Positions 1 to 64,000 of a stretch of 64,000 nucleotides of DNA are shown one piece after another. The stretch's first letter is position 1. Every line of letters begins with the position of its first letter. The notes beneath the pieces are model-generated. The model saw only the letters and a list, made by a program, of their open reading frames with translations. It made no database searches and was not told where the DNA came from. The translations under genes were made by a program, and so were the position numbers. This stretch comes from Crocinitomicaceae bacterium (lineage in GTDB: Bacteria; Bacteroidota; Bacteroidia; Flavobacteriales_D; Crocinitomicaceae). The DNA lies in assembly GCA_021740085.1 (NCBI GenBank), contig JAIPAL010000001.1:248001-312000 (forward strand), written 5' to 3'.

Positions 1-2195
1 GATTTTTTCAAAAGGATCCATCTCGATATATAGCAGAATTGTGGATGGCTCGAATTTACATTGAGCAAAACAAGTTTTCGGAAGCGAAACTTTTGCTAGA
101 TGAACTCCAGGAAACAGCGCTTGTTCAAAAAAAGAGTTCCCTGAAAAGTGTCTTGGCACTATTTAAAAAGAAAGACCCAACGGTAGAAGTGGCGCCTAAA
201 ATGTCTAAAGGCTTACAGTTGGAAATTTTTAAGACGCAAGCGGATCTAGCTGTCAAAAGAAAGCAATTTGGGGAAGCGGCCTTCTCGCTGACAAATGCTG
301 TTGCCAAATCGAATAACAAACAAGACAAAGCCCGCCTTCATTTTATTCTGGGTCAAATTTACCAGCAGAGTGGTCAAATTGATTCGGCACAATATAATTA
401 TTCAAAAGCGCTATCTGCTTCAGCACTTTATGAAGTGTCTTTTAATGCAAGACTGAATAGAGCCATGCTAGGAAATAACAGTAAGTTGAGCAAAGGCCTT
501 GATAAAATGTTAAAGGACGCCAAAAATGCGCCCTTTAAAGATCAAATTTATTATGCAAAAGCAGCCTTGGAAATGAATCGAGGGAACAGCAGCTTGGCGA
601 AAAACTATTACACGAATTCTGCCTTTTACTCCACCACGAATAAACGTCAAAAAGCACTATCCTACGAGAAATTAGGAGATATTTCGTTTGATGAAAAATC
701 CTACATTAACGCGCAAAAATATTACGATTCTTGTGTGCGAAGCATGCCTGACATCTACACGAATTCGGAACAAGTTAAGTCAAAGGCAGTTAAATTACTG
801 GATTTAGTTAATGCGCTTGAAAAATCAATCTACGAAGATAGTGTGCAACGAATTGCTAAAATGCCGGAAAAAGCGCAGACAGAATTCCTTAAGCAGCTAA
901 TCAAAAACATGAAGGAGGAAGAACAAAAGCGGAAAGAAGCAGAAGCCGCCAAGTTACTAGCCTTGCAAGCTCAATCGAACACGAACCAAAACGGGTCGAC
1001 CAACAAATGGTATTTCAACAATCAGAAATTGAAAGAGGAAGGCTTTAATGAATTCCGGAAAATGTGGGGGGACAGAGAAGATAAAGACGATTGGAGACGA
1101 TCCAGTAAAATTGTTTTCACGGAATTCAAAGAAGACGATGAAAACAAAGAAGACACCAACCTTGTAGCACAAGTAATTGACGAAGCGGTCGATGAATATA
1201 CCGTGGAAGGATTGAGAAAGAAATTACCATTAACAGATAGTCTTTTTGAGATCTCGGTAGTAGCAGAAATTGAAGCGCTGTATACTTCGGGAGTTCTATT
1301 TAAAGAGCTACTGAATGAAAATGAGTTAGCGATGGCTCAATTCCAAAAAATATTGGCTAAAAAGAGAAGTAGCAACACCGATCTTTCCGCCGCTTTTCAA
1401 TTGTATAAATTGAATGAGAACAATGGCTCAGGGGCTAAATATAAAGAGTATATCGTAAAGAATTATCCTAATTCTGATGTCGCCAATTATTTCAAAGACC
1501 CTGACTTTTTTGTGAAGCAAAAAGAAGGAAGAATAGCCGCTCAAAAAGATTATGTAGGCCTTGTGGAAAGATATGAAAAGAAAGAGTATCAGGCGGTTTA
1601 CGATGCTTCAGAGTTAATTGTCGTTGGAGATAAATCAAATGCCCTTCGAGCTGAATACATGTTGCTAAATGTGTTGGCCGCGGGACAATTAACAGAAGAT
1701 AAAAAATCCTTACTTCCAAAATTAACAAGGATTATAGACGAAAAACCAGGTACGCTACAAGCTATTAGGGCAAAGGAAATGATTGATATAATCAATAATG
1801 GAATTTCAAAAAATGAGCCCTTACCAACTCCCAAGCCAAGCATGTTTGTATATAATGATGCCGTAACGCAATTCGTGATGATTCTAATGGATGAAGAGGA
1901 AGATGTCAACGATGCAAAAAATGACATTTCCGACTTTACAGCGAAGAAATATAAAAACATAAAATTAAAAGTTCAAAGCAAATTAACCCTTAAAGAAACC
2001 TCTTTTGTCCTCGTCGCTGAGTTTGCTTCTGTTAAATTAGCAAGTGATTATATCGTTGCCTACAAAGCAGGATACGAAGAGTTGGATCAGTGGCAAAACA
2101 ATAGAATTCAGATTATTACTCAAGAAAATTTGAAAAAGTTAATAGAATCAAGTAACTTTGAATTGTATAAAGAGTTTTACGACCTTAATTACTGA
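1..2195 (+). CDS. sprE: SprE/PorW-like TPR lipoprotein of gliding motility/type IX secretion (5' end missing)
   Basis: The reading frame is open from base 3 with no start, so the N-terminus (signal peptide, lipobox) lies outside the window. About 730 residues are visible. Helical TPR-type repeats fill the first part, for example around visible residues 95-130 (LGQIYQQSGQ-type A/B helices). A charged linker follows at about 295-385, then more repeats. The C-terminal approximately 110 residues are compact (motif MFVYNDAVTQFVM). In the family SprE/PorW is an outer-membrane lipoprotein needed for T9SS function. The identification rests on overall architecture, the C-terminal module and the bactofilin and AtpZ neighbours. 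A generic TPR protein is the alternative. The bactofilin gene starts 3 bases after the stop. Confidence 0.72.
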   Translation, partial: FFQKDPSRYIAELWMARIYIEQNKFSEAKLLLDELQETALVQKKSSLKSVLALFKKKDPTVEVAPKMSKGLQLEIFKTQADLAVKRKQFGEAAFSLTNAVAKSNNKQDKARLHFILGQIYQQSGQIDSAQYNYSKALSASALYEVSFNARLNRAMLGNNSKLSKGLDKMLKDAKNAPFKDQIYYAKAALEMNRGNSSLAKNYYTNSAFYSTTNKRQKALSYEKLGDISFDEKSYINAQKYYDSCVRSMPDIYTNSEQVKSKAVKLLDLVNALEKSIYEDSVQRIAKMPEKAQTEFLKQLIKNMKEEEQKRKEAEAAKLLALQAQSNTNQNGSTNKWYFNNQKLKEEGFNEFRKMWGDREDKDDWRRSSKIVFTEFKEDDENKEDTNLVAQVIDEAVDEYTVEGLRKKLPLTDSLFEISVVAEIEALYTSGVLFKELLNENELAMAQFQKILAKKRSSNTDLSAAFQLYKLNENNGSGAKYKEYIVKNYPNSDVANYFKDPDFFVKQKEGRIAAQKDYVGLVERYEKKEYQAVYDASELIVVGDKSNALRAEYMLLNVLAAGQLTEDKKSLLPKLTRIIDEKPGTLQAIRAKEMIDIINNGISKNEPLPTPKPSMFVYNDAVTQFVMILMDEEEDVNDAKNDISDFTAKKYKNIKLKVQSKLTLKETSFVLVAEFASVKLASDYIVAYKAGYEELDQWQNNRIQIITQENLKKLIESSNFELYKEFYDLNY

Positions 2196-2198
2196 TTT

Positions 2199-2609
2199 AT
2201 GTTAAAAAGAAAAGAATTTTTTGGAGGGAATACTTCCAACACTGATAGCACAGAATTTAATAAAATACTTTCGGGTACAGAATTTACAGGAGATATTGTT
2301 TCCGATTCTAATATTCAAATAGAAGGCGACATTATTGGTAATGTTTCATGTTCTGGAAAAGTATTGATTGGCTCCTCAGGAAAACTCAAGGGAAATCTTG
2401 TTTGTGTGAATGCTGAAATTGATGGAACGGTCCATGGCGAACTAACGGTTGAGAATTTGTTAACCATGCATTCTACGGCTAGAATAAAAGGCGATATCCA
2501 ATCTACGAAGTTAACTATTGAGGAAGGAGCCTATTTTGAAGGGGCTTGTGTCATGAAATCACCTATGACCACCACCACCTTTACTGCTGACTTAGAAGAA
2601 GAAGATTAA
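2199..2609 (+). CDS. Bactofilin (polymer-forming cytoskeletal protein)
   Basis: This 136-residue protein has a short disordered N-terminus (about 1-22) and acidic C-terminus around a core of repeated G-[DN]-[IV] turns (FTGDIVSD, EGDIIGN, KLKGNL, RIKGDI). That spacing is typical of the right-handed beta-helix of bactofilins (DUF583). Bactofilins self-assemble into filaments at the inner membrane and often place envelope enzymes. There is no membrane segment. It starts 3 bases after the sprE-like stop, so the two are probably co-transcribed. What it scaffolds here cannot be told from sequence. Confidence 0.9.
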   Translation: MLKRKEFFGGNTSNTDSTEFNKILSGTEFTGDIVSDSNIQIEGDIIGNVSCSGKVLIGSSGKLKGNLVCVNAEIDGTVHGELTVENLLTMHSTARIKGDIQSTKLTIEEGAYFEGACVMKSPMTTTTFTADLEEED

Positions 2610-2610
2610 G

Positions 2611-2616
2611 GAGGAA
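2611..2616 (+). promoter_or_regulatory. Strong Shine-Dalgarno site for the TTG start of atpZ
   Basis: A purine run (AAGGAGGAAAA, about 2608-2618) lies 4 to 10 bases before TTG at 2622. Most genes in this window have no such motif, so this one supports the non-ATG start. Confidence 0.6.
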
Positions 2617-2621
2617 AATCC

Positions 2622-2825
2622 TTGAAACCAAAAATTAAATTAGTTGCCAAGTATTCTTCACAAGGAATTCAAATGGCAGCAATTATTGCTTCATTTGCTT
2701 TTCTCGGGGATTATTTAGACAGCTATTTTAGATCTAAAAATGCGTATTGGACAGCAGGACTGCTTGTTCTTGGGGTCTTTGTTTCATTATATCTTGTAAT
2801 TAAGTCAGCCCTGAAAAATGAATAA
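2622..2825 (+). CDS. atpZ: AtpZ/AtpI-family membrane protein
   Basis: A 67-residue protein with two predicted transmembrane helices (about 15-31 and 42-62) joined by a short loop (DYLDSYF), the usual AtpZ/AtpI pattern. Members are small assembly or Mg2+/Ca2+-linked accessory proteins of F0F1 ATP synthase. The start is TTG at 2622, chosen because the strong Shine-Dalgarno run AAGGAGG sits just upstream, which is rare in Bacteroidota. The 3' end overlaps the next gene by 8 bases, indicating coupled translation. The ATP synthase genes that usually follow are absent here. Confidence 0.8.
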   Translation: MKPKIKLVAKYSSQGIQMAAIIASFAFLGDYLDSYFRSKNAYWTAGLLVLGVFVSLYLVIKSALKNE

Positions 2826-3210
2826 CAAGCGTCTTTTATTTCAGTACATTCGAAACACCCTGATTTCGTTTCTTTCGATTGCTTTATTGTATCTTATTTT
2901 CGCAGCCCTATTTTCCGCAGGAAGTTTTCCATCGAAGACAATTACATTAGCGCTAATTATCTTTTCCGTGCTGTTTTTTTCAGGATGGGCGGTAATGCTC
3001 CCCGCGATTTATAAAAATCCAAAGATGATATTAACAGGAATTATGTCACTTATCATCATTCAAATGTTGCTTTTTTTGTCATTTACGGCTGCAGTAGCGT
3101 ATGCTAATTCGCCAACAACGGTGGTGTTCCATGTATTGTACATGTTCCTTGGACTGATACTTCTGCAAGTGGTATGTATAGTAAAACACATAAAAGCGAC
3201 GCTTACTTAA
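2818..3210 (+). CDS. Small four-helix membrane protein of the ATP synthase accessory region
   Basis: A 130-residue, highly hydrophobic protein with four predicted membrane segments (about 10-33, 38-62, 70-92, 97-121) and no soluble domain. I do not recognise a named family. A similar small membrane protein commonly lies between atpZ and atpB in Bacteroidota, so a link with ATP synthase assembly is plausible, by position only. It overlaps atpZ by 8 bases at its start and the convergent M28 peptidase gene by 8 bases at its end. Confidence 0.7.
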   Translation: MNNKRLLFQYIRNTLISFLSIALLYLIFAALFSAGSFPSKTITLALIIFSVLFFSGWAVMLPAIYKNPKMILTGIMSLIIIQMLLFLSFTAAVAYANSPTTVVFHVLYMFLGLILLQVVCIVKHIKATLT

Positions 3211-4447
3211 TTTTCCTGATAAAGGTAAGGAGTAGTTGGTTCAGCGAATCAAATGCCTCAAAACTTAGGGCCTCATAGCGATCCTCCACATCGTGATAAT
3301 GTTTGTTTGGCCCCATCGTATAGATAAAAAATGCAGGTACCCCCGCTTCGGTAAAATAATAATGGTCTGAATTTGCGGCAGGTCCACGTGGCTTAATTTC
3401 TTTTAACAATCGCTTTTTAGCATTAATGGATTTCAATAAATCAAATTCCTTCGGAAACAAGGTAGAATTAACTACCGTTATTCCTTCTTCGCCACTTCCC
3501 ATAATGTCTAAGTTGAGCATAAAACGGATTTCTTTTAAGGGAATAATAGGATTCGTAGACATGTATTTTGATCCGAGTAATCCAATTTCTTCTCCTGCAA
3601 ATGCAACAAATAATACGTTGTATTTTATCGGATGCTTTATTAACTCCTCGGCCAAGTGAATTAACATGGCATTTCCACTAGCATTATCATTTCCACCAGG
3701 AAAATAGGTTTCGCTGCCCATTCGGCCTAAGTGATCATAATGTGCTGAAATAAGAAGTGTCTTTTTTGTTTTTGCTTTTCCTGCGCAGAATCCAATCACG
3801 TTATTGGCAACATGATTTCGTATATGTTTTTGTTCCAGATCAAGATAAAGCATAGCGGGAAGTTCTTTAAACGCGGACTTTAAAATGATTAAATGCAAGG
3901 CCTTACTCGCTTCTTGACTTACCGACCAGGTTAGTTTTTCATCGGTGATTTCTATAATTGGATAAGAAGCGGCTAGTCCTGCGATTTTGGTTTTTATAAG
4001 TTTAAGGGAATCTTTAGATAGGCCTGTATAGTCAATTACGATAGCCTCCTCTTTTTTAAGCGTGAAAGTTGATTTGCTAATTGAAAGAAATTCATTGGGA
4101 GTAAAATAGATCAAGCTAAGCTTCCCTTTCATGCCGGCGGAATTTGGGGCCACTAAAAAATCGATTCCGGGCCGCAAGGTGTCTGATTCAGTATAAACCA
4201 GCATCTTTCCTGGAAAGGTATTAACGGGAAACGAAAAAGATTGAAAGTAAGAGCCTTCAATGGGTGACAGCCCTATTTTTTTAAAGTGTTGGGAAATGTA
4301 TGCTGCCGCAATAGAATCTCCCTGATTGACATATCCTCTTCCGTGGAATGCTGGGGAACACAATTGCTTGGTATAAGCGCGAAAGTCGACTTGCTGTCCC
4401 CAGGAGGAGAAAGCAAAACAGGTGCTAAGCAGCAGGGCTATTCGCAT
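3203..4447 (-). CDS. M28-family zinc aminopeptidase, secreted
   Basis: A 414-residue protein with an N-terminal signal peptide (about 1-18). The C-terminal half is an M28 di-zinc exopeptidase domain. The family's ligands and catalytic residues are visible: H236 in AHYDH, D254 in GGNDNASG, E286/E287 in AGEEIG, D314 in LNLD and H362 in SDHYYF. It should cleave N-terminal residues from peptides outside the inner membrane. The middle region (about 80-210) probably holds a PA-like insert. Its start overlaps the end of the upstream minus-strand gene by 23 bases, suggesting one operon. Substrate is unknown. Confidence 0.88.
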   Translation of the reverse strand: MRIALLLSTCFAFSSWGQQVDFRAYTKQLCSPAFHGRGYVNQGDSIAAAYISQHFKKIGLSPIEGSYFQSFSFPVNTFPGKMLVYTESDTLRPGIDFLVAPNSAGMKGKLSLIYFTPNEFLSISKSTFTLKKEEAIVIDYTGLSKDSLKLIKTKIAGLAASYPIIEITDEKLTWSVSQEASKALHLIILKSAFKELPAMLYLDLEQKHIRNHVANNVIGFCAGKAKTKKTLLISAHYDHLGRMGSETYFPGGNDNASGNAMLIHLAEELIKHPIKYNVLFVAFAGEEIGLLGSKYMSTNPIIPLKEIRFMLNLDIMGSGEEGITVVNSTLFPKEFDLLKSINAKKRLLKEIKPRGPAANSDHYYFTEAGVPAFFIYTMGPNKHYHDVEDRYEALSFEAFDSLNQLLLTFIRKIK

Positions 4448-5306
4448 ATCTCCTGCATATTTTTAGAACGAACTCTTCAATAATTTCGAAAGATTTTACA
4501 AAGTTCCATGCATTTGATTCTGCATTGCCAATTAAGACCAAAATCGCTCCGGCCATATTCTGTTGCTCATTAAGGTTTTTAACTGCTGTGCCAAAAGCCT
4601 CGCTTGATCCTCCGAAAAGCGCATTGATATATTGTAGTTTTTCTGTCAAGGTAAATGACCCTGCCAAGCTTTCTAGTGGTAGTATCGCTCTTTCTCCACG
4701 GATGTTCTTTTCCATTGCGCGAAACTGTGCTATCATAGGGTGGTCGCTTGCAACGATGTGTTGGTCATTTCTATCTTCCGATTCATTCGAAAAGCTAATG
4801 GTGGTGACCTCTTCTTTATTGATAACAATAATTGAATCACCTTCTTCTATGGTTGCCGCGTGTTCTTTTATGATAGTCTCTTCTGTTATACCATGCTCGT
4901 CTTCAATCGTAGTGGTCTCTGAATAATGTTCTTCAATCGTTTTGTCCGATTCGGGTTCTAATAAAGCCTCTTCTTCATCGCTGAATAAACTGAAATCAAA
5001 AGGTTTACTAGCTGGCGGGGTGTCATTTACTTCAATTACAGGAGTCTCGCTAACTACCGGAGTTTCGATAGTTTCAATAACGGTCTCTTCTATCGCTTCG
5101 AAAGCAGGGACAGAACTCTTTACTTCAGGACTTTTATCTCCATTGTTTTTGGCTGCCATTTCTTCGTAAACCTTATACCGGAGAATTATTAATTGTTCTT
5201 GTAACAAGTTACATTGCGTTACCAAAAAATCCAAGTCTTCTAAATTGATATCTTGCTCTTCTATGGCTTTGATGTGCATTGAAATGGAACTAATAAGTTT
5301 TTTCAT
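4425..5306 (-). CDS. Acidic protein of unknown function with conserved-looking C-terminal helical domain
   Basis: A 293-residue soluble protein with no signal peptide. It has three parts: a helical N-terminus (1-55, likely coiled coil), a long acidic Glu/Thr/Val-rich low-complexity linker (about 65-190), and a compact helical C-terminus (about 195-293, starting near NIRGERAILPLE) that looks like the functional module. I do not recognise a family. The layout suggests two small domains tied by a flexible tether. It precedes and overlaps the M28 peptidase gene, but that does not reveal its role. Confidence 0.7.
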   Translation of the reverse strand: MKKLISSISMHIKAIEEQDINLEDLDFLVTQCNLLQEQLIILRYKVYEEMAAKNNGDKSPEVKSSVPAFEAIEETVIETIETPVVSETPVIEVNDTPPASKPFDFSLFSDEEEALLEPESDKTIEEHYSETTTIEDEHGITEETIIKEHAATIEEGDSIIVINKEEVTTISFSNESEDRNDQHIVASDHPMIAQFRAMEKNIRGERAILPLESLAGSFTLTEKLQYINALFGGSSEAFGTAVKNLNEQQNMAGAILVLIGNAESNAWNFVKSFEIIEEFVLKICRRYANSPAA

Positions 5307-5434
5307 TTGGTATAATTTTATAATTTTTCAACTGTTTATTGAAGTTAATAGTTTTTTTTTCTACTTAATAAATCAATTTATCTTCCTTAGTTGTCAAAAT
5401 TAGAAAACCTATCGCTATCATTGTGATAATAATA

Positions 5435-5459
5435 AAAAATATTTATTATTTATAAATTT
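5435..5459 (+). repeat. AT-rich direct repeat, left copy
   Basis: A 25-base sequence of A and T only that recurs at 5642-5666 with 24 of 25 bases identical. The two copies bracket the double palindrome. Low complexity weakens the case for shared origin. Confidence 0.45.
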
Positions 5460-5505
5460 CAAAAAATATTTGAATGGTCTTAATTATACCACAAGACTAT
5501 TACAT

Positions 5506-5561
5506 AACCCCATAGGGGTTGAATGTTTTTAGCGCTGGATGTAATCCAGCGCTAAAAAACA
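5506..5561. repeat. REP-like double palindrome
   Basis: Two hairpins lie next to each other. The first has arms AACCCC/GGGGTT around ATA (5506-5520). The second has 17-base arms (5524-5540 and 5544-5561, one extra A on the right) around GTA, with core AGCGCTGGAT/ATCCAGCGCT. T-runs and A-runs flank the second, so it resembles a bidirectional terminator. However, it sits between divergent genes where no terminator is needed. The layout, a C4/G4 palindrome followed by GAATGTTT and a second GC-rich palindrome, resembles dispersed REP/RAYT-type repeats. No second copy is in this window. Confidence 0.5.
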
Positions 5562-5641
5562 TGAGATAGTTCCCTTTTTGGCATGTATTTTTAGTTAAAA
5601 TCATGACAAAAAGATTTTGTGGTTAGAAAGCGATCAGTCAG

Positions 5642-5666
5642 AAAAATATTTATTATTTTTAAATTT
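5642..5666 (+). repeat. AT-rich direct repeat, right copy
   Basis: Right-hand partner of 5435-5459, differing by a single T for A. It ends 14 bases before the tdk start codon, so it may also carry part of the tdk promoter or leader. Confidence 0.45.
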
Positions 5667-5680
5667 AAAAAAAGACATAG

Positions 5681-6256
5681 ATGTTTTTAGAACAATTTCC
5701 CGGAGAGGGTAGGCAACATGGTTGGATTGAAGTAATATGCGGATCGATGTTCTCCGGCAAGACAGAAGAACTTATTAGAAGAATTAAAAGAACGCAATTT
5801 GCCAATCAAAGCTTGCTTTTATTTAAGCCTGCTATTGACAACCGTTACAGTGAAAGCAACGTGGTTAGTCACCAAGGTAATGCCGTTGAAGCACTTCTAA
5901 TTAATGATTCTTCTGAAATATTATCGGCATGGAAGAATGAAAAAGTAGTAGCAATCGATGAGGCACAATTTTTTGACGATGGTATTATTGAAGTCTGTCA
6001 TATTATAGCATCTAAAGGGGCGAGGGTAATCATCGCAGGCTTAGATATGGATTATACGGGGAAGCCTTTTGGTCCGATGCCGAATCTTTTATCCATTGCA
6101 GAATATGTTACCAAAGTCCATGCAATTTGTCTTTCATGTGGTAATTTAGCACAGTTTTCTCATCGTACAGCAAACGAATCAGGGCAAGTATTGGTGGGTG
6201 CTGTAGAAAAATACCAACCGCTTTGCCGTTCATGTTTCAATAAACTTACTACTTGA
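5681..6256 (+). CDS. tdk: Thymidine kinase, type II
   Basis: A 191-residue cytosolic enzyme that phosphorylates thymidine to dTMP with ATP in pyrimidine salvage. The P-loop GSMFSGKT is at 21-28, the DEAQFF motif with catalytic base E94 at 93-98, and the nucleoside lasso region at about 120-145. Four structural zinc cysteines are present at C150, C153, C182 and C185. Length matches the family. The stop overlaps the TTG start of murF-alr by 4 bases, so translation is probably coupled, an arrangement often seen in Bacteroidota. Confidence 0.95.
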   Translation: MFLEQFPGEGRQHGWIEVICGSMFSGKTEELIRRIKRTQFANQSLLLFKPAIDNRYSESNVVSHQGNAVEALLINDSSEILSAWKNEKVVAIDEAQFFDDGIIEVCHIIASKGARVIIAGLDMDYTGKPFGPMPNLLSIAEYVTKVHAICLSCGNLAQFSHRTANESGQVLVGAVEKYQPLCRSCFNKLTT

Positions 6257-8553
6257 ATTTAGCAATTGACGTATCAAGACTTATACAAATTAGTAAAGCC
6301 GAAGTTGTTGGAACAATACCGGCGGACCTTCTCCTAAACTCAATTTCTGTTGATACCAGAAAAATTATTGATGGTTCCCAGCTTGCTTTTTACGCTTTGC
6401 AAGGTGAATTCAAAGATGGTAATGAATTTATTAATGATGCTTATTCAAAAGGAGTCCGTGTTTTCGTTGTAACAAAAAAACCGAATACACCCCTTGAAAA
6501 TGCTTGCTTCCTAGTGGTCAAAGACGCATTAACAGCACTTCAGTCTTTAGCGAAATTCCACCGAGATCAATTTCAATTTCCGGTAATTGCCATTACGGGT
6601 AGTGTTGGTAAAACAACCACAAAAGAATGGCTGTATCATTTATTATCGACCCAATATCGAATCATTAGAAGTCCGAAAAGTTATAATTCTCAACTTGGTG
6701 TAGCTCTTTCCTTGCTTGAATTAAACGATGACTGCGATGTGGCGATAATTGAGGTGGGAATATCCCGCCCCGGTGAAATGGAAGTACAAGAAAAAATGGT
6801 GTCTCCTGACATTGCCGTATTAACAAACATAGGAACGGCTCATTTAGAAAACTTCAAGGATTTCTCCCATCTATGTATGGAAAAATCAATGTTGTTTTCA
6901 AGGTCCAAAAAGACATTCTTAGGCCCTGGCATTCATCTTGGCGACCTTCCATTTCTTAATGAAGGAGATATAATCAACATGGATACAGAAGAATTGCGTT
7001 CGCTTCCATTTGATGACGCTGCTAGTAAAATGTCAGCGACAATAGCTATTGCCATCGCTAAATTTTTAAAGGTTCCCATTGAAAAAATAAGGGCCGCCAT
7101 TCCTTCATTGCCTCGCTTGGCCATGCGCTTAGAAACGTATGAAGGCGTATACAATAACTTGATCATTAATGACACCTACAACTTAGATCTTGAGGCACTA
7201 AAGCATTCCTTGGAATTTCAAGCGTCTATCGCTAACAAGCGCCCAAGGGTCCTGATTATTGGCTTGCACGAACAAGATTCACCTATGCTAGAAAAGATTT
7301 ATAGCATAGCGAAATCATTTAATTTAAACGAAATTCATGTCGTGAATAGCGGCAATGAGCCCTCTTTTACCTTTGAAAATTCGGTTGTACTGATAAAAGG
7401 AACGAGAAAATCAAACATGCAAAAATGGGCCATGCACCTCAAACTACGAAAGCATAAGACGCAAATAGAAATTAATTTATCAGCAGTAAGACACAACCTT
7501 GTAGAATATAAAGAGAGTTTGCACAAGGAAACAAAAATCTTAGTAATGGTAAAAGCGCAAGCTTATGGAAGTGGATTGGTCCGAATAGCTCAGTTTATTG
7601 AAAAAACCGGCGTTGATTATTTGGGCGTTGCTTATGTAGACGAAGGCGTTGAACTTAGAAAAGCAGGTGTTTTATTGCCAATTCTGGTCATGAATGCCGA
7701 AGAAGAAGCTTTTGGGGATTGCATTAATTATAATTTAGAACCAGCGATTTATTCTTTTGAGCAACTTGATGCGCTTCTTCATGAATTAATAGCGCAAAGC
7801 AAGGACGGCTTCCCCGTTCACCTGAAGTTTGATACCGGAATGAATCGCTTAGGGTTTTTACCAAATGAAGTCCGAAAATTGGTTGACATCATTCGATCAC
7901 AACCCGAAATTTGCATTAAAAGTGTGTATTCTCATTTAGCAGAATCAGATAACAAAGAAAACCAGCGCTTTACTTTAGATCAAATTGAACGATTCTCTTC
8001 TTCTTGTGAACAAATCAAAACAGCGATCAACCAGCCTTTTTTGCGCCACATATTAAATTCCGATGGGATTGTAAATTTTGCAAGCAATCAATTTGACATG
8101 GTGCGAATGGGAATTGGTGTTTTTGGAATTAGTACAAATCCAGTTTGGAAAAAAAAGCTACAAACCGTTATAGCATGGAAAAGCACCATTTCTCAACTAA
8201 AAAAAGTAAGTAAAGGTCAAAGTGTTGGCTACAATCGCTCTTTTATTGCCCCAACGGATTTAACGATCGCTGTAATTCCAGTTGGTTATGGAGATGGCTA
8301 TAGACGAAGTTTAAGCAATGGAAAGGGTGGCGTGTTTATTCAAGGTGTTTTTTGTCCAACGGTAGGGAATGTTTGCATGGACATGATTATGGTGGATGTG
8401 ACTCACGTAAAGGCAAAATCAGGCGATGAGGTTGAAATCATTGGGCCGAATCAAGGGGTGGAAGAGTTGGCGATTCAAATGGGGACCATTCCCTATGAAT
8501 TATTAACGGGAATTTCTCAACGGGTTCATCGAAGTTATATGAATGAAGATTAA
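6253..8553 (+). CDS. murF-alr: Bifunctional MurF ligase / alanine racemase
   Basis: A 766-residue fusion supplying and using D-alanine for peptidoglycan. Residues 1 to about 395 are MurF (UDP-MurNAc-tripeptide:D-Ala-D-Ala ligase), with the ATP loop GSVGKTTTKE at 116-125 and the family motif NDTYNLD near 306-312. From about 402 it is a PLP alanine racemase, with PLP lysine K434 in VKAQAYGSG and catalytic Tyr660 in SVGY. The start is TTG at 6253, overlapping the tdk stop; no nearby ATG would keep the N-terminal domain. Known fusions are usually about 815-830 residues. Here the MurF central and C-terminal parts look about 50 residues shorter, while the key motifs remain. Confidence 0.92.
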   Translation: MNLAIDVSRLIQISKAEVVGTIPADLLLNSISVDTRKIIDGSQLAFYALQGEFKDGNEFINDAYSKGVRVFVVTKKPNTPLENACFLVVKDALTALQSLAKFHRDQFQFPVIAITGSVGKTTTKEWLYHLLSTQYRIIRSPKSYNSQLGVALSLLELNDDCDVAIIEVGISRPGEMEVQEKMVSPDIAVLTNIGTAHLENFKDFSHLCMEKSMLFSRSKKTFLGPGIHLGDLPFLNEGDIINMDTEELRSLPFDDAASKMSATIAIAIAKFLKVPIEKIRAAIPSLPRLAMRLETYEGVYNNLIINDTYNLDLEALKHSLEFQASIANKRPRVLIIGLHEQDSPMLEKIYSIAKSFNLNEIHVVNSGNEPSFTFENSVVLIKGTRKSNMQKWAMHLKLRKHKTQIEINLSAVRHNLVEYKESLHKETKILVMVKAQAYGSGLVRIAQFIEKTGVDYLGVAYVDEGVELRKAGVLLPILVMNAEEEAFGDCINYNLEPAIYSFEQLDALLHELIAQSKDGFPVHLKFDTGMNRLGFLPNEVRKLVDIIRSQPEICIKSVYSHLAESDNKENQRFTLDQIERFSSSCEQIKTAINQPFLRHILNSDGIVNFASNQFDMVRMGIGVFGISTNPVWKKKLQTVIAWKSTISQLKKVSKGQSVGYNRSFIAPTDLTIAVIPVGYGDGYRRSLSNGKGGVFIQGVFCPTVGNVCMDMIMVDVTHVKAKSGDEVEIIGPNQGVEELAIQMGTIPYELLTGISQRVHRSYMNED

Positions 8554-8565
8554 ATTGTAAAGACA

Positions 8566-9582
8566 ATGACTAAAAAAATACAAGAACAATTATTGGAATT
8601 GGTTAAATTTAAAATGAGCCCAGGGGACTCTATCAGCCATGTTCTTGGTGATGTTTTATCAATTAGTCAGGATGCGGCCTACCGAAGATTACGCAATGAA
8701 ACACCACTAACGATTAATGAGGTTAAACAGCTTTGTACTTCCTTCGACATTTCATTTGATAGTCTTTTGCAACTTAAGAAAGGGAATGTCGCATTTGGAT
8801 ACATGCCACTAAACGCCTTTGATTTTAGTTTAGAATCCTATTTAGAAGGGATCTTAAAAGCTTTTCAAAACCTTAAATCATTAGATGATCCTAAAATTAT
8901 CTTAACGATTAACAATATGCCCTTCTTGCAATTGATAAACATCCCCCAATTGCTCCGTTTTCGCTTGTTCTTTTGGGCGAAAACGTATTTAAAAATTCCC
9001 GAATACCAAAACATGTTGTTTAAGCATGAAAAAGTGCCTCAACGAGCTTTTGATTTAGGGATGAAAATAATTTCAATTTATAACACCATTCCTTCCGTTG
9101 AAATTTATGATCCGGAATTAATGCGAGGATTCCTGCGTCAAATCTTGTATTATTTTAACTCAAACATGTTTGAAGATCCAACATATGCGCTTTTTCTATG
9201 TGACAGGGCACTCATGTTTTCTCAGCATTTAAAGGAACAGGCTGCCTGTGGGAAAAAGTTTATTTACGGGACACAAATTCCTGCCAATGGGAATAAATTT
9301 GATATGTACTTGAATGAAACAATCAATACCGATGCGGCATTTTATTATGAAAGCAAGGATCGAAAAGGCTTGTATTTAACGCATAATGTTATGAATTACC
9401 TGCAAACTACCGATGAGCATTATGTTTCAGACACCAAACAAATCTTGGACATGCAAATCAATAATTCAAGCTTGATCAGTGTTGTCAATGAAAAAGAAAG
9501 GAACCATTTCTTTTATGAGTTTGATAGGACCATCCTATTGTTTCGGAAAAAAATTGAAGCGGAAATAGAATTTAACTCCTAG
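8566..9582 (+). CDS. HTH-domain protein, probable transcriptional regulator
   Basis: A 338-residue cytosolic protein. Residues about 10-70 form a lambda-repressor/BetR-like helix-turn-helix (VLSISQDAAYRRLRNE; a second helix pair around TINEVKQLCTSF). The remaining approximately 260 residues are helical with no motif I recognise, possibly a ligand or peptide sensing domain as in Rgg-type regulators, though no TPR signature is clear. It starts 12 bases after murF-alr and probably shares its transcript. Targets are unknown. Confidence 0.72.
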   Translation: MTKKIQEQLLELVKFKMSPGDSISHVLGDVLSISQDAAYRRLRNETPLTINEVKQLCTSFDISFDSLLQLKKGNVAFGYMPLNAFDFSLESYLEGILKAFQNLKSLDDPKIILTINNMPFLQLINIPQLLRFRLFFWAKTYLKIPEYQNMLFKHEKVPQRAFDLGMKIISIYNTIPSVEIYDPELMRGFLRQILYYFNSNMFEDPTYALFLCDRALMFSQHLKEQAACGKKFIYGTQIPANGNKFDMYLNETINTDAAFYYESKDRKGLYLTHNVMNYLQTTDEHYVSDTKQILDMQINNSSLISVVNEKERNHFFYEFDRTILLFRKKIEAEIEFNS

Positions 9583-9609
9583 TTGCGATTTTCGCAAGGA
9601 CTATTTTTG
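9583..9609 (+). terminator. Possible intrinsic terminator after tdk-murF-HTH
   Basis: A short hairpin TTGCGA-TTT-TCGCAA (9583-9597) begins right after the HTH gene stop and is followed after a few bases by CTATTTTTG. The stem is only 6 bp and the T-run is offset, so the call is weak. Confidence 0.4.
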
Positions 9610-9648
9610 CTCTTGGGAAATTCAATTTTATAGTTAGAACATCTTGCT

Positions 9649-9656
9649 TAATTTTG
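9649..9656 (+). promoter_or_regulatory. Candidate -7 box for the secreted protein gene at 9695
   Basis: TAATTTTG matches the Bacteroidota -7 consensus TAnnTTTG, 38 bases before the start codon. No TTTG element is found 17-20 bases upstream, so support is partial. Confidence 0.4.
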
Positions 9657-9694
9657 CGTAAGTTTACTACTATTATTAACTAAATTCATTTTTT

Positions 9695-10492
9695 ATGAAA
9701 ACAATCTTATCACTTTCCTTTTTTATATTAACCATTTTCATGGCAAATGCTCAAGATGTATTGACCTTAAAAAATGGTGCGCAAATGAATGTGTTCGTTT
9801 CAGAAGTTACGCCCACATTGATAAAATTTAAGAAAACGACGGATGGCCCAAGCTATTCTATGAATTTATCAGATGTTAAGATGGTGATGTATAGCGATGG
9901 GACCAAGGATGAATTCGGCGTTGCTCCGAAAGTTGAAAACAAAAAGCAGGATAATATAGCCGATGATTTGTTAGCACCTTCCAAACGATATGGCGGGCCA
10001 AGAGTAGGAATAACGTATTTAGGAGCAGGAACTTCAAGGGGAAAAATAGCCGAAGCATTTAATAGAGGAGATATAACACCGTGGATCTCTCAATTCGGTT
10101 GGCAATTTGAAACGCGAATTTTTACCCTTGATGATGGGGCATGTGGTTTAGTGGAGTTTGTTCCTATGATTGGCGGCCTTGAACAAGGGTTGTTTCTTCC
10201 GAGCGCTTCTGGAATACTTGGTTTTCGTACACGCTCAGGTGTTGAGTTAGGTGTAGGGCCTAACATTTCGCTATCTGGAGTTGGCCTGGTTATGGCCGCT
10301 GGAGCGTCCTTTAAGATTGGGAAAGTTACCTTTCCGATCAATGTAGTTTTTTCGCCAAATATCACGAAAACGACAGCTCCCAGTAAAGAATACGATCCAA
10401 TTACAGGAAATTATATTGACGTGCCTGGTGTAACAACTAAATCAGGTTTTAGACTTAGTCTTGTTATTGGCTTTAATTCACGAAAAAGTTAA
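9695..10492 (+). CDS. Secreted protein of unknown function with N-terminal beta repeat
   Basis: A 265-residue protein with a clear signal peptide (about 1-19, ending ANAQ). Residues 20-75 form a small beta-rich module of the form LKNGAQMNVFVSEV...IKFKKT...SMNLSDVKMVMYSDG. The C-terminal approximately 170 residues are Gly-rich beta strands (GVELGVGPNISLSGVG) that look like a small outer-membrane barrel or porin-like domain. I do not recognise a family. The next gene carries two similar N-terminal modules, suggesting common origin and perhaps joint function at the outer membrane. Confidence 0.7.
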   Translation: MKTILSLSFFILTIFMANAQDVLTLKNGAQMNVFVSEVTPTLIKFKKTTDGPSYSMNLSDVKMVMYSDGTKDEFGVAPKVENKKQDNIADDLLAPSKRYGGPRVGITYLGAGTSRGKIAEAFNRGDITPWISQFGWQFETRIFTLDDGACGLVEFVPMIGGLEQGLFLPSASGILGFRTRSGVELGVGPNISLSGVGLVMAAGASFKIGKVTFPINVVFSPNITKTTAPSKEYDPITGNYIDVPGVTTKSGFRLSLVIGFNSRKS

Positions 10493-10502
10493 TAATTTCC
10501 TT

Positions 10503-11255
10503 ATGAAACCATTAATTTTCTTCTTTATAGTTGGCTTATCTGCCTTCACTTGTTACACGCAAGATACACTTGTAGATAGCAAGGGCCTTATTTTTCCGGC
10601 AAGAATTACCGCTGTGGACAGTAATTTTATTACTTATGCTTCACCCGACACCTTGTTTAAGGAACAAATTATCATTCCACGATCCACTATTATTTTTATA
10701 AAGTATGAGAATGGTAAAACGGAACAGTTGTATGTAAGTGATACGCTCATCACTAAAGAGGGCCTATTTATTACTTGTAAAGTATTAGAAATAGATGCTT
10801 CGACGCTAACTTATTTTACCTTTCGCGACAAATTCACCAGCCCTTCTGTGATGATGAAAAGTAATTTACTCCTCATAAAGCTTCACGATGGAACAAATGA
10901 AATAGCTGACCAACTAAGTGGAATGAGTGATACTGATTATCAAAATTTGGGGGCTAGTGACGCCAAACTATATTACAAAGTAAAGCCGGAAGTAATTGTT
11001 TCAGAAATTATTATGGGCGCAGGAACCATCTTTGTTGCCCCTATACTGGCAGGAACGTTGATAGCGTATATTAAACCGACGAAACTTGAAAACGGAATAA
11101 ATCCAAATAATGATTTGCTAATTTCAAATCCTCATTACAAAAAGGGGTACCAAAACAAAGCCGCTAAAAAGAAAATTTATGCAGCGACGTTATCCTATTT
11201 TGGCGGAATTGTAGGTTTTATTGGGGGCGTAATAATCGCTTTTCAATTTTGGTAG
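10503..11255 (+). CDS. Secreted or membrane protein with two beta modules, related to the preceding gene
   Basis: A 250-residue protein with a signal peptide (about 1-20). An in-frame alternative start 14 codons upstream would hide the signal peptide and overlap the previous gene, so ATG at 10503 is preferred. Two tandem modules follow (about 25-80 and 83-135), each with the pattern short strand, D-S/T, hydrophobic strand, then LIKLHDG or FIKYENG, as in the gene upstream. The C-terminus has two hydrophobic segments (about 160-182 and 228-249), which may anchor it. Function unknown. It lies 10 bases after the preceding gene, so they likely form an operon. Confidence 0.68.
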   Translation: MKPLIFFFIVGLSAFTCYTQDTLVDSKGLIFPARITAVDSNFITYASPDTLFKEQIIIPRSTIIFIKYENGKTEQLYVSDTLITKEGLFITCKVLEIDASTLTYFTFRDKFTSPSVMMKSNLLLIKLHDGTNEIADQLSGMSDTDYQNLGASDAKLYYKVKPEVIVSEIIMGAGTIFVAPILAGTLIAYIKPTKLENGINPNNDLLISNPHYKKGYQNKAAKKKIYAATLSYFGGIVGFIGGVIIAFQFW

Positions 11256-11334
11256 TAAGGAAGTGGTTCCTATTGCCCAAGTAAAACACCCACTTTTTCT
11301 TTTTACAGGCCACTTTTTTGTCAATTAGATTTCC

Positions 11335-11342
11335 TAATTTTG
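11335..11342 (+). promoter_or_regulatory. Candidate -7 box for ferritin
   Basis: TAATTTTG is 16 bases before the ferritin start codon. A TTTG occurs 14 bases upstream of it (11317-11320), closer than the usual 18-20, so the -33 element is uncertain. The leader would be very short. Confidence 0.4.
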
Positions 11343-11358
11343 TGTAAAATCAAATCGG

Positions 11359-11880
11359 ATGAATCCACGCGTAGAAAAGGCACTTAACGACCAAATTCAA
11401 AAGGAGGCATCCTCCTCTCAATATTACCTTGCCATGGCTTCGTGGTCAGAAGCAAATGGCTTAGGCGGAACAGCAAAATTCATGTATGCACATTCTGATG
11501 AGGAACGTTTCCATATGTTGAAATTGGTAAAATTTGTCAATGAGCGTGGAGGTTGCGCCGAAATAGCAGGGGTTTCAACACCCCCTAAAGAGTTTAATGA
11601 CTTAAAAAATGTCTTTGAATCTTTGCTAGCTCACGAAATTCGAGTAACCGAAAGCATTAACAATTTAGTGGATATTTGCTTACAAGAAAAGGATTACACC
11701 ACCCATAATTTCGTTCAATGGTATGTTTCTGAACAACTAGAAGAAGAAGCCTTAGCACGAACAATGCTGGATAAACTTCGTCTTATCGGCGATAATCAGG
11801 GTGGCATGTACTTATTCGATAGGGACTTGGAAAACGCCTCTCAAGAAAAATCTCCCCCCACTCAGCAAACTGGAAATTAA
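11359..11880 (+). CDS. ftnA: Ferritin (iron storage)
   Basis: A 173-residue four-helix-bundle ferritin without haem-binding features, so a non-haem bacterial ferritin. Ferroxidase ligands are visible: E16, E49 and H52 (the ExxH of the second helix), plus acidic residues near 93 and 126-130 (EQLEEE). It oxidises Fe2+ and stores the ferric core in a 24-mer in the cytosol. Length is normal, with a short polar tail at 160-173. A receptor-cyclase gene starts 3 bases after its stop, which may be read-through or an operon. Confidence 0.95.
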   Translation: MNPRVEKALNDQIQKEASSSQYYLAMASWSEANGLGGTAKFMYAHSDEERFHMLKLVKFVNERGGCAEIAGVSTPPKEFNDLKNVFESLLAHEIRVTESINNLVDICLQEKDYTTHNFVQWYVSEQLEEEALARTMLDKLRLIGDNQGGMYLFDRDLENASQEKSPPTQQTGN

Positions 11881-11883
11881 GGA

Positions 11884-14800
11884 ATGAACAGGGTAAAAGA
11901 TCTTTTCTACTCTATTTTTCTTTGCTTATTATCGTTTACCACAAACGCCCAATCCGACCTGCGGTTTATTAATTATACCATTTCTAATGGTCTATCACAA
12001 AGTATGGTTTCAACTATACTGGAGGATGAATACAATGGCATCTGGGTAGGTACTCAAGAAGGCTTGAATCATTTTGATGGCAGAGAATTTAGGGTGTACA
12101 ATCGTGAAAACACCCCTAATATTTACAATGCGTACATAACTTCCTCTGCCAAAACTGGCCAGGGGGAATTATGGTTCGGGACGGTAAACGGATTGCTTTT
12201 GTTTAATTCTAAAACAGGAAAATTCTCCACTTTTTTTCTAACTAAAAAAGAAGCGCTCCACATTGAAAGCATTGTTTATGATGGCAACGAATTCTTGTGG
12301 GTGAAAACCCAGGGAAAGTCGCTATTATGTTTTAATATAAAAGCGAGAAAATTTATTTCCGTCCCTGGATTTATTCCGAAGTCAAATATTCAGTTTATAG
12401 CAGGCGTTTCTGACGGAAAGATGCTGGTCTCCTCAGCAACACAAGGAGTATGTATAATTGATATCTATAAAAAAACAAGCTCAAGGCTACAAATTCCACT
12501 GCAAAATGGAAATTCTCCATTCACTGTAATGGCAGCTTATACCTTTGATAACAACAAAAAAATCATTTTCTCATCTTCGCAAGGATTGTTTACGTATTCG
12601 TTGATTACTAAAAAAGTTCAGAGAGAATACACTTCAATAAATCAAAAAATTAGCAGCTCTATAATAGGAATACAACGCGCAAACAACACCTGGCTTTTTG
12701 CCACGAATGGGCAAGGATTGGTGCAGTTAAAGCAAGATGGACAAGTGATTATTAGTACCGACGACGTCTTCAAGAAAAACTCGCTATTGAATAATAATAT
12801 TTCCTTTTTATTAATTGACAATTCTGGAATTGGTTGGGTCGGAAGCGAAAGAGGCCTTTCTAGCTTTAACCCAAATGATCGCGGCTTCTTTTCCATCGGG
12901 CCGAGTGTAAATACAATGTATGGCTTGCCAAGTCAAAACGTATGGAGTATAAATGAAAGTAAGAATTCAGAATTTGTTTACATAGGGACAGATTCTGGTC
13001 TTTCAAAGTATAATCAAAAACTAGGAACCTTTCAGCACTTTTACAATGATCAGTTATTGAATGAAGGAGGCGGCTCTGTACTTTCTATCATGGTTTTGCC
13101 GGATGAATCCCTTTTATTGGGCTGTTATGGGGGCTTATATCGTTTAAATCCTAAAGATCGCTCCGGTAAGTTTCAAAAAGTCAATTTCCCAGGAAATCCA
13201 AAAGCAAACTTGCACCAACGTATTTATTCAATTCTAAAGTATAGAAATGAGGAGTATTTTCTAGCAACAAATGCAGGGGTTATCTTATGGAATGAAAAGA
13301 CGGGGAAAACAAGTTATTTCACACATGATATTCGTAATACGGCAAGTACGATTAAAGAGGGAATATGCAGAACTGTTTTTAAAGATAAACAAGGAACCAT
13401 CTTTTTCTCCACTAGCAGCGGAGGCCTTAGTGTTTTTGACGCTTCTACCATGTCGATCAAGCCATTTTGGTTAAACGATAAGATTTATACTTATACACGG
13501 GATATTATAAGTAGTATTTGTCAAACGGGGCCGAATGAGTATTATCTAGGAACGCTAGGGGAAGGGATCTTAAAGTTTAACACTTCGACTTTAAAGGGTT
13601 TGCTAATCAATAAGAAGCTAGGATTGCCCAATAATGTGATCTATGGAATTTTGCCGGACGAAAGCAATAATTTATGGGTAAGTACGAATCGAGGGCTTGC
13701 TAAATACAATTTATCTACCGGTGAAACAAAAAAATTCGACGAATTAAATGGGCTTATTTGCAACGAATTTAATTCTAATGCCTATTTTAAATCACGCAAT
13801 GGCAATCTGTTTTTTGGAGGTATTTACGGGTGTAATTATTTCCACCCGTATAATATTGTTAACACTAAACAGCTTTCTAATGTGATCATTTCTAGTTTAT
13901 TGATCGATGCAAATAAACAATATCCTGTAGGCAAAGAATTTAATGCCTTTGAATTATCTCGCCTAAATGATGGGATATTATCACTCGATTATCGTCAACG
14001 AAGCTTTACCGTATTTTTTCAACCCACTAATTTATGCGCACCGGAATTAATCGTTTATAAATATGTTTTAGAAGGCGAACAAATAGATACTAAGGTTTTT
14101 TCTAATACTAATTCAGTTAATTTTAATGCCTTATCTTTTGGTAAATACACATTAAAAATATATGCCAGAATTGGTGATGGCCCATGGAGCAAGGTGCCAG
14201 CCACACTTGTTTTTGTCATAAATCCACCTTATTGGGCGACATTTTTGTTTTGGGCAATTGTTATTATTATTATTTTCTTTAGTGTTTATTTTCTCATCCG
14301 AAATAGAATCAACCAAACAAGGCGCGATCAGGTTAGGTTAGAAATGAAAATCGCAGAAAGAACACGTGAAATTCGTCTTCAAAAATCTCAAATTGAGGTT
14401 CAAAATAGCTTAATTAATGAAGAAAAAAACAAAGTAATTGCTCAACAAAAACTACTTTTTAAAGAAAAAGAAATAGCTGAAAAATGGCTGAAAAATGCCC
14501 TTCCAGTGCAGGTGGTTAAAGAGTTAAATATGAATGGAAAAGTTCAAGCAAAGGCCTATGAATTTGTGTCGGTCATGTTCACCGATGTGGTTGGATTCAC
14601 AAAAATAGCGGAGTCGATGTCTCCAAGTCGCTTGGTAGCAAAATTAGATGTCATTTTTCGAAAATTCGATGCCATTTCATTAACGAATAACCTCGAGAAA
14701 ATTAAAACTATTGGTGATGCGTATATGGTCGCTGGGGGAATACCAGATAAAAACTCTACGCATCCAATTGATTCTTGTATTGCGGCACTTCAGATTCAAG

Positions 14801-15783
14801 ATTATATGAATCGATTAAAATTTGAAGCCATCGCTAATGGAAAAGATTTTTGGCAATTGAGAATTGGAATCAATTCTGGGCCAGTTACCGCGGGAATAAT
14901 CGGAAAATTGAAAATCGCCTACGATGTTTGGGGAGCAACAGTAAATCAGGCGCAACGAATGGAAATGCTTAGCGAACCAGGAAAGGTAACCATTTCAGAA
15001 TCAACGTTTAATTTTGTAGAGCCCTACTTTGAATGTGAATATAAGGGCAAGGCTCAAACTAAATCAAAAACCCTTGTTGATATGTACGTTGTTCATGCTA
15101 TAAAAGAAGAGTTATCTATAAACGGAGAGGGATTAATACCGAATGACCGCTTTTATCAAATTGTACAACTTCACTTTTTTAGTGACATAAAGTATTACAA
15201 AGCCGAACGAGAAATCATAAAAAAATTAACAGACGGTCTTCAGCCTCATTTGCTTTATCATTCGGTGGGTCATACAAAAGATGTGGTGCATGCTGTTGAG
15301 CGGATTGCTTTACTTGAAGGAATAACGGATGAAGGATTGTTTTTACTCAAAACGGCGGCGCTTTTCCATGATGCAGGATTTTTAGAGCAATACGATTCAA
15401 ACGAATACATCGGTGCACAAATGGCGGCGAATCTCTTGCCTAAATATGGTTATACCGAACAACACATTACTACTATTGTGGATTTAATTAAAGTTACTGA
15501 AATACCACACAAGCCTCTAAATCACTTACAAGAAATAATGTGTGATGCCGATTTAGATTACCTGGGCAGAGATGATTTTCAACAAATCGCTAATAATTTA
15601 AAGTTGGAACTGAAAACGATGGATAAAATAAAAAGCGATAGAAAGTGGGATGAAATTCAAGTGTCGTTTTTAAATAAACATCAATACTTTACCAAAACGG
15701 CCATCAATAGCAGAGAGGAAAAGAAAAAAGAAAATATTGCTATTATTTTAGCCAGATTAGAAGAAAACAACTACCCGGACTAG
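11884..15783 (+). CDS. Receptor adenylate cyclase: beta-propeller sensor, one TM, class III cyclase, C-terminal HD domain
   Basis: A 1299-residue inner-membrane protein. Order: signal peptide (1-22); regulator-propeller repeats of the hybrid two-component type (about 25-670; motifs such as GIWVGTQEGL, NNLWVSTNRGL); Y_Y_Y domain (about 690-775); one membrane helix (about 784-806); coiled coil (about 810-860); class III cyclase (about 890-1070); HD phosphohydrolase-like domain (about 1110-1245). Cyclase metal ligands D901 and D945 and transition-state residues N1021 and R1025 are present. K941 and D1014 specify adenine, so cAMP is the expected product. HD ligands H1130, H1162, D1163 and D1221/D1223 are also present. 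A periplasmic ligand probably controls cAMP level. The role of the HD domain is unknown: it may degrade a nucleotide signal. Confidence 0.88.
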   Translation: MNRVKDLFYSIFLCLLSFTTNAQSDLRFINYTISNGLSQSMVSTILEDEYNGIWVGTQEGLNHFDGREFRVYNRENTPNIYNAYITSSAKTGQGELWFGTVNGLLLFNSKTGKFSTFFLTKKEALHIESIVYDGNEFLWVKTQGKSLLCFNIKARKFISVPGFIPKSNIQFIAGVSDGKMLVSSATQGVCIIDIYKKTSSRLQIPLQNGNSPFTVMAAYTFDNNKKIIFSSSQGLFTYSLITKKVQREYTSINQKISSSIIGIQRANNTWLFATNGQGLVQLKQDGQVIISTDDVFKKNSLLNNNISFLLIDNSGIGWVGSERGLSSFNPNDRGFFSIGPSVNTMYGLPSQNVWSINESKNSEFVYIGTDSGLSKYNQKLGTFQHFYNDQLLNEGGGSVLSIMVLPDESLLLGCYGGLYRLNPKDRSGKFQKVNFPGNPKANLHQRIYSILKYRNEEYFLATNAGVILWNEKTGKTSYFTHDIRNTASTIKEGICRTVFKDKQGTIFFSTSSGGLSVFDASTMSIKPFWLNDKIYTYTRDIISSICQTGPNEYYLGTLGEGILKFNTSTLKGLLINKKLGLPNNVIYGILPDESNNLWVSTNRGLAKYNLSTGETKKFDELNGLICNEFNSNAYFKSRNGNLFFGGIYGCNYFHPYNIVNTKQLSNVIISSLLIDANKQYPVGKEFNAFELSRLNDGILSLDYRQRSFTVFFQPTNLCAPELIVYKYVLEGEQIDTKVFSNTNSVNFNALSFGKYTLKIYARIGDGPWSKVPATLVFVINPPYWATFLFWAIVIIIIFFSVYFLIRNRINQTRRDQVRLEMKIAERTREIRLQKSQIEVQNSLINEEKNKVIAQQKLLFKEKEIAEKWLKNALPVQVVKELNMNGKVQAKAYEFVSVMFTDVVGFTKIAESMSPSRLVAKLDVIFRKFDAISLTNNLEKIKTIGDAYMVAGGIPDKNSTHPIDSCIAALQIQDYMNRLKFEAIANGKDFWQLRIGINSGPVTAGIIGKLKIAYDVWGATVNQAQRMEMLSEPGKVTISESTFNFVEPYFECEYKGKAQTKSKTLVDMYVVHAIKEELSINGEGLIPNDRFYQIVQLHFFSDIKYYKAEREIIKKLTDGLQPHLLYHSVGHTKDVVHAVERIALLEGITDEGLFLLKTAALFHDAGFLEQYDSNEYIGAQMAANLLPKYGYTEQHITTIVDLIKVTEIPHKPLNHLQEIMCDADLDYLGRDDFQQIANNLKLELKTMDKIKSDRKWDEIQVSFLNKHQYFTKTAINSREEKKKENIAIILARLEENNYPD

Positions 15784-15784
15784 T

Positions 15785-16498
15785 CTAAAGGGTTTTTGAG
15801 CTTTTAGGTTTTGTCGTACTTTTCTTTGACTTTTTTTCTTTAATGCTATAACTATAACTCAAGTTAAGTATGTGTTTATTAATCGGTGCTGGAAGATTGA
15901 TTTTTTGATCGTATTGGTAACCAAATTGAAATCCATGCGCTCCAGAAAAATCTAAACGGGCTCCAATGAAGTATCGTATTTTATTAAATCTACGTCCTAA
16001 ATCGGAGTAACTGGGATCATAAAAAAACTCAGCACTTAGTATGGGAGAAAATACACTGTTGTTAATGTCATATGACACTTGTGGTTTTATCCGATAGGCT
16101 TTATCAAAATCAGACTCATAATCAGCACTGATTCGGTCAAATCCATATTGGTATCTAATGCGCAATCCTGCTGAGAATCTTTTTTTTTCGTAATTAAATT
16201 GAGCATTTAAATTGATACGACTGCTTGCGCTATATTCACCGCTTAATGACTTGTCCAAAATATACCGAAAATCTATGGAGGGACGAAACCAATCGCACAC
16301 TTTGTATTTGAAATTTAATTGTGGAAACATAGTTTCAAACCCATTTTCTCCAATCCGATTTGTCCAATCAAACCCAAAGGACGAACGCTTTGTAAGCGAT
16401 ACTTTAACGCCTGTTTCTGTCCATAATTGGAAAACACTTCCTTGACTAAAAAGGCTGGTCAAAGAAAAAAACATCCAAAAAACAAGGAATCGCTTCAT
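15785..16498 (-). CDS. DUF2490 outer-membrane barrel-like protein
   Basis: A 237-residue protein with a signal peptide (1-19, ending FSQG). Alternating beta strands with aromatic ends run through to about 220 (WTNRIGE, FRPSIDFRYIL, GFQFGYQYDQKI). This is the pattern of DUF2490 proteins, thought to be small outer-membrane barrels. The C-terminus ends in a Lys/Ser-rich tail (about 220-237), longer than the usual closing aromatic strand. It lies 6 bases after the lipoprotein gene upstream on the same strand, so they are likely co-transcribed. No specific function is known. Confidence 0.75.
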   Translation of the reverse strand: MKRFLVFWMFFSLTSLFSQGSVFQLWTETGVKVSLTKRSSFGFDWTNRIGENGFETMFPQLNFKYKVCDWFRPSIDFRYILDKSLSGEYSASSRINLNAQFNYEKKRFSAGLRIRYQYGFDRISADYESDFDKAYRIKPQVSYDINNSVFSPILSAEFFYDPSYSDLGRRFNKIRYFIGARLDFSGAHGFQFGYQYDQKINLPAPINKHILNLSYSYSIKEKKSKKSTTKPKSSKTL

Positions 16499-16504
16499 AC
16501 TTCC

Positions 16505-16915
16505 TTAAACTTTTTTCTTTAAGTTGATTGTCCCCAAATCAACAGTCTCATCTTTTCCTGAAATTACAACAGTGTCAATAATGTTCGCGCGTTCAAGGCC
16601 GGCGCAAGGGAAACAATTCTCATAGGCAAAAATAGTGTAGGTGCCCGGTCTTAAATAATTAAACTCGAAACTTCCATCGTAACTTGTTTTTATGTCATCG
16701 TCAAAATAAGTGTCTGCAGTTCCATAAACTATGTAGACGTTTTCATTAGCAAGAACTCCGCTGCCATTAAGTTGTGTTAATTGGTCATCGTAGTAAAATG
16801 TCCCAGTAATCTTCCCCTTTATTTTAGCTCTTCCGCCTTGCCCCTCTGTTTTTATACAGCCTGTAAAAAGCACTAGAGCAAACAAAAAAAAGTATTTTTT
16901 TGTTAATATTTTCAT
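16505..16915 (-). CDS. Small lipoprotein with carboxypeptidase-regulatory-like fold
   Basis: A 136-residue protein with a lipoprotein signal peptide (lipobox LFTGC, C20). The rest is a beta sandwich of the carboxypeptidase-regulatory/transthyretin-like type: KIKGKITGTF at the start, TSYDGSFEFNYLRPGTYTIFAYE in the middle, and closing strands. The family is common as a surface-exposed adhesion or scaffold module in Bacteroidota. It is first in a two-gene unit with the DUF2490 protein. Three small lipoproteins of this general type occur in the window (also 38392 and 38773). No enzymatic role is expected. Confidence 0.72.
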   Translation of the reverse strand: MKILTKKYFFLFALVLFTGCIKTEGQGGRAKIKGKITGTFYYDDQLTQLNGSGVLANENVYIVYGTADTYFDDDIKTSYDGSFEFNYLRPGTYTIFAYENCFPCAGLERANIIDTVVISGKDETVDLGTINLKKKV

Positions 16916-16937
16916 GTTATTTTTGTTTAGATTATAA

Positions 16938-16945
16938 CAAAAATA
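16938..16945 (-). promoter_or_regulatory. Candidate -7 box for the lipoprotein/DUF2490 pair
   Basis: On the minus strand TATTTTTG matches TAnnTTTG, 22 bases before the start codon at 16915. No clear -33 element is seen. Confidence 0.35.
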
Positions 16946-17040
16946 CGATTATTTATCATTGGCGGCTAATTAAGAACTTTCACCGACTTTTTTAGTTAAC
17001 AAATTTTTAATGTACTTTTAGCAAGAAATCTAGTTGAATT

Positions 17041-20000
17041 ATGAAAAAATCGATATACTTACTTTGTTTCATTTCCGTTTCATTATCCTTATTCGGACAG
17101 GTGAAAATCAACGAATATTCTTGCTCAAACATAAGTGGGCCAACTGATGCTTATGGTGAGCGTGAAGATTGGATAGAGTTGTTAAATACAACTGCGGCAC
17201 CCATTGATTTAACGGGTTGGTATTTGTCAGATAAGGCAACAAACCTTACTAAATGGTTAATTCCTAGTGGATCAATCCCTGCAAATGGATTTAAAATGGC
17301 TTTTTGTTCGAAAAGGAATTTAGTAAATGGAAATCAATACCACCCCAACTTTAACCTTTCTCAAACGGAAGGGGATTGGATTATTTTATTAAATCCATCA
17401 TTGGTGGTAGTTGATTCTTTCAAAATTGTTCACATGACAAAATCCAATCATTCTGTCGGACGAACAACCAATGGTGCGGCAACATTTAGTTTATTTACGA
17501 CTCCTACGCCCAACGCGAATAATAGCGGTGCAGTTAATTTCTACACGCCAACGCCTGTTTTTAGTTTACAAGCAGGGTTTTATCCCGCGGCACAGTCTAT
17601 TACAATTACCTGTCCTGACCCTAGCGCAACCATTCGGTATACCCTAGATGGCTCCGATCCTTTAGTAACCTCCCCGATTTATTCAGCGCCGATACCAATA
17701 GCCACCACAAAAGTGATAAGAGCAGTAGCATTTAGCACCAATTTACAGTCTTTCACCGCGACAAACACTTATTTTATAAATGTGAACCATTCCATACCAG
17801 TTGTTTCTGTTTCTGGTCAAGGGGTGTATACCTTGCTCCAAGGAACTCAATTCACCCCCATTGGCTCCTTCGAATTGTTTGAAGAAAACGGCGCTTTTAT
17901 TGATGAGGGACAAGGAGAATTTAACGAACACGGAAATGACTCGTGGGGCTATCCTCAAAGAGGATTTGACTTTATTTTGAGAGATGAATTTGGTTATAAT
18001 GGAGATTTAGAACATGTTATTTTTCCGGAAAAAGCAAGAGATAACTTCCAACGGTTAATCTTAAAGCCTGCCGCAAGTGATAACTATCCATTTGAAAATG
18101 GAGCACATATTCGTGATGCTTTTATTCATGAACTATCTATTAAAGCTGACATGAAATTAGATGAGCGAACATGGAGACCCTGTGTGATCTATCTGAATGG
18201 ACAGTATTGGGGCGTTTATGAATTAAGGGAAAAAGTAGACGATGCTGATTATACTGACTTTTACTATAATCAAGATAAATTTAACTTGTACTATTTAAAA
18301 ACTTGGGGTGGTACTTGGCAAGATTATGGCGCTCCAAACGCCTTGCCCGATTGGAACAATTTGAAGAACTATATTGCCACCAATAGTATGGCAAATCCAA
18401 CAAACTTTGCTTATGTGGATAGTTTGCTAAATTGGGAATCGCTTTGCGATTATTTTATGTTCAATTCGTATGTAGTTAATCAAGATTGGTTGAATTGGAA
18501 CACCTCTTGGTGGCGAGGGCTCGATACAACTGGTGATAAGAAAAAGTGGCGTTATTCGCTCTGGGATATGGATGCTACTTTTGGTCACTATATCAATTAT
18601 ACTGGAATTCCAGACCCAAGTGCCAATGCTGACCCGTGTAATGCCGAAAACTTACCGAATCCCGGAGGGCAAGGACACACCGACATACTAGAAAAACTTA
18701 TTTTGGAAAATCCTCTGGTAGAACAATATTATATCACACGTTACATTGATTTGATAAATACCAATTTTTCTTGTGATACCATGATTATGCTTCTCGATAG
18801 TATGGTCAATGAAATCGCTCCTGAAATGACGGCACATTGTGCCAAATGGGGAGGAACATACGCTGGATGGCAATCGAAAGTTCAAACGCTAAGGAATTTT
18901 ATTAATGCACGATGTCTTGCATTGGCGCAAGGACTCATTGATTGTTACCAACTTTCGGGTCCGTTCCCAGTAACTTTTGACGTGACACCTGTTAACGCTG
19001 GAAAAATAAAAGTAAATTCAATTTGGCCACCGTCTTATCCATGGTCTACTACGTATTTTGGAGGAATAAACACCAATATTATTGCACAGGCCAATCCGGG
19101 GTATATATTTAGTAATTGGACCTATGTTGCAGGGCCTCTACTTTTTCCAATCGCACAAGACACAAATGGCGTGAATATTACTGGCCCTGAAACTATCGTG
19201 GCGGTATTTGTTGCTGACAATCCTGATTTGGATAGCGATGGTTGCTTGAATGTAGATGAAATTGCTGCAGGTACAAATCCTAATAATCCCGACACTGACG
19301 GCGATGGTGAAAACGATTGTGCAGAAATCGGCGCCAATCCTTTGACGCCTTTGGATACGGATGGTGATGGTATTATTGATGCCTTAGATTCTTCTGTTGC
19401 CGATACAGATGGCGACGGGGTCAACGATGAAACAGATCCCGCGAATAATGACCCGTGTATTCCAAATCTTACAGCACCAAACTGTGATTCTGATGGCGAT
19501 GGATTAACCTACAGCCAAGAAACGGCCGAAGGGACCAACCCATCTAATCCAGATACAGACGGTGATGGAATTAATGATGGAACCGAAGTCGCTAATGGCT
19601 CTGACCCAATGAATCCTTGTGACCCTGACGACTCTTTACCATTATGTCAAATCGATACAGATGCTGATGGATTAACAGATGCGCAAGAAGGTGTTTTGGG
19701 AACGGATCCTACCAATCCAGATTCAGATGGCGATGGGTATAGTGATGGACAAGAAGTTACCAATGGTTCAGACCCATTAGATCCTTGTGATCCAGATGAC
19801 AGTTCTCCAGAATGTGCTACGGGGATCCATATCCCAACAGCGTTCTCGCCAAATGGTATTGGAAATGAGGCAAATAATGGTTATTCTATCATTGTTGGAA
19901 ATGACATTGCGTCTTTCACTTTCAATGTGTACGATCGATGGGGCAATTCAATGTATCAATCCAGTAATAGAAATTTCGTTTGGGACGGAACTTATAAAGG

Positions 20001-20100
20001 ATCAAATTGTAATGCGGGCGTTTATGCGTATATAATTGATGTCATCTATATTGATGGTAATAAAGAAACACTTTCTGGAAATATCACGCTAATTCGTTAA
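17041..20100 (+). CDS. Secreted CotH-domain protein with T9SS type B sorting domain
   Basis: A 1019-residue exported protein. Order: signal peptide (1-20); lamin-tail domain (about 22-130; [16 protein letters not shown]); chitobiase C-terminal-like domain (about 175-240; YTLDGSDP); CotH kinase-like domain (about 330-620) with the WDMDATFG metal-binding motif (D509, D511); thrombospondin type 3 Ca2+-binding repeats (about 729-925; repeated DTDGDG units with Cys pairs); gliding-motility type B C-terminal domain (930-1019; [15 protein letters not shown]). Type B domains are recognised by the T9SS with a SprF/PorP partner, and the next gene is exactly such a protein. CotH domains can phosphorylate proteins, but the substrate here is unknown. 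Confidence 0.93.
19220..19820 (+). repeat. Thrombospondin type 3 repeat-coding region
   Basis: Imperfect in-frame DNA repeats coding for D-x-D-x-D-G units (GATxxAGATGGCGATGG type) inside the CotH protein gene. Encoded acidic loops bind Ca2+. Repeats of this kind can expand or contract and complicate assembly. Confidence 0.8.
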
Positions 20101-20101
20101 G

Positions 20102-21127
20102 ATGTTCAAGTTCTTTTTAGGATTTTTATTTGCACTAGTTAGCAGTCATCTTGTTGCACAAGATTACCATTTTTCACAATTTGACAAAGTGTTGATGGTA
20201 CTAAATCCGGCTACTGTCGGAAATTTTGAAGGCTTCGAACGGCTTAGTATTCAAAATAGAAACCAATGGATCGGTGCAGGCACACAATTTACAACCACCA
20301 TGGCTTCTGCCGAACTTACCTTTGGTAAAACAACAAGAAAAAACGATCCATTTGTTGGATTAGGGATCTTATTCCTAAATGATGTGGGCGGTGACTCCAA
20401 ATTCGGAATGACTGCAGGTGGTATCTCATTAAGTGGTAATCTACCCCTTTCAAAATCACACCGTTTATCCGCTGGAATTCAAACGTCTTTTAACAATCGA
20501 TCGGCTGATTTTTCTAATTTATCCTTTTATTCTCAATGGAACGGAAGCGAATTTGACCCCAGTATTCCTATTGATGAACCGAACCAGTTGGCATCCTTTA
20601 GTTATGTTGACGCAGGACTAGGTCTTCATTATTCATTTGAAAAAAGGAGTAATTCAAGCAGTGGGGGAAAAGAATTGGCATTTTCTAGCGGCTTCTTTAT
20701 TCAACACATTAATCAACCTAAACTTCGGTACAATGCCTTAACACTTGATAGACTCAATGCAAAATATGGCTTGTATGTTTCCTCTAAAATAGGTGTCAAT
20801 ACGGTAGCGGGTATTGAGCTGAAAGCAGCACAATTCTTTCAAGGTAAGCATTATGAAGGGTTATATGGGGCTTTTTATTACTTAAAATTAAAACGGGAAT
20901 CGAAGGCTACTAACTTGAGAAACGAAAAAACAATTAGCGCAGGGTTATATTTTCGTTCTTCTGGTGCCTTGATACCGTCTTGTTATATCGATTTAGGAGC
21001 TTGTCAATTTGGAGTTTCATATGACCAAGAGTTAAGTAAGTTATCTCGAGCATATCGCAGTTCCCTAGAATTTTCTTTTAGTTATACCTTAACGAAAAGA
21101 TCGATCTTCGCTGGGAAAAAACTTTAG
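20102..21127 (+). CDS. PorP/SprF family T9SS outer-membrane protein
   Basis: A 341-residue protein with a signal peptide (1-19, ending VAQ) and a beta-barrel body. The N-terminal family motif DYHFSQFDKVLMVLNPATVG (about 20-39) is typical of PorP/SprF. It begins 1 base after the stop of the CotH/type-B cargo gene. In Flavobacterium, SprF-like proteins are needed for secretion or surface anchoring of a type B cargo encoded next door, so this is probably the dedicated partner of the CotH protein. The strand-ending Phe pattern (SLEFSFSYTLT) supports outer-membrane location. Confidence 0.93.
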   Translation: MFKFFLGFLFALVSSHLVAQDYHFSQFDKVLMVLNPATVGNFEGFERLSIQNRNQWIGAGTQFTTTMASAELTFGKTTRKNDPFVGLGILFLNDVGGDSKFGMTAGGISLSGNLPLSKSHRLSAGIQTSFNNRSADFSNLSFYSQWNGSEFDPSIPIDEPNQLASFSYVDAGLGLHYSFEKRSNSSSGGKELAFSSGFFIQHINQPKLRYNALTLDRLNAKYGLYVSSKIGVNTVAGIELKAAQFFQGKHYEGLYGAFYYLKLKRESKATNLRNEKTISAGLYFRSSGALIPSCYIDLGACQFGVSYDQELSKLSRAYRSSLEFSFSYTLTKRSIFAGKKL

Positions 21128-21130
21128 GTC

Positions 21131-22654
21131 TTAGAGTTGCTCACTCAAAAACCTTTTCCATTGTTCGTTTTGGTTTTCGCTTAGCACTCTCGGCATTTTA
21201 TTTTGGCCCCCCGCCTTGCCAACAAAAGACATGTACTTGTAAATCGTCCCGCTTGGGAGAATTGTTATTTTAGGATCTTTCAAAGTGTATTTTCGAGCCG
21301 ATTTATAGTCATCATTAATTTTACATAATTCTCGGTCAATTTGCTTTATTAGTTTTAAAGGATCGCCGTTTTTTTGATCGGATTCGAAATAAAAATGATG
21401 GCATTGCCCAATTAAATCAACGGAGATGGTAAACTCGGGCTCAAAATGTAATCCTTTCTGTCTGCATTTTTCTATGGAAGAATGGATATTATCCAAGGAT
21501 AAATGTTCCCCGCAAAGACTTAAGAATTGTTTGATTCGCCCGGTAATTATAATTTCTCTTTCTGAGATATTTGTAAAGCGTACTAAATCGCCTAATAAAT
21601 ACCGCCATAAACCAGCGTTTGTTGAAATAACCAGTGCGTAATCAATCCCCATTTTCACCTCACTAATCGTGATGGCGTTATGTTTAGAAATCAACTCCCC
21701 CTCTTCGTTGAAATAATCAGAATTGAAGGGGATAAATTCAAAGAAGATATTATTGTTTAACAACAACTTCATACCCTTTTTTTCAGGGGATACTTGGTAG
21801 GCAAAATAGCCCTCACTTGCCAAATAAGTATCTAAAAGAAAAACTTTTTTCCCACATATTTTCTTAAATCGCTCCGCGTATGGCCCCATAAATACGCCTC
21901 CATGGACATATACTTCAAAATTCGGCCATATTTGGTGAATGTTATCCAGCTCATAGCGTTCAATTATTCTTTCCATAAGCATAATACACCAACTGGGTAT
22001 TCCAGCAATGATACTTATGTTCCAATTGGGGGCCTTGTCAACGATGGCATTTATCTTTTCATTCCAATCTTTAATCGTTGAGATTTTATCGCCAGGTTTT
22101 GTTAATGGTTTTACTAATAAGGAAAGGTGTTTTTTTAAAATACCACTTAAATCACCCTCCACATGCCTACCTGTTTTTATTAGTTTTGTGGATCCACCAA
22201 CGGCTAGCATACTAGATTCAAAAAAAGCATCTTTAAGTTCTAATTCATGTAAAATAGAGAACTGCATTAAGCTGGTCTTTTGGAAGGAACGAATCATTTG
22301 AATGGAAACAGGAATCCTTTTGCTCGGAGAACCTGTGGTTCCGGAAGACAAGGCAAAATATTTTACTTTTCCTACCCATGTATTGTCTTTTTCTCCTTCT
22401 ATTGTTTTATGTAGCCATTTGTTGTAAAACTCTTCATAATCATTAATTGGGACAAGGGATTGATAATTACTTACAATGTCCGATTGTCCAATTATTTCAC
22501 TAAAGGTGTGGTAAAATCCAAACTTAGTATGCTTTGCCATGTCGAGCAAACGTCGCAATACAACCAATTGATTTTTATAGTCAATATGTCGCCGATTAAT
22601 TCGCTTGTGACTAATAGCGGTTGATTTTTTTAAAAGTCTACCGATTATTTTCAT
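21131..22654 (-). CDS. GH3-like acyl-adenylating enzyme
   Basis: A 507-residue protein of the GH3 (auxin-conjugase-like) branch of the ANL superfamily. The ATP-binding loop ALSSGTTGSPSKRIP is at 101-115. A second block EGYFAYQ lies near 282-288 and the hinge/C-terminal motif ITGRIKQFLSLCGEHLS near 367-385. Family members form an acyl-adenylate and then an amide or thioester. Bacterial GH3 substrates are largely unknown. No signal peptide. The gene is convergent with the PorP/SprF gene (3 bases apart) and divergent from the stress protein gene. Confidence 0.85.
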   Translation of the reverse strand: MKIIGRLLKKSTAISHKRINRRHIDYKNQLVVLRRLLDMAKHTKFGFYHTFSEIIGQSDIVSNYQSLVPINDYEEFYNKWLHKTIEGEKDNTWVGKVKYFALSSGTTGSPSKRIPVSIQMIRSFQKTSLMQFSILHELELKDAFFESSMLAVGGSTKLIKTGRHVEGDLSGILKKHLSLLVKPLTKPGDKISTIKDWNEKINAIVDKAPNWNISIIAGIPSWCIMLMERIIERYELDNIHQIWPNFEVYVHGGVFMGPYAERFKKICGKKVFLLDTYLASEGYFAYQVSPEKKGMKLLLNNNIFFEFIPFNSDYFNEEGELISKHNAITISEVKMGIDYALVISTNAGLWRYLLGDLVRFTNISEREIIITGRIKQFLSLCGEHLSLDNIHSSIEKCRQKGLHFEPEFTISVDLIGQCHHFYFESDQKNGDPLKLIKQIDRELCKINDDYKSARKYTLKDPKITILPSGTIYKYMSFVGKAGGQNKMPRVLSENQNEQWKRFLSEQL

Positions 22655-22695
22655 TTCGTTGTTTTTGATGTTTCATTGTAGAACACATAACCCGA

Positions 22696-22703
22696 CAAAA
22701 ATA
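22696..22703 (-). promoter_or_regulatory. Candidate -7 box for GH3-like gene
   Basis: TATTTTTG on the minus strand, 41 bases before the start codon at 22654. It lies in the same 110-base divergent spacer as the plus-strand box at 22740. Confidence 0.35.
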
Positions 22704-22739
22704 ATCAAAGAATTAACATAAATTTTCCATATTTTCACC

Positions 22740-22747
22740 TAAATTTG
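22740..22747 (+). promoter_or_regulatory. Candidate -7 box for universal stress protein gene
   Basis: TAAATTTG matches TAnnTTTG and lies 17 bases before ATG at 22765. No TTTG is found at the expected distance upstream. Confidence 0.4.
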
Positions 22748-22764
22748 TAAAAAAAAACAAAGTT

Positions 22765-23601
22765 ATGAAACAAAAGTCTTTTGTTGTTCCTCATGATTTC
22801 ACACCTGCTGCTGACATCGCTTTACAACACGCAATCGCTTCTGCAAAAGCTACTAACACGGTAATTCAATTATTACACGTTGTAGCGAAAGAAAGTGAGA
22901 TCAAAGAATCTAGTATTAAATTAGATCAAGTAATCGAAAGCAATGTTACTGAAGGAGTAGAATTAATTCCTAACATTCGTATTGGAAATATTTTTGATGA
23001 CATAAGGGACTTTGCTTCCGAACATCAGGCAGAGCTAATTTTTATGGGAACTCATGGTGCACATGGTTGGCAACATGTTGTGGGTAGTAACGCGTTAAAA
23101 GTAGTTACTGATTCACACGTTCCTTTTATTATAGTGCAAGAAAAAGCAGTTAAAAGCACTGGTTATGACACAATTGTTGTACCAATGGATTTACATAAAG
23201 AAACCAAACAAAAACTTTCGATTGTCGCTAATCTTGCGAAATATTTCAATTCAAAGGTTCATGTGGTAACACCTATAGAAACAGATTCCTATTTAAAGCA
23301 TCAATTAGAAACCAATATTTTGTTTGCCGAAAGATATTTTGCGCAAAAAGATATTGAAATGGTTACAGCTCTTGTGCCAAGCAGTAGTTTTGACAAAGAG
23401 GTTGTTAAACATGCGGTAAGTGTGGGTGCTGACTTAATTGCTATTATGAATTTGAATCGCAATAGCCTTTTAAATGTTATTACTTCAAATCATGAGCAAT
23501 ACATGATTACCAATGAAGCGCTTATTCCAACCCTACTTGTAAATCCGGTAGAAGCAAAGAGTGTTCATGGCAATTGGTACAGCCAAGGGATTTCGTTCTA
23601 A
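22765..23601 (+). CDS. Tandem-domain universal stress protein
   Basis: A 278-residue cytosolic protein made of two USP domains (about 3-135 and 142-265). The first carries the nucleotide-binding motif G-x2-G-x9-G-S (GTHGAHGWQHVVGSN, about 93-107), so it should bind ATP. The second (NLNRNSLLNVITSNHEQ) lacks these glycines and is probably structural or regulatory. USPs respond to starvation and redox or envelope stress. It is followed after 6 bases by fbp, likely as one transcript. Confidence 0.9.
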   Translation: MKQKSFVVPHDFTPAADIALQHAIASAKATNTVIQLLHVVAKESEIKESSIKLDQVIESNVTEGVELIPNIRIGNIFDDIRDFASEHQAELIFMGTHGAHGWQHVVGSNALKVVTDSHVPFIIVQEKAVKSTGYDTIVVPMDLHKETKQKLSIVANLAKYFNSKVHVVTPIETDSYLKHQLETNILFAERYFAQKDIEMVTALVPSSSFDKEVVKHAVSVGADLIAIMNLNRNSLLNVITSNHEQYMITNEALIPTLLVNPVEAKSVHGNWYSQGISF

Positions 23602-23607
23602 TTAAAC

Positions 23608-24597
23608 GTGTCTAAACGAGTTTTCTTATCTGATTTTATCTTACAAGAGCAAGATGCCTCTCAAGATATAGCTCGGGTTTTAGCGGCTGTAGAAACCGCT
23701 TCTAAAATTGTTTCTCATGATATCCGTCAGGCAGGATTAGTAGACCATATTCTCGGTGCTCAAGGACTTGATAACATCCAAGGTGAGGCTCAGCAAAAAC
23801 TGGATTTGGTAGCTGACAATGCTTTTATCGAAGCTTTTCAGAATTGTGGTGCCGTATGTGGTATCGCTTCAGAAGAGAACGAGGACTTTGTTGCTTTTAC
23901 ATCTGATGAAGCAAAAAATGCGGATCTTATTGTTTTATTTGACCCTTTAGATGGATCTAGTAATATTGACGTAAACGTTTCCATAGGAACCATCTTTTCA
24001 ATATACAGAAGGATTTCTCCAAAAGGAACTCCTGCCACCTTGGACGATATGTTGCAAGCAGGTACTGAACAGGTTGCTGCCGGCTACGTTTTATACGGAT
24101 CTTCCACCATGTTAATATATGCTGCGGAAAAAGGGGTGAACGGCTTTACGTTGGATCCTCAATCCAATCAATTTTGTTTATCACATCCTAATTTAATAAT
24201 GCCTTCCGTTGGCCGTATGTATGCCATGAACGAAGGGAACATTAATGCTTGTGATCCCAAACTTAAATCTTACTTAGCCTATTGTCAAAGCGACGAAAAT
24301 GATTTCAGTGCACCCTATTCAGGGCGATATATTGGATCTTTAGTGGCGGACTTTCATCGTAATTTGATTAAAGGAGGAATTTATATTTACCCTGCCGTTC
24401 ATGCGCATCCTGCTGGAAGGTTACGCTTGTTGTACGAGTGTAATCCCTTGGCTTTTATTGCTGAAAAATCAGGTGGGCTTGCCACAACTGGACAGGAAAG
24501 AATCTTGGCATTAAAACCGACTTCCCTTCATCAACGGGTTCCTTATTTTGTCGGGTCGAAAAACATGGTGGAGAAAGCGATGAGTTTATTAAAATAG
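23608..24597 (+). CDS. fbp: Class I fructose-1,6-bisphosphatase
   Basis: A 329-residue cytosolic enzyme of gluconeogenesis that removes the 1-phosphate of fructose 1,6-bisphosphate. Metal-binding residues are seen in SEENED (E89, E90) and DPLDGSSNID (D112, D115), with substrate-binding PYSGRYIGSLVAD, KGGIYIYPA and GRLRLLYE blocks further on. Length is normal. The start is GTG at 23608, 6 bases after the stress protein stop; the first in-frame ATG is well inside the domain. An AMP-site N-terminal helix seems present, so allosteric control is possible. Confidence 0.96.
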   Translation: MSKRVFLSDFILQEQDASQDIARVLAAVETASKIVSHDIRQAGLVDHILGAQGLDNIQGEAQQKLDLVADNAFIEAFQNCGAVCGIASEENEDFVAFTSDEAKNADLIVLFDPLDGSSNIDVNVSIGTIFSIYRRISPKGTPATLDDMLQAGTEQVAAGYVLYGSSTMLIYAAEKGVNGFTLDPQSNQFCLSHPNLIMPSVGRMYAMNEGNINACDPKLKSYLAYCQSDENDFSAPYSGRYIGSLVADFHRNLIKGGIYIYPAVHAHPAGRLRLLYECNPLAFIAEKSGGLATTGQERILALKPTSLHQRVPYFVGSKNMVEKAMSLLK

Positions 24598-24626
24598 TAG
24601 ATCCTCTTCTTTTTTTCTCGAATAGA

Positions 24627-24656
24627 TTGCTCCCTAATTAAGAATAGGTAATTTCG
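24627..24656 (+). promoter_or_regulatory. Promoter candidate for mfd
   Basis: TTG (24627-24629), a 19-base spacer, then TAATTTCG (24649-24656), one base off TAnnTTTG. It lies 9 bases before the mfd start codon, giving a very short or absent leader. Confidence 0.4.
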
Positions 24657-24665
24657 CGCCAACGA

Positions 24666-27600
24666 ATGGAACGGAAACAATTCCTGGATTTATTTAAATC
24701 GCATCTTCCTATCGAACAAACTGCGCAAGCCTTGTTTCGAGCAGAAGCGCGTGTCCATTGGTCGGGAAACGTGGGTTCATCAAAAAGTATTTGCGCTTCA
24801 TCGGTCGCTGATCAAGTCCCAGGTCACCATATTTTTATCTTAGGTGATAAGGAACAAGCAGCTTATTTTTTGAATGATTTACAAGGTTTATATCCTCAAG
24901 ATAAACGCATTCTATTTTTTCCTGCATCGTATCGGGTTCCTTATCAATTGGTGGACACAGACAATGCCAATGTAGTAGCAAGATCGGAGGTGCTAGCTAG
25001 AATCGCTAATGGAAGTAATACCTGGGTTATCACCTATCCTGAAGCGCTTTTTGAAAAAGTTCCGTCACAAAAAATACTCGTTGAAAATACATTCCGATTG
25101 GATGTTGGAAAATCGTATTCAATCGATTTTATTAATGAATTACTGCTTGAATACCAATTCGAGCGACTTGATTTTGTATATGAGCCTGGACAATTTGCTA
25201 TCCGTGGAGGGATCATAGATGTTTTTTCTTATGCCAATGATTTTCCTTTTCGAATAGAGTTTTTTGGCGATGAGGTGGAGTCTATCCGTACTTTTGATGC
25301 TGCGAATCAATTGTCGCTTTCAAGTCATAAATTTCTTTCTATCCTACCCAATATTCAGGGTCAAATGTCGCAGAATGGCGTAGCGTCTATTTTTTCATTC
25401 GTTGGTGAAAATTCAACGGTATGGCTAAGTTCATTTGAACGCATTGAGTCTGCACTGAATAAAGAATTTGAAAAAGCGAAAGAAATTTTTAATAAACTTA
25501 CGATTAGCAGGCCCGAATCTTCGCCAGAGGCACTTTTTTTATCTCCGAATGAATTTTTGAAAAATGTTTCGAAGGTTCCGATCCTTGAATTTGGTCCGGA
25601 TTATCATTTTTCGCCATCCGATAAATTCGCCTTTAATTTTATTCCTCAGCCTAGTTTTAATAAGAATTTCGATTTGTTGTCAGCGGATCTAATTCAAAAA
25701 CAAAGCGAAACGTTCCAAAATATAATTTTTTCCAATCAGACCAAACAAATTGAACGGCTTTTTCAAATTTTCGAGGATATTGGTGGCGGGGTTTCTTTTG
25801 AACCAATGGATCTACCTTTACAGGAAGGGTTTATTGCGCCGAATTTAAAATTAGTTTGCTATACTGATCATCAGATTTTTGAACGCTACAATCGTTTCCG
25901 ATTAAAAGAAGCATTTAGTCAAGCAAAACAAGCCTTGACATTAAAAGAAATTTACAATCTTCAAAAAGGGGATTATGTTACGCATATTGACCATGGTGTC
26001 GGTCAGTTTTCGGGATTAGAAACGATTGATGTTAACGGAAAACCGCAAGAAGCGATTCGACTCCTCTATAAAGATGGGGATGTTTTGTATGTTGGCATCC
26101 ATTCGTTGCACCGAATTTCTAAGTTTACCGGCAAGGATGGCTCCGTTCCTAAAATGAATAAATTAGGAACCCAAACTTGGACCACTCTAAAAAACAAAAC
26201 GAAAAAGAAAATCAAGGAGTTGGCTTTTGATTTAATACAACTTTATGCCAAACGAAAATCCCAACCCGGTTTTGCATTCGCTCCTGATAATTATCTTCAA
26301 AATGAATTGATTGCTTCGTTTATGTACGAAGATACCCCGGATCAAAATAAAGCGACACTTGATGTGATGAAAGACATGGAATCCGATACACCCATGGATC
26401 GTTTGGTTTGTGGAGATGTTGGTTTCGGGAAAACGGAAGTTGCTATTCGAGCGGCATTTAAAGCGGTATGTGATAGTAAACAAGTCGCTATCTTAGTCCC
26501 AACGACTATTTTGTCCATGCAGCATTATCGTACTTTTAAGGAACGCTTAAAAGATTTCCCCTGTAAAATTGATTTTATCAACCGATTCAAATCAGCAAAG
26601 GACACCACCGAAACATTAAAGAAATTGGCCAGTGGTCAAATTGACATTCTCATTGGCACCCATGCCTTGGTGGCTGAAAAGGTGAAGTTCAAAGATTTGG
26701 GACTGATGATTATTGATGAAGAACAAAAATTTGGTGTTTCAGTAAAAGATAAATTAAAAACCATTCGGACGACTGTTGACACCCTTACGCTAACGGCTAC
26801 GCCGATTCCAAGAACCCTGCAATTTTCATTAATGGGCGCCCGCGATTTGAGTATCATAAATACGCCCCCACCGAATAGGCAACCTGTTCTTACGGAAGTG
26901 ATATCTTTTAACGAAGAAATTCTACGAGACGCTATTGCTTACGAAGTAACGCGAGGGGGACAGGTATTTTTTGTTAATAATCGTCTTTCAAACATGAAGG
27001 AAATTTCTGGAATGATCCAACGACTTTGTCCAGGAGTTCGCATCGCAATTGGTCATGGACAAATGGATGGCACTCAATTGGAGAAGGTGATGATGGACTT
27101 TATTGATGGTAAATACGATGTACTTCTTGCCACCACGATTATTGAATCCGGTATTGATATTTCAAATGCCAACACCATCATTATTAATGATGCCAATCAA
27201 TTTGGTTTAAGTGACTTACACCAACTTCGGGGAAGGGTAGGTCGTTCAAATAAAAAAGGTTTTTGTTACCTGATCGCCCCCAAATTTAGTTTACTTACCT
27301 CAGAAGCTAGAAAAAGGCTAGAAGCATTGGTGCAATTTTCTGATCTAGGTTCAGGTTTTAATATCGCGATGAAAGACTTAGATATTCGTGGTGCAGGAAA
27401 TATGTTGGGAGGGGAACAAAGTGGATTTATCTCTGAAATTGGCTTTGAAATGTATCAAAAGATCTTGAATGAAGCCATGCAAGAATTGAAAGAAAGTGAG
27501 TTCAAAGAAATGTTTGACGAAAGAAACACCGATACTTTCGGGAATTTTGTCCAGGATTGTATCTTTGAAACCGATATGGAAGTTCGTATTCCAGATGATT

Positions 27601-27998
27601 ATGTCAATAATGTTGCGGAGCGCTTGAGTTTATACCAAGCGTTGGATAATTTAAAAGACAAAGCAGCATTAGAAACATTCTCCACACAATTAGTGGATCG
27701 ATTCGGTCCTTTGCCAATAGCGGTAAAAGAACTTTTATTCTCCTTCGAATTACGTTGGCTGGCAGAGGAATTAGGCATGGAACGTTTGGTGATCAAAAGC
27801 GAAAAATTGGTGGGATATTTTATTTCAAATCCCCAATCGCCATTCTACGAAACCGAAACCTTTACCTTGTTACTCAACAAAATCATGAGCATAGGCAAAG
27901 AATACCGCCTGGTTCAAAACAATGATAAACTGCGTTTGGTCATTGAGCCGGTTCGCCACATCAAAGATGCCTTTGAGAAAATGATGGGATTGAAGTAG
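24666..27998 (+). CDS. mfd: Transcription-repair coupling factor Mfd
   Basis: A 1110-residue SF2 DNA translocase that displaces RNA polymerase stalled at lesions and recruits UvrA for repair. Regions in order: UvrB-homology D1a/D2/D1b (about 1-330; GGIIDVFSYANDFPFRIEFFG-type block split near 177-200), linker, CarD-like RNAP-interaction domain (about 432-500; GDYVTHIDHGVGQF), translocase (Walker A GDVGFGKTE with K589, DEEQ at 684-687, TRG-region SGIDISNANT), and C-terminal D7 (about 950-1110). Length fits the family. It has its own likely promoter and a terminator at 28194. No missing motif noticed. Confidence 0.97.
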   Translation: MERKQFLDLFKSHLPIEQTAQALFRAEARVHWSGNVGSSKSICASSVADQVPGHHIFILGDKEQAAYFLNDLQGLYPQDKRILFFPASYRVPYQLVDTDNANVVARSEVLARIANGSNTWVITYPEALFEKVPSQKILVENTFRLDVGKSYSIDFINELLLEYQFERLDFVYEPGQFAIRGGIIDVFSYANDFPFRIEFFGDEVESIRTFDAANQLSLSSHKFLSILPNIQGQMSQNGVASIFSFVGENSTVWLSSFERIESALNKEFEKAKEIFNKLTISRPESSPEALFLSPNEFLKNVSKVPILEFGPDYHFSPSDKFAFNFIPQPSFNKNFDLLSADLIQKQSETFQNIIFSNQTKQIERLFQIFEDIGGGVSFEPMDLPLQEGFIAPNLKLVCYTDHQIFERYNRFRLKEAFSQAKQALTLKEIYNLQKGDYVTHIDHGVGQFSGLETIDVNGKPQEAIRLLYKDGDVLYVGIHSLHRISKFTGKDGSVPKMNKLGTQTWTTLKNKTKKKIKELAFDLIQLYAKRKSQPGFAFAPDNYLQNELIASFMYEDTPDQNKATLDVMKDMESDTPMDRLVCGDVGFGKTEVAIRAAFKAVCDSKQVAILVPTTILSMQHYRTFKERLKDFPCKIDFINRFKSAKDTTETLKKLASGQIDILIGTHALVAEKVKFKDLGLMIIDEEQKFGVSVKDKLKTIRTTVDTLTLTATPIPRTLQFSLMGARDLSIINTPPPNRQPVLTEVISFNEEILRDAIAYEVTRGGQVFFVNNRLSNMKEISGMIQRLCPGVRIAIGHGQMDGTQLEKVMMDFIDGKYDVLLATTIIESGIDISNANTIIINDANQFGLSDLHQLRGRVGRSNKKGFCYLIAPKFSLLTSEARKRLEALVQFSDLGSGFNIAMKDLDIRGAGNMLGGEQSGFISEIGFEMYQKILNEAMQELKESEFKEMFDERNTDTFGNFVQDCIFETDMEVRIPDDYVNNVAERLSLYQALDNLKDKAALETFSTQLVDRFGPLPIAVKELLFSFELRWLAEELGMERLVIKSEKLVGYFISNPQSPFYETETFTLLLNKIMSIGKEYRLVQNNDKLRLVIEPVRHIKDAFEKMMGLK

Positions 27999-28024
27999 GT
28001 GAGATTTTCTCGGTTTATCGTGTC

Positions 28025-28092
28025 TCTCGATCCGCCTAGGCGGACTCGATCCACTTTCACGAGCCCATCGAGTCCGCCTAGGCGGATCGAGA
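28025..28092. repeat. Nested palindromic repeat (26-bp arms, TCCGCCTAGGCGGA core)
   Basis: Positions 28025-28050 and 28067-28092 are exact reverse complements over 26 bases, with a 16-base loop. Each arm also contains the 14-base perfect palindrome TCCGCCTAGGCGGA (28031-28044 and 28073-28086). The GC-rich block contrasts sharply with its AT-rich surroundings. A variant core, TCCGCCGCGGCGGA, occurs at 52492-52505 next to a tRNA fragment. This looks like a dispersed intergenic repeat inserted in the 3' region of mfd. Confidence 0.75.
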
Positions 28093-28106
28093 TGCGCTTG
28101 TTGTGT

Positions 28107-28152
28107 GCTAGCCGAGTGTTCCGACCGAAGGGAGGAATGTATCGAGGCTAGC
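28107..28152. repeat. Second inverted repeat of the mfd 3' element
   Basis: GCTAGCC (28107-28113) and GGCTAGC (28146-28152) enclose an inner TTCC/GGAA pair, suggesting an imperfect hairpin. It directly follows the 26-bp inverted repeat and is probably part of the same insertion of about 130-150 bases. Confidence 0.4.
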
Positions 28153-28193
28153 GTTTGAAATCTATCTTTCAATTTTTCTATTGCCTTCAAGTT

Positions 28194-28226
28194 GAACTGT
28201 CGCAAATTTTGCGATAGTTCCTTTTT
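28194..28226 (+). terminator. Intrinsic terminator for mfd
   Basis: Stem GAACTGTCGC/GCGATAGTTC (one G-U pair) with an AT loop, inner bases able to extend it, followed by CTTTTT. It is 196 bases after the mfd stop, so the palindromic element lies between gene and terminator. Confidence 0.75.
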
Positions 28227-28337
28227 CGTTGAGTTCTCCCTCTAAAATACCTTGTTTTAGGTATTGTTGATTTTAGTATAGCAGCGTTCCTTTGCAGTCA
28301 GTAAAATATATTACTGGTCTTGAAAAAATAATTGTCA

Positions 28338-30533
28338 ATGAAACCCCCTTTCCTTATACTATTCGCAATTTTCATCGCCTTTTCGACAGCCTTTTCACAA
28401 AAAATTGACTCAATAAAAATTTTAATTCTTAAAGAAATTCCAATACTGGAAAACAAATGGCTGGGAGAAATTGAACGCATGCCCGACATAAAAGAAAATG
28501 TTATTTATGCTGGAAAAAAAACGGAAGTTATACAATTAGATAAAATCAATGCAGATTTAAGCACCAACAACACCCGTCAAGTATTTGCAAAGGTTCCCGG
28601 GATGAGTATTTGGGAAAATGATGGTTCAGGCATACAAGCGGGTGTGGCGGCAAGAGGATTGAGTCCTAACCGTTCATGGGAATTTAATGTTAGGCAAAAT
28701 GTTTATGACATTAGTTCAGAGGTTTTTGGATACCCGGAAACCTATTATACACCGCCAATGGAAGCATTGAAAAAAATTGAAGTGACAAGAGGATCTGCCT
28801 CTCTTCAGTTCGGGCCGCAATTTGGAGGAATTATCAATTACCAACTTAAAAAAGGAAATCCAAACAAACCAATATCCTTTGAAACGCAACAAACCCTGGG
28901 CTCCTATGGTTTGTTGAATACTTACAACGCAGTAGGGGGAACTTATAAAAAGTTTTCTTATTATGGATTTCTCCATCATCGAGCCTCAGAAGGTTGGCGG
29001 AATAATAGTCGTTATTCTATTTACACGGGTTATTTTTCAGCGAACTATCAATTAACAAAAAAAATAAAAATCGAAGGGGAATATACTAAAATGAATTACA
29101 AAAGTCAGCAGCCGGGTGGGCTTACTGATGCTGATTATGCTAAAAATAACCGTCAATCATTTAGAGAAAGAAATTGGTTTAGCGCACCGTTTAATGTCGC
29201 ATCGCTTACTTTTATATATGACATTTCCCCTTCAGTTAATTTGCAAATCAAATCATTTGCCACGATTGCTGAACGAAATAGCGTTGGCTTCACTAAATCC
29301 ATTACCACAAAAGATAGTATTAATCCCAGCACTCTAGATTACAATGCCAGACAAGTGGATCGAGATAATTATAAAAATTACGGGACGGAGGCACGTGTAG
29401 CGGTTAAATATAATCTCCTTGGGAAAACAGCTTTTTTTGCGGGAGGAATTAGAGCATATAGAGGAAACACAAAAAGAAATCAACTTGGTATAGGAACTAC
29501 CGGGAGTGATTTTGATCTGACACTCACCAACCCACAATACGGCAGGTCATTAGAATTTGGAACGACCAATTATGCGCTTTTTGCTGAAAACATTTTTCAA
29601 ATCGGAAAACGCCTGAAAATAGTCCCTGGAATTCGTTTAGAGTACATTGAAAATAAAATGGAGGGCTACATCAATACTACACAGACAGGTGTAATCAATC
29701 CGGATAAAAGAGTGCGTAAATTTTTGCTCTATGGAATTGGCAGTGAATGGATGATTACTGAAAAGACAAACGTCTATGCGAACTATTCTCTTGCCTATCG
29801 ACCGGTTACCTTTTCAGAGCTTACTCCTTCAGCAACCACTGAAATAATTGACCCAAATTTAAAAGACGCTAGTGGTTTCAATGCCGATTTTGGTTACAGA
29901 GGAACGGTAAAAAAATATTTGAGTTTTGATGTGGGAGTATTTTACCTGCATTACGATAACCGTATAGGTACACTAATTGAAAACGGAGCGCTGTATAAAA
30001 CAAACATTGGCACTTCCGTAAGCAAGGGAATTGAATCTTACATTGAAATAAATCCGATTAAAATTTTCACCGAAAGCGTCAAATTTGGGAGTGTTAGTTT
30101 ATTTGCTTCTAACTCATTCATTGATGCAAAATATGTTGAATGGAATAATCCGCTCATTAGTAACGACCCAACTAAATCTATTGAAGATAAGCGAGTAGAA
30201 AATGCCCCGAGGCAAATTCACCGTTTTGGCGCAACGTATTATCTGAAAGGATTTTCTGCAACTTTTCAATTAAGTAGCGTGGGTGACGTGTTTACTGATG
30301 CAGCAAATACGGAAGCACCAAACGCTGCCGGTACTATCGGTAAACTTTCCGCTTATAAGGTGATGGACGCTTCGTTTACTTACAAATTTAAAGAATACTA
30401 TAACTTAAAAGCAGGTGTGAATAACCTGGCAGATGTAAAATATGCCACTCGCAGAGCAGGGGGTTATCCCGGTCCGGGAATTATGCCAGGAAACGGTAGT
30501 ACTATTTTTGTGAGTTTTGGCTTTTCATTTTAA
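28338..30533 (+). CDS. TonB-dependent receptor (FecA-like)
   Basis: A 731-residue outer-membrane transporter. The start is ATG at 28338, giving a clean signal peptide (1-20, ending FSQ); a TTG two codons earlier is less likely. The plug domain (about 65-185) contains RQVFAKVPGMSIWE and EVTRGSASLQFGPQFGG. The 22-strand barrel follows and ends in the aromatic strand IFVSFGFSF. The FecA-like plug and the phrase YKSQQPGGLTDADY suggest ferric-siderophore or ferric-citrate uptake, but the ligand is uncertain. No STN domain is seen, so it does not appear to signal to an anti-sigma factor. Confidence 0.9.
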   Translation: MKPPFLILFAIFIAFSTAFSQKIDSIKILILKEIPILENKWLGEIERMPDIKENVIYAGKKTEVIQLDKINADLSTNNTRQVFAKVPGMSIWENDGSGIQAGVAARGLSPNRSWEFNVRQNVYDISSEVFGYPETYYTPPMEALKKIEVTRGSASLQFGPQFGGIINYQLKKGNPNKPISFETQQTLGSYGLLNTYNAVGGTYKKFSYYGFLHHRASEGWRNNSRYSIYTGYFSANYQLTKKIKIEGEYTKMNYKSQQPGGLTDADYAKNNRQSFRERNWFSAPFNVASLTFIYDISPSVNLQIKSFATIAERNSVGFTKSITTKDSINPSTLDYNARQVDRDNYKNYGTEARVAVKYNLLGKTAFFAGGIRAYRGNTKRNQLGIGTTGSDFDLTLTNPQYGRSLEFGTTNYALFAENIFQIGKRLKIVPGIRLEYIENKMEGYINTTQTGVINPDKRVRKFLLYGIGSEWMITEKTNVYANYSLAYRPVTFSELTPSATTEIIDPNLKDASGFNADFGYRGTVKKYLSFDVGVFYLHYDNRIGTLIENGALYKTNIGTSVSKGIESYIEINPIKIFTESVKFGSVSLFASNSFIDAKYVEWNNPLISNDPTKSIEDKRVENAPRQIHRFGATYYLKGFSATFQLSSVGDVFTDAANTEAPNAAGTIGKLSAYKVMDASFTYKFKEYYNLKAGVNNLADVKYATRRAGGYPGPGIMPGNGSTIFVSFGFSF

Positions 30534-30546
30534 AGATTAATTTCTA

Positions 30547-30894
30547 TTACTTTTCTACTTTACTTTGAATAGTCCACCCAATAAGCGCCGCTCTTTGTTT
30601 GGCAGCATCAGCTTTTTCTCCGATAAATAGGGTATCAATGGTTTGGTTGAAATACTTTAACCAAGTACTGAAATGTACTTCTTTTAATGGCATGTGTAGG
30701 TGTTTTTCGACTACATTGGTGGTGTACCCGGGTTCGTCAAGCAGAGCAAAGCACCAAAAGTGAATCATCTGTGGTAAGTGTTTTTCCCAATCTAGGTTAG
30801 CGAAAAAAGGGGATAGGCTTGGGTCTTGAGCTACTTTGCTATAAAACAAGGTGATGAATTCTTCAATATCGGCCTTTGTTTGGATATCTTTCAT
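30547..30894 (-). CDS. Group III truncated hemoglobin
   Basis: A 115-residue haem protein with a 2-over-2 globin fold. The group III signature is present: LFYSKVAQDPSLSPFF near 16-31, IHFWC in helix E, and HMPLKEVHFSTWL (67-79) with proximal haem ligand H74. Members bind O2, NO or H2S, and a role in NO or oxygen stress is likely. It starts 3 bases after the stop of the large surface protein gene on the same strand and converges on the TonB receptor gene 13 bases away. This is the only haem protein of the window. Confidence 0.92.
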   Translation of the reverse strand: MKDIQTKADIEEFITLFYSKVAQDPSLSPFFANLDWEKHLPQMIHFWCFALLDEPGYTTNVVEKHLHMPLKEVHFSTWLKYFNQTIDTLFIGEKADAAKQRAALIGWTIQSKVEK

Positions 30895-30897
30895 TCT

Positions 30898-33800
30898 TTA
30901 AAAATAAGCACGAATTTCCATGTTTCCACTATGAATCGTTCTGCTTGCCTCCGATTTTCTACCAAGGTATTGAATCGTGAGCTGTAAATTTTTTGATATG
31001 GTGCGCTGGTAACTAAGGTTCCAAGTGTAATTAATCCCTGGTTTCAACGATTCTAACATTTCAAATCCCACGGCAGAGTTTGCTAAACCCACAAATTCCA
31101 TTGAAATAGCTTTGAGAGAGCCTTGTAAACTGCCTTTTTCTGTTTGATTGTATTTAAATCCCACGCCTATTTCTTTTAATAAACAGCTTTCTGTCCCTAA
31201 AACAGGATTGTTTTTCTTGTTGACCATCCTCCCTTCTAAACTTAATCGGTAATTGGTAGAGGGTTGGTAAATAAAACTTGGTTGTATGGATTGGTAGCCG
31301 ATATCGAAATTTCTTCCTGTTGTATAATCTGCTAAGGCATATTTCATTCCTGTTTGTGCCTTTAGTTCAATGGAAAAAATAGGAAGAACGTTCCATCGGG
31401 TGAATAATTCATGATACCGATTTCTTTTTGAATCAAATCCGGATGCAAGTAAGCTCTTATTTTTATTGTCCTGATAGGTATATTCAGCATTGACTACGTT
31501 GGAGGTTCGATTAAAGTAGAGGGAGTTTCGAATTAAGGAGCCGGTACTTATTAAATTTATTTCTTCTATGGTAGTCGCGAAGGGATTAAAAAATGTCGTT
31601 GGTTCAAATAAACTGGTTTTTCGATTAATCCGAATCCTAGTTTGATTTGAAAACTTTGAAAGCAAGCCTAAAACGCCTTTTTTCTTTCCCCAGATTCGTT
31701 CTGGCCTCCAAAATACGCCTTGGTTCAATTCGTTGGAATAGGTCTTAACATAGTCGTTGCTGGGTGTAAAAATACGGACGTAACTCGCTTGATCGATATA
31801 TTGTGCCACTTCGAATTCGTTGAGATCTTTAACGCCATCTCCGTTATAATCTATCCAGGTATAGACGCCTTGTCCATCGTTGACTTTTATATAAATAAAG
31901 GTCCTTTTTTGCTCTAACCCTGAGCCGATTTCATAAAACGTGCTCCAATTCAATGCGTTTTTGAACCACCTTGCTTCATATTCAATTCGCCCGATTAACG
32001 AGTTTTCTGGTGTTTGGGTGATCAAGGTGCTATCCGATATACGTAAGGATCGGTATCCGCCGATGAGGGTTAGTTTTTGGTCTTTTAATTTTTTTAGGGA
32101 AACTTGTCCCCCAACGGTTGTCGCTTTGGCAACTGGTCTTAATCGAAGACTATCGGCTCGTTGATCATAACGTTCTCGGTAATAAAATTTTAAGAAGGTT
32201 TTTGATGTATCTGCATTTGCTACATAGGCTTCATAATCAAAAAATTGATAGCTATTCTTGGTTATTTGTTGGGTAGAATCCCGAAAGGTGTTTTTTTCAA
32301 AATCGTCTTTGAAGCCTATTTTTATGGAACCAATTTTTTTATTGATGTCTACACGATGCCGTAAAAATTGATTGGCGCCGTTACTATTTGACGCCAAGTA
32401 ACTCCCATTCCAAGTAGCGGACCACCCTTTTTGGTTCCACACACCGTCTGAATAAGCTCTGTTTCCTAGGTAATTCGATCCAATGGCATAGCTTTGGCCA
32501 GCTAAGTTTATGTAGCCGTATGATTTTTGTTTTATTTTTGAGCTAATAATTCCAAAAAGCTGCTGCCCCTGAAAGCCTTTGTTTCGGGTGTTCCAATCAC
32601 GATCAAATTCAACGCTTCGATATTGTTCTATAGGTAAGAAATTGGCGTGCAAATACTCAAATTCTACTTTGTTTTCAATTTGCCAGCCTTTACTGCTGTC
32701 GCCCAAAATACTCGAGTGAATTATCTTTGTTCGTTCCGCTAATCCATTATTGTCTTGGTTGTCAATGGATGAAAATGTATTAAGGTCATTGGTTGACAGC
32801 GCTATTTCACTCTCTATTTTTATATTTTTGCTGAGTCGATATTGAAATCCGGTACTAAACAATTGTTTTTGTTTTGGTGTGATAATTAAGCGAGCCGCTT
32901 GATAATCGCCTTGTGGCACCCCACCAATTGGTTCTATCCATCGGTAAACTTTTCCTAGTGCATTATAGTTGTTAAGTACATAATCTCCTTTATTTGATCC
33001 CATGTATTGAAAAACAGCCCTGTATTTGGCAGAATCTGGGTTGACACTAAATACTAAAACGGAATCATATCCTAAAGAATCGATCATCTTATACAAAACT
33101 TGGTTGTCGAAGTAGCCAATTGAATCGACACTTGAAATTTGTGCTAATTCAAGTTGGTCGCCAATGCCACTTAGAAAAAACTTTTGACTGGGACTTAAAT
33201 TCTGCTGGAGTGTTTGGTTTTTCGCGTCTTGTTCCGAATACGCATTTATCCAAAAATCAAGTTTGTTTCCTTGATACATGGTGGAGCTCTGTATCAATGA
33301 TCGCGCATAGTTTTGATCGGAATATTGGAATTCAACGACAATGCGCACATCTTTGGTGATAAGATTACGCGCTGTAAAGACAATTTCCGAGGTGTTGTAA
33401 TCAATGACGTAATCAAATTCCTGCCCGCGGCTTAGTAATCGCCCATCTATATAAACGCGTTCGGTTCCTGCCAACACTAAGATAAATGGCTCATTTTCGT
33501 TTCCGCGAAGTCGGTACGGCCCTTGGTTACTTTCTATTCCTGCGATTATTTGCCGATTGAATTTTCCTTTTGATAGCGCCGCGCTTGCTTGAGTATGCCA
33601 GGAGGCACTGTCCTTTAATTGCCATTTGTTTTCTATGGTTAATCCTTGGGCTCTTTTTTTATAGGTCATAAAATAGCCAGTAGGTTTCCCCAACCAAAAA
33701 TCTCCGACGGTTAATTTGAATTTGTCATTAAAGACCTGAATAAAAACTTGGTCAAACTCTTGTAATTTATTCGTGTTCCCATCTGGCTGAATTGGAATAT

Positions 33801-34335
33801 TTGCATCAGAAACAGCGGCAAGTATTTTTAAGTTGGGGGAAAGATTTCCTGATAATTCAAGATTTAAAGCCGAATTAATTCCTAAATCCTGCTTGTTTCC
33901 GAAGCTAACACCCCGTGAAATACTTCCGTTTTTCGACAACTCCTGCCCACCAAAGACATCATTAACGGAAAAGGAATTAACAATTTTATATTTGTCTCTT
34001 TCGTCTATGCCTTTTTTTGTGAGTAGGGTGGAATCATAGCTTTTGTATTTCAGGGACAAGTCAAAGGGAAGTACCCGGTATATTAATTTGAGCGAGTCCA
34101 CTTTTACAGTTGTTAAAAGTTGAAACGTAGCACTTGCAAAATCTAAAGAATAATCGTTTTTCGACAAGGTGTCTCCATTATTAAGCACTAAAAATGAATT
34201 GGGGTAAATGCTTAAGGAGTCTATTTTTATTTTATTCGGAGATGGTTTAATATAGAACGTCCTTAAATTTCCTGTTTGAGCATTCAAAAGGTTAGTGGAT
34301 AAAATAAAAAAGAAGAGAATCGGTCTCATGCTCAT
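30898..34335 (-). CDS. Large secreted beta-rich protein, likely outer-membrane barrel
   Basis: A 1145-residue protein with a signal peptide (about 1-20, ending LNAQ). The first approximately 120 residues are periplasmic-looking beta domain. The block SVNDVFGGQELSKNGSIS (about 134-151) is followed by hundreds of residues of alternating strands with Trp/Tyr girdles (LTVGDFWLGKPTGYF, LNWSTFYEIG), ending in MEIRAYF, an aromatic C-terminal strand. This suggests a very large barrel. I do not recognise a named family, although similar long proteins occur across Bacteroidota; SprA is much longer and differs. It precedes the globin gene by 3 bases. Confidence 0.75.
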   Translation of the reverse strand: MSMRPILFFFILSTNLLNAQTGNLRTFYIKPSPNKIKIDSLSIYPNSFLVLNNGDTLSKNDYSLDFASATFQLLTTVKVDSLKLIYRVLPFDLSLKYKSYDSTLLTKKGIDERDKYKIVNSFSVNDVFGGQELSKNGSISRGVSFGNKQDLGINSALNLELSGNLSPNLKILAAVSDANIPIQPDGNTNKLQEFDQVFIQVFNDKFKLTVGDFWLGKPTGYFMTYKKRAQGLTIENKWQLKDSASWHTQASAALSKGKFNRQIIAGIESNQGPYRLRGNENEPFILVLAGTERVYIDGRLLSRGQEFDYVIDYNTSEIVFTARNLITKDVRIVVEFQYSDQNYARSLIQSSTMYQGNKLDFWINAYSEQDAKNQTLQQNLSPSQKFFLSGIGDQLELAQISSVDSIGYFDNQVLYKMIDSLGYDSVLVFSVNPDSAKYRAVFQYMGSNKGDYVLNNYNALGKVYRWIEPIGGVPQGDYQAARLIITPKQKQLFSTGFQYRLSKNIKIESEIALSTNDLNTFSSIDNQDNNGLAERTKIIHSSILGDSSKGWQIENKVEFEYLHANFLPIEQYRSVEFDRDWNTRNKGFQGQQLFGIISSKIKQKSYGYINLAGQSYAIGSNYLGNRAYSDGVWNQKGWSATWNGSYLASNSNGANQFLRHRVDINKKIGSIKIGFKDDFEKNTFRDSTQQITKNSYQFFDYEAYVANADTSKTFLKFYYRERYDQRADSLRLRPVAKATTVGGQVSLKKLKDQKLTLIGGYRSLRISDSTLITQTPENSLIGRIEYEARWFKNALNWSTFYEIGSGLEQKRTFIYIKVNDGQGVYTWIDYNGDGVKDLNEFEVAQYIDQASYVRIFTPSNDYVKTYSNELNQGVFWRPERIWGKKKGVLGLLSKFSNQTRIRINRKTSLFEPTTFFNPFATTIEEINLISTGSLIRNSLYFNRTSNVVNAEYTYQDNKNKSLLASGFDSKRNRYHELFTRWNVLPIFSIELKAQTGMKYALADYTTGRNFDIGYQSIQPSFIYQPSTNYRLSLEGRMVNKKNNPVLGTESCLLKEIGVGFKYNQTEKGSLQGSLKAISMEFVGLANSAVGFEMLESLKPGINYTWNLSYQRTISKNLQLTIQYLGRKSEASRTIHSGNMEIRAYF

Positions 34336-34450
34336 TTCTAGGCGAAGATAGTGGATATCAACAAAACGTTAACTAGTTATTTTGATTGCTATAATTCTAT
34401 TAAATCAGATATATCTTTCTTATTTTTATGCAAACTTAATTGCCGAAATT

Positions 34451-35740
34451 ATGAAACAGGTATTATTGCTTTCCTTTTATTTTCTATCATTCTTTATCAA
34501 TGCTCAGTTAACGCCTTCTTTATGGCAAATTAATGACACGAAAATCACGACGTGGTATTACCATTTCGGTGATGAGTTTACAGGTCAGGAAGTTGACGAT
34601 AATAAGTGGTATGACAATTATCCTTGGGGTGGATTGTCTATTAAGGATGGCATATATGCCGTTCCAGAAAACACGAGGTTAGAAGGAGGCAAGGCCATTT
34701 TGAAAGTGGATACAGTGTCTTCCTATCGTACATTTCCAGATTGGATGTTGGAAGAGGAACTAAAAAAAAACAATCCTTTAATTGTAAATAAGGCTGTAAA
34801 ATTGAAGTATGCAACCGCTGTCTTGTGGAGTAAAGAACAGTTTAAATACGGTTATTTTGAATGCCGTTGTTTTATTCCTGCAGGCAAAGGATTATGGCCA
34901 GCATTTTGGCTTTATGGTGGCAAACCAAATGACGAAATTGATTTTATGGAATCAAAAGGGGAAAAAAGAAACGAGTTTCATGTGGATATTCATTGCCCTA
35001 ATGCATGTGATAAAATTAAAGTGCCACCATTTAACTATACAAAACCATGGGGGAAATGGATGAAAACGAAAAATTCGTTAGTGGGCGAGTGGGCTGTTTT
35101 TTCAGGTATTTGGCAGCCCGGACAAGTTACTTTTTTTATGAATGGCAGACCTGTCGCTAAATACATGGGTGATTTTTCAGCCGACATGAACATGATCGCA
35201 AATCTTTCCGTAGCGGTTGATGGTGGACCGTTTTCACCAGGACCTAATTCAAAAACAGTTTTTCCAAGCGAGTTTTTGGTTGATTATATGCGTGTTTGGA
35301 AATTGCCAAGTGAGTCTACTCCTCCCTCCACACATAAAGGTAGATTCACCGAAGGGAAGCTAAGTAATAAAACCATTTCCTCTAATGATGAGATTGCAAG
35401 AAAGAATAAGCTTCACATGTTCCAACTAGAAGGCACAGAAGGAAACTTCTTAAACAGAAAAAGCAAGAAGCAAGTAGCGAAAGATTTAGTACAAAGTGAG
35501 CAGGGATTTATTAGTTTAATGCCTGTGAACGATGAAGAGTTTCAATTGCATTTTAATGGTATTGAAAATTCTAATGTAAAAGTTGAAATTATAAGCGATC
35601 GAAAAGAGTTGGTGAAATCATTTGATGTAAAGGGTAAATACCACTTTTTTTCAACGAATGATCTAAAGCAAGGAGGCTATAAATTAGTAATATCAAACGG
35701 AGAGGCGATTAAAACTGAAATCCCTTTTACGAAGCCTTAA
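34451..35740 (+). CDS. Glycoside hydrolase family 16 (endo-beta-glucanase type), secreted
   Basis: A 429-residue protein. ATG at 34451 gives a signal peptide (1-19, ending NAQ); the longer frame upstream adds only a non-signal extension. The GH16 jelly roll spans about 25-290. The catalytic motif ExDxxE is DEIDFMES at 161-168: nucleophile E162, helper D164, acid/base E167. Expected substrates are beta-1,3 or 1,3/1,4 glucans, or galactans. A beta-rich C-terminal domain (about 320-429) ends in LKQGGYKLVISNG...IPFTKP, similar to but not a clear match with T9SS type A domains. It overlaps the convergent cyclotransferase gene by 14 bases. Confidence 0.9.
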   Translation: MKQVLLLSFYFLSFFINAQLTPSLWQINDTKITTWYYHFGDEFTGQEVDDNKWYDNYPWGGLSIKDGIYAVPENTRLEGGKAILKVDTVSSYRTFPDWMLEEELKKNNPLIVNKAVKLKYATAVLWSKEQFKYGYFECRCFIPAGKGLWPAFWLYGGKPNDEIDFMESKGEKRNEFHVDIHCPNACDKIKVPPFNYTKPWGKWMKTKNSLVGEWAVFSGIWQPGQVTFFMNGRPVAKYMGDFSADMNMIANLSVAVDGGPFSPGPNSKTVFPSEFLVDYMRVWKLPSESTPPSTHKGRFTEGKLSNKTISSNDEIARKNKLHMFQLEGTEGNFLNRKSKKQVAKDLVQSEQGFISLMPVNDEEFQLHFNGIENSNVKVEIISDRKELVKSFDVKGKYHFFSTNDLKQGGYKLVISNGEAIKTEIPFTKP

Positions 35741-36815
35741 CTTTTTTTAGAATTTCCACTTCAAATAATTTCGGCCAAAATTTCCCGGTCATATAGGTTT
35801 TCTTGCTGATGCCGTTGTAGGCTATTCCGTTCAACACTTCCCCATTTCCCTTTCCTTTTGTCGCTAATTCGGTGGCATCAATTATTGCAATGACTTTTCC
35901 TTTTTTAGGCTCAATTACAGCGATTAAGTTCTTCGTCCATATATTAGCGTAGATATAGCCATCAATAAATTCTAACTCGTTTAGTTTGGTAATGGCTCCT
36001 TCGTTGGTGTATACTTCAATTGTTTTTTGAACTTCAAAGGTCTTTGGGTCACGGAAGGTTAATCGCTCTGAGCCATCCGACATAATTAATGATTTTCCAT
36101 CATTACAAAGCCCCCAACCTTCGCCTGTGTACGAATAGGTATTTGCTTTTGAGAAATCTGCTTGATTATAGACAAAACAAGTTTGGTTGGTCCAGGTAAT
36201 TTGAAATAATTGCTTATCCATTATGGTAAGGCCCTCTCCAAAAAAGCTCGCGTCAAGTGTTGTTCTGCGCTTTATTTTTCCTGTTTGTAAATCAATTTCA
36301 CCCACCAAGGTGCTCCCTGTTTTGTTGGGATCTCCGGTGCTTTCAAAAAAGTCGTTGCCGCTAAAAGCAAGTCCTTGCGTAAAACTAGAGTCCAAATGTG
36401 GGTATTCAGCATTTATTTTCACACTCCATTGTTGTGGGATAATATCAGACAAAACTTGAATGACACGCTCGTCTTGAATTTCTTTCCCTTTCATGTCTTT
36501 TGCTATAAGTACTATAGAAACAGCACCCACCCCTAGTGAGCTAGTTGATAAAATATATTGTGTCTTTTTTGTCGGATTTTTCCAGCTTGAAACTATACTA
36601 TCTCCTACTTGAAGCTCCAAGCTCTTAATTTTTTCGTTGGATAAGATGGAGATGCTTAATTCTTTTCCATGTGTTATGGTGAGGTTTTCCTCAAGACTAA
36701 AATAGCAAACCTTGTTATCTTCTTCGGTGGGCGACTCATTATTTGTGTAAAGAAAAAAGGCGATTAGACCAATTCCTATAACAACAAGTGCATAGACCGA
36801 TATTTTTTTTTTCAT
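35727..36815 (-). CDS. Glutaminyl-peptide cyclotransferase, membrane-anchored
   Basis: A 362-residue protein with an N-terminal anchor (about 5-23) and a five-bladed propeller of the plant/bacterial glutamine cyclotransferase type (about 135-360). Motifs include FTQGLAFSGNDFFESTG, EGLTIMDKQLFQITW, GEGWGLCNDGKSLIMSDGS and LNELEFIDGYIYANIW. It converts N-terminal glutamine to pyroglutamate, which protects exported proteins from aminopeptidases. Many T9SS-exported proteins in Bacteroidota begin with Gln after signal cleavage (several here end in Q), so the pairing makes sense. The preceding gene overlaps its start by 4 bases. Confidence 0.9.
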   Translation of the reverse strand: MKKKISVYALVVIGIGLIAFFLYTNNESPTEEDNKVCYFSLEENLTITHGKELSISILSNEKIKSLELQVGDSIVSSWKNPTKKTQYILSTSSLGVGAVSIVLIAKDMKGKEIQDERVIQVLSDIIPQQWSVKINAEYPHLDSSFTQGLAFSGNDFFESTGDPNKTGSTLVGEIDLQTGKIKRRTTLDASFFGEGLTIMDKQLFQITWTNQTCFVYNQADFSKANTYSYTGEGWGLCNDGKSLIMSDGSERLTFRDPKTFEVQKTIEVYTNEGAITKLNELEFIDGYIYANIWTKNLIAVIEPKKGKVIAIIDATELATKGKGNGEVLNGIAYNGISKKTYMTGKFWPKLFEVEILKKVKAS

Positions 36816-37153
36816 GGCTTTAGTAAATCAAGTTGATTAAAAATATGTTCGGGTTCAATTTGTTCGTGCGAAGCATTATACACCGCTATTTTATTATAAA
36901 TAATTATTAGTTGTGGCGATTGATGAGGGACTTTTAGTGACTTTTCAATTTCATTGGATAGGTTTCGAAAAGCTATTAAATCCAGTAAATACCAATCGGC
37001 ACGAGGGTCTTCAAAAGAACTTTGGGTATTTTTTAGCACCCTAGATGAAATGTAACATCGCGTTGAGTGCTTGAAAATCACTTGTGGTTTATGGCTACTT
37101 TTTGCCATTAACTCTAGTAATTCATTTTCTGTGTTGATTTCTTGGTATGACAT
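36812..37153 (-). CDS. ytxJ: YtxJ-family bacillithiol-linked redox protein
   Basis: A 113-residue thioredoxin-fold protein with a single active cysteine: HSTRCYIS around C33, matching the monothiol motif of YtxJ (usually TRCxIS). YtxJ is proposed to reduce bacillithiolated proteins, so this organism probably makes bacillithiol. No second CXXC cysteine is present. It sits between pheS (3 bases) and the cyclotransferase (4-base overlap), so the three are likely co-transcribed. The biological link with these neighbours is not obvious. Confidence 0.88.
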   Translation of the reverse strand: MSYQEINTENELLELMAKSSHKPQVIFKHSTRCYISSRVLKNTQSSFEDPRADWYLLDLIAFRNLSNEIEKSLKVPHQSPQLIIIYNKIAVYNASHEQIEPEHIFNQLDLLKP

Positions 37154-37156
37154 TGT

Positions 37157-38176
37157 CTACTTAAATTGTTTTAAAAACCGCATATCATTCTCAGAATACA
37201 GGCGTAAATCGTTGACCTTATATTTTAGTTGCGCGATACGTTCAACGCCCATACCAAATGCATATCCGCTATAAACGCTGGAATCAATGCCACTGGCATC
37301 TAAGACGGCGGGATCCACCATTCCACAGCCAAGAATTTCTAACCACCCACTGTATTTACATACATTGCAACCCTTTCCTTCACATATTGAACAAGACACA
37401 TCTACTTCCGCACTTGGCTCCGTAAAAGGGAAGTAAGAAGGCCGGAGCCTGATCTGCGCATTTTCACCAAATACTGCTTTTGCAAAGTATACCAGCGTTT
37501 GTTTTAAGTCGGCAAATGAAACATCTTTATCGATGTATAAGCCCTCTATTTGATGAAAGAAACAATGTGCTCGTGCGGATATAGCTTCATTTCGATAGAC
37601 TCTTCCTGGGGAAATTGTTCTAATCGGTGCTTGGCTGTTTTCCATTACACGAACTTGGACTGAACTAGTGTGTGTCCGAAGCGCCATTTCCCGCTCGCCC
37701 TTTTCTATGAAAAAGGTATCTTGCATATCTCTTGCCGGGTGGTTTTTTGGAAAGTTTAATGCGGAGAAATTATGCCAGTCATCTTCTATTTCTGGTCCTT
37801 CTGAAACATCAAATCCAATTCGATTGAAAACTTCTATGATTTCATTGCGAACAATTGATAGCGGGTGATGTGACCCTTGTGTGATGCCTTCACCTGTTCG
37901 GCTTAAGTCTTGATCAACGCTTGTTTTTTTGATGGGAGCAAGCGCCTCTTTTTTGTCATTATAAAAAGCTTCCAATTTCATTCGTACCGCATTAACTTGC
38001 TGCCCAAATTCCTTTTTGCTTTCGTTGGAAACATTCTTTAATTCATTAAACAATTCCTTCAACTGCCCTTTTGATCCAAGGTAACTTATTCTAAATGTTT
38101 CAAGTTCTTCAGCTGTACCTATAAGTGAGCTATCGATCTCGAATGCCGAAAGTAATTCGTTAATTTTCTGAATCAT
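37157..38176 (-). CDS. pheS: Phenylalanyl-tRNA synthetase alpha subunit
   Basis: A 339-residue class II synthetase subunit that charges tRNA-Phe, together with PheT (not in the window). An N-terminal coiled coil (about 1-85) binds tRNA. Class II motifs follow: motif 2 FHQIEGLYIDKD (about 205-216), a Cys-rich insertion CSICEGKGCNVC, GWLEILGCGMVDP, and motif 3 GMGVERIAQL. Length is normal. It is first of a likely operon pheS-ytxJ-cyclotransferase. A -7 box TACCTTTG (38238-38245, minus) lies 62 bases upstream. Confidence 0.97.
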   Translation of the reverse strand: MIQKINELLSAFEIDSSLIGTAEELETFRISYLGSKGQLKELFNELKNVSNESKKEFGQQVNAVRMKLEAFYNDKKEALAPIKKTSVDQDLSRTGEGITQGSHHPLSIVRNEIIEVFNRIGFDVSEGPEIEDDWHNFSALNFPKNHPARDMQDTFFIEKGEREMALRTHTSSVQVRVMENSQAPIRTISPGRVYRNEAISARAHCFFHQIEGLYIDKDVSFADLKQTLVYFAKAVFGENAQIRLRPSYFPFTEPSAEVDVSCSICEGKGCNVCKYSGWLEILGCGMVDPAVLDASGIDSSVYSGYAFGMGVERIAQLKYKVNDLRLYSENDMRFLKQFK

Positions 38177-38237
38177 TTTTTATCGCTTGTAACTTTTTAT
38201 TAAGTCAAATTGTTTAACTTAAACAATATCCTATATA

Positions 38238-38245
38238 CAAAGGTA
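38238..38245 (-). promoter_or_regulatory. Candidate -7 box for pheS
   Basis: TACCTTTG on the minus strand, a perfect TAnnTTTG match, 62 bases before the pheS start codon. No TTTG is seen at the usual distance upstream. Confidence 0.4.
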
Positions 38246-38344
38246 AAAGGATTTTGAAATAAAAGAATAGAGCGCAACTTTTTCAGTAATACAAGGATTA
38301 TTTTTTCTGCAAAGGCAACATCTTTTATGTCTAAGCGTAAAGAC

Positions 38345-38375
38345 TTTGATTATTGGAAATTTAACTTTAATTTTG
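38345..38375 (+). promoter_or_regulatory. Bacteroidota-type promoter for the lipoprotein pair
   Basis: TTTG (38345-38348), a 19-base spacer, then TAATTTTG (38368-38375): an exact match to the -33/-7 consensus of Bacteroidota. Predicted start of transcription is about 38380, some 12 bases before ATG at 38392. Confidence 0.65.
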
Positions 38376-38391
38376 GAAGATATTAAATAAG

Positions 38392-38763
38392 ATGAAAAAA
38401 ATAATTTTTGGGATTTCTATCCTTTTCATAGCGGTAATTGTTGGGTCTTGTAAGTCAAAAGATCCAGCTATATTGAAGGTTTTCGTGCGATCATCTTCTA
38501 ACCAATTAATGAATGGCGCGAAAGTCGTTATTATTGGCGACCAACAATCCAATCCTGCTACTTTAGATTTTGTTGACACCTCTTACACCAACAGTTCTGG
38601 ATTTACCGTAGTTGATATGGATCAATACTTTGATGTTTCTGGCCCTGATAATACTACAGGATATTTTGATATTGTTGTAAAGCATAATACAAAAACAGCT
38701 GCGGGATATACGAGATGTAGAGTTCATACTACCTCTGTAGAAACAATTTATTTACCAAATTAA
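38392..38763 (+). CDS. Small lipoprotein, transthyretin-like fold (pair member 1)
   Basis: A 123-residue protein with a lipoprotein signal peptide (lipobox VGSC, C20). The mature part is a beta sandwich with VFVRSSSNQLMNGAKVVI at the start and DTSYTNSSGFT in the middle, resembling carboxypeptidase-regulatory-like or Ig-like domains. The next gene encodes a similar protein (shared D-T-[SA]-Y-T-N-x-x-G motif). It is probably displayed at the inner leaflet or surface of the outer membrane; function unknown. A strong consensus promoter lies just upstream. Confidence 0.75.
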   Translation: MKKIIFGISILFIAVIVGSCKSKDPAILKVFVRSSSNQLMNGAKVVIIGDQQSNPATLDFVDTSYTNSSGFTVVDMDQYFDVSGPDNTTGYFDIVVKHNTKTAAGYTRCRVHTTSVETIYLPN

Positions 38764-38772
38764 ATTTTTGCA

Positions 38773-39141
38773 ATGAAAAAATTAGCGTTTTTTGGAATCG
38801 TAATAATGGGTTTAATCGTTATAGGTTCTTGTGTTAAAAAAGAAGATACAATTGCGAAAATTGAAGTTCGTGATGAAAATAATGATGTAGTGGAACAAGC
38901 AATGGTTGTATTACATGGTACATCAACTTGTAATTGTCCATCACAAGTGGCCGTTTGGGATACAGCTTATACCAATGCTGCAGGGATCGCAACATTTAAT
39001 TATAATGAAATCTATCAATTAGGACAAGCTGGCGTTGCTGTTTTGGATATCAATGCTTACAAAGCAAATCGATTTGGCCAAGGCATCATAAAAATTGAGG
39101 CTGAAGTAACCAATGAGGAAACTGTTATCATACAGCCTTAA
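38773..39141 (+). CDS. Small lipoprotein, transthyretin-like fold (pair member 2)
   Basis: A 122-residue paralogue of the preceding gene. It has a lipoprotein signal peptide (IGSC, C20), then KIEVRDENNDVVEQAMVVLHG and DTAYTNAAGIATF. It differs by a short Cys pair (CNCP, about 54-57) that may form a disulfide or bind metal. The start lies 9 bases after the first lipoprotein, so both are likely read from the promoter at 38345. The end overlaps the convergent 102-residue gene by 4 bases. Confidence 0.75.
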   Translation: MKKLAFFGIVIMGLIVIGSCVKKEDTIAKIEVRDENNDVVEQAMVVLHGTSTCNCPSQVAVWDTAYTNAAGIATFNYNEIYQLGQAGVAVLDINAYKANRFGQGIIKIEAEVTNEETVIIQP

Positions 39142-39446
39142 GCACAAATTTTTCTTACAGAACGAAAGTTGGCAATATCAAGTAATGATATAGTCTTGTT
39201 TTCTAATGAATTTGTGTCTAATTCGTATTCTGTTCCGTCTGGAAAAGTAGTACTGGTAAACATAGCACTTATTTCATCGCTTGGATTGAGTCGCTGTAAA
39301 TGATTTATTAAGCGATTCAAGTCTGCTACGTTAATGACAACAGAACTTTGGTACTTAAAATTACCTGTAGTTAGCTGGCCAAGTATTTCTACATCTTGCT
39401 CGCATGAAGCGATTTTTACCTTTCTTATTTCCATGTGATTTTCCAT
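39138..39446 (-). CDS. Small protein of unknown function
   Basis: A 102-residue soluble protein without signal peptide or membrane segment. It has an N-terminal beta region (EIRKVKIASCEQDVEI), a helix near 43-55 (DLNRLINHLQRL), and a further mixed region. Two cysteines (C14, C101) could pair. A second in-frame ATG four codons later is an alternative start. No family recognised. It stands alone between convergent and divergent genes, so neighbours give no clue. Confidence 0.6.
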   Translation of the reverse strand: MENHMEIRKVKIASCEQDVEILGQLTTGNFKYQSSVVINVADLNRLINHLQRLNPSDEISAMFTSTTFPDGTEYELDTNSLENKTISLLDIANFRSVRKICA

Positions 39447-39558
39447 ATTGTTCTAATTTATGAAGCAAAGCTACAAGTGTAGAACGTAATCAATTTACGA
39501 TGTACTACGATGTATATAAATTTTAAAGGAATCTTTTATTTTTTGGTAAATTTGTAAA

Positions 39559-40359
39559 ATGGAGAATTCTGGAAACATGTCTTTTTTACAGCACCTAGAG
39601 GAACTTCGATGGCGCTTGGTTCGATGTGCTATCGTTATCCTACTATTGGCAATTGTAATTTGGTATTTTCAAGAGGAAATCATGGTCAATTTATTTTTAT
39701 CGATGAAGGATAAGGATTTTGTGACCTTTCGTCTTTTATGTCAATACATTGGGGTTTGTGTAGAAGAAATCCCAGTGAAAATGCAAAGTATGACGGTTTC
39801 AGGTCAATTTACGTATGCTTTAATGATGAGTTTTTTGGGTGGCTTAGTTATATCGTTTCCTTATGTTTTTTATCAAATTTGGAGTTTCATAAAACCGGGA
39901 CTTAAACAACGCGAAAAGAAAATGGTAAATGGGCTAGTTTTTTATGTCAGTTTATTATTTTTCTTAGGAATTTTATTTGGTTATTTTCTTGTTGCACCAT
40001 TAAGCGTTCAATTTTTTGGGTCGTATCAAATAAGTAATCAAATCGAAAACAACTTTACGATTGGTTCTTACATGAGCACTATCTTTTCTACAGTTTTTTA
40101 TTCAGGGTTATTTTTCTTGCTCCCTGTGGTTAGCTACCTTCTTACAAAAATTGGATTGATCAATGTCTCTTTTTTAATTAAATACCGCAAGCATGCCATC
40201 GTTGCTATATTGATTTTAGCAGCTATAATTACCCCGCCGGATATCGCCTCGCAAATTATCGTTTCAATCCCCATAATTATTTTATACGAAATTGGGATCT
40301 TAGTTTCTAAAAGAGCAGAAAGATTAGCTAAGAAAGAGGCACAGGCGATTCAAGAATGA
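39559..40359 (+). CDS. tatC: Twin-arginine translocase subunit TatC
   Basis: A 266-residue inner-membrane protein with six predicted helices that forms the Tat receptor for folded exoproteins. Typical features are the N-terminal MSFLQHLEELRWRLVR (E16/E17 region), GLKQREKKM after the second helix, and the conserved FFLPVVSYLLTKIGL region. The box TAAATTTG ends 5 bases before ATG, so the mRNA may be leaderless, or this is chance. TatA/B are not in the window. It overlaps the next gene by 4 bases. Confidence 0.95.
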   Translation: MENSGNMSFLQHLEELRWRLVRCAIVILLLAIVIWYFQEEIMVNLFLSMKDKDFVTFRLLCQYIGVCVEEIPVKMQSMTVSGQFTYALMMSFLGGLVISFPYVFYQIWSFIKPGLKQREKKMVNGLVFYVSLLFFLGILFGYFLVAPLSVQFFGSYQISNQIENNFTIGSYMSTIFSTVFYSGLFFLLPVVSYLLTKIGLINVSFLIKYRKHAIVAILILAAIITPPDIASQIIVSIPIIILYEIGILVSKRAERLAKKEAQAIQE

Positions 40360-42812
40360 GGTGGCTGATTTTTTTAATTTGCTTCTTTCCCGCCCTGTTT
40401 ACGGCACAAAAAACAATCGTTTCTGGTAAAGTAGTCGATGAGTCTAGCAAAGAAGGTATTGCCAATGTAAAAATTCAATTTTTTAATTCTAAAATTGGGG
40501 TGTTGAGTGATTCAATGGGTTATTATAAGTTGGAGACCTATTATGCTACAGATTCACTGCAATTTTCATTTCCTGGATATGCTACCGTACGATTCAAAAT
40601 AAAGCTTGATCAAACTCAGGTTTTAAATGTGAAATTAGCCGTTAAAATAGCAAATTTCGAAGAGATTACAGTTCGTCCACCAGATGAATTACCTTCAACT
40701 AGGCTTCATAAAAAAGTAATCGCACACAAAAAAGTCAATAACAAGGAAAAGTTGGATGCATACGAATATGAGGTTTACAATAAAATTCAACTAGACGGGA
40801 ATAACCTTGGGGATAAATTTAATCAGATTGGAGTGGTGAAAAAACTTGACTTTGTATTGAATTATATGGATACTTCAGCTGAAGGAAAAACTTTTCTACC
40901 ACTCGTATTAAGTGAATCCGTCTCCGATTTTTATTTCTCTAATAACCCGAAAAATAAGAAGGAAGTGGTAAAAGCAACAAGGGTAACAGGGATAGAAAAT
41001 CTAAAAATCTCTCAATTTCTTGGAGACATGTATTTAGAAATAAATGTTTACGATAATATTATTGATTTATTCGGTAAATCTTTTATTAGCCCAATAGCTA
41101 ATTACTCGCGTTCGTATTACAAGTATTTTTTAGAAGACTCCACCTATATCGGAACGGATTGGTGTTATAAGTTACGCTTTATTCCAAAACGAAAAGGTGA
41201 TTTAGTTTTTGAGGGGGAAATGTGGATTCATGATACCACCTATGCGGTCAAACAAATTAAAGCGAACATCGCTGGGCTCGCTAATTTGAATTACATACAA
41301 GATTTTTATTTTGAACAGGATTTTAATCAAATTGAAAAAGAAGTTTGGATGCTTACCAATGAAAAATTAATTGCAGATGTTCGTTTAACCCAAGACACTA
41401 AATTAATCGGTTTATATGGCCGTAGATCTAGTTCCCGAAAAAACTTTGTGGTTAATACTAAGCGTCCGCCTGACTTTTATAAATCAGATAATACCGTCGA
41501 AATAATGGATGGTGCCACTAGTAAAACTAAAGAAGAATGGAGCGAATTAAGGCATTCTACGCTTAACCTCAATGAGAAAGGGATCGAACTAATGATCGAC
41601 TCTCTTAATAAAGCCCCGTTATTTGTTAAATTAAAGAAGCTTACCTATTTTGCTTCAACGGGTTATTTCCCATTGGGAAAAGTAGAATTGGGGAGTGTTT
41701 TTTCATTGTTAAGCTCCAATCCTGTAGAGAAATATCGTGTTTCTTTGGGACTTAGAACTTCTAACGATTTTTCAAGGCGCATTGAGTTAGGTGGGACATT
41801 GGGGTATGGTTTTTTAGATCAACGCTGGAAGTATGGCGCACTAATACGCTATAACGTAAGTCCAAAGAAACGCGCTTTGCTGATAGGATACTACAATTTT
41901 AATATTGAGCAAATTGGCCAATCGCCAACTGCCGTAGCACTGGGGTCTACTTTTGCTACCGTATTTAGCACCGCTCCATTTGATAAATTAACCTTCGTAA
42001 AAAAAGTGGGTCTTAACTTTGAAAAGGATGTAAAAAAAGACATTGTCATTTTTACAGGGATGGAGTGGAAACAATTTAATCCATTGGGAGTAACGAGTTA
42101 TTTGTGCTATAATCCTAGTTCACAACTTATAGATACAATAAGCCAAATCAGAACGGCAGAAATTACGGCAAGATTTCGCTGGACTAAAGACGAGGAATTT
42201 ATCAGCGGTGCTTTTGACAGAACGAGCGTAACCTCAAGTTTTCCCATCCTTTCTATTCAGGCAATTTTTGGCGTTAAAGGTATTTTTGGAAGCCAATATA
42301 ATTATCAAAAACTTGAATTTCAACTCGAGCACAATACCCAAGTGGGGGTTTTTGGTAGAATGAGGTATGGAGCTACAGCTGGGTATATTTTTGGAATGAC
42401 GGCTTACCCATTCTTGAAAGTTCATGAAGGCAATCAGTCTTTGTGGCTGCTAACCTCCACATTTAATAAATTAAATTTTGTGGAATTTGTTTCTGATCGC
42501 TACGTTTCGGGTTTTATTGAAAACCATTGGGAGGGATTATTTTTTGATCGCATCCCGCTAGTTAATAAGTTAAAGTTGCGCTTGGTTACCACAGGTCGCA
42601 TCATGTACGGTGCCGTTAGTGAGCGTCACAATCAAGTAATGCTAATGCCTTCTTTTGTAAAGAAATTTGGAAATATTCCTTATTCGGAACTATCTATTGG
42701 TATTGAAAATATTTTTAAAGTAGGACGGGTTGATTTGGTTTACCGAATGACTCATAATACACCCGGAATAAGTCCCTTGGGTGTCCGAGCTCGTTTTTCC
42801 TTCAATTTTTAG
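40356..42812 (+). CDS. DUF5686 outer-membrane protein with carboxypeptidase-regulatory-like domain
   Basis: An 818-residue protein with a signal peptide (1-17). Residues about 20-105 form a carboxypeptidase-regulatory-like beta sandwich (VSGKVVDESSKEGIANVKI; LSDSMGYYKLE). The rest is the DUF5686 beta-rich body, ending in VRARFSFNF, an aromatic strand typical of barrels. Members look like TonB-receptor relatives without a plug; no function is established. The start overlaps tatC by 4 bases and the stop is 12 bases before lptB, so an operon tatC-DUF5686-lptB is likely. Confidence 0.85.
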   Translation: MRWLIFLICFFPALFTAQKTIVSGKVVDESSKEGIANVKIQFFNSKIGVLSDSMGYYKLETYYATDSLQFSFPGYATVRFKIKLDQTQVLNVKLAVKIANFEEITVRPPDELPSTRLHKKVIAHKKVNNKEKLDAYEYEVYNKIQLDGNNLGDKFNQIGVVKKLDFVLNYMDTSAEGKTFLPLVLSESVSDFYFSNNPKNKKEVVKATRVTGIENLKISQFLGDMYLEINVYDNIIDLFGKSFISPIANYSRSYYKYFLEDSTYIGTDWCYKLRFIPKRKGDLVFEGEMWIHDTTYAVKQIKANIAGLANLNYIQDFYFEQDFNQIEKEVWMLTNEKLIADVRLTQDTKLIGLYGRRSSSRKNFVVNTKRPPDFYKSDNTVEIMDGATSKTKEEWSELRHSTLNLNEKGIELMIDSLNKAPLFVKLKKLTYFASTGYFPLGKVELGSVFSLLSSNPVEKYRVSLGLRTSNDFSRRIELGGTLGYGFLDQRWKYGALIRYNVSPKKRALLIGYYNFNIEQIGQSPTAVALGSTFATVFSTAPFDKLTFVKKVGLNFEKDVKKDIVIFTGMEWKQFNPLGVTSYLCYNPSSQLIDTISQIRTAEITARFRWTKDEEFISGAFDRTSVTSSFPILSIQAIFGVKGIFGSQYNYQKLEFQLEHNTQVGVFGRMRYGATAGYIFGMTAYPFLKVHEGNQSLWLLTSTFNKLNFVEFVSDRYVSGFIENHWEGLFFDRIPLVNKLKLRLVTTGRIMYGAVSERHNQVMLMPSFVKKFGNIPYSELSIGIENIFKVGRVDLVYRMTHNTPGISPLGVRARFSFNF

Positions 42813-42824
42813 TATTTTAGCGGG

Positions 42825-43550
42825 GTGAAGTTATTTACAACAAGCATCAAAAAAACATACAGAGGTCGGCCGGTGGTTGACGGTGTGTCTGTAGAGGTAA
42901 ATCAAGGTGAAATTGTTGGTTTATTAGGACCGAATGGTGCCGGCAAAACAACTTCTTTCTACATGATTGTAGGATTAGTTAGGCCAGATCAAGGACAAGT
43001 TTTTCTTGATGAGCTTGAAATCACAAAATTACCGATGTATAAAAGGGCTCAATTAGGAATTGGGTATCTTCCACAAGAGGTTTCTGTTTTCAGGAAGCTA
43101 AGTGTAGAAGATAATATCATGGCAATTCTTGAAATGACCCCACTGTCATCCGTTCAAAGATCAGAAAAATTAGAAACGCTATTGGAAGAGTTTGGTCTTG
43201 TCTCTATTCGAAAGAATTTAGGGAATCGTTTGTCTGGCGGAGAAAAAAGACGGACCGAAATAGCACGCGCACTTGCTACTGACCCCAAATTTATCCTACT
43301 TGACGAGCCATTCGCAGGAGTAGATCCTATAGCAGTGGAAGATATCCAAAGTATAATTTCTGAATTGAAGAAACGGAACATCGGGATCTTAATAACGGAT
43401 CATAATGTGCAAGAAACACTTTCTATCACGGATAGGGCTTACTTGCTTTTTGAAGGAAAAATATTGAAGTCAGGTACAGCAGAAGAACTGGCTGCTGACG
43501 AACAGGTAAGAAAGGTTTATCTAGGTCAAAATTTTGTCCTGCGAAAGTAG
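42825..43550 (+). CDS. lptB: LPS export ABC ATPase LptB
   Basis: A 241-residue cytosolic ATPase that drives lipopolysaccharide transport with LptF/LptG. Walker [10 protein letters not shown] (35-43), Q-loop YLPQEVSVF (91-99), signature LSGGEKRR (136-143), Walker B FILLDEP (156-162) and the H-loop LITDHNV (about 191-197) are complete. The start is GTG at 42825, 12 bases after the DUF5686 stop. The sequence YLPQE...[10 protein letters not shown] is the LptB-specific form. LptF, LptG and LptC are not nearby. Confidence 0.95.
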
Positions 43551-43552
43551 AC

Positions 43553-46228
43553 TTACTTCAATAGGTTGACAGATCCTGTGATTAATTGCCACGCACTTGG
43601 AATGTTGCAAGGCTTGTATTTCAAAACGTAGGCATAAATTCCATCAGGGCAAATCACTCCACGGTATTTTCCATCCCATCCCATTTCTTTGTTATCCGTT
43701 TTAAAAACTAATTCGCCCCAACGATTGTACACACAAAACTCCCAATCAATAATTTCAAAATCAGTAATGGGTTTGAAAATATCGTTTTTACCATCCTCAT
43801 CAGGAATAAAGGTATTGGGTATGTAAAGTGTAAATGGACTTACTTTAACCGTACAAATGGCGGAGTCTTTACAGCCAAACGCGTTGGAAACTAACTGAAT
43901 TGGGTTGTCGGTCCCTGACACAACGTATTCATGAGAAAAATTGGCTAGAGTGGACGAAAAGCCAAGATGGTCGAAGTAGTAAAGGTAGCTGGAAGCCCCA
44001 CTAGATTCATCGATAAAATTAACGGTATTATCGCAAACATCCACTTCAGTTGGATTAACACTAAATCCTGCAATAGGTGACGGGTGAACAGTTACTAGAT
44101 CTTGTTGAAGCATGTAAAGGGTGTCAATACATCCTTCGAGAGTAATTAAGGTTAATCCGACACTATAGGTTCCCACTTGATAATAGACATGGGTAGCATT
44201 TTGAGAAGTCGCCGTTCCCCCATCGCCAAAGTCCCACGAGTAGATTGTGTTGCCGTCTGAAGTGCTCGTATTGATAAAGGTTGCAGTGGATGGAGCGCAT
44301 TGCAAGGTGTTTAAGAAAACGTAATCAATAGTAGGCTCAAAATACACATATACTTGTTGAACGACTGAATCTATGCAATTATCAAAACTACCGTAAAGTG
44401 TAACGGGATGAAAACCAGCATTTAAATAGGAAACATCGTTTACGTCTATACTGGTTGAGTTGGATGGGGAAGCACTTGTACCAAAGTCCCACCAATAAGT
44501 ACTATTGGGTGGCCCGCTCACCGTTGCATCAAAATCGTATAATCCGCCATTGATGCAAAGTGAATCACTGTGAGTAAAACTCAAAAGCAGGGGTTCGTAT
44601 ACTGTAATTTGCACATCGCTTGTATCCGAGCAATTTAAGCCCGAACTAGCGATTAATTGTACAGTATAGTTACCGGGACTCGTGTAGGTATAGCTTGGAG
44701 AAAAGGCCGCACTAACATCTGTATTTATGCCCGGCACTCCAAAATCCCATTGATAGAGAATACTATTACTGGAGGAGTTCCCAAATGGAATGGTGTAGCC
44801 AAGGCAAGAAAGATCTGGAGGAACAAGAATATTGGAAACTGCTTGCCCAAAAATATATACGGAATCTGTAAAGCTGGTTTGACATTCTCCATTGTCTCCG
44901 TTAAGCGTTATGGTGTGAAAACCTGGCGTTGTATAATTGATAGTTGGACCAGCTAAACCATTCGAGCTTGCTTGGGAAGCATTGGCATCAAAAGTCCAAT
45001 TATAGGTGCCGATATTGGGAGAACTAGAGATTCCAACGAAATTAAATTCGTTTCCAATAATGCACAACGAATCTTCAGCAGTCCATGAAATAGAGAAAGG
45101 GTTATTTACTATTATTGAAATATACGCCGTATCTGTACAAGGCAGCCCTGGATTAACAATTAATTGTGCTTGGTAAGTTCCCGGTGCAGGGTAGGTATAG
45201 TTCGGTTCAAAATTACTGCTAACATCAGCATTGGTGCCGGGCACGCCAAAATTCCAGGCATAGCTGGTTCCTCCGTAAGAATTATTATCAAATTGAACAT
45301 TTAATCCTTGGCAATAGGAAATAAATGTCGGCAGCTGTTCTTGTGTAGGAAGAATCGCTTGCATCGTTATATTACAGTTGAAAACACGGAATAAAAAATC
45401 ACGGACAGTTTCCCCAATGATAACGCCATTTCTAATTTCTTGGACGCGAACTCCTACCACAAATAAGCCGATCATAGAAGGGTTAACATTTAAGATCCCT
45501 GTCACTGGATTTATGGATACGGATGAACCGGGTCCTAATGGTGTAGCAGCATTGAAACCCCCCGCCCAATTTACAGGTGGATAAGGCGGAGGAGGGGCTT
45601 GTAAAGGCATTGGATTTACTGAACTTGCCCCTGAGTTTGGGGTAACTAATGAATACACTAATTGATCACCATCGGGGTCGGTTGCAACATGGTTGAAAAC
45701 TAAATTGTCGTTGTTGCAAAGTAGAATAGGGGGGTAATTTACAAAGCGTGGACTGCTGTTTTGATAGTAATTAGAACCTGAGCCAGGAATGGTCGTGCTT
45801 AAGGTAATGCCCGTATCATCGGGATTGATTAGGTTAGTGACATTTGGTCCCCGGCAACACCGTTGGTAGGAGATTGTATAACCATTTGGTGATGGGGGCA
45901 ATGTAACTACAACCGTATAAATGGCTCTTTCGACACAAATATTTGTCGGAGGGGTGGCACAAGGATTATTAAAGATTACAGGTAAAACTGTGCTGCCGGG
46001 AAATGGCACATCGATATTTTGGTACAATGAGTTTCCTCCTATATAGATGGATAACTTTAAAGGATTGTCGTATTCTGCCCCTGTGGAATTGCAATCGCGG
46101 TAAAGGGTAATAAAAAAACGGTACTGATTATTTCCAAGGTAATTATAGTAAATATCACCACCAATTATGTGCGAAGCAAAAAATGGTTTCGAGAACAAGA
46201 TAAAACAACAAAGAATTAGTATCCTCAT
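43553..46228 (-). CDS. Secreted PKD-repeat protein with T9SS type B sorting domain
   Basis: An 891-residue exported protein. Signal peptide (1-18); an N-terminal region (about 19-280) with the phrase HIIGGDIYYNYLGNNQYRF, seen in many Bacteroidota adhesin-like proteins; then at least four PKD-type beta-sandwich repeats (about 290-770; recurrent SYTYTSPGNYTVQLI and WDFGDGG motifs); and a gliding-motility type B C-terminus (about 798-891; IPNTFIPDEDG, YNRWGE). It should be secreted by T9SS and anchored or released at the surface. No SprF/PorP gene lies beside it, unlike the CotH cargo at 17041. Confidence 0.9.
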   Translation of the reverse strand: MRILILCCFILFSKPFFASHIIGGDIYYNYLGNNQYRFFITLYRDCNSTGAEYDNPLKLSIYIGGNSLYQNIDVPFPGSTVLPVIFNNPCATPPTNICVERAIYTVVVTLPPSPNGYTISYQRCCRGPNVTNLINPDDTGITLSTTIPGSGSNYYQNSSPRFVNYPPILLCNNDNLVFNHVATDPDGDQLVYSLVTPNSGASSVNPMPLQAPPPPYPPVNWAGGFNAATPLGPGSSVSINPVTGILNVNPSMIGLFVVGVRVQEIRNGVIIGETVRDFLFRVFNCNITMQAILPTQEQLPTFISYCQGLNVQFDNNSYGGTSYAWNFGVPGTNADVSSNFEPNYTYPAPGTYQAQLIVNPGLPCTDTAYISIIVNNPFSISWTAEDSLCIIGNEFNFVGISSSPNIGTYNWTFDANASQASSNGLAGPTINYTTPGFHTITLNGDNGECQTSFTDSVYIFGQAVSNILVPPDLSCLGYTIPFGNSSSNSILYQWDFGVPGINTDVSAAFSPSYTYTSPGNYTVQLIASSGLNCSDTSDVQITVYEPLLLSFTHSDSLCINGGLYDFDATVSGPPNSTYWWDFGTSASPSNSTSIDVNDVSYLNAGFHPVTLYGSFDNCIDSVVQQVYVYFEPTIDYVFLNTLQCAPSTATFINTSTSDGNTIYSWDFGDGGTATSQNATHVYYQVGTYSVGLTLITLEGCIDTLYMLQQDLVTVHPSPIAGFSVNPTEVDVCDNTVNFIDESSGASSYLYYFDHLGFSSTLANFSHEYVVSGTDNPIQLVSNAFGCKDSAICTVKVSPFTLYIPNTFIPDEDGKNDIFKPITDFEIIDWEFCVYNRWGELVFKTDNKEMGWDGKYRGVICPDGIYAYVLKYKPCNIPSAWQLITGSVNLLK

Positions 46229-46273
46229 AGGTTGGTTAGACGTAAAGTTAAGGCAAATGTTTGCTTTAAAAAA

Positions 46274-47062
46274 TCATTTAATTTGTTCAAAATTGAAAAT
46301 AGAAGAGTTGTAACAAAAACCACCCCAATTTTCTATGGCCGAACCATCAATTTTTTTTACGTTTCCGTCCTCTAGAAATGACAATTCCTTGCCATAAAAA
46401 TAGTTGGCTGCTTTATTATAATATTCCTTTCTAGTGGGGTGTTCCGGTGAACATAGGTTAAATATTTCCCCTGTTATTTTTTGATTAATTAGCATTGAAA
46501 CCGCCCGAATCACGTCTGTTTGGTGGATTAAATTCACAGGTGTTTCTCCATCGCTAATTGGCATTTCTTTTTTAATAAGTTGATTAATAGGATTTCTCCC
46601 CGGACCAATTAAGCCACCCAATCTTAACACACAATGATTTTTTTGTTTCAAAACGAACTCTTCTGCATGAACTAATGGGTGCTCAGCTTTTAGTGGGCTC
46701 TTTTCATTTAATAACCCAAGCGTATCCGCATAAACACTGGTTGAACTAAGAAAAATAACTTGGGTGCTTGATGGAAAATAAGCAATTAATGAAGAAATAA
46801 CAGCAGGATAATTACTAAATTTAGTGGGTGGTAAGCCGATAATTAACACGTCTGTTTCGAGTGATTTATTGTCCAATAAGTTTATGTTTACGGAGCTTTC
46901 TGCGAATTCCAGTCCTATTGGAGACCAATTTCTACTTTTAAAAAAAACTTGTTTTTCTACTTTTCTAGAGGAGATAACGATTTTAAAACCCTCCTTATGT
47001 AATGATTCTGCAAGGGGAATTCCGATCCATCCTCCTCCAATAATTGTTATTTTTTCTTTCAT
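46274..47062 (-). CDS. NAD(P)-dependent epimerase/dehydratase-like protein
   Basis: A 262-residue Rossmann-fold protein. The start chosen is ATG at 47062; a longer frame of 38 residues adds a non-domain tail. The nucleotide-binding motif GGGWIG is at 9-14. FLSSTSVY (about 106-113) carries the Ser and Tyr of the extended-SDR catalytic set, but YxxxK is not clear because after the Tyr comes ADTLG. It resembles the YeeZ/ChaD-type branch. The substrate is unknown. It diverges from lpdA with a 42-base spacer. Confidence 0.75.
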   Translation of the reverse strand: MKEKITIIGGGWIGIPLAESLHKEGFKIVISSRKVEKQVFFKSRNWSPIGLEFAESSVNINLLDNKSLETDVLIIGLPPTKFSNYPAVISSLIAYFPSSTQVIFLSSTSVYADTLGLLNEKSPLKAEHPLVHAEEFVLKQKNHCVLRLGGLIGPGRNPINQLIKKEMPISDGETPVNLIHQTDVIRAVSMLINQKITGEIFNLCSPEHPTRKEYYNKAANYFYGKELSFLEDGNVKKIDGSAIENWGGFCYNSSIFNFEQIK

Positions 47063-47077
47063 TATCTGATTAAGTCT

Positions 47078-47085
47078 TAACTTTG
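47078..47085 (+). promoter_or_regulatory. Candidate -7 box for lpdA
   Basis: TAACTTTG, a TAnnTTTG match, 19 bases before ATG at 47105 in the narrow spacer shared with the divergent epimerase gene. A -33 element is not evident. Confidence 0.35.
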
Positions 47086-47104
47086 CGATTATAAAGATAC
47101 GAAG

Positions 47105-48508
47105 ATGGGTAGTTATGACGTAATTATTATTGGCTCTGGACCTGGCGGTTATGTTTCTGCCATTCGATGTGCTCAATTAGGAATGAAGACAGCAATTGTT
47201 GAAAAATACAATACGCTTGGTGGTACTTGCTTGAATGTAGGGTGTATTCCATCAAAAGCACTACTTGATTCTTCTGAACATTTTTTCAATGCGAAGCATA
47301 ATTTTTCTACGCATGGAATTGAAGTAGAAGGATTAAAAGCAAATATGGAACAAATGATCCACCGTAAAAATGAGGTGGTAAGTCAAACATGTTCAGGTGT
47401 TAAGTTTTTGATGGATAAAAATAAAATCGATGTGCATCATGGCTTGGGTTCTTTTGTCGATAAGAATTCCGTTTTAGTGAAAAGTGAGGACGGTTCAGAA
47501 ACGGTAATCACTGCAAAAAACATCATCATTGCTACTGGATCAAAACCCAATTTCTTCCCAGGAATGGAGCCGGATAAGAAGCGGATTATTACTTCTACGG
47601 AAGCACTAAACATGAAAGAAATTCCCAAAAAAATGTTGGTGATTGGCGCCGGCGTTATTGGCTTAGAATTAGGTTCTGTATTTAGTCGTTTGGGAAGTGA
47701 AATTGAAGTAATTGAATTCGCCGCGTCTTTATTACCTACGATGGACGGAACGATTGGGAAAGAATTTTCAAAAATTTTAAAGAAAGAAGGATTTAAGTTT
47801 CAAATGGAACACCGTGTTCAGAAGGTTGTGAACAAGGGAAAATCAGTGGTGGTTACCGCCTTAAATAAAAAGGAGGAAACAGTAACTTTTGAAGCGGATT
47901 ATTGCTTGGTGGCGGTTGGAAGAAAAGCATACACAGAAGGCTTGAATCTTGCTAATGCGGGACTTACCGCTAATAATCGGGGACAAGTAGAGGTGAATGA
48001 AAATCTACAGACTGCTGTACCTACTATTTTTGCTATTGGCGATGTCGTAAGAGGCGCAATGCTTGCTCATAAAGCGGAAGAAGAAGGCGTGTTTGTTGCT
48101 GAATTTTTGGCGGGACAAAAACCACACATTAATTACAATTTAATTCCAGGAGTTGTCTATACTTGGCCCGAAGTGGCTGCCGTTGGAAAAACGGAGGAAG
48201 AAATTAAGGCGATGGGTATCGAATATAAAGTCGGAAGTTTTCCAATCAAAGCACTCGGAAGAGCGCGTGCTAGCATGGATACAGCCGGACTGATAAAAAT
48301 TATTGCCGATAAAAAAACCGATGAGGTCTTGGGCGTACATATGATTGCCCCACGTGCAGCTGACTTAATTATGGAAGCGGTGGTGGCAATGGAATATCGT
48401 GCATCTGCCGAGGATATAGTTCGGATTTGTCATCCACATCCAACGTATTCTGAAGCGATGAAGGAAGCTGCCATGGCGGCAACCGATAATCGCGCAATGC
48501 ACATTTAA
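47105..48508 (+). CDS. lpdA: Dihydrolipoyl dehydrogenase (E3)
   Basis: A 467-residue FAD flavoenzyme that reoxidises dihydrolipoamide in the 2-oxoacid dehydrogenase and glycine cleavage complexes. FAD motif GSGPGGY (10-16), redox-active disulfide C42/C47 in GGTCLNVGC, NAD motif GAGVIGLELG (about 178-187), and the catalytic His/Glu pair in HPHPTYSEA (about 443-451) are present. Length is normal. The complexes it serves are encoded elsewhere. No frame or motif defect is visible. Confidence 0.97.
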   Translation: MGSYDVIIIGSGPGGYVSAIRCAQLGMKTAIVEKYNTLGGTCLNVGCIPSKALLDSSEHFFNAKHNFSTHGIEVEGLKANMEQMIHRKNEVVSQTCSGVKFLMDKNKIDVHHGLGSFVDKNSVLVKSEDGSETVITAKNIIIATGSKPNFFPGMEPDKKRIITSTEALNMKEIPKKMLVIGAGVIGLELGSVFSRLGSEIEVIEFAASLLPTMDGTIGKEFSKILKKEGFKFQMEHRVQKVVNKGKSVVVTALNKKEETVTFEADYCLVAVGRKAYTEGLNLANAGLTANNRGQVEVNENLQTAVPTIFAIGDVVRGAMLAHKAEEEGVFVAEFLAGQKPHINYNLIPGVVYTWPEVAAVGKTEEEIKAMGIEYKVGSFPIKALGRARASMDTAGLIKIIADKKTDEVLGVHMIAPRAADLIMEAVVAMEYRASAEDIVRICHPHPTYSEAMKEAAMAATDNRAMHI

Positions 48509-49237
48509 TTAGTTATTCCACAAGGACCAGCTTTTCATTGCTTGCGCTTTCAACATACCTTCTCCATTCATTATGGTGGCCCCTTGATTTTCTGCTTTTT
48601 GAAGAAACATTGATTTTATTGGGTTGTAAATTAAATCGATGACCAAATGGTCTTTGCCAATGCCTTCGTAGGGGAGGGGTAAGTAATCAGAACTATTCGG
48701 AAAAGTCCCCACCGGAGTACAATTAACCATTAATTTACAAGCATTTAGCATTTGAAGATTAACTTCTGAATAGTTAAAGTGTTTATTCTTCCCAAGGGGA
48801 TTACGACTGATAAAAATCACATCAACACCAATTTCTTTTAAAACACTTGCGACTGCTTTTGCCGCGCTTCCCGTCCCAAAAATAAGGGCCCGCTCATGTT
48901 GATTGTTTAGAAATGGTTTGATGGCCTGCTTAAATCCAAAAGCATCGGTATTGTAGCCAATTTTTTTATCCCCATCGAAGACAATGGTATTCACGGCGCC
49001 AATCTTTTCAGCAATGGGGTCGAGCTCATCTAAAAATGGAATAACACTTTCTTTGTATGGAATGGTCACATTAAGCCCGGCAGGTTGTAGGTCAAATACC
49101 GATTGAATATCTTCGATAGTTTTCAGTTCAAAGTTTTGGTATTTTGCTACAATATTTTCATTTACAAAGTAATCTGAAAAAAAGTTGGCAGAAAAAGAAT
49201 GTTGCAGTGTTTTTCCAACTAAACCGTATACTTTCAT
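48509..49237 (-). CDS. aroE: Shikimate dehydrogenase
   Basis: A 242-residue enzyme of the shikimate pathway that reduces 3-dehydroshikimate with NADPH. Substrate-binding SFS (LQHSFSANFF), catalytic Lys in NVTIPYKESV (about K63) and the Asp in NTDAFGF (about D98) are present. A Rossmann nucleotide loop GTGSAAKAV follows. It is slightly shorter than E. coli AroE but matches Bacteroidota forms. It converges with lpdA (1 base between stops) and is followed upstream by the M15 peptidase gene 18 bases away. Confidence 0.95.
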   Translation of the reverse strand: MKVYGLVGKTLQHSFSANFFSDYFVNENIVAKYQNFELKTIEDIQSVFDLQPAGLNVTIPYKESVIPFLDELDPIAEKIGAVNTIVFDGDKKIGYNTDAFGFKQAIKPFLNNQHERALIFGTGSAAKAVASVLKEIGVDVIFISRNPLGKNKHFNYSEVNLQMLNACKLMVNCTPVGTFPNSSDYLPLPYEGIGKDHLVIDLIYNPIKSMFLQKAENQGATIMNGEGMLKAQAMKSWSLWNN

Positions 49238-49255
49238 TCTCTATTGCTTATTTGC

Positions 49256-49993
49256 TTATAACAATTCTGGTCGATATTCGAAATGCATAGTATCAAAATG
49301 GGACCACTTACCTCCCCAAATAAACCCATGTTTTTCAAAAATATCAACGATTCCTTGAGGAATTTTATTTTGATATTTTGGCTTCGCTTTCTCATCGGTG
49401 CAGCCACAAGCCCATTGCCAGTAGTTGGAATAGCTCGTATTCAAATCAATGGTAATTCCAAAGGAATGATTGCTTAGTCTTTTTGTGCCGTTAATGTATC
49501 GCCAATTGAAAGTTCCACCAATATTAGTCAAATATTTTTTCCATTCTGGATGTTTATCCAGTTCATCAGAAATGGCTTTTAGTTCTAAATGCGCATTGTT
49601 CACTTTACTAAATTGAAAGGTTTGATTTACCAATTTGGGGCACCACACCACATTTACTAAATTCTTAACAACGGCCTCTCTTGTTGCACCATACATTTTT
49701 TTGAAAAACGCCTCATTTCGAATTCTCCCCGCATCGCTAAGTTGATTTTCAGTAATGGTGCCTTTTGTATAGGTATAATAAAATTGGTCTTGAATATCAG
49801 GTTTTTCTAGCAGTTCAGCGGTACCTTTTGCTATTTTATCATCATAAATTAATTTTGTGCCATCATGAAAGTAAACATAGTTTTCGCTAATGTGATGTAT
49901 AGAAAATGGGTAGGCCTGAACTAGTTTATCAGCCGATTTTTTCTCGGGAGACAGGGTAAATGAAAGTGAGAATAGGAAAAATACAGCTCTCAT
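49256..49993 (-). CDS. M15-family D-Ala-D-Ala/peptidoglycan carboxypeptidase
   Basis: A 245-residue zinc peptidase of the M15 (VanY/D,D- or L,D-carboxypeptidase) type. A short N-terminal hydrophobic segment (1-15) may be a signal peptide. The zinc site is seen as H176 and D183 (SNHSFGITIDLN) and H237 (HFDTMHFEY), with a catalytic acid near E239. It trims peptidoglycan peptides in the periplasm. Extra Cys pairs (C195, C197 in WACGCTD) are unusual and may form a disulfide. It lies between aroE and the duplicated secreted protein gene (6 bases). Confidence 0.85.
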   Translation of the reverse strand: MRAVFFLFSLSFTLSPEKKSADKLVQAYPFSIHHISENYVYFHDGTKLIYDDKIAKGTAELLEKPDIQDQFYYTYTKGTITENQLSDAGRIRNEAFFKKMYGATREAVVKNLVNVVWCPKLVNQTFQFSKVNNAHLELKAISDELDKHPEWKKYLTNIGGTFNWRYINGTKRLSNHSFGITIDLNTSYSNYWQWACGCTDEKAKPKYQNKIPQGIVDIFEKHGFIWGGKWSHFDTMHFEYRPELL

Positions 49994-49999
49994 TAATGG

Positions 50000-50425
50000 T
50001 TAGTTTTTAGCCGCGTCTGTTAAAATCGCCCGTGGAACATTTGGGAATCGTTCTGAAAGTCCATAACACCAGAGGTCAGTTGGAAATGTTGCCCCTTCTA
50101 GGATGTGCCATTTTCCATTTGTTTTTTTAAATAAAGCCCCACAGTAACAGCAATCGCCATAGTCTTCTGGCATCCTTAGCACTTTACCATCTTTTCGTTG
50201 TGCCTTCCCTTCGAAGAAGGCATAGTCATTCATCACTTTAAAATGATCTACAACAAACACAACATCTTGCTGTACGCGATCGTAAACTCTTTCCCTCATT
50301 AAATCGAGCATCTGCGTTCGTTCCGCGCTGTTTGCAGTTGATTTAGTTTTAAAATCTCGCAGGCTTTGTGCCGTGCCGATAGTTGTTATGGCAACAAATA
50401 AAATAAGTAAGATGCTTTTTTTCAT
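50000..50425 (-). CDS. Secreted protein of unknown function, tandem copy A
   Basis: A 141-residue protein. ATG at 50425 gives a clean signal peptide (1-19, ending GTAQ); an upstream in-frame start would bury it. The mature part begins SLRDFKTK and has conserved-looking blocks RERVYDRVQQDVVFVVDHFK, YAFFEGKAQRKDG and CCYCGALFKKTNGKWHI. It has three cysteines close together (CCYC) and one further on. No family recognised. It is nearly the same as the neighbouring copy B, so it arose by a recent tandem duplication. Confidence 0.72.
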   Translation of the reverse strand: MKKSILLILFVAITTIGTAQSLRDFKTKSTANSAERTQMLDLMRERVYDRVQQDVVFVVDHFKVMNDYAFFEGKAQRKDGKVLRMPEDYGDCCYCGALFKKTNGKWHILEGATFPTDLWCYGLSERFPNVPRAILTDAAKN

Positions 50426-50436
50426 AAAAATCAGTT

Positions 50437-50452
50437 TTATGGATAAATGTAC
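50437..50452 (-). promoter_or_regulatory. Duplicated upstream block with candidate -7 box (copy A)
   Basis: Sixteen identical bases occur at the same distance before both tandem genes. On the minus strand they include TACATTTA, one base off TAnnTTTG. Confidence 0.4.
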
Positions 50453-50561
50453 GAGTTTCTTTAATAAATGGGCCACTATTCGAAGTAGTAATCTGTGGGC
50501 CTCACTTTCTATGTTGGGTGAATGAAAGTAAGTATAAGAAAAAATACTGATTTTTTAATCG

Positions 50562-50996
50562 TTAATATTTAGCAGCTTCTGATAAAATCGCCCGTGGAAC
50601 ATTTGGGAATCGTTCTGTAAGTCCCGAACACCAAACATCGTTAGGAAATGTTGCTCCATCTAGGATGTGCCATTTGCCATTTGTTTTTTTGAATAAAGCA
50701 CCACAATAACAGCAAACATCTACATCCTCCAGAAATAGTGATAGATCCATTGATTTTCCATCTTTTCGTTGAGCCGTGCCTTCAAAAAAAGCATAATCAT
50801 TCATGACTTTAAAGTGATTCACCACAAAGACAACATCTTGCTGTACATGGTCGTAAACTCTTTCTCTCATTAAATCGAGCATTTGCGTTCGTTCCGCGCT
50901 ATTTGCAGTTGTTTTTGTTTTGAAGTCTCGTAGGCTTTGCGCCGTTCCGATAGTTGTTAAGGCAACAATTAAAATAAGTAGAATGCTTTTTTTCAT
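50562..50996 (-). CDS. Secreted protein of unknown function, tandem copy B
   Basis: A 144-residue paralogue of copy A with the same signal peptide and the same CCYCGALFKK block. Roughly nine in ten residues agree outside one segment, where copy A has VLRMPEDYGD and copy B has SMDLSLFLEDVDV. The start is ATG at 50996. Upstream of both copies is the same 16-base block (50437-50452 and 51007-51022), which contains TACATTTA on the minus strand, so the promoter was duplicated too. Function unknown. Confidence 0.72.
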   Translation of the reverse strand: MKKSILLILIVALTTIGTAQSLRDFKTKTTANSAERTQMLDLMRERVYDHVQQDVVFVVNHFKVMNDYAFFEGTAQRKDGKSMDLSLFLEDVDVCCYCGALFKKTNGKWHILDGATFPNDVWCSGLTERFPNVPRAILSEAAKY

Positions 50997-51006
50997 AAAA
51001 ACTATA

Positions 51007-51022
51007 TTATGGATAAATGTAC
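51007..51022 (-). promoter_or_regulatory. Duplicated upstream block with candidate -7 box (copy B)
   Basis: Same 16-base sequence as 50437-50452, 11 bases before the copy B start. Its conservation against diverged flanks supports a regulatory role. Confidence 0.4.
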
Positions 51023-51163
51023 AAATTTCTATTGTTAGCACAGCCATCTTTTTTGTTTCTCCCCTCTCAAAGGAGTAATGAATTGATGTGTTTATTCGTG
51101 GGCTTTGTCTTCTATTTAGAAGAAAATGACACGTCATAACTCACAATATTTTAACTTTGTCAA

Positions 51164-52102
51164 GTGGAAGAAGCACTCGTATTAAAATCTACTGGATTAT
51201 GGTATACCTTGGAATTGGGAAATGGGGAGGTTGCACAGGCCCGAATTCGAGGAAAGCTAAGATTAGATGGACTCTCTACCACCAACCCAATTGCTGCGGG
51301 TGACAGGGTCTATATCCGTGATGAAAAAGATAGCGAAGGAAATTATCTTATAGATAATGTGGTGGCGCGACATAATTACATTGTCCGAAAATCTACTAAT
51401 TTGAGTAAGCAGATGCAAATAATGGCTGCTAATATTGACCATGCCTATTTAGTAGTCACCTTAAAATCACCGGTTACACAACTTGCTTTTATTGATCGTT
51501 TTTTGGTGGCAGCTGAGTCGTTTAGAATACCAACTACCTTATTATTTAATAAAATTGATTTGTATAGCGAAAAAGAAGCGGGTCTTTTCGAAGTGTTAAA
51601 ATCGATTTACACAGATGTTGGCTATGCGGTTGAACCGATATCAACCTTTAATTCCGATTCCATTTCCTTTTTAAAAGAGGAAATCAAGGGTAAAAATGTT
51701 ATGATATCAGGTAATAGTGGCGTTGGAAAATCATCTTTGGTAGCCGCATTAGATCCAAATCTAAATTTGCGGATTGGAGAAATATCACAATCTCACGAAC
51801 AGGGTAAGCACACCACAACCTTTGCTGAAATGCATAAATTAGCAAGTGGCGGCTATATTATTGATACCCCAGGCATCCGTGCTTTTGGATTAATTAATCT
51901 CGAAAAAGACCACATCGCTCATTACTTTAGAGAAATGCGGAGCAGGCTAGGGGAATGTAAGTTTCATAATTGCTTGCACTTAAATGAACCTCATTGTGCC
52001 GTAAAACTAGCCCTTGAAGAGGAGAAAATCGCTCCCTCCCGCTACCATAGTTATGTGCAACTCATGGAAGATGACGCTAGTTCTCCTTATCGGTATGATT
52101 GA
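51164..52102 (+). CDS. rsgA: Ribosome small subunit maturation GTPase RsgA
   Basis: A 312-residue circularly permuted GTPase that checks late 30S assembly. An OB fold (about 5-75) is followed by the permuted G motifs: G4 FNKIDL (128-133), G1 GNSGVGKSS (183-191), G3 DTPGI (234-238). The C-terminal zinc knuckle uses C265, C270, H272 and C278. The start is GTG at 51164. The end overlaps the convergent XRE gene by 16 bases. Length is normal. Confidence 0.95.
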   Translation: MEEALVLKSTGLWYTLELGNGEVAQARIRGKLRLDGLSTTNPIAAGDRVYIRDEKDSEGNYLIDNVVARHNYIVRKSTNLSKQMQIMAANIDHAYLVVTLKSPVTQLAFIDRFLVAAESFRIPTTLLFNKIDLYSEKEAGLFEVLKSIYTDVGYAVEPISTFNSDSISFLKEEIKGKNVMISGNSGVGKSSLVAALDPNLNLRIGEISQSHEQGKHTTTFAEMHKLASGGYIIDTPGIRAFGLINLEKDHIAHYFREMRSRLGECKFHNCLHLNEPHCAVKLALEEEKIAPSRYHSYVQLMEDDASSPYRYD

Positions 52103-52332
52103 AAAACGGTTTCAAAATCACCTAGTTTTCCAAGGATAAAAGCGATTTTTAATAATGAATCTAATGAAACATGACCACTCGTTTCAAATCGTTTGTAACT
52201 CCCAAGCGAAACATTGGCACGTTGAGCAAGTTCACTCTGGGACATTTTAAGTTCTTTTCGAAGGGTTCTTGTTCGTTGAGCAAGTTCCTTCAGTATGTCT
52301 GTTGGATTTTTATCAATGGAAAAAGGATTCAT
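52087..52332 (-). CDS. Small XRE-family DNA-binding regulator
   Basis: An 81-residue cytosolic protein, nearly all one helix-turn-helix domain (about 18-72; MSQSELAQRANVSLGSYKRFE contains the recognition helix, split here by family alignment at about 35-55). It resembles antitoxin or housekeeping repressors of the lambda Cro/C1 type. No partner toxin gene is beside it, as the upstream side is tRNA-remnant DNA. The final bases overlap the convergent rsgA gene by 16. Targets unknown. Confidence 0.85.
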   Translation of the reverse strand: MNPFSIDKNPTDILKELAQRTRTLRKELKMSQSELAQRANVSLGSYKRFETSGHVSLDSLLKIAFILGKLGDFETVFQSYR

Positions 52333-52426
52333 TATAGATAATATATTAGCTTAAATATTTTTGAGGTGAAGTTTAAAATGCTGCTATTGTAAACACAGAC
52401 AAGTTCCCGACATTAAAAAACGAAAA

Positions 52427-52453
52427 AGCCCGCTTCATTTTATGAAGTGGGCT
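52427..52453 (-). terminator. Intrinsic terminator after tRNA fragment
   Basis: On the minus strand a 12-bp stem (AGCCCACTTCAT/ATGAAGCGGGCT, one G-U) closes a 3-base loop and is followed by TTTTT (52422-52426 region). It directly follows the tRNA fragment, so the fragment keeps the context of a real tRNA gene end. Confidence 0.8.
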
Positions 52454-52460
52454 CCTTTTG

Positions 52461-52490
52461 TGATCCGCTCAGGAGTCGAACCTGAGACCT
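52461..52490 (-). pseudogene. tRNA 3' fragment (T arm and acceptor 3' strand)
   Basis: On the minus strand, 30 bases make an intact tRNA 3' part: variable-region bases, a T arm (stem TCAGG/CCTGA, loop TTCGACT), then acceptor GCGGATC and discriminator A. There is no matching 5' half: the acceptor partner GATCCGC and the D and anticodon arms are missing and replaced by a palindrome at 52491-52506. It agrees with the tRNA-Arg 3' end nearby at 22 of 29 positions, with paired changes in the T stem, so it looks derived from a different working tRNA. Confidence 0.8.
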
Positions 52491-52506
52491 ATCCGCCGCG
52501 GCGGAT
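52491..52506. repeat. 16-bp perfect palindrome with TCCGCCGCGGCGGA core
   Basis: A perfect palindrome abutting the tRNA fragment. The core TCCGCC-GC-GGCGGA differs from the element at 28031 (TCCGCC-TA-GGCGGA) only in the central two bases, suggesting one repeat family. Confidence 0.7.
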
Positions 52507-52531
52507 TGCTCTCTATCGATCTAAGTTTTTC

Positions 52532-52770
52532 TTATAATTGTTGGTTAATCCATTCTCTTCCCACTCCAGTTTTATACCACTTTTCTCGTTTCGTAGCTTC
52601 TGCACGAGTATTAAATGATTCAGATAAAACCAATTCCCAAGGAGTAAATTTGGAGGTAAAAGTCACTTTCCCAAGATTGTGGACTGTAATCTATTTTGAA
52701 TGTTTTGGGTAGAACCTTTGTATAGTATTTCGTTTTTTAAGGAACGAATTACATAGGAATAATAAGGCAT
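52532..52770 (-). pseudogene. GIY-YIG nuclease gene inactivated by a one-base deletion
   Basis: Read on the minus strand from ATG at 52770, the frame gives YYSYVIRSLKN, LYKGSTQNIQNRLQ and then shifts. In the next frame it continues HNLGKVTFTSKF, PWELVLSESFNTRAEA and REKWYKTGVGREW to a stop at 52532. Adding one base in CAGTCCACAAT joins them into a 79-residue protein, the normal size of a one-domain UvrC-like GIY-YIG nuclease. The deletion is just before the usual HN-x-GK block. All conserved positions are otherwise kept, so inactivation looks recent, or the break is a sequencing error. It starts 23 bases after the tRNA-Arg terminator. Confidence 0.85.
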
Positions 52771-52792
52771 TTGAAAAGTTGAGTTAAAATAA

Positions 52793-52816
52793 AAGAGGCG
52801 GTGGAAACTGCCTCTT
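52793..52816 (-). terminator. Intrinsic terminator after tRNA-Arg
   Basis: AAGAGGC/GCCTCTT stem with a 10-base loop, followed on the minus strand by TTATTTT. It separates the tRNA-Arg gene from the GIY-YIG pseudogene. Confidence 0.75.
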
Positions 52817-52818
52817 AG

Positions 52819-52892
<74 letters not shown>

Positions 52893-52910
52893 TAAATCTT
52901 ATTAATAAAA

Positions 52911-52935
52911 AAGGGGGATGAATTTCATCCCCCTT
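52911..52935 (-). terminator. Intrinsic terminator after tRNA-Pro
   Basis: Perfect 12-bp stem AAGGGGGATGAA/TTCATCCCCCTT with a one-base centre, followed on the minus strand by a T-rich run. It lies 1 base after the tRNA-Pro end. Confidence 0.8.
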
Positions 52936-52936
52936 G

Positions 52937-53011
52937 TCGGGGCGGCAGGATTCGAACCTGCGACCTCCTGGTCCCAAACCAGGCGCGATGACCGGACTAC
53001 GCTACGCCCCG
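52937..53011 (-). tRNA. tRNA-Pro (anticodon UGG)
   Basis: A 75-base cloverleaf on the minus strand. Acceptor CGGGGCG/CGCCCCG, anticodon stem CCTGG/CCAGG with loop TTTGGGA (anticodon TGG at 52974-52976), T arm GCAGG/CCTGC with loop TTCGAAT. CCA is not encoded. Confidence 0.95.
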
Positions 53012-53082
53012 AACTTATTGACCTTTTGTTATTGCTGTAAGTTTGATCGTTATCAAACTCGTCTCACTATAATCAACTTACG

Positions 53083-53169
<87 letters not shown>

Positions 53170-53239
53170 TCCGTGTTATCGGACGGCAAAAATAATAAAT
53201 CCTTTTGTTTTTTTAGAACTTTCAGCGAAAAAAATGTAC

Positions 53240-54409
53240 TTATTCGTAAACAAATTCTCCGTGGACTCCTTTTATGGTGACTTTACGGCCTTTATTGGCT
53301 TCCACATGACCAATAACTTTAGCGTCAATCCCAAATCCTTTCGAAATATCGATGAGGTCTTGAGCAATTTCTTTTGGTACGTATAATTCCATGCGATGCC
53401 CCATGTTGAAAACCTTATACATTTCTTGCCATGGTGTTTGCGATTGCGCTTGAATTAACTTAAATAATGTGGGCGTGTCAAATAGGGAGTCTTTGACGAT
53501 GTGCAAATCATCAATAAAATGCAATATTTTAGTTTGTGCACCGCCAGAACAATGAATCATTCCATGTATTTCCTTTCTGAACTTAGCAAGCATTTCAATT
53601 ATAACTGGTGCGTAAGTGCGAGTAGGTGAAAGTACTAATTGCCCCGCATTAAGCGGACAATCTTCAATCGAATCTGTTAATGACATGCCCCCGCTGTAGA
53701 TGAATTCTTCAGGAATGGCGGCGTCATAACTTTCTGGAAATAAGTTTGCCAAGTTGTGTTCAAAGACGTCGTGTCGCGCACTTGTCAAACCGTTACTCCC
53801 CATGCCGCCGTTGTAAGCATGCTCATAGTTTGCCTGGCCATATGAAGCGAGTCCAACGATGACATCACCCGGTTGAATGTTGCTATTTGAAATAACATCG
53901 GATCGTTTCATTCGACAAACAACCGTTGAATCCACTATGATTGTCCTCACAAGATCGCCTACATCAGCTGTTTCTCCTCCTGTCGAATGAATGTCTAAGC
54001 CATAATTTCTCAGTTCTTGTAAAAGTTCCTCCGTTCCATTAATAATTTCAGAAAGAACTTCGCCCGGAATAACATTTTTGTTTCTTCCAATAGTTGATGA
54101 AACCAGTATAGGACCAATGGCTCCCACACAAAGCAAATCGTCAAGATTCATTATTAAGGCATCTTGCGCAATCCCTTTCCAAACCGATAAGTCTCCGGTG
54201 GTTTTCCAATAGATATAGGCCAGCGATGATTTTGTTCCCGCTCCATCTGCATGCATAATGATACAATGGTCTTCTTGGCCTGCTAAATAATCTGGAACTA
54301 TTTTACAAAACGCCTTAGGGAACAATCCTTTATCGATGTTTTTAATCGCATTATGAACATCTTCTTTTCCCGCTGAAACTCCTCGGGCTTGATATCGATT
54401 GTCTGACAT
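53240..54409 (-). CDS. purM: Phosphoribosylformylglycinamidine cyclo-ligase (AIR synthase)
   Basis: A 389-residue cytosolic enzyme that closes the imidazole ring in purine synthesis using ATP. Family blocks: HADGAGTKSSLAY (about 54-66), IAQDALIMNLDDLLCVGA (81-98), HSTGGETADVGDLVRT (about 141-156), and VIVGLASYGQANYEH. Length suits the Bacteroidota form, which is longer than E. coli PurM. The start is at 54409; xseB begins 37 bases upstream on the same strand. No defect seen. Confidence 0.93.
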   Translation of the reverse strand: MSDNRYQARGVSAGKEDVHNAIKNIDKGLFPKAFCKIVPDYLAGQEDHCIIMHADGAGTKSSLAYIYWKTTGDLSVWKGIAQDALIMNLDDLLCVGAIGPILVSSTIGRNKNVIPGEVLSEIINGTEELLQELRNYGLDIHSTGGETADVGDLVRTIIVDSTVVCRMKRSDVISNSNIQPGDVIVGLASYGQANYEHAYNGGMGSNGLTSARHDVFEHNLANLFPESYDAAIPEEFIYSGGMSLTDSIEDCPLNAGQLVLSPTRTYAPVIIEMLAKFRKEIHGMIHCSGGAQTKILHFIDDLHIVKDSLFDTPTLFKLIQAQSQTPWQEMYKVFNMGHRMELYVPKEIAQDLIDISKGFGIDAKVIGHVEANKGRKVTIKGVHGEFVYE

Positions 54410-54446
54410 TTACCTTAAAATTGAAATACAAAGGTAGAAAAAAGCC

Positions 54447-54656
54447 TTAGTTATTTTCTGTAACGTCATCTAATTCATCCAGAATCTTTTGAACGTCAAG
54501 CTCCGTTGCTTTTAATTTGGACTTGCAGATTTTTATAAGTTCAGCGGCGCGCTTTACTTTAATGGCTAATTCATCAATGTTGATGTTTCCGGTTTCCATT
54601 TCACCAACAATTTCTTGTAATTCCTCGAAAGCTTCTACGTAATTTGATTCATTCAT
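54447..54656 (-). CDS. xseB: Exodeoxyribonuclease VII small subunit
   Basis: A 69-residue, largely helical protein. The XseB motif YVEAFEELQEIVGEMETGNI, with later LAIKVKRAAELIKICKSKLKATE, is complete. It binds the large subunit XseA, which degrades single-stranded DNA. XseA normally lies next to xseB in Bacteroidota, but here the neighbours are an M1 peptidase gene and purM, so the large-subunit gene must be elsewhere or missing. Confidence 0.9.
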   Translation of the reverse strand: MNESNYVEAFEELQEIVGEMETGNINIDELAIKVKRAAELIKICKSKLKATELDVQKILDELDDVTENN

Positions 54657-54694
54657 GCTATAAAGTTAGTTTTTCTATGTAAAGATAAGTTGGA

Positions 54695-56278
54695 TTATTT
54701 CAATTCAAAGAGCAATTCCACGCGTGGATCGATTTCTATTTGCTGGATGGCTTTGTCAAAATGTTGAATCTTCCATTTGCTATGCTTTTCTGAAATTTCA
54801 ATTGTTTCAATTGTATGACTTCCATCTTGAAAGAGGATGTCAACTGAAATAGGAAAGGTAAAAAGTGGCTGTTGAATTTGGGAGAATTCGATGGTTAAAT
54901 CATTTTTAGTGATTTGTTTTTCAATTTTCAAAATAGGATGTCCAACTTGATGGAACCATTGATTAAAGAAAACCTGTAAGTTCGCAGTTGGATTAAGTTC
55001 AATGGCAATTGAAGCAAAGTCCTCACTAGAGGCAATTCCTAAGCGATATTTTTGGTAATACGCCTTGATGGTTTCATGAAATTTTTCATCGCCAATTTTA
55101 CACCTCAACATATGTAAGACCCACCCACCTTTTTGATACGAGTTTGGATTTAACAAGTCCATTAAGTTGTCGTAGGTGTTGTCTACTAGCGGATGTTTAT
55201 AGGAATTGCCAAACCTAATTACCTTGTCTCTATCTTGTTTCATTTGCTTAAAAAATGCCACTTGTCCTTTCGTTTGTTGGATGTAATAATTAGTAAAATA
55301 AGTTGCAAAGCCTTCGCTTAACCAAATGTGTGGCCAATCTGATTCGGTGGCAGAATTTCCAAACCATTGGTGTACAATTTCATGGGCAATTAAATTCTCA
55401 CAACTTCGTGTGCCATTAATCGAATTTTCATCATAAAAGATGCACCCGGCATTTTCCATCCCACCAAATCGAGTCGTTGATTGAACATTCGCTAATTTCT
55501 CATATTCGTAAGGGGAAAAATATGCGCTATAGAATGCTAAAATACCAGGTGCAAGATCAAAATCGTAAAAACCTTCCTTTTCATTCTCTGGATACACGCA
55601 ACTATAAAGTGTCACATCGTCTTTGTTGCGCTGTTCTTTGATCTTCATTTCCGCGATTCCCACCACCATTATTTTTGTTGACAAAGGAACAGAGGAAGCA
55701 TATTCAAACGTATTAGCACTCATTCCTTCTGTTTTTCTAATTAGTTTTCCATTTGCCACCACTTCATAGTGTTTTGGCGCAGTAACAATAAAATCTACGA
55801 GCGCTTTGTCGCTGGGGTGATCGTGACAAACAAACCAGTTTTGTGCCCGATTTGGCCAATTATCGCCAAACATGGTCCGAGAACCATATTTGTTTTCCCC
55901 GATAACTAAGCCGTCTAATGGAATTCCAGAAAAACTAATTTGAATGGAATAAAAATTTTCTTTGGAAAGCGTCATGTTTTTAAGATAAAGCGAATCATTT
56001 CGTTGAAGAAAAGCTAGTGCTTTTCCGTCTTGGGTAATGGCTGTTACCAACATGCCTTTTTTATCGGAATTCTGTTGAATTAAGTTAAATACAGGGAATG
56101 GTGTCCCTGTGGATTTAGCCCACTTAAAATCGATTTGTTGCGAGACAACTATTTCATTTGATTTATCCGAAACGGCCAATTCAATGCGGTATTTTTTTAC
56201 ATCTAAACCGACAATTTGGCCTTGAATAAATACGCAAATGAATTGAGTAAAAACGAATAGTAGTAGCAAATTCTTCAT
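54695..56278 (-). CDS. M1-family metallo-aminopeptidase, secreted
   Basis: A 527-residue protein with a signal peptide (1-20, ending IQGQ). The M1 hallmarks are complete: exopeptidase motif GGMENAG (272-278), zinc site HEIVH at 299-303 with E322 in WLSEGFATYF. The N-terminal beta saddle (about 25-220) precedes the catalytic domain. A short beta domain closes the protein, but the large helical C-terminal domain of ERAP-type enzymes is lacking. It removes N-terminal residues from peptides in the periplasm or outside. The next gene starts divergently. Confidence 0.92.
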   Translation of the reverse strand: MKNLLLLFVFTQFICVFIQGQIVGLDVKKYRIELAVSDKSNEIVVSQQIDFKWAKSTGTPFPVFNLIQQNSDKKGMLVTAITQDGKALAFLQRNDSLYLKNMTLSKENFYSIQISFSGIPLDGLVIGENKYGSRTMFGDNWPNRAQNWFVCHDHPSDKALVDFIVTAPKHYEVVANGKLIRKTEGMSANTFEYASSVPLSTKIMVVGIAEMKIKEQRNKDDVTLYSCVYPENEKEGFYDFDLAPGILAFYSAYFSPYEYEKLANVQSTTRFGGMENAGCIFYDENSINGTRSCENLIAHEIVHQWFGNSATESDWPHIWLSEGFATYFTNYYIQQTKGQVAFFKQMKQDRDKVIRFGNSYKHPLVDNTYDNLMDLLNPNSYQKGGWVLHMLRCKIGDEKFHETIKAYYQKYRLGIASSEDFASIAIELNPTANLQVFFNQWFHQVGHPILKIEKQITKNDLTIEFSQIQQPLFTFPISVDILFQDGSHTIETIEISEKHSKWKIQHFDKAIQQIEIDPRVELLFELK

Positions 56279-56363
56279 TGAGTAAATATAGCAAATTTGA
56301 GAATTGGTGGTATAATAAATCAGAATTGTATCCCATTCTTTATAGTTTGCAGGCTGATAAGTC

Positions 56364-56393
56364 TTTGTCTTCGCGAAAATAAACTTATCTTTG
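56364..56393 (+). promoter_or_regulatory. Bacteroidota-type promoter for the RND exporter gene
   Basis: TTTG (56364-56367), an 18-base spacer, then TATCTTTG (56386-56393). It places the transcript start near 56400 and so supports ATG at 56414 over an in-frame start at 56297. Confidence 0.65.
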
Positions 56394-56413
56394 ACAACGA
56401 AAATTGTTTGATT

Positions 56414-59071
56414 ATGTGGAATATAATGGCCAATATTATACTGAGAAACCGATTTATTATCCTCGGGATAATAACTTTGTTGACTGTGTTTTTTGGTTTT
56501 TACACGACATCAGGTCTTAAAATAGACAATAAATACGGCAATCTCCTACCTAAAGATAATGAAAGCCAAATAACCTATTTAAAGTTCAAAAAATTATTTG
56601 GTGAAGATGGATCCACATTAGTTATTGCTATAAAAACGAAGGATTTATACACCGAAAAAAAATTCTTAAAGTGGAAGGAATTAGCAGATAGTATTTTAAA
56701 AATTGATGGTGTTACGGCGGTAATTTGCGAAGCCAAATTGGTAAAATTGATCAATGATACGCTAAGAGAAACCTTTATTCCACAAGTAATTTACACCGGT
56801 CGCAATCACAATTTTGATACCTCCACGGTAGATGGGAAAAGCATTGGGGAAATAAAAAATGAAATTAGAAACAACCCACTTTACGCCGATTTGCTTTATA
56901 ATGCAAGAGAGGATGTGAGTTTAATGCTAGTAAATATTGACGAAAGTTATTTAATAGACAAAAAAAAGCAAGAGGTTGTAATTAATGTTGAGAATCTGGC
57001 AACGGCATACAAGCCTGTTTTTGGAGACATGCATTTTGCAGGTTTACCCCACATGCGTGTTCAAATTGGTAGGCGAGTGTTAAGTGAGATGTTTACGTTC
57101 ATTTTTCTGTCCGTATTAATTTCCTCACTTTTTATGTATTTCCTTTTCCGTTCATTACGCGTAACATTTATTAGTGTTGTGGTGGTGATGGTAACTGTTG
57201 TTTGGGCTTTAGGGACGATAAGTTTGATGGGCTATAATGTATCGTTGATGATGGCCTTGATTCCTCCTTTAATGATTGTTATAGGTATTCCAAATTGTAT
57301 CTATCTCTACAATAAGTTTCATTATGAATTCCGAAGTCATAATAATAAGGCAAAGGCATTAAGTAGGATGATTCGTAAAACGGGAACAGCGATGTTCCTT
57401 ACCAATGTGACAACAGCACTTGGTTTTATGACCTTCTTGTATACTAGTTCGGAGAAGTTTTTCGAATTTGGGGTGATTTCATCCATCAACATTATGCTTT
57501 GCTATGTAGTATCTGTTTGTTTGATTCCCATCTTTATGTCCCTTTCTAAAAATCCTTCTGAAAGACATTTAAAACATTTAGACAGAAAAGCGGCAATAGG
57601 CTTCTTAAATCGTTTAGTTGTTCTAACAAGTAACTATCGTCCCGCTATTTATATAGTTACGATCGTTTTAACAGTGGTGGCGGGCATCGGAATTTTTCAG
57701 ATGCGTGTTACAGGAAATATTACAGGAGACCTTCCTCCAAATGACCCAATTCGAAAGGATATCAATTTTATGGAGAAAAACTTCGGTGGCTCCGTTCCAT
57801 TCGAGGTGTTAGTGTATTATAAAAAAAGAACACGCTTATTCGACAAAGTGACACTTGGAAAGGTGGAAGATGTTCAGAAAATGTTTGCGAACGACACCTT
57901 GTTTGCAAAAAGTATTTCGGTAGTAGATCTGGTAAAATTTGTAAATATGTCATTTTACAACAACGACTCTACCATGTATACCAACATTAACAACAATGAC
58001 AAACTCCGCCTTAAAAAATACGTTGATAAATTCAATACAAGTGCTTCAAATTCGGCCTTTTCCTTAAAAGATTTGGTCGATACCAGTAATAAAATAATTC
58101 GTATTAGAACTCAAATGAGGGATTTAGGTTCGTATCAAGTGACCGATGAGGTTGATATGGTTCGTGGGCGCATAGACAGCATCATGAATCCTGAGCGAAA
58201 GCACATTGAATCCTTATACGCTATTGCTTTAAAAGGAAAGCAAGCTTATTATGACTCTTTAGTGTTTAATTATACAGGGATTTTTAATAATATGATTCCC
58301 CTTTTAAGTAAAGGAAATCCCGAATTAGAGAGTAAACTTAATGAAGACCCTGAATTCATAAAGTCTTTCTATGGTAAAAAAACATTTCTTCCTTTTTTAC
58401 GATCAGCGATTGATAAAGACTTTTATGATGTGAAAATAACAGGGACTTCAGTAATAGCATCTGAAGGGACTAAATACCTCTTAAATAATCTTTGGCAAAG
58501 TATCATTTTTGCTATTATTTCTATAGCTGCATTGATGTCAATATTATTCTATTCGTTTAGAATGGTCGTGGTATCCATGATTCCTAATATTATTCCGATG
58601 ATCATCACAGCCGGAATCATGGGTTGGTTTGGTATTCCATTAAAGCCATCCACACTCTTGATTTTTTCTATTGCGCTTGGAATTACGGTGGATAACACCA
58701 TTCATTTTCTGGCACATTATCGCCATGAATTAAAATTAAAAAAGTGGGATTTAAAAGAATGTGTGGCTATTTCAATTCGGGAAACAGGATTGAGCATTAT
58801 ATATACCTCCGTGATTTTGTTTTTTGGATTTATCGTTTTTGTATTTTCTGATTTTGGCGGCACACAGGCTCTAGGGTATTTGTCGGCAATCACCTATTTC
58901 GTGGCTCTATTTACCAATTTGATATTACTACCGAGCTTATTGTTAAGTTATGAGCGGAAGCTAACAACCAAATCTTTTGAAGAACCAATGTTCGAAATTT
59001 ACGAGGAAGGCGATGATACCAATTGGGATTTGTTAGAAGTTGATACCAATCAAGAAAGTAAAGATCAATAA
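56414..59071 (+). CDS. RND/MMPL-family exporter
   Basis: An 885-residue inner-membrane protein; a second in-frame ATG at 56426 is equally possible. A helix near 13-31 is followed by a periplasmic domain (about 33-220), five helices (about 222-375), one helix at 410-430, a second periplasmic domain (about 432-700) and a final helix bundle (about 705-860). The repeat with GxxxD-type TM motifs (SIALGITVDNTIHFLAHYRHE) is that of MMPL/sterol-sensing exporters, which carry lipids or hopanoids. The cargo here is unknown. An acidic C-terminal tail (about 865-885) is notable. Confidence 0.88.
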   Translation: MWNIMANIILRNRFIILGIITLLTVFFGFYTTSGLKIDNKYGNLLPKDNESQITYLKFKKLFGEDGSTLVIAIKTKDLYTEKKFLKWKELADSILKIDGVTAVICEAKLVKLINDTLRETFIPQVIYTGRNHNFDTSTVDGKSIGEIKNEIRNNPLYADLLYNAREDVSLMLVNIDESYLIDKKKQEVVINVENLATAYKPVFGDMHFAGLPHMRVQIGRRVLSEMFTFIFLSVLISSLFMYFLFRSLRVTFISVVVVMVTVVWALGTISLMGYNVSLMMALIPPLMIVIGIPNCIYLYNKFHYEFRSHNNKAKALSRMIRKTGTAMFLTNVTTALGFMTFLYTSSEKFFEFGVISSINIMLCYVVSVCLIPIFMSLSKNPSERHLKHLDRKAAIGFLNRLVVLTSNYRPAIYIVTIVLTVVAGIGIFQMRVTGNITGDLPPNDPIRKDINFMEKNFGGSVPFEVLVYYKKRTRLFDKVTLGKVEDVQKMFANDTLFAKSISVVDLVKFVNMSFYNNDSTMYTNINNNDKLRLKKYVDKFNTSASNSAFSLKDLVDTSNKIIRIRTQMRDLGSYQVTDEVDMVRGRIDSIMNPERKHIESLYAIALKGKQAYYDSLVFNYTGIFNNMIPLLSKGNPELESKLNEDPEFIKSFYGKKTFLPFLRSAIDKDFYDVKITGTSVIASEGTKYLLNNLWQSIIFAIISIAALMSILFYSFRMVVVSMIPNIIPMIITAGIMGWFGIPLKPSTLLIFSIALGITVDNTIHFLAHYRHELKLKKWDLKECVAISIRETGLSIIYTSVILFFGFIVFVFSDFGGTQALGYLSAITYFVALFTNLILLPSLLLSYERKLTTKSFEEPMFEIYEEGDDTNWDLLEVDTNQESKDQ

Positions 59072-59080
59072 AAATCTTTT

Positions 59081-59749
59081 TTAGTCCTTACATTCCATTA
59101 AAATCAGGTCGCCTGTTTTGTGTTCGATAGTTACCATCCCATCGTTTAAAACATGGTTGCTATTGCCCATGCGGTAACCGCTATCAAGGGCTTCATTCTC
59201 CAAAGGATAACATAAGTTTTCCGTGACTATCCCAGTCACTTTACCCAAAGGAATTAATGAAATTATGGTGTTGGCGGCAAACCATTTTTCATATTTTTTA
59301 TCAAGTAAATATATTTTCGAGTAATCATCCATCAAGGTGATCTTTAAGCTATTTCGATATTTAACGAGGCAGGCGATGTTAGCAAAGTGATGATCGCTCC
59401 GTCGACCGGTTGCCCATAGCACCTCTACATTTCGAATTTTTTTCTCAATCAAAAAGTCAAAGGCTTTTTCTAAATCTGTTTTGTCTTGGTTTACGATATG
59501 AATAATCTCAATTTCCGGGTCTTTTTCTTTATAAATGGAAAAGTTAAATTCACGATCAAAATCTCCTAATAACACAGTCGGTTTAATGCCTAATTCCACC
59601 ACTCTTTCAATGGCAGCATCCAAAACTACCACCATGGTCGCCTTACTTAAACTAGTGTTAAGTAGTAGCTCGCTACAAGCCGCTCCATTTGCTATGATGA
59701 CTCCATAAGGTTCAACATCCAACTTGTTTTCTTGTTCTGACAAAGGCAT
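59081..59749 (-). CDS. Thiamine pyrophosphokinase
   Basis: A 222-residue enzyme that transfers pyrophosphate from ATP to thiamine to give thiamine diphosphate. Motifs: LLGDFDRE (about 61-68), DKTDLEKAFDF (about 89-99) and ATGRRSDHHFAN (about 113-124), matching the GDxDS, D-x-T-D and GxRxDHxxxN family signatures. A C-terminal beta domain closes the active site. It faces the exporter gene (9 bases apart). The start is ATG at 59749. Confidence 0.85.
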   Translation of the reverse strand: MPLSEQENKLDVEPYGVIIANGAACSELLLNTSLSKATMVVVLDAAIERVVELGIKPTVLLGDFDREFNFSIYKEKDPEIEIIHIVNQDKTDLEKAFDFLIEKKIRNVEVLWATGRRSDHHFANIACLVKYRNSLKITLMDDYSKIYLLDKKYEKWFAANTIISLIPLGKVTGIVTENLCYPLENEALDSGYRMGNSNHVLNDGMVTIEHKTGDLILMECKD

Positions 59750-59954
59750 CGTATTTTTATTTTTTCCAGATAAAAAATTTCAGGAATTGCACCTGTAATT
59801 ATCGCGCAATCTAATTTTTATGAATAATTAATACCCGCGATGATTGCAAATTATTTATGCTAGGAAACAATTTTTACGTCACAAATATATAGAATTAGCT
59901 TTTCAATGCTCATAGAATTAGTATCTTTATTTTTGTTAACTGTATTAGATTCAA
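59750..59954. other. Divergent spacer between thiamine pyrophosphokinase and serine hydrolase genes
   Basis: 205 AT-rich bases with short inverted GCAATC/GATTGC pairs. Near 59922 is TATCTTTA, one base off TAnnTTTG. No gene is seen. Confidence 0.3.
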
Positions 59955-61142
59955 ATGATTTTTATTCCAAGTATTTCCACATTTTTTTTAAGTTTTAAGA
60001 AAAAATTTATTTCAATTTCTTCTTTATTTCTCCTCTTCTTTTTACTGAATTGTTCTTCGGGAGATAATGCGAATAGTCCCAAGGGCGTCACTAAAAAAAC
60101 AATTAGTTATGAAACTTCTTTTGAAGTTCCATCTCAAGCTTGGATTAAAAAAACGAATAAAATCATTGACACCTTCTTCCAAAAAACAATCTATACTGCG
60201 GAATTTAGTGGTCAATTTCTTGTGGCCAAGAACGGTCACGTAATCTACCAGCGGATAAATGGCTATGCTAACAAAGCAAGTAAATGGATAATGTCAGACA
60301 CGACCTCCATTCATGTGGCCTCGATTAGTAAAGTGGCCACAGCAATCGCTGTCTTGCGTCTCGTTGATCAAAACTTGATTCGATTGGATGAAAAGATCAC
60401 CCATTATCTACCAAAATTCCCATATCAAGGTATAACAGTACGGATGTTATTGAACCATCGTAGTGGCCTTCCTTATTATGGCTATTTCACAGAAAACTGT
60501 TGGCCGAAAAATCAAGTGTTGAAAAACAAAGATCTAATAACGCTTATGCAAGCTTATGCCATTCCATTAAACAATTCTCCTGGAAAACGTTTTTCGTATT
60601 GCAATACCAACTTTGCTTTTTTAGCCTTACTAATTGAGACAGTGACAAAGAAGGAATTTCCAACGGTAATGCGTGAACTTGTCTTTGAACCATTAAAAAT
60701 GAAACACAGTTTTATTTTGCAAAACAAAGATCAATTTAATAAACATGCCCAATCCTATAAGGCAAATGGAGAAAAGCACCCATATATGCATTTGGATGGG
60801 GTTTATGGGGATAAAAACCTTTACACAACTGCTAAAGATTTATTATTGCTTGACAATGCGATCTACACGAACTTTATAAGTGACTCGCTTAAGAAGCAAA
60901 TGTTTAAAGGGTATAGCTATGAAAATCCGGGTACGAATAACTATGGTTTGGGGTGGCGCATGAAAGAAGCTGAAGGAAAAACATCTTATTTCTTTCACAC
61001 TGCTTGGTGGCACGGCTCTACAGGAATCTTCGCAAGATTAGAAAAGGAAAAAATGACAATCATCGCTCTTTCTAATAATTATTCTAGACGTGTGTATATG
61101 ATTGCCCCGCTAGTTTTGGCCTTTGGTAATTATCCCTTATAG
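59955..61142 (+). CDS. Serine hydrolase of the beta-lactamase/penicillin-binding family, lipoprotein-like
   Basis: A 395-residue protein with a long hydrophobic N-terminus ending LLNCSSG (C33), a lipobox-like site with an atypical Asn at -1. The catalytic set is complete: SxxK (S123-K126 in SISK), YxN (Y215-C-N217) and HxG in WWHGSTGIF (about 350). Such enzymes act as D-aminoacyl hydrolases, esterases or class C-like proteins; true beta-lactamase activity is not implied. It stands apart from its neighbours. Substrate unknown. Confidence 0.85.
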   Translation: MIFIPSISTFFLSFKKKFISISSLFLLFFLLNCSSGDNANSPKGVTKKTISYETSFEVPSQAWIKKTNKIIDTFFQKTIYTAEFSGQFLVAKNGHVIYQRINGYANKASKWIMSDTTSIHVASISKVATAIAVLRLVDQNLIRLDEKITHYLPKFPYQGITVRMLLNHRSGLPYYGYFTENCWPKNQVLKNKDLITLMQAYAIPLNNSPGKRFSYCNTNFAFLALLIETVTKKEFPTVMRELVFEPLKMKHSFILQNKDQFNKHAQSYKANGEKHPYMHLDGVYGDKNLYTTAKDLLLLDNAIYTNFISDSLKKQMFKGYSYENPGTNNYGLGWRMKEAEGKTSYFFHTAWWHGSTGIFARLEKEKMTIIALSNNYSRRVYMIAPLVLAFGNYPL

Positions 61143-61214
61143 AATTTAACAGTGAATGATGTTTCCTTTATTTGTTTTAGGGGAGTCAATTATTTATGAT
61201 AACACCGATTAAGT

Positions 61215-62474
61215 TTAATCCGTAATAAATACAGGTGTTCCAATTTGAACATTGGCAAATATAATTGGGACATTGGCTGGAGGAATATTTACACAACCAT
61301 GGGAGCCTCTGTTTTCAAAAATTGTTGCCCCAAAGCGCCCCCTCCAATTCGCATCATGAAGTCCATATCCCTCAAAAAAGGGCATCCAATAAGAAACTGG
61401 ACAAGCGTATCCTGGACCTCTGAGAGTAACGTCCCGAGCCTTTGCCTTTATATTATAATCTCCTGTAGGCGTAGAACGACCAAGATTTTTGTTGCCGGTA
61501 ACTACATCGGTCTCAATAATTAAATTTCCGTTTTTAAAGAGCCAGAGCTTTTGTTCTTTAATACTTACCTCCACAAAATTCAGCAGTCCTTGCTTAAGGC
61601 CTTTTGGAATACCTCTTGTTAGAAATATAATGTTTTGACTCTTATGTACGCCTGTAGGAATTATTTTTATCAGGGCATTGACCAATGCATTGATATTTAC
61701 CCTTGTGAAAACAATCTTATCTGCCATTGATGTGGTATCATTTTCAGGGATTTCTTTTAGAATTTCAGCCAGCGGCACCTCGATTTTACTCGCGATTACC
61801 TGTAAGCGTTTTTGTATAGGGAGAATATCAATTTTAACTTTCATGGCCGTGTCTAATTGCAGGCCTGAAGCAAAAATGGACTTGTCTATTGAATAAGTCC
61901 CTTGACTACAATTTAAGCTAATTACTGACTGTAGACATTTTTCTAGCGCGAGTTTTCCATCCTTTGCCTTTTGCGAATTTAGATCATAAGGCTTCATGTA
62001 GAGGCTATCTTTCACTAAATTGATTAATTGTATATTGTTCTTTTTTGCATCAGTAATCAAGACTCTAAGCGCTGCGGTATCAATTTTTGTCCCCATTATT
62101 GGATCAATTGGGATAAATCCAATCCCATTGTATTTAAAATTCACGCTTTGTGGTTCAATAAAAGGAACTTTCATTAGTTGTTTTAAAAGTTCTGTAATGG
62201 CAGCGTATTTACTTTTACTGGTGAAAGTGCTGTCCTTATATAATTTTGAATTTGACGAAAGGTTTAATTTAAGCACCCATTTTTGTTGATTAGTCGTAGG
62301 TTCTTTAATACTAAAAATGGCAGAAAAATTAGTTAGACCTACAAGTTGGATTTCATCTTTCTGGCGTTGAATAATGGTAACTTTTGGTTTGTTATTCTTT
62401 TTTGTTGGTTCATCTGTACATCCTGAAAAAAGGATAGTTAACATAGCAATCAGACCTAAAAACAATAATTTCAT
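61215..62474 (-). CDS. L,D-transpeptidase, lipoprotein
   Basis: A 419-residue protein with a lipoprotein signal (FSGC, C19). The C-terminal YkuD domain (about 298-419) has the catalytic SHGCVNI motif (S391-I397) with Cys394 and a preceding His373, so it can make 3-3 or other L,D-links in peptidoglycan or anchor proteins. The N-terminal approximately 270 residues form two or three related helical/beta modules (repeat of the D-S-x-x-x-K-x-x-x-A type), possibly peptidoglycan-binding. That arrangement is unusual for YkuD proteins, and I do not recognise the family. Confidence 0.85.
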   Translation of the reverse strand: MKLLFLGLIAMLTILFSGCTDEPTKKNNKPKVTIIQRQKDEIQLVGLTNFSAIFSIKEPTTNQQKWVLKLNLSSNSKLYKDSTFTSKSKYAAITELLKQLMKVPFIEPQSVNFKYNGIGFIPIDPIMGTKIDTAALRVLITDAKKNNIQLINLVKDSLYMKPYDLNSQKAKDGKLALEKCLQSVISLNCSQGTYSIDKSIFASGLQLDTAMKVKIDILPIQKRLQVIASKIEVPLAEILKEIPENDTTSMADKIVFTRVNINALVNALIKIIPTGVHKSQNIIFLTRGIPKGLKQGLLNFVEVSIKEQKLWLFKNGNLIIETDVVTGNKNLGRSTPTGDYNIKAKARDVTLRGPGYACPVSYWMPFFEGYGLHDANWRGRFGATIFENRGSHGCVNIPPANVPIIFANVQIGTPVFITD

Positions 62475-62589
62475 GTTATTTTTTTATGTAAAATATTTTG
62501 AAAAAAATAAGCCATATTTTAATCTAGCGTTGAAAAAGCGCATTAACATATTGATTTACAACTATAAAATTAAGCAATAACAAACGATA

Positions 62590-62628
62590 AAAAAAAAAAA
62601 CAAGGGGGTATAATAGACCCTATTTTCG
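62590..62628 (-). terminator. Terminator-like hairpin after phosphodiester glycosidase gene
   Basis: On the minus strand AGGGTC...ACCCCCT forms an imperfect short hairpin (one mismatch) and is followed by a run of twelve T. Confidence 0.5.
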
Positions 62629-62702
62629 CAAAAACAGGTTGAAAAGGGATGGTATTTTAACTTCTATAATTCAAAAAATAGATTTTCTGAATGTATGAAG
62701 CC

Positions 62703-63587
62703 TTATGGAATAAGGGTCAATCCTATAAAGTTTGGAAAAGGATAAAAAATGCTGTTCTTTTTATAAGAATTTTTATCGGATCCAAAATTACCAACCTGCT
62801 GGATTTTATGGTTTGGTGTGGATACAATAAGATTAGACCTAGACCCACCTTCAAGATAAACGGCATTGATTAAACGCATAGGTAAATTGGTTAAGTTTAC
62901 AATCATCTCGTTTTGGGTGAATGGTGTCTTCGAAAAAACAATGTATATATTACTGTCTCTATCTTGCGCGATGATTATCATGCTGCATGATTGCAAGCGA
63001 TCTTTCCAAAAGACGGGATTGCCTTTTCCGTCGATCATTCTCAAACCTTGAATTATGGTGTTGTAAGATGTATCGATCATTTTCCAGTCGCTTTGAGTGA
63101 GGTCATATAATCCAAATTTAGGAACGGTTTCATTTTTGGGATTAAAGGCAATAATTCCATTCTCTGTAACAGATAAGTTCGAATTATTTTGATGCCTAAA
63201 ATTTCTCATGTAGTAACGATGGCTTCGCCCGTCTGTTAAATTATACATACCGGCATTAAACAGCATATTTAGGCCCATTGATTCCACCCAATATTGCCCA
63301 GGCTTCGTACGTTTGGTTTCGGTAGAGCTGATTAATTGAAAGTCGAAATGTTCCGGTTTTATTCGAATAATGGTTAATTTTCCATCATCCAAATAGGAAT
63401 TGGTATAGGCCTTAATTTCTAGAAGATCGATACCACGTGAAATCTGAACCCAACGTTGGGGTATGGAATCCTTTTTGGAAAAATCTGGATTGCTAGTATT
63501 AGCCCAACAATCATAGCATAAAAAGGATGAAATCACTATTAATACAAGTGACTTAAATTGATAATTGCTATGTTTAATCGTCTTCAT
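62703..63587 (-). CDS. Phosphodiester glycosidase family protein, secreted
   Basis: A 294-residue protein. ATG at 63587 gives a signal peptide (about 1-28); a TTG seven codons earlier is less likely. The DUF2233/NAGPA-like domain spans about 50-290, with GLNMLFNAGMYN, QGLRMIDGKG and the final block VYLEGGSRSNL. In animals NAGPA removes GlcNAc from mannose-6-phosphate. Bacterial members act on exopolysaccharide phosphodiesters, but the substrate here is unknown. It is preceded by a spacer and the pterin dehydratase gene. Confidence 0.82.
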   Translation of the reverse strand: MKTIKHSNYQFKSLVLIVISSFLCYDCWANTSNPDFSKKDSIPQRWVQISRGIDLLEIKAYTNSYLDDGKLTIIRIKPEHFDFQLISSTETKRTKPGQYWVESMGLNMLFNAGMYNLTDGRSHRYYMRNFRHQNNSNLSVTENGIIAFNPKNETVPKFGLYDLTQSDWKMIDTSYNTIIQGLRMIDGKGNPVFWKDRLQSCSMIIIAQDRDSNIYIVFSKTPFTQNEMIVNLTNLPMRLINAVYLEGGSRSNLIVSTPNHKIQQVGNFGSDKNSYKKNSIFYPFPNFIGLTLIP

Positions 63588-63715
63588 CCCAGCTCTATAT
63601 AAAAGCAAATAATCAATTATTGAGTTATCGCTATTTTAGAATTGATTCAATCAGCAAGTCCGCTTGCATCATTCGCTTATTACGTAAATTTAGGAAAAAT
63701 CACGGTATTCGCAAC

Positions 63716-63746
63716 GTGATTATCATGTTTGTTAATTGATAATCAC
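63716..63746 (-). terminator. Perfect 10-bp hairpin after pterin dehydratase
   Basis: GTGATTATCA (63716-63725) and TGATAATCAC (63737-63746) are exact reverse complements around an 11-base loop. The hairpin starts inside the pterin dehydratase stop codon. No T-run follows, so it is a stabilising or attenuating structure rather than a standard terminator. Confidence 0.45.
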
Positions 63747-63991
63747 TAACAATCTAAGGCATTTACCGTTTCCGCGAACTTGTGGCACTTATCGCTAATG
63801 CTTGCGGTATCGTGCTCATGGATCGCTAAAACCACTTTGTTATATGAAATCGTAATTTCAGGATGGTGCTTTTGTGCCTGCGCTATCTCCATGACTTTAT
63901 TTACAAATAGAATCACCAACGTATAGTCGTTAAAGTAAAACTCCCTAACCAACTCCCCATTAATTATGTCCCAACTAGTTGTTTGTTTCAT
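63746..63991 (-). CDS. 4a-hydroxytetrahydrobiopterin (pterin-4a-carbinolamine) dehydratase
   Basis: An 81-residue protein with the PCD/DCoH fold. The catalytic region has QKHHPEITISYNKV (H42, H43, P44); the second block is AIHEHDTASISDKC. The residue before the HHP block is Lys/Gln where many members have acidic residues. It recycles the pterin cofactor of aromatic amino acid hydroxylases. The start lies nine bases from the window edge, so a slightly longer N-terminus cannot be excluded. Its partner hydroxylase is not visible here. Confidence 0.9.
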   Translation of the reverse strand: MKQTTSWDIINGELVREFYFNDYTLVILFVNKVMEIAQAQKHHPEITISYNKVVLAIHEHDTASISDKCHKFAETVNALDC

Positions 63992-64000
63992 GGTATTGTC

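Follow-up and report, generated by a model that had tools for sequence, protein, structure and literature searches.

A receptor gene in the window, the 64,000-nucleotide stretch of Crocinitomicaceae DNA analyzed here, probably, though by no means certainly, encodes a bifunctional cAMP synthase and phosphodiesterase whose HD domain acts like a class I phosphodiesterase (PDE); we infer the hydrolytic half. Sequence comparisons establish the domain order and the intact catalytic residues, and show that close relatives preserve the cyclase-HD unit. In the proposed mechanism, the periplasmic propeller of this single-pass receptor would sense a ligand and control the cytoplasmic cyclase-HD unit, such that ligand binding shifts the balance between synthesis and breakdown. 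The class III cyclase would make cAMP and the HD domain would destroy it, with H1130, H1162, D1163 and D1223 predicted to bind metals and H1126 to serve as general acid. F1262 is predicted to stack on the adenine base and Q1259 to hydrogen-bond to it. Because a cyclase and a probable cAMP-breaking domain are joined in one chain, a single receptor could turn its own signal on and off.

Features of the receptor gene (positions are those of the window)
Feature	Position	Strand	Basis
Whole gene, propeller-Y_Y_Y-TM-cyclase-HD receptor, 1299 aa	11884..15783	+	ORF, ATG start
Signal peptide-like N-terminus, residues 1-23	11884..11952	+	Hydrophobic core then AQ, by eye on sequence
Reg_prop beta-propeller, a predicted periplasmic sensor, residues ~25 to ~715	11956..14028	+	Pfam, PDB similarity
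Y_Y_Y domain, residues 720-779	14041..14220	+	Pfam
One transmembrane (TM) helix, residues ~787-808	14242..14307	+	Hydropathy
Predicted cytoplasmic signaling helix/coiled-coil linker, residues 809-886	14308..14541	+	Long helix opening the structural model
Class III cyclase domain, residues 887-1071	14542..15096	+	PF00211, conservation, structure
Cyclase residues	D901 14584, K941 14704, D945 14716, D1014 14923, N1021 14944, R1025 14956	+	
HD domain, residues 1086-1299	15139..15780	+	Pfam, conservation, AF2, fold and profile comparison
HD residues	H1126 15259, H1130 15271, H1162-D1163 15367-15372, D1223 15550, Q1259 15658, F1262 15667	+	

The preliminary description had portrayed a membrane protein that joins a propeller, a cyclase and an HD domain, and Pfam, hydropathy and conservation agree on this layout. 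Pfam searches with the whole 1299-aa protein recover Reg_prop (E 2.4e-19) and Y_Y_Y (E 6e-9), and a 19-residue hydropathy peak of 2.94 at residue 787 marks the sole strong transmembrane segment. In structure comparisons, the linker helix aligns with the matching helix in soluble guanylate cyclase (8hbe_A). The propeller half resembles the solved two-component sensors 4a2l (4e-60) and 3v9f (2.3e-54), in keeping with the earlier remark that such propellers usually end in a histidine kinase. These Bacteroidota hybrid two-component sensors share the Reg_prop propeller and Y_Y_Y domain with the window protein. However, their output is a histidine kinase and regulator, whereas here it is a cyclase-HD unit; the whole protein has no Pfam match at 0.001 to histidine kinase or response regulator domains.

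The cyclase domain is recognized by Guanylate_cyc (PF00211, E 2.3e-45 with the whole protein), and its fold matches 5oyh_E with a Z score of 26.8. All six expected catalytic residues are in place, as had been claimed. D901 is present in 79 of 79 aligned proteins, K941, D945, D1014 and N1021 in 81 of 81, and R1025 in 72 of 81. We take D901 and D945 to be the two metal-binding aspartates, N1021 and R1025 to be the Asn-x3-Arg pair of class III adenylyl cyclases, and K941 and D1014 to be the adenine-type residues. On this domain match and residue set, the domain is classified as a class III adenylyl cyclase, which would make cAMP from ATP. Exactly one PF00211 match occurs in 30 of 37 same-genus genomes, and each adjoins an HD match. 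R1025 is replaced by Gln in 9 of the 81 proteins and in 8 of 39 ORFs, two samples that overlap and the second of which counts the window gene twice. In one genome estimated to be 100% complete (G026), the sole PF00211 match is such an R1025Q cyclase, and its HD domain is kept. This case is hard to reconcile with an HD domain that degrades the product of its fused cyclase, unless cyclases with Gln at this position are still active.

The HD domain is not listed by Pfam at 0.001 when the whole protein is searched, and the domain alone narrowly misses the PF01966 cut-off (21.8 bits against 22.0; E 2.5e-4). NCBIfam yields weak matches only (best 0.017), and a phmmer search of PDB with the single sequence returns only a ribosomal protein (E 1.2); profiles resolved the HD assignment. 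The domain is nevertheless real, because PF01966 matches all 19 members of HD alignment A1 at E<=1 (best 1.7e-10), because the metal ligands are invariant, and because its AF2 model has a mean pLDDT of 95.5. All 81 of the 81 proteins compared carry H1126, H1130, H1162, D1163, D1223, Q1259 and F1262, and the intact metal ligands noted earlier (H...HD...D) hold throughout. The AF2 model and PDB matches give the all-helical fold anticipated for an HD protein. By metal ligands and fold, the C-terminal domain belongs to the HD superfamily. Matches to troponin C were judged to reflect a chance EF-hand-like pattern and were rejected. HD-GYP proteins are defined by a GYP motif, which is absent from residues 1086-1299, and this identity was also discarded.

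Comparison with class I PDEs suggests what the domain may do. When the 19 HD domains of A1 are aligned by hhalign with PDE4D and PDE5A (E 2.8e-5, probability 74), posteriors are 0.999 for H1126, 0.998 for H1130, 0.995 for H1162, 0.979 for D1163 and 0.891 for D1223, and reach 0.898 for Q1259 and 0.884 for F1262. The PDE positions aligned with these residues are YHNxxH, HD, AD, the purine Gln and the clamp Phe. Judged by profile alignment, the HD domain carries the active-site residue set of class I PDEs (PF00233) at equivalent positions: the metal ligands, the general-acid His and the purine-pocket Gln and Phe, within a shared HD fold. When the PDE C-terminus is shuffled, Gln and Phe are matched together in 2 of 100 runs. 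A1 and the Gln-type subset both give the Gln/Phe match. For alignment A4 the threshold has to be relaxed before it emerges (posterior 0.71); in default local mode, A4 against PDEs covers only columns 9-80. The narrow alignment A2 reaches a probability of 5.5 against the PDEs. At E<=1, 7 of the 19 domains in A1 match PDEase_I, the best of them at 1.1e-4, and no PDEase_I match is listed when the window HD domain is searched alone. Across 198 phylum genomes, no gene exceeds the PDEase_I cut-off and the one sub-threshold match is an HD-PycTM gene; PDEase_II is found in none of 20 genomes, the window's own included. The bacterial domain, at 214 aa and below the Pfam cut-off, is also shorter than class I PDE catalytic constructs of about 326 aa.

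Structural comparisons place PDEs and other HD hydrolases side by side. The AF2 HD model superimposes on PDE10A with a Z score of 18.0 (rmsd 3.0, 201 residues aligned), followed by PDE7A (17.3), PDE2A (17.1) and PDE5A (16.9), with PDE alignments spanning 201-211 residues. HD hydrolase 2pq7 ties with them (Z 17.1) over 170 residues, and Foldseek ranks 2pq7 first (8.2e-4), with PDEs from E 0.0099 on.

The domain could instead be a nucleotide hydrolase of other specificity, such as a YpgQ-like (d)NTP pyrophosphohydrolase or a remover of a by-product such as AMP, that is merely co-regulated with the cyclase. We regard this alternative as unlikely. The closest solved sequence relatives of the HD domain, 2pq7, Lin1889, YedJ and BH2835 (1.8e-10 to 4.3e-8), are HD hydrolases, and the HD profile matches a pooled control set of 20 weak-hit HD proteins at E 2.8e-23, far closer than it matches PDEs. 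Given this closer kinship, the domain may act on another nucleotide substrate. The PDE likeness at the first metal motifs is generic, since the control set also aligns with PDEs there (E 7.2e-5, probability 63). YpgQ is reported to act on dNTP/NTP, with R136 as its substrate Arg (PMC8177086). YpgQ-type hydrolases (5dqv, 2pq7) share the metal motif and are nearer than PDEs in overall sequence. However, the window HD domain does not have YpgQ's DADRLDAxGAxGxxR segment, which 14 of the 20 control proteins carry; it reads DADLDYLGRDDFQQI where it aligns to Lin1889, and it has the Gln/Phe pair. This alternative also leaves unexplained the partnering with cyclases and PycTM and the division between Gln and Asn by partner, described below.

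A search for the same domain order in other genomes, proposed in the preliminary description, found the HD domain fused to a cyclase in 80 of 80 loci, always C-terminal. These loci are the closest by HD match (the best 80 of 578 confirmed), and this choice favors both fusion and HD conservation. Within this sample, the propeller is present in 62 loci, and 15 complete loci without a propeller keep the TM-cyclase-HD arrangement. Among 55 full-length proteins, mean pairwise identity is 64% for the cyclase and 67% for the HD domain. Such joint conservation and the constant C-terminal placement would also fit a non-catalytic HD domain, a nucleotide- or metal-binding regulatory and dimerization module that tunes the cyclase. 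This reading seems quite unlikely, given that all eight residues of the ligand set persist in 226 of 230 distinct HD sequences, a sample in which many have no cyclase, and that HD ligands are retained where the cyclase arginine is lost. Plasmids rarely carry relatives; 2 of 72,556 records match, at 29-33% identity.

Outside the order, partners differ. A phylum search down to E 7.8e-26, with the window's genome (G000) and G020 left out, gave 97 strong HD matches, consisting of 51 PycTM fusions and 46 others. Cyclase fusion is rare among them (one of 97, G247/L166). Removing G223 and G200:C1:1022202 (both with an internal stop), the cyclase-fused G247 and G283 (863-aa frame) from the 46 left 42 matches, from which 40 HD loci were examined after G273 and G245 were set aside. 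A class III cyclase lies within 4.5 kb in 11 of these 40 loci against 0.26 expected by chance, an expectation taken from PF00211 counts among the matches listed, with observed neighbors taken from a local profile. HD and PycTM share one frame in 51 of 110 PycTM matches, and loci L245 and L246 contain cyclase-PycTM-HD gene trios.

The residue at the purine position tracks the partner. With identical HD sequences collapsed to one row, Gln occupies it in 118 of 118 cyclase fusions and in 2 of 52 PycTM fusions, which mostly carry Asn at this base-reading position; the 52 rows comprise 8 plus 40 of the other 43 from the 51 fusions, with L055, L058, L059 and L060 added. Gln is found in 7 of 9 cyclase-neighbor rows, or 8 of 11 once L159 (Gln) and L178 (Thr) are added; these two were scored 'other' in a short-flanked retained copy, and L253 and L264 show the cyclase nearby. 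Two rows with both cyclase and PycTM neighbors have Thr and Ala. Fisher and Poisson values for these counts are descriptive only because the rows are related.

These partnerships raise the prospect that the fused cyclase makes one signal and the HD domain hydrolyzes a different cyclic nucleotide, either not cAMP at all or the product of a separate enzyme (cGMP, cCMP/cUMP). PycTM, to which HD relatives are fused, is described in PMC11224242 as a receptor of cyclic pyrimidines, and R1025Q cyclases stand beside intact HD domains. This is nonetheless improbable for the window protein. K941 and D1014, the adenine-type residues, are invariant; every cyclase fusion has Gln rather than Asn; and PycTM has no match in the window's genome, which is 87.6% complete. 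Relatives of the HD domain lie fused to or beside PycTM of Pycsar systems (PycC with PycTM or PycTIR), and in L245 and L246 beside a class III cyclase as well, whereas the window protein is a sensor cyclase. The sole CRP-like protein found (PF00027) has, by reading, no recognizable cAMP cassette, which counts against the preferred cAMP reading.

The earlier proposal that the HD domain degrades a nucleotide is therefore upheld in part: PDE-like residues, fold, cyclase/PycTM partnering and the partner-tracking Gln speak for it. PDE Pfam scores under the cut-off, closer kinship to other HD hydrolases, the scarcity of cyclase fusions beyond the order and the orthologs that retain HD without the cyclase arginine speak against it. 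A broader and more tentative reading is that Bacteroidota possess their own family of small class I-type PDEs that serve as built-in off-switches, with Gln in sensor-cyclase fusions acting on cAMP and mostly Asn in PycTM fusions acting on cyclic pyrimidines. The window protein would be the cAMP make-and-break receptor form. One residue would then tell which nucleotide is erased, because Gln accompanies cyclases and mostly Asn accompanies PycTM. This split offers a direct mutational handle on specificity. Should the HD domain prove to be a PDE, cAMP signaling in Bacteroidota would acquire a defined off-switch, and the 51 of 110 PycTM matches with an HD domain would carry a self-limiting element that would change the view of how Pycsar activation ends.

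Bifunctional proteins that make and break one nucleotide signal include GGDEF-EAL, GGDEF-HD-GYP and RelA/SpoT proteins. Their make-and-break logic is like that proposed here, but their signals (c-di-GMP and (p)ppGpp) and synthase folds differ. Open-access literature searches of limited depth found no bacterial cyclase-HD fusion, and nothing on the architecture of the window protein among reports of propeller-cyclases and bifunctional cyclases. The closest parallel is CAPE (COMBINED AC with PDE) of Marchantia and other streptophytes (PMC5159850, PMC8115329). Both cyclase and phosphodiesterase activities were measured for MpCAPE (PMC5159850). As in our preferred reading of the window protein, CAPE combines a class III adenylyl cyclase and a cyclic-nucleotide phosphodiesterase in one protein. 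However, the plant protein, as described there, places the PDE first and the cyclase last, whereas the bacterial protein has the cyclase first and the HD domain last, under a propeller sensor, and its HD domain represents a smaller family whose activity is predicted from sequence and fold.

The receptor joins a Reg_prop propeller and a Y_Y_Y domain, by way of a transmembrane helix, to a class III cyclase and a terminal HD domain. The preliminary description of a propeller, a cyclase with its catalytic residues and an HD domain is borne out. Reg_prop, Y_Y_Y and Guanylate_cyc are all matched in Pfam, a strong hydrophobic segment starts at about residue 787 by hydropathy, and cyclase residues D901, K941, D945, D1014, N1021 and R1025 are all retained. 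The HD domain scores 21.8 bits against PF01966, slightly short of the 22.0 cut-off, and this family is matched at E<=1 by all 19 members of A1, our alignment of HD domains. Structure prediction (AF2), proposed earlier as a check, returns pLDDT 95.5 for the HD domain and 90.9 for the cyclase-HD half, and class III cores superpose on the predicted cyclase at Z 26.8. The suggested kinship to propeller two-component sensors also agrees with PDB comparison, in which the solved sensors 4a2l and 3v9f resemble the propeller half. A ferritin gene ends 3 bases before the receptor gene starts.

Features of the window and of homologous loci from other genomes (L numbers)
Feature	Locus	Coordinates	Strand	Length or remark
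Receptor ORF	window	11884-15783	+	1299 aa
Ferritin gene	window	11359-11880
Single ORF, by its reading presumably a MurF-alanine racemase fusion	window	6253-8553
Y_Y_Y-cyclase gene	L052	3748-5499		same strand as HD gene
Separate HD gene	L052	2240-2878		same strand as cyclase gene
Cyclase, PycTM and HD genes	L245	4480-7817		one strand
Cyclase, PycTM and HD genes	L246	1720-5091		one strand
REC-cyclase-HD	L043, L048
GAF-cyclase-HD	L166
TPR-HD	L161
HD-YitT	L159, L163			YitT-type membrane proteins with DUF2179
HD-PycTM	L055, L058, L060, L173, L174, L177, L180, L181			scanned frames of 390-457 aa (8)

The C-terminal region of the receptor is present in 87 of 100 genomes. The best 80 of 578 confirmed loci, a named-collection set, are mostly Flavobacteriales or Crocinitomicaceae by title, with some metagenome titles bearing other names; isolates among them are Crocinitomix catalasitica and Brumimicrobium. 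The anticipated search for the same domain order elsewhere finds HD and cyclase fused in 80/80 of these loci and preceded by propeller and Y_Y_Y in 62/80, the latter two being absent in 18 (3 of which end at a contig edge). TM-cyclase-HD is what is left in L012, L014, L018, L030 and 15 complete named loci. Because a TM-like helix is retained in the short forms viewed, and a ferritin-like gene lies immediately upstream of L018 and L030 as in the window, the short forms look like the same locus after loss of its sensor. These propeller-less close relatives are a natural removal of the sensor. Mean pairwise identity among 55 complete full-length proteins, picked by HD similarity and so biased toward this domain, is 36% for the propeller, 64% for the cyclase and 67% for the HD domain. 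In L052, Y_Y_Y-cyclase and HD are encoded by two genes a short distance apart, a split form of the fusion.

HD ligands are intact in 81/81 proteins, and the set H41, H45, H77, D78, E89, T120, D136 and D138 (domain numbering; add 1085 for the receptor) is complete in 226 of 230 distinct HD sequences. Alignment of A1 to PDE4D and PDE5A with hhalign (E 2.8e-5, probability 74) pairs H41, H45, H77, D78, T120, D138, E157, Q174 and F177 with the PDE4D motifs YHNxxHA, HD, AT, ADL, E, Q and F, with posteriors of 0.90 at Q174 and 0.88 at F177. In 100 runs with a shuffled PDE C-terminus, 7 alignments extended to both columns and 2 paired both residues. We take F177 to occupy the position of the PDE clamp Phe, and the matching His to be the PDE general acid. 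The Gln at this position in PDEs is described as a 'glutamine switch' in PMC8177086. Residue 174 is Gln in 118/118 cyclase fusions, 19/48 other proteins and 2/52 fusions to PycTM (the Pycsar effector that is a receptor of cyclic pyrimidines), a split confounded by phylogeny, most of the cyclase fusions being closely related. Cyclase neighbors carry Gln in 7/9 cases (corrected, 8/11), and 40/52 PycTM fusions have Asn. Phe occupies position 177 in 118/118 cyclase fusions and 35/52 PycTM fusions.

The HD family has other partners as well. Its profile is matched in 114/247 phylum genomes, weak matches counted, and PycTM is present in 93/247. Among 110 PycTM matches in these 247 genomes, 51 share a frame with an HD domain of this family and 5 further ones lie <=3 kb from one. 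Just 1 of 97 strong phylum HD hits (L166) is fused to a cyclase; the fusion is common inside the window's order and rare outside it. Where PycTM is not fused, 11 of 40 HD loci have a class III cyclase nearby (flanks up to 4.5 kb); the listed number of PF00211 matches in each genome would predict 0.26. In L245 and L246, genes for a class III cyclase, PycTM and a stand-alone HD protein are consecutive, a trio that resembles a Pycsar set with a putative eraser.

The receptor's own genome (2.41 Mb, 101 contigs, 87.6% complete) has two PF00211 matches, the receptor and a membrane cyclase that is TPR-like as read from sequence. Its one PF00027 match has no cAMP cassette recognizable on reading. PycTM has 0 matches in this 87.6% complete assembly, and PDEase_II has 0 in 20 genomes, this one included. 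Exactly one PF00211 match occurs in 30 of 37 same-genus genomes (own included), and it adjoins the HD match in 30/30. Some cyclases have lost R1025, which is Gln in 9/81 proteins (L077, L078, L080, L089, L094, L098, L103, L109, L145) and also in L010, L016, L021, L025, L027, L028, L029 and L031; HD ligands, tallied in the 81-protein set, are still intact alongside this change. The sole PF00211 match of G026, a genome estimated to be 100% complete, is such an R-to-Q form with an intact HD domain.

Comparisons of the HD model divide between PDEs and HD hydrolases. PDE10A tops VIA-align (4dff_B, Z 18.0, rmsd 3.0, 201 aligned), with PDE7A at Z 17.3, PDE2A at 17.1, PDE5 at 16.9 and the HD hydrolase 2pq7 at 17.1 over 170 residues. 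As judged from the predicted model, Z scores of 2pq7 and the PDEs tie, and the PDE rows span more of the domain. Foldseek places 2pq7 first. By sequence, the nearest relatives in the PDB are HD hydrolases, namely 2pq7 (1.8e-10), Lin1889, YedJ and BH2835, and the earliest PDE chain appears at 0.0028. A control profile of 20 weak-hit HD proteins from the same genomes (YpgQ segment in 14, absent in 6) matches the window's HD family at E 2.8e-23; its alignment to PDEs (E 7.2e-5) spans 65 columns around the first metal motifs and does not extend to Gln/Phe. PDEase_I gives no score over cut-off wherever searched. The earlier proposal that the HD domain degrades cAMP or another nucleotide stands in part: PDE-like residues, fold and partners suggest such an activity, whereas hydrolase kinship, the control profile, the PDEase_I scores and G026 keep a substrate other than cAMP alive.

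Most likely, the propeller would bind a ligand and signal through the TM and signaling helix to the cyclase dimer, whose product the attached HD domain would remove. The outcome might be a cAMP pulse that stays local and ends itself, or else a balance set by ligand.

Among the matches listed, open-access literature yields no bacterial cyclase-HD fusion and no joint occurrence of PycTM and 'HD domain'; neither 'HD domain' nor 'phosphodiesterase' occurs in the Pycsar paper PMC11224242. PMC8431786 describes BDPDE1, a plant YpgQ-like HD protein that made AMP when assayed with cAMP and/or cGMP, and a relative, AtCN-PDE1, said to lower cGMP. Plant CAPE combines a class III cyclase with a PDE, both activities having been measured (PMC5159850), in a domain order opposite to the cyclase-then-HD order of the receptor.
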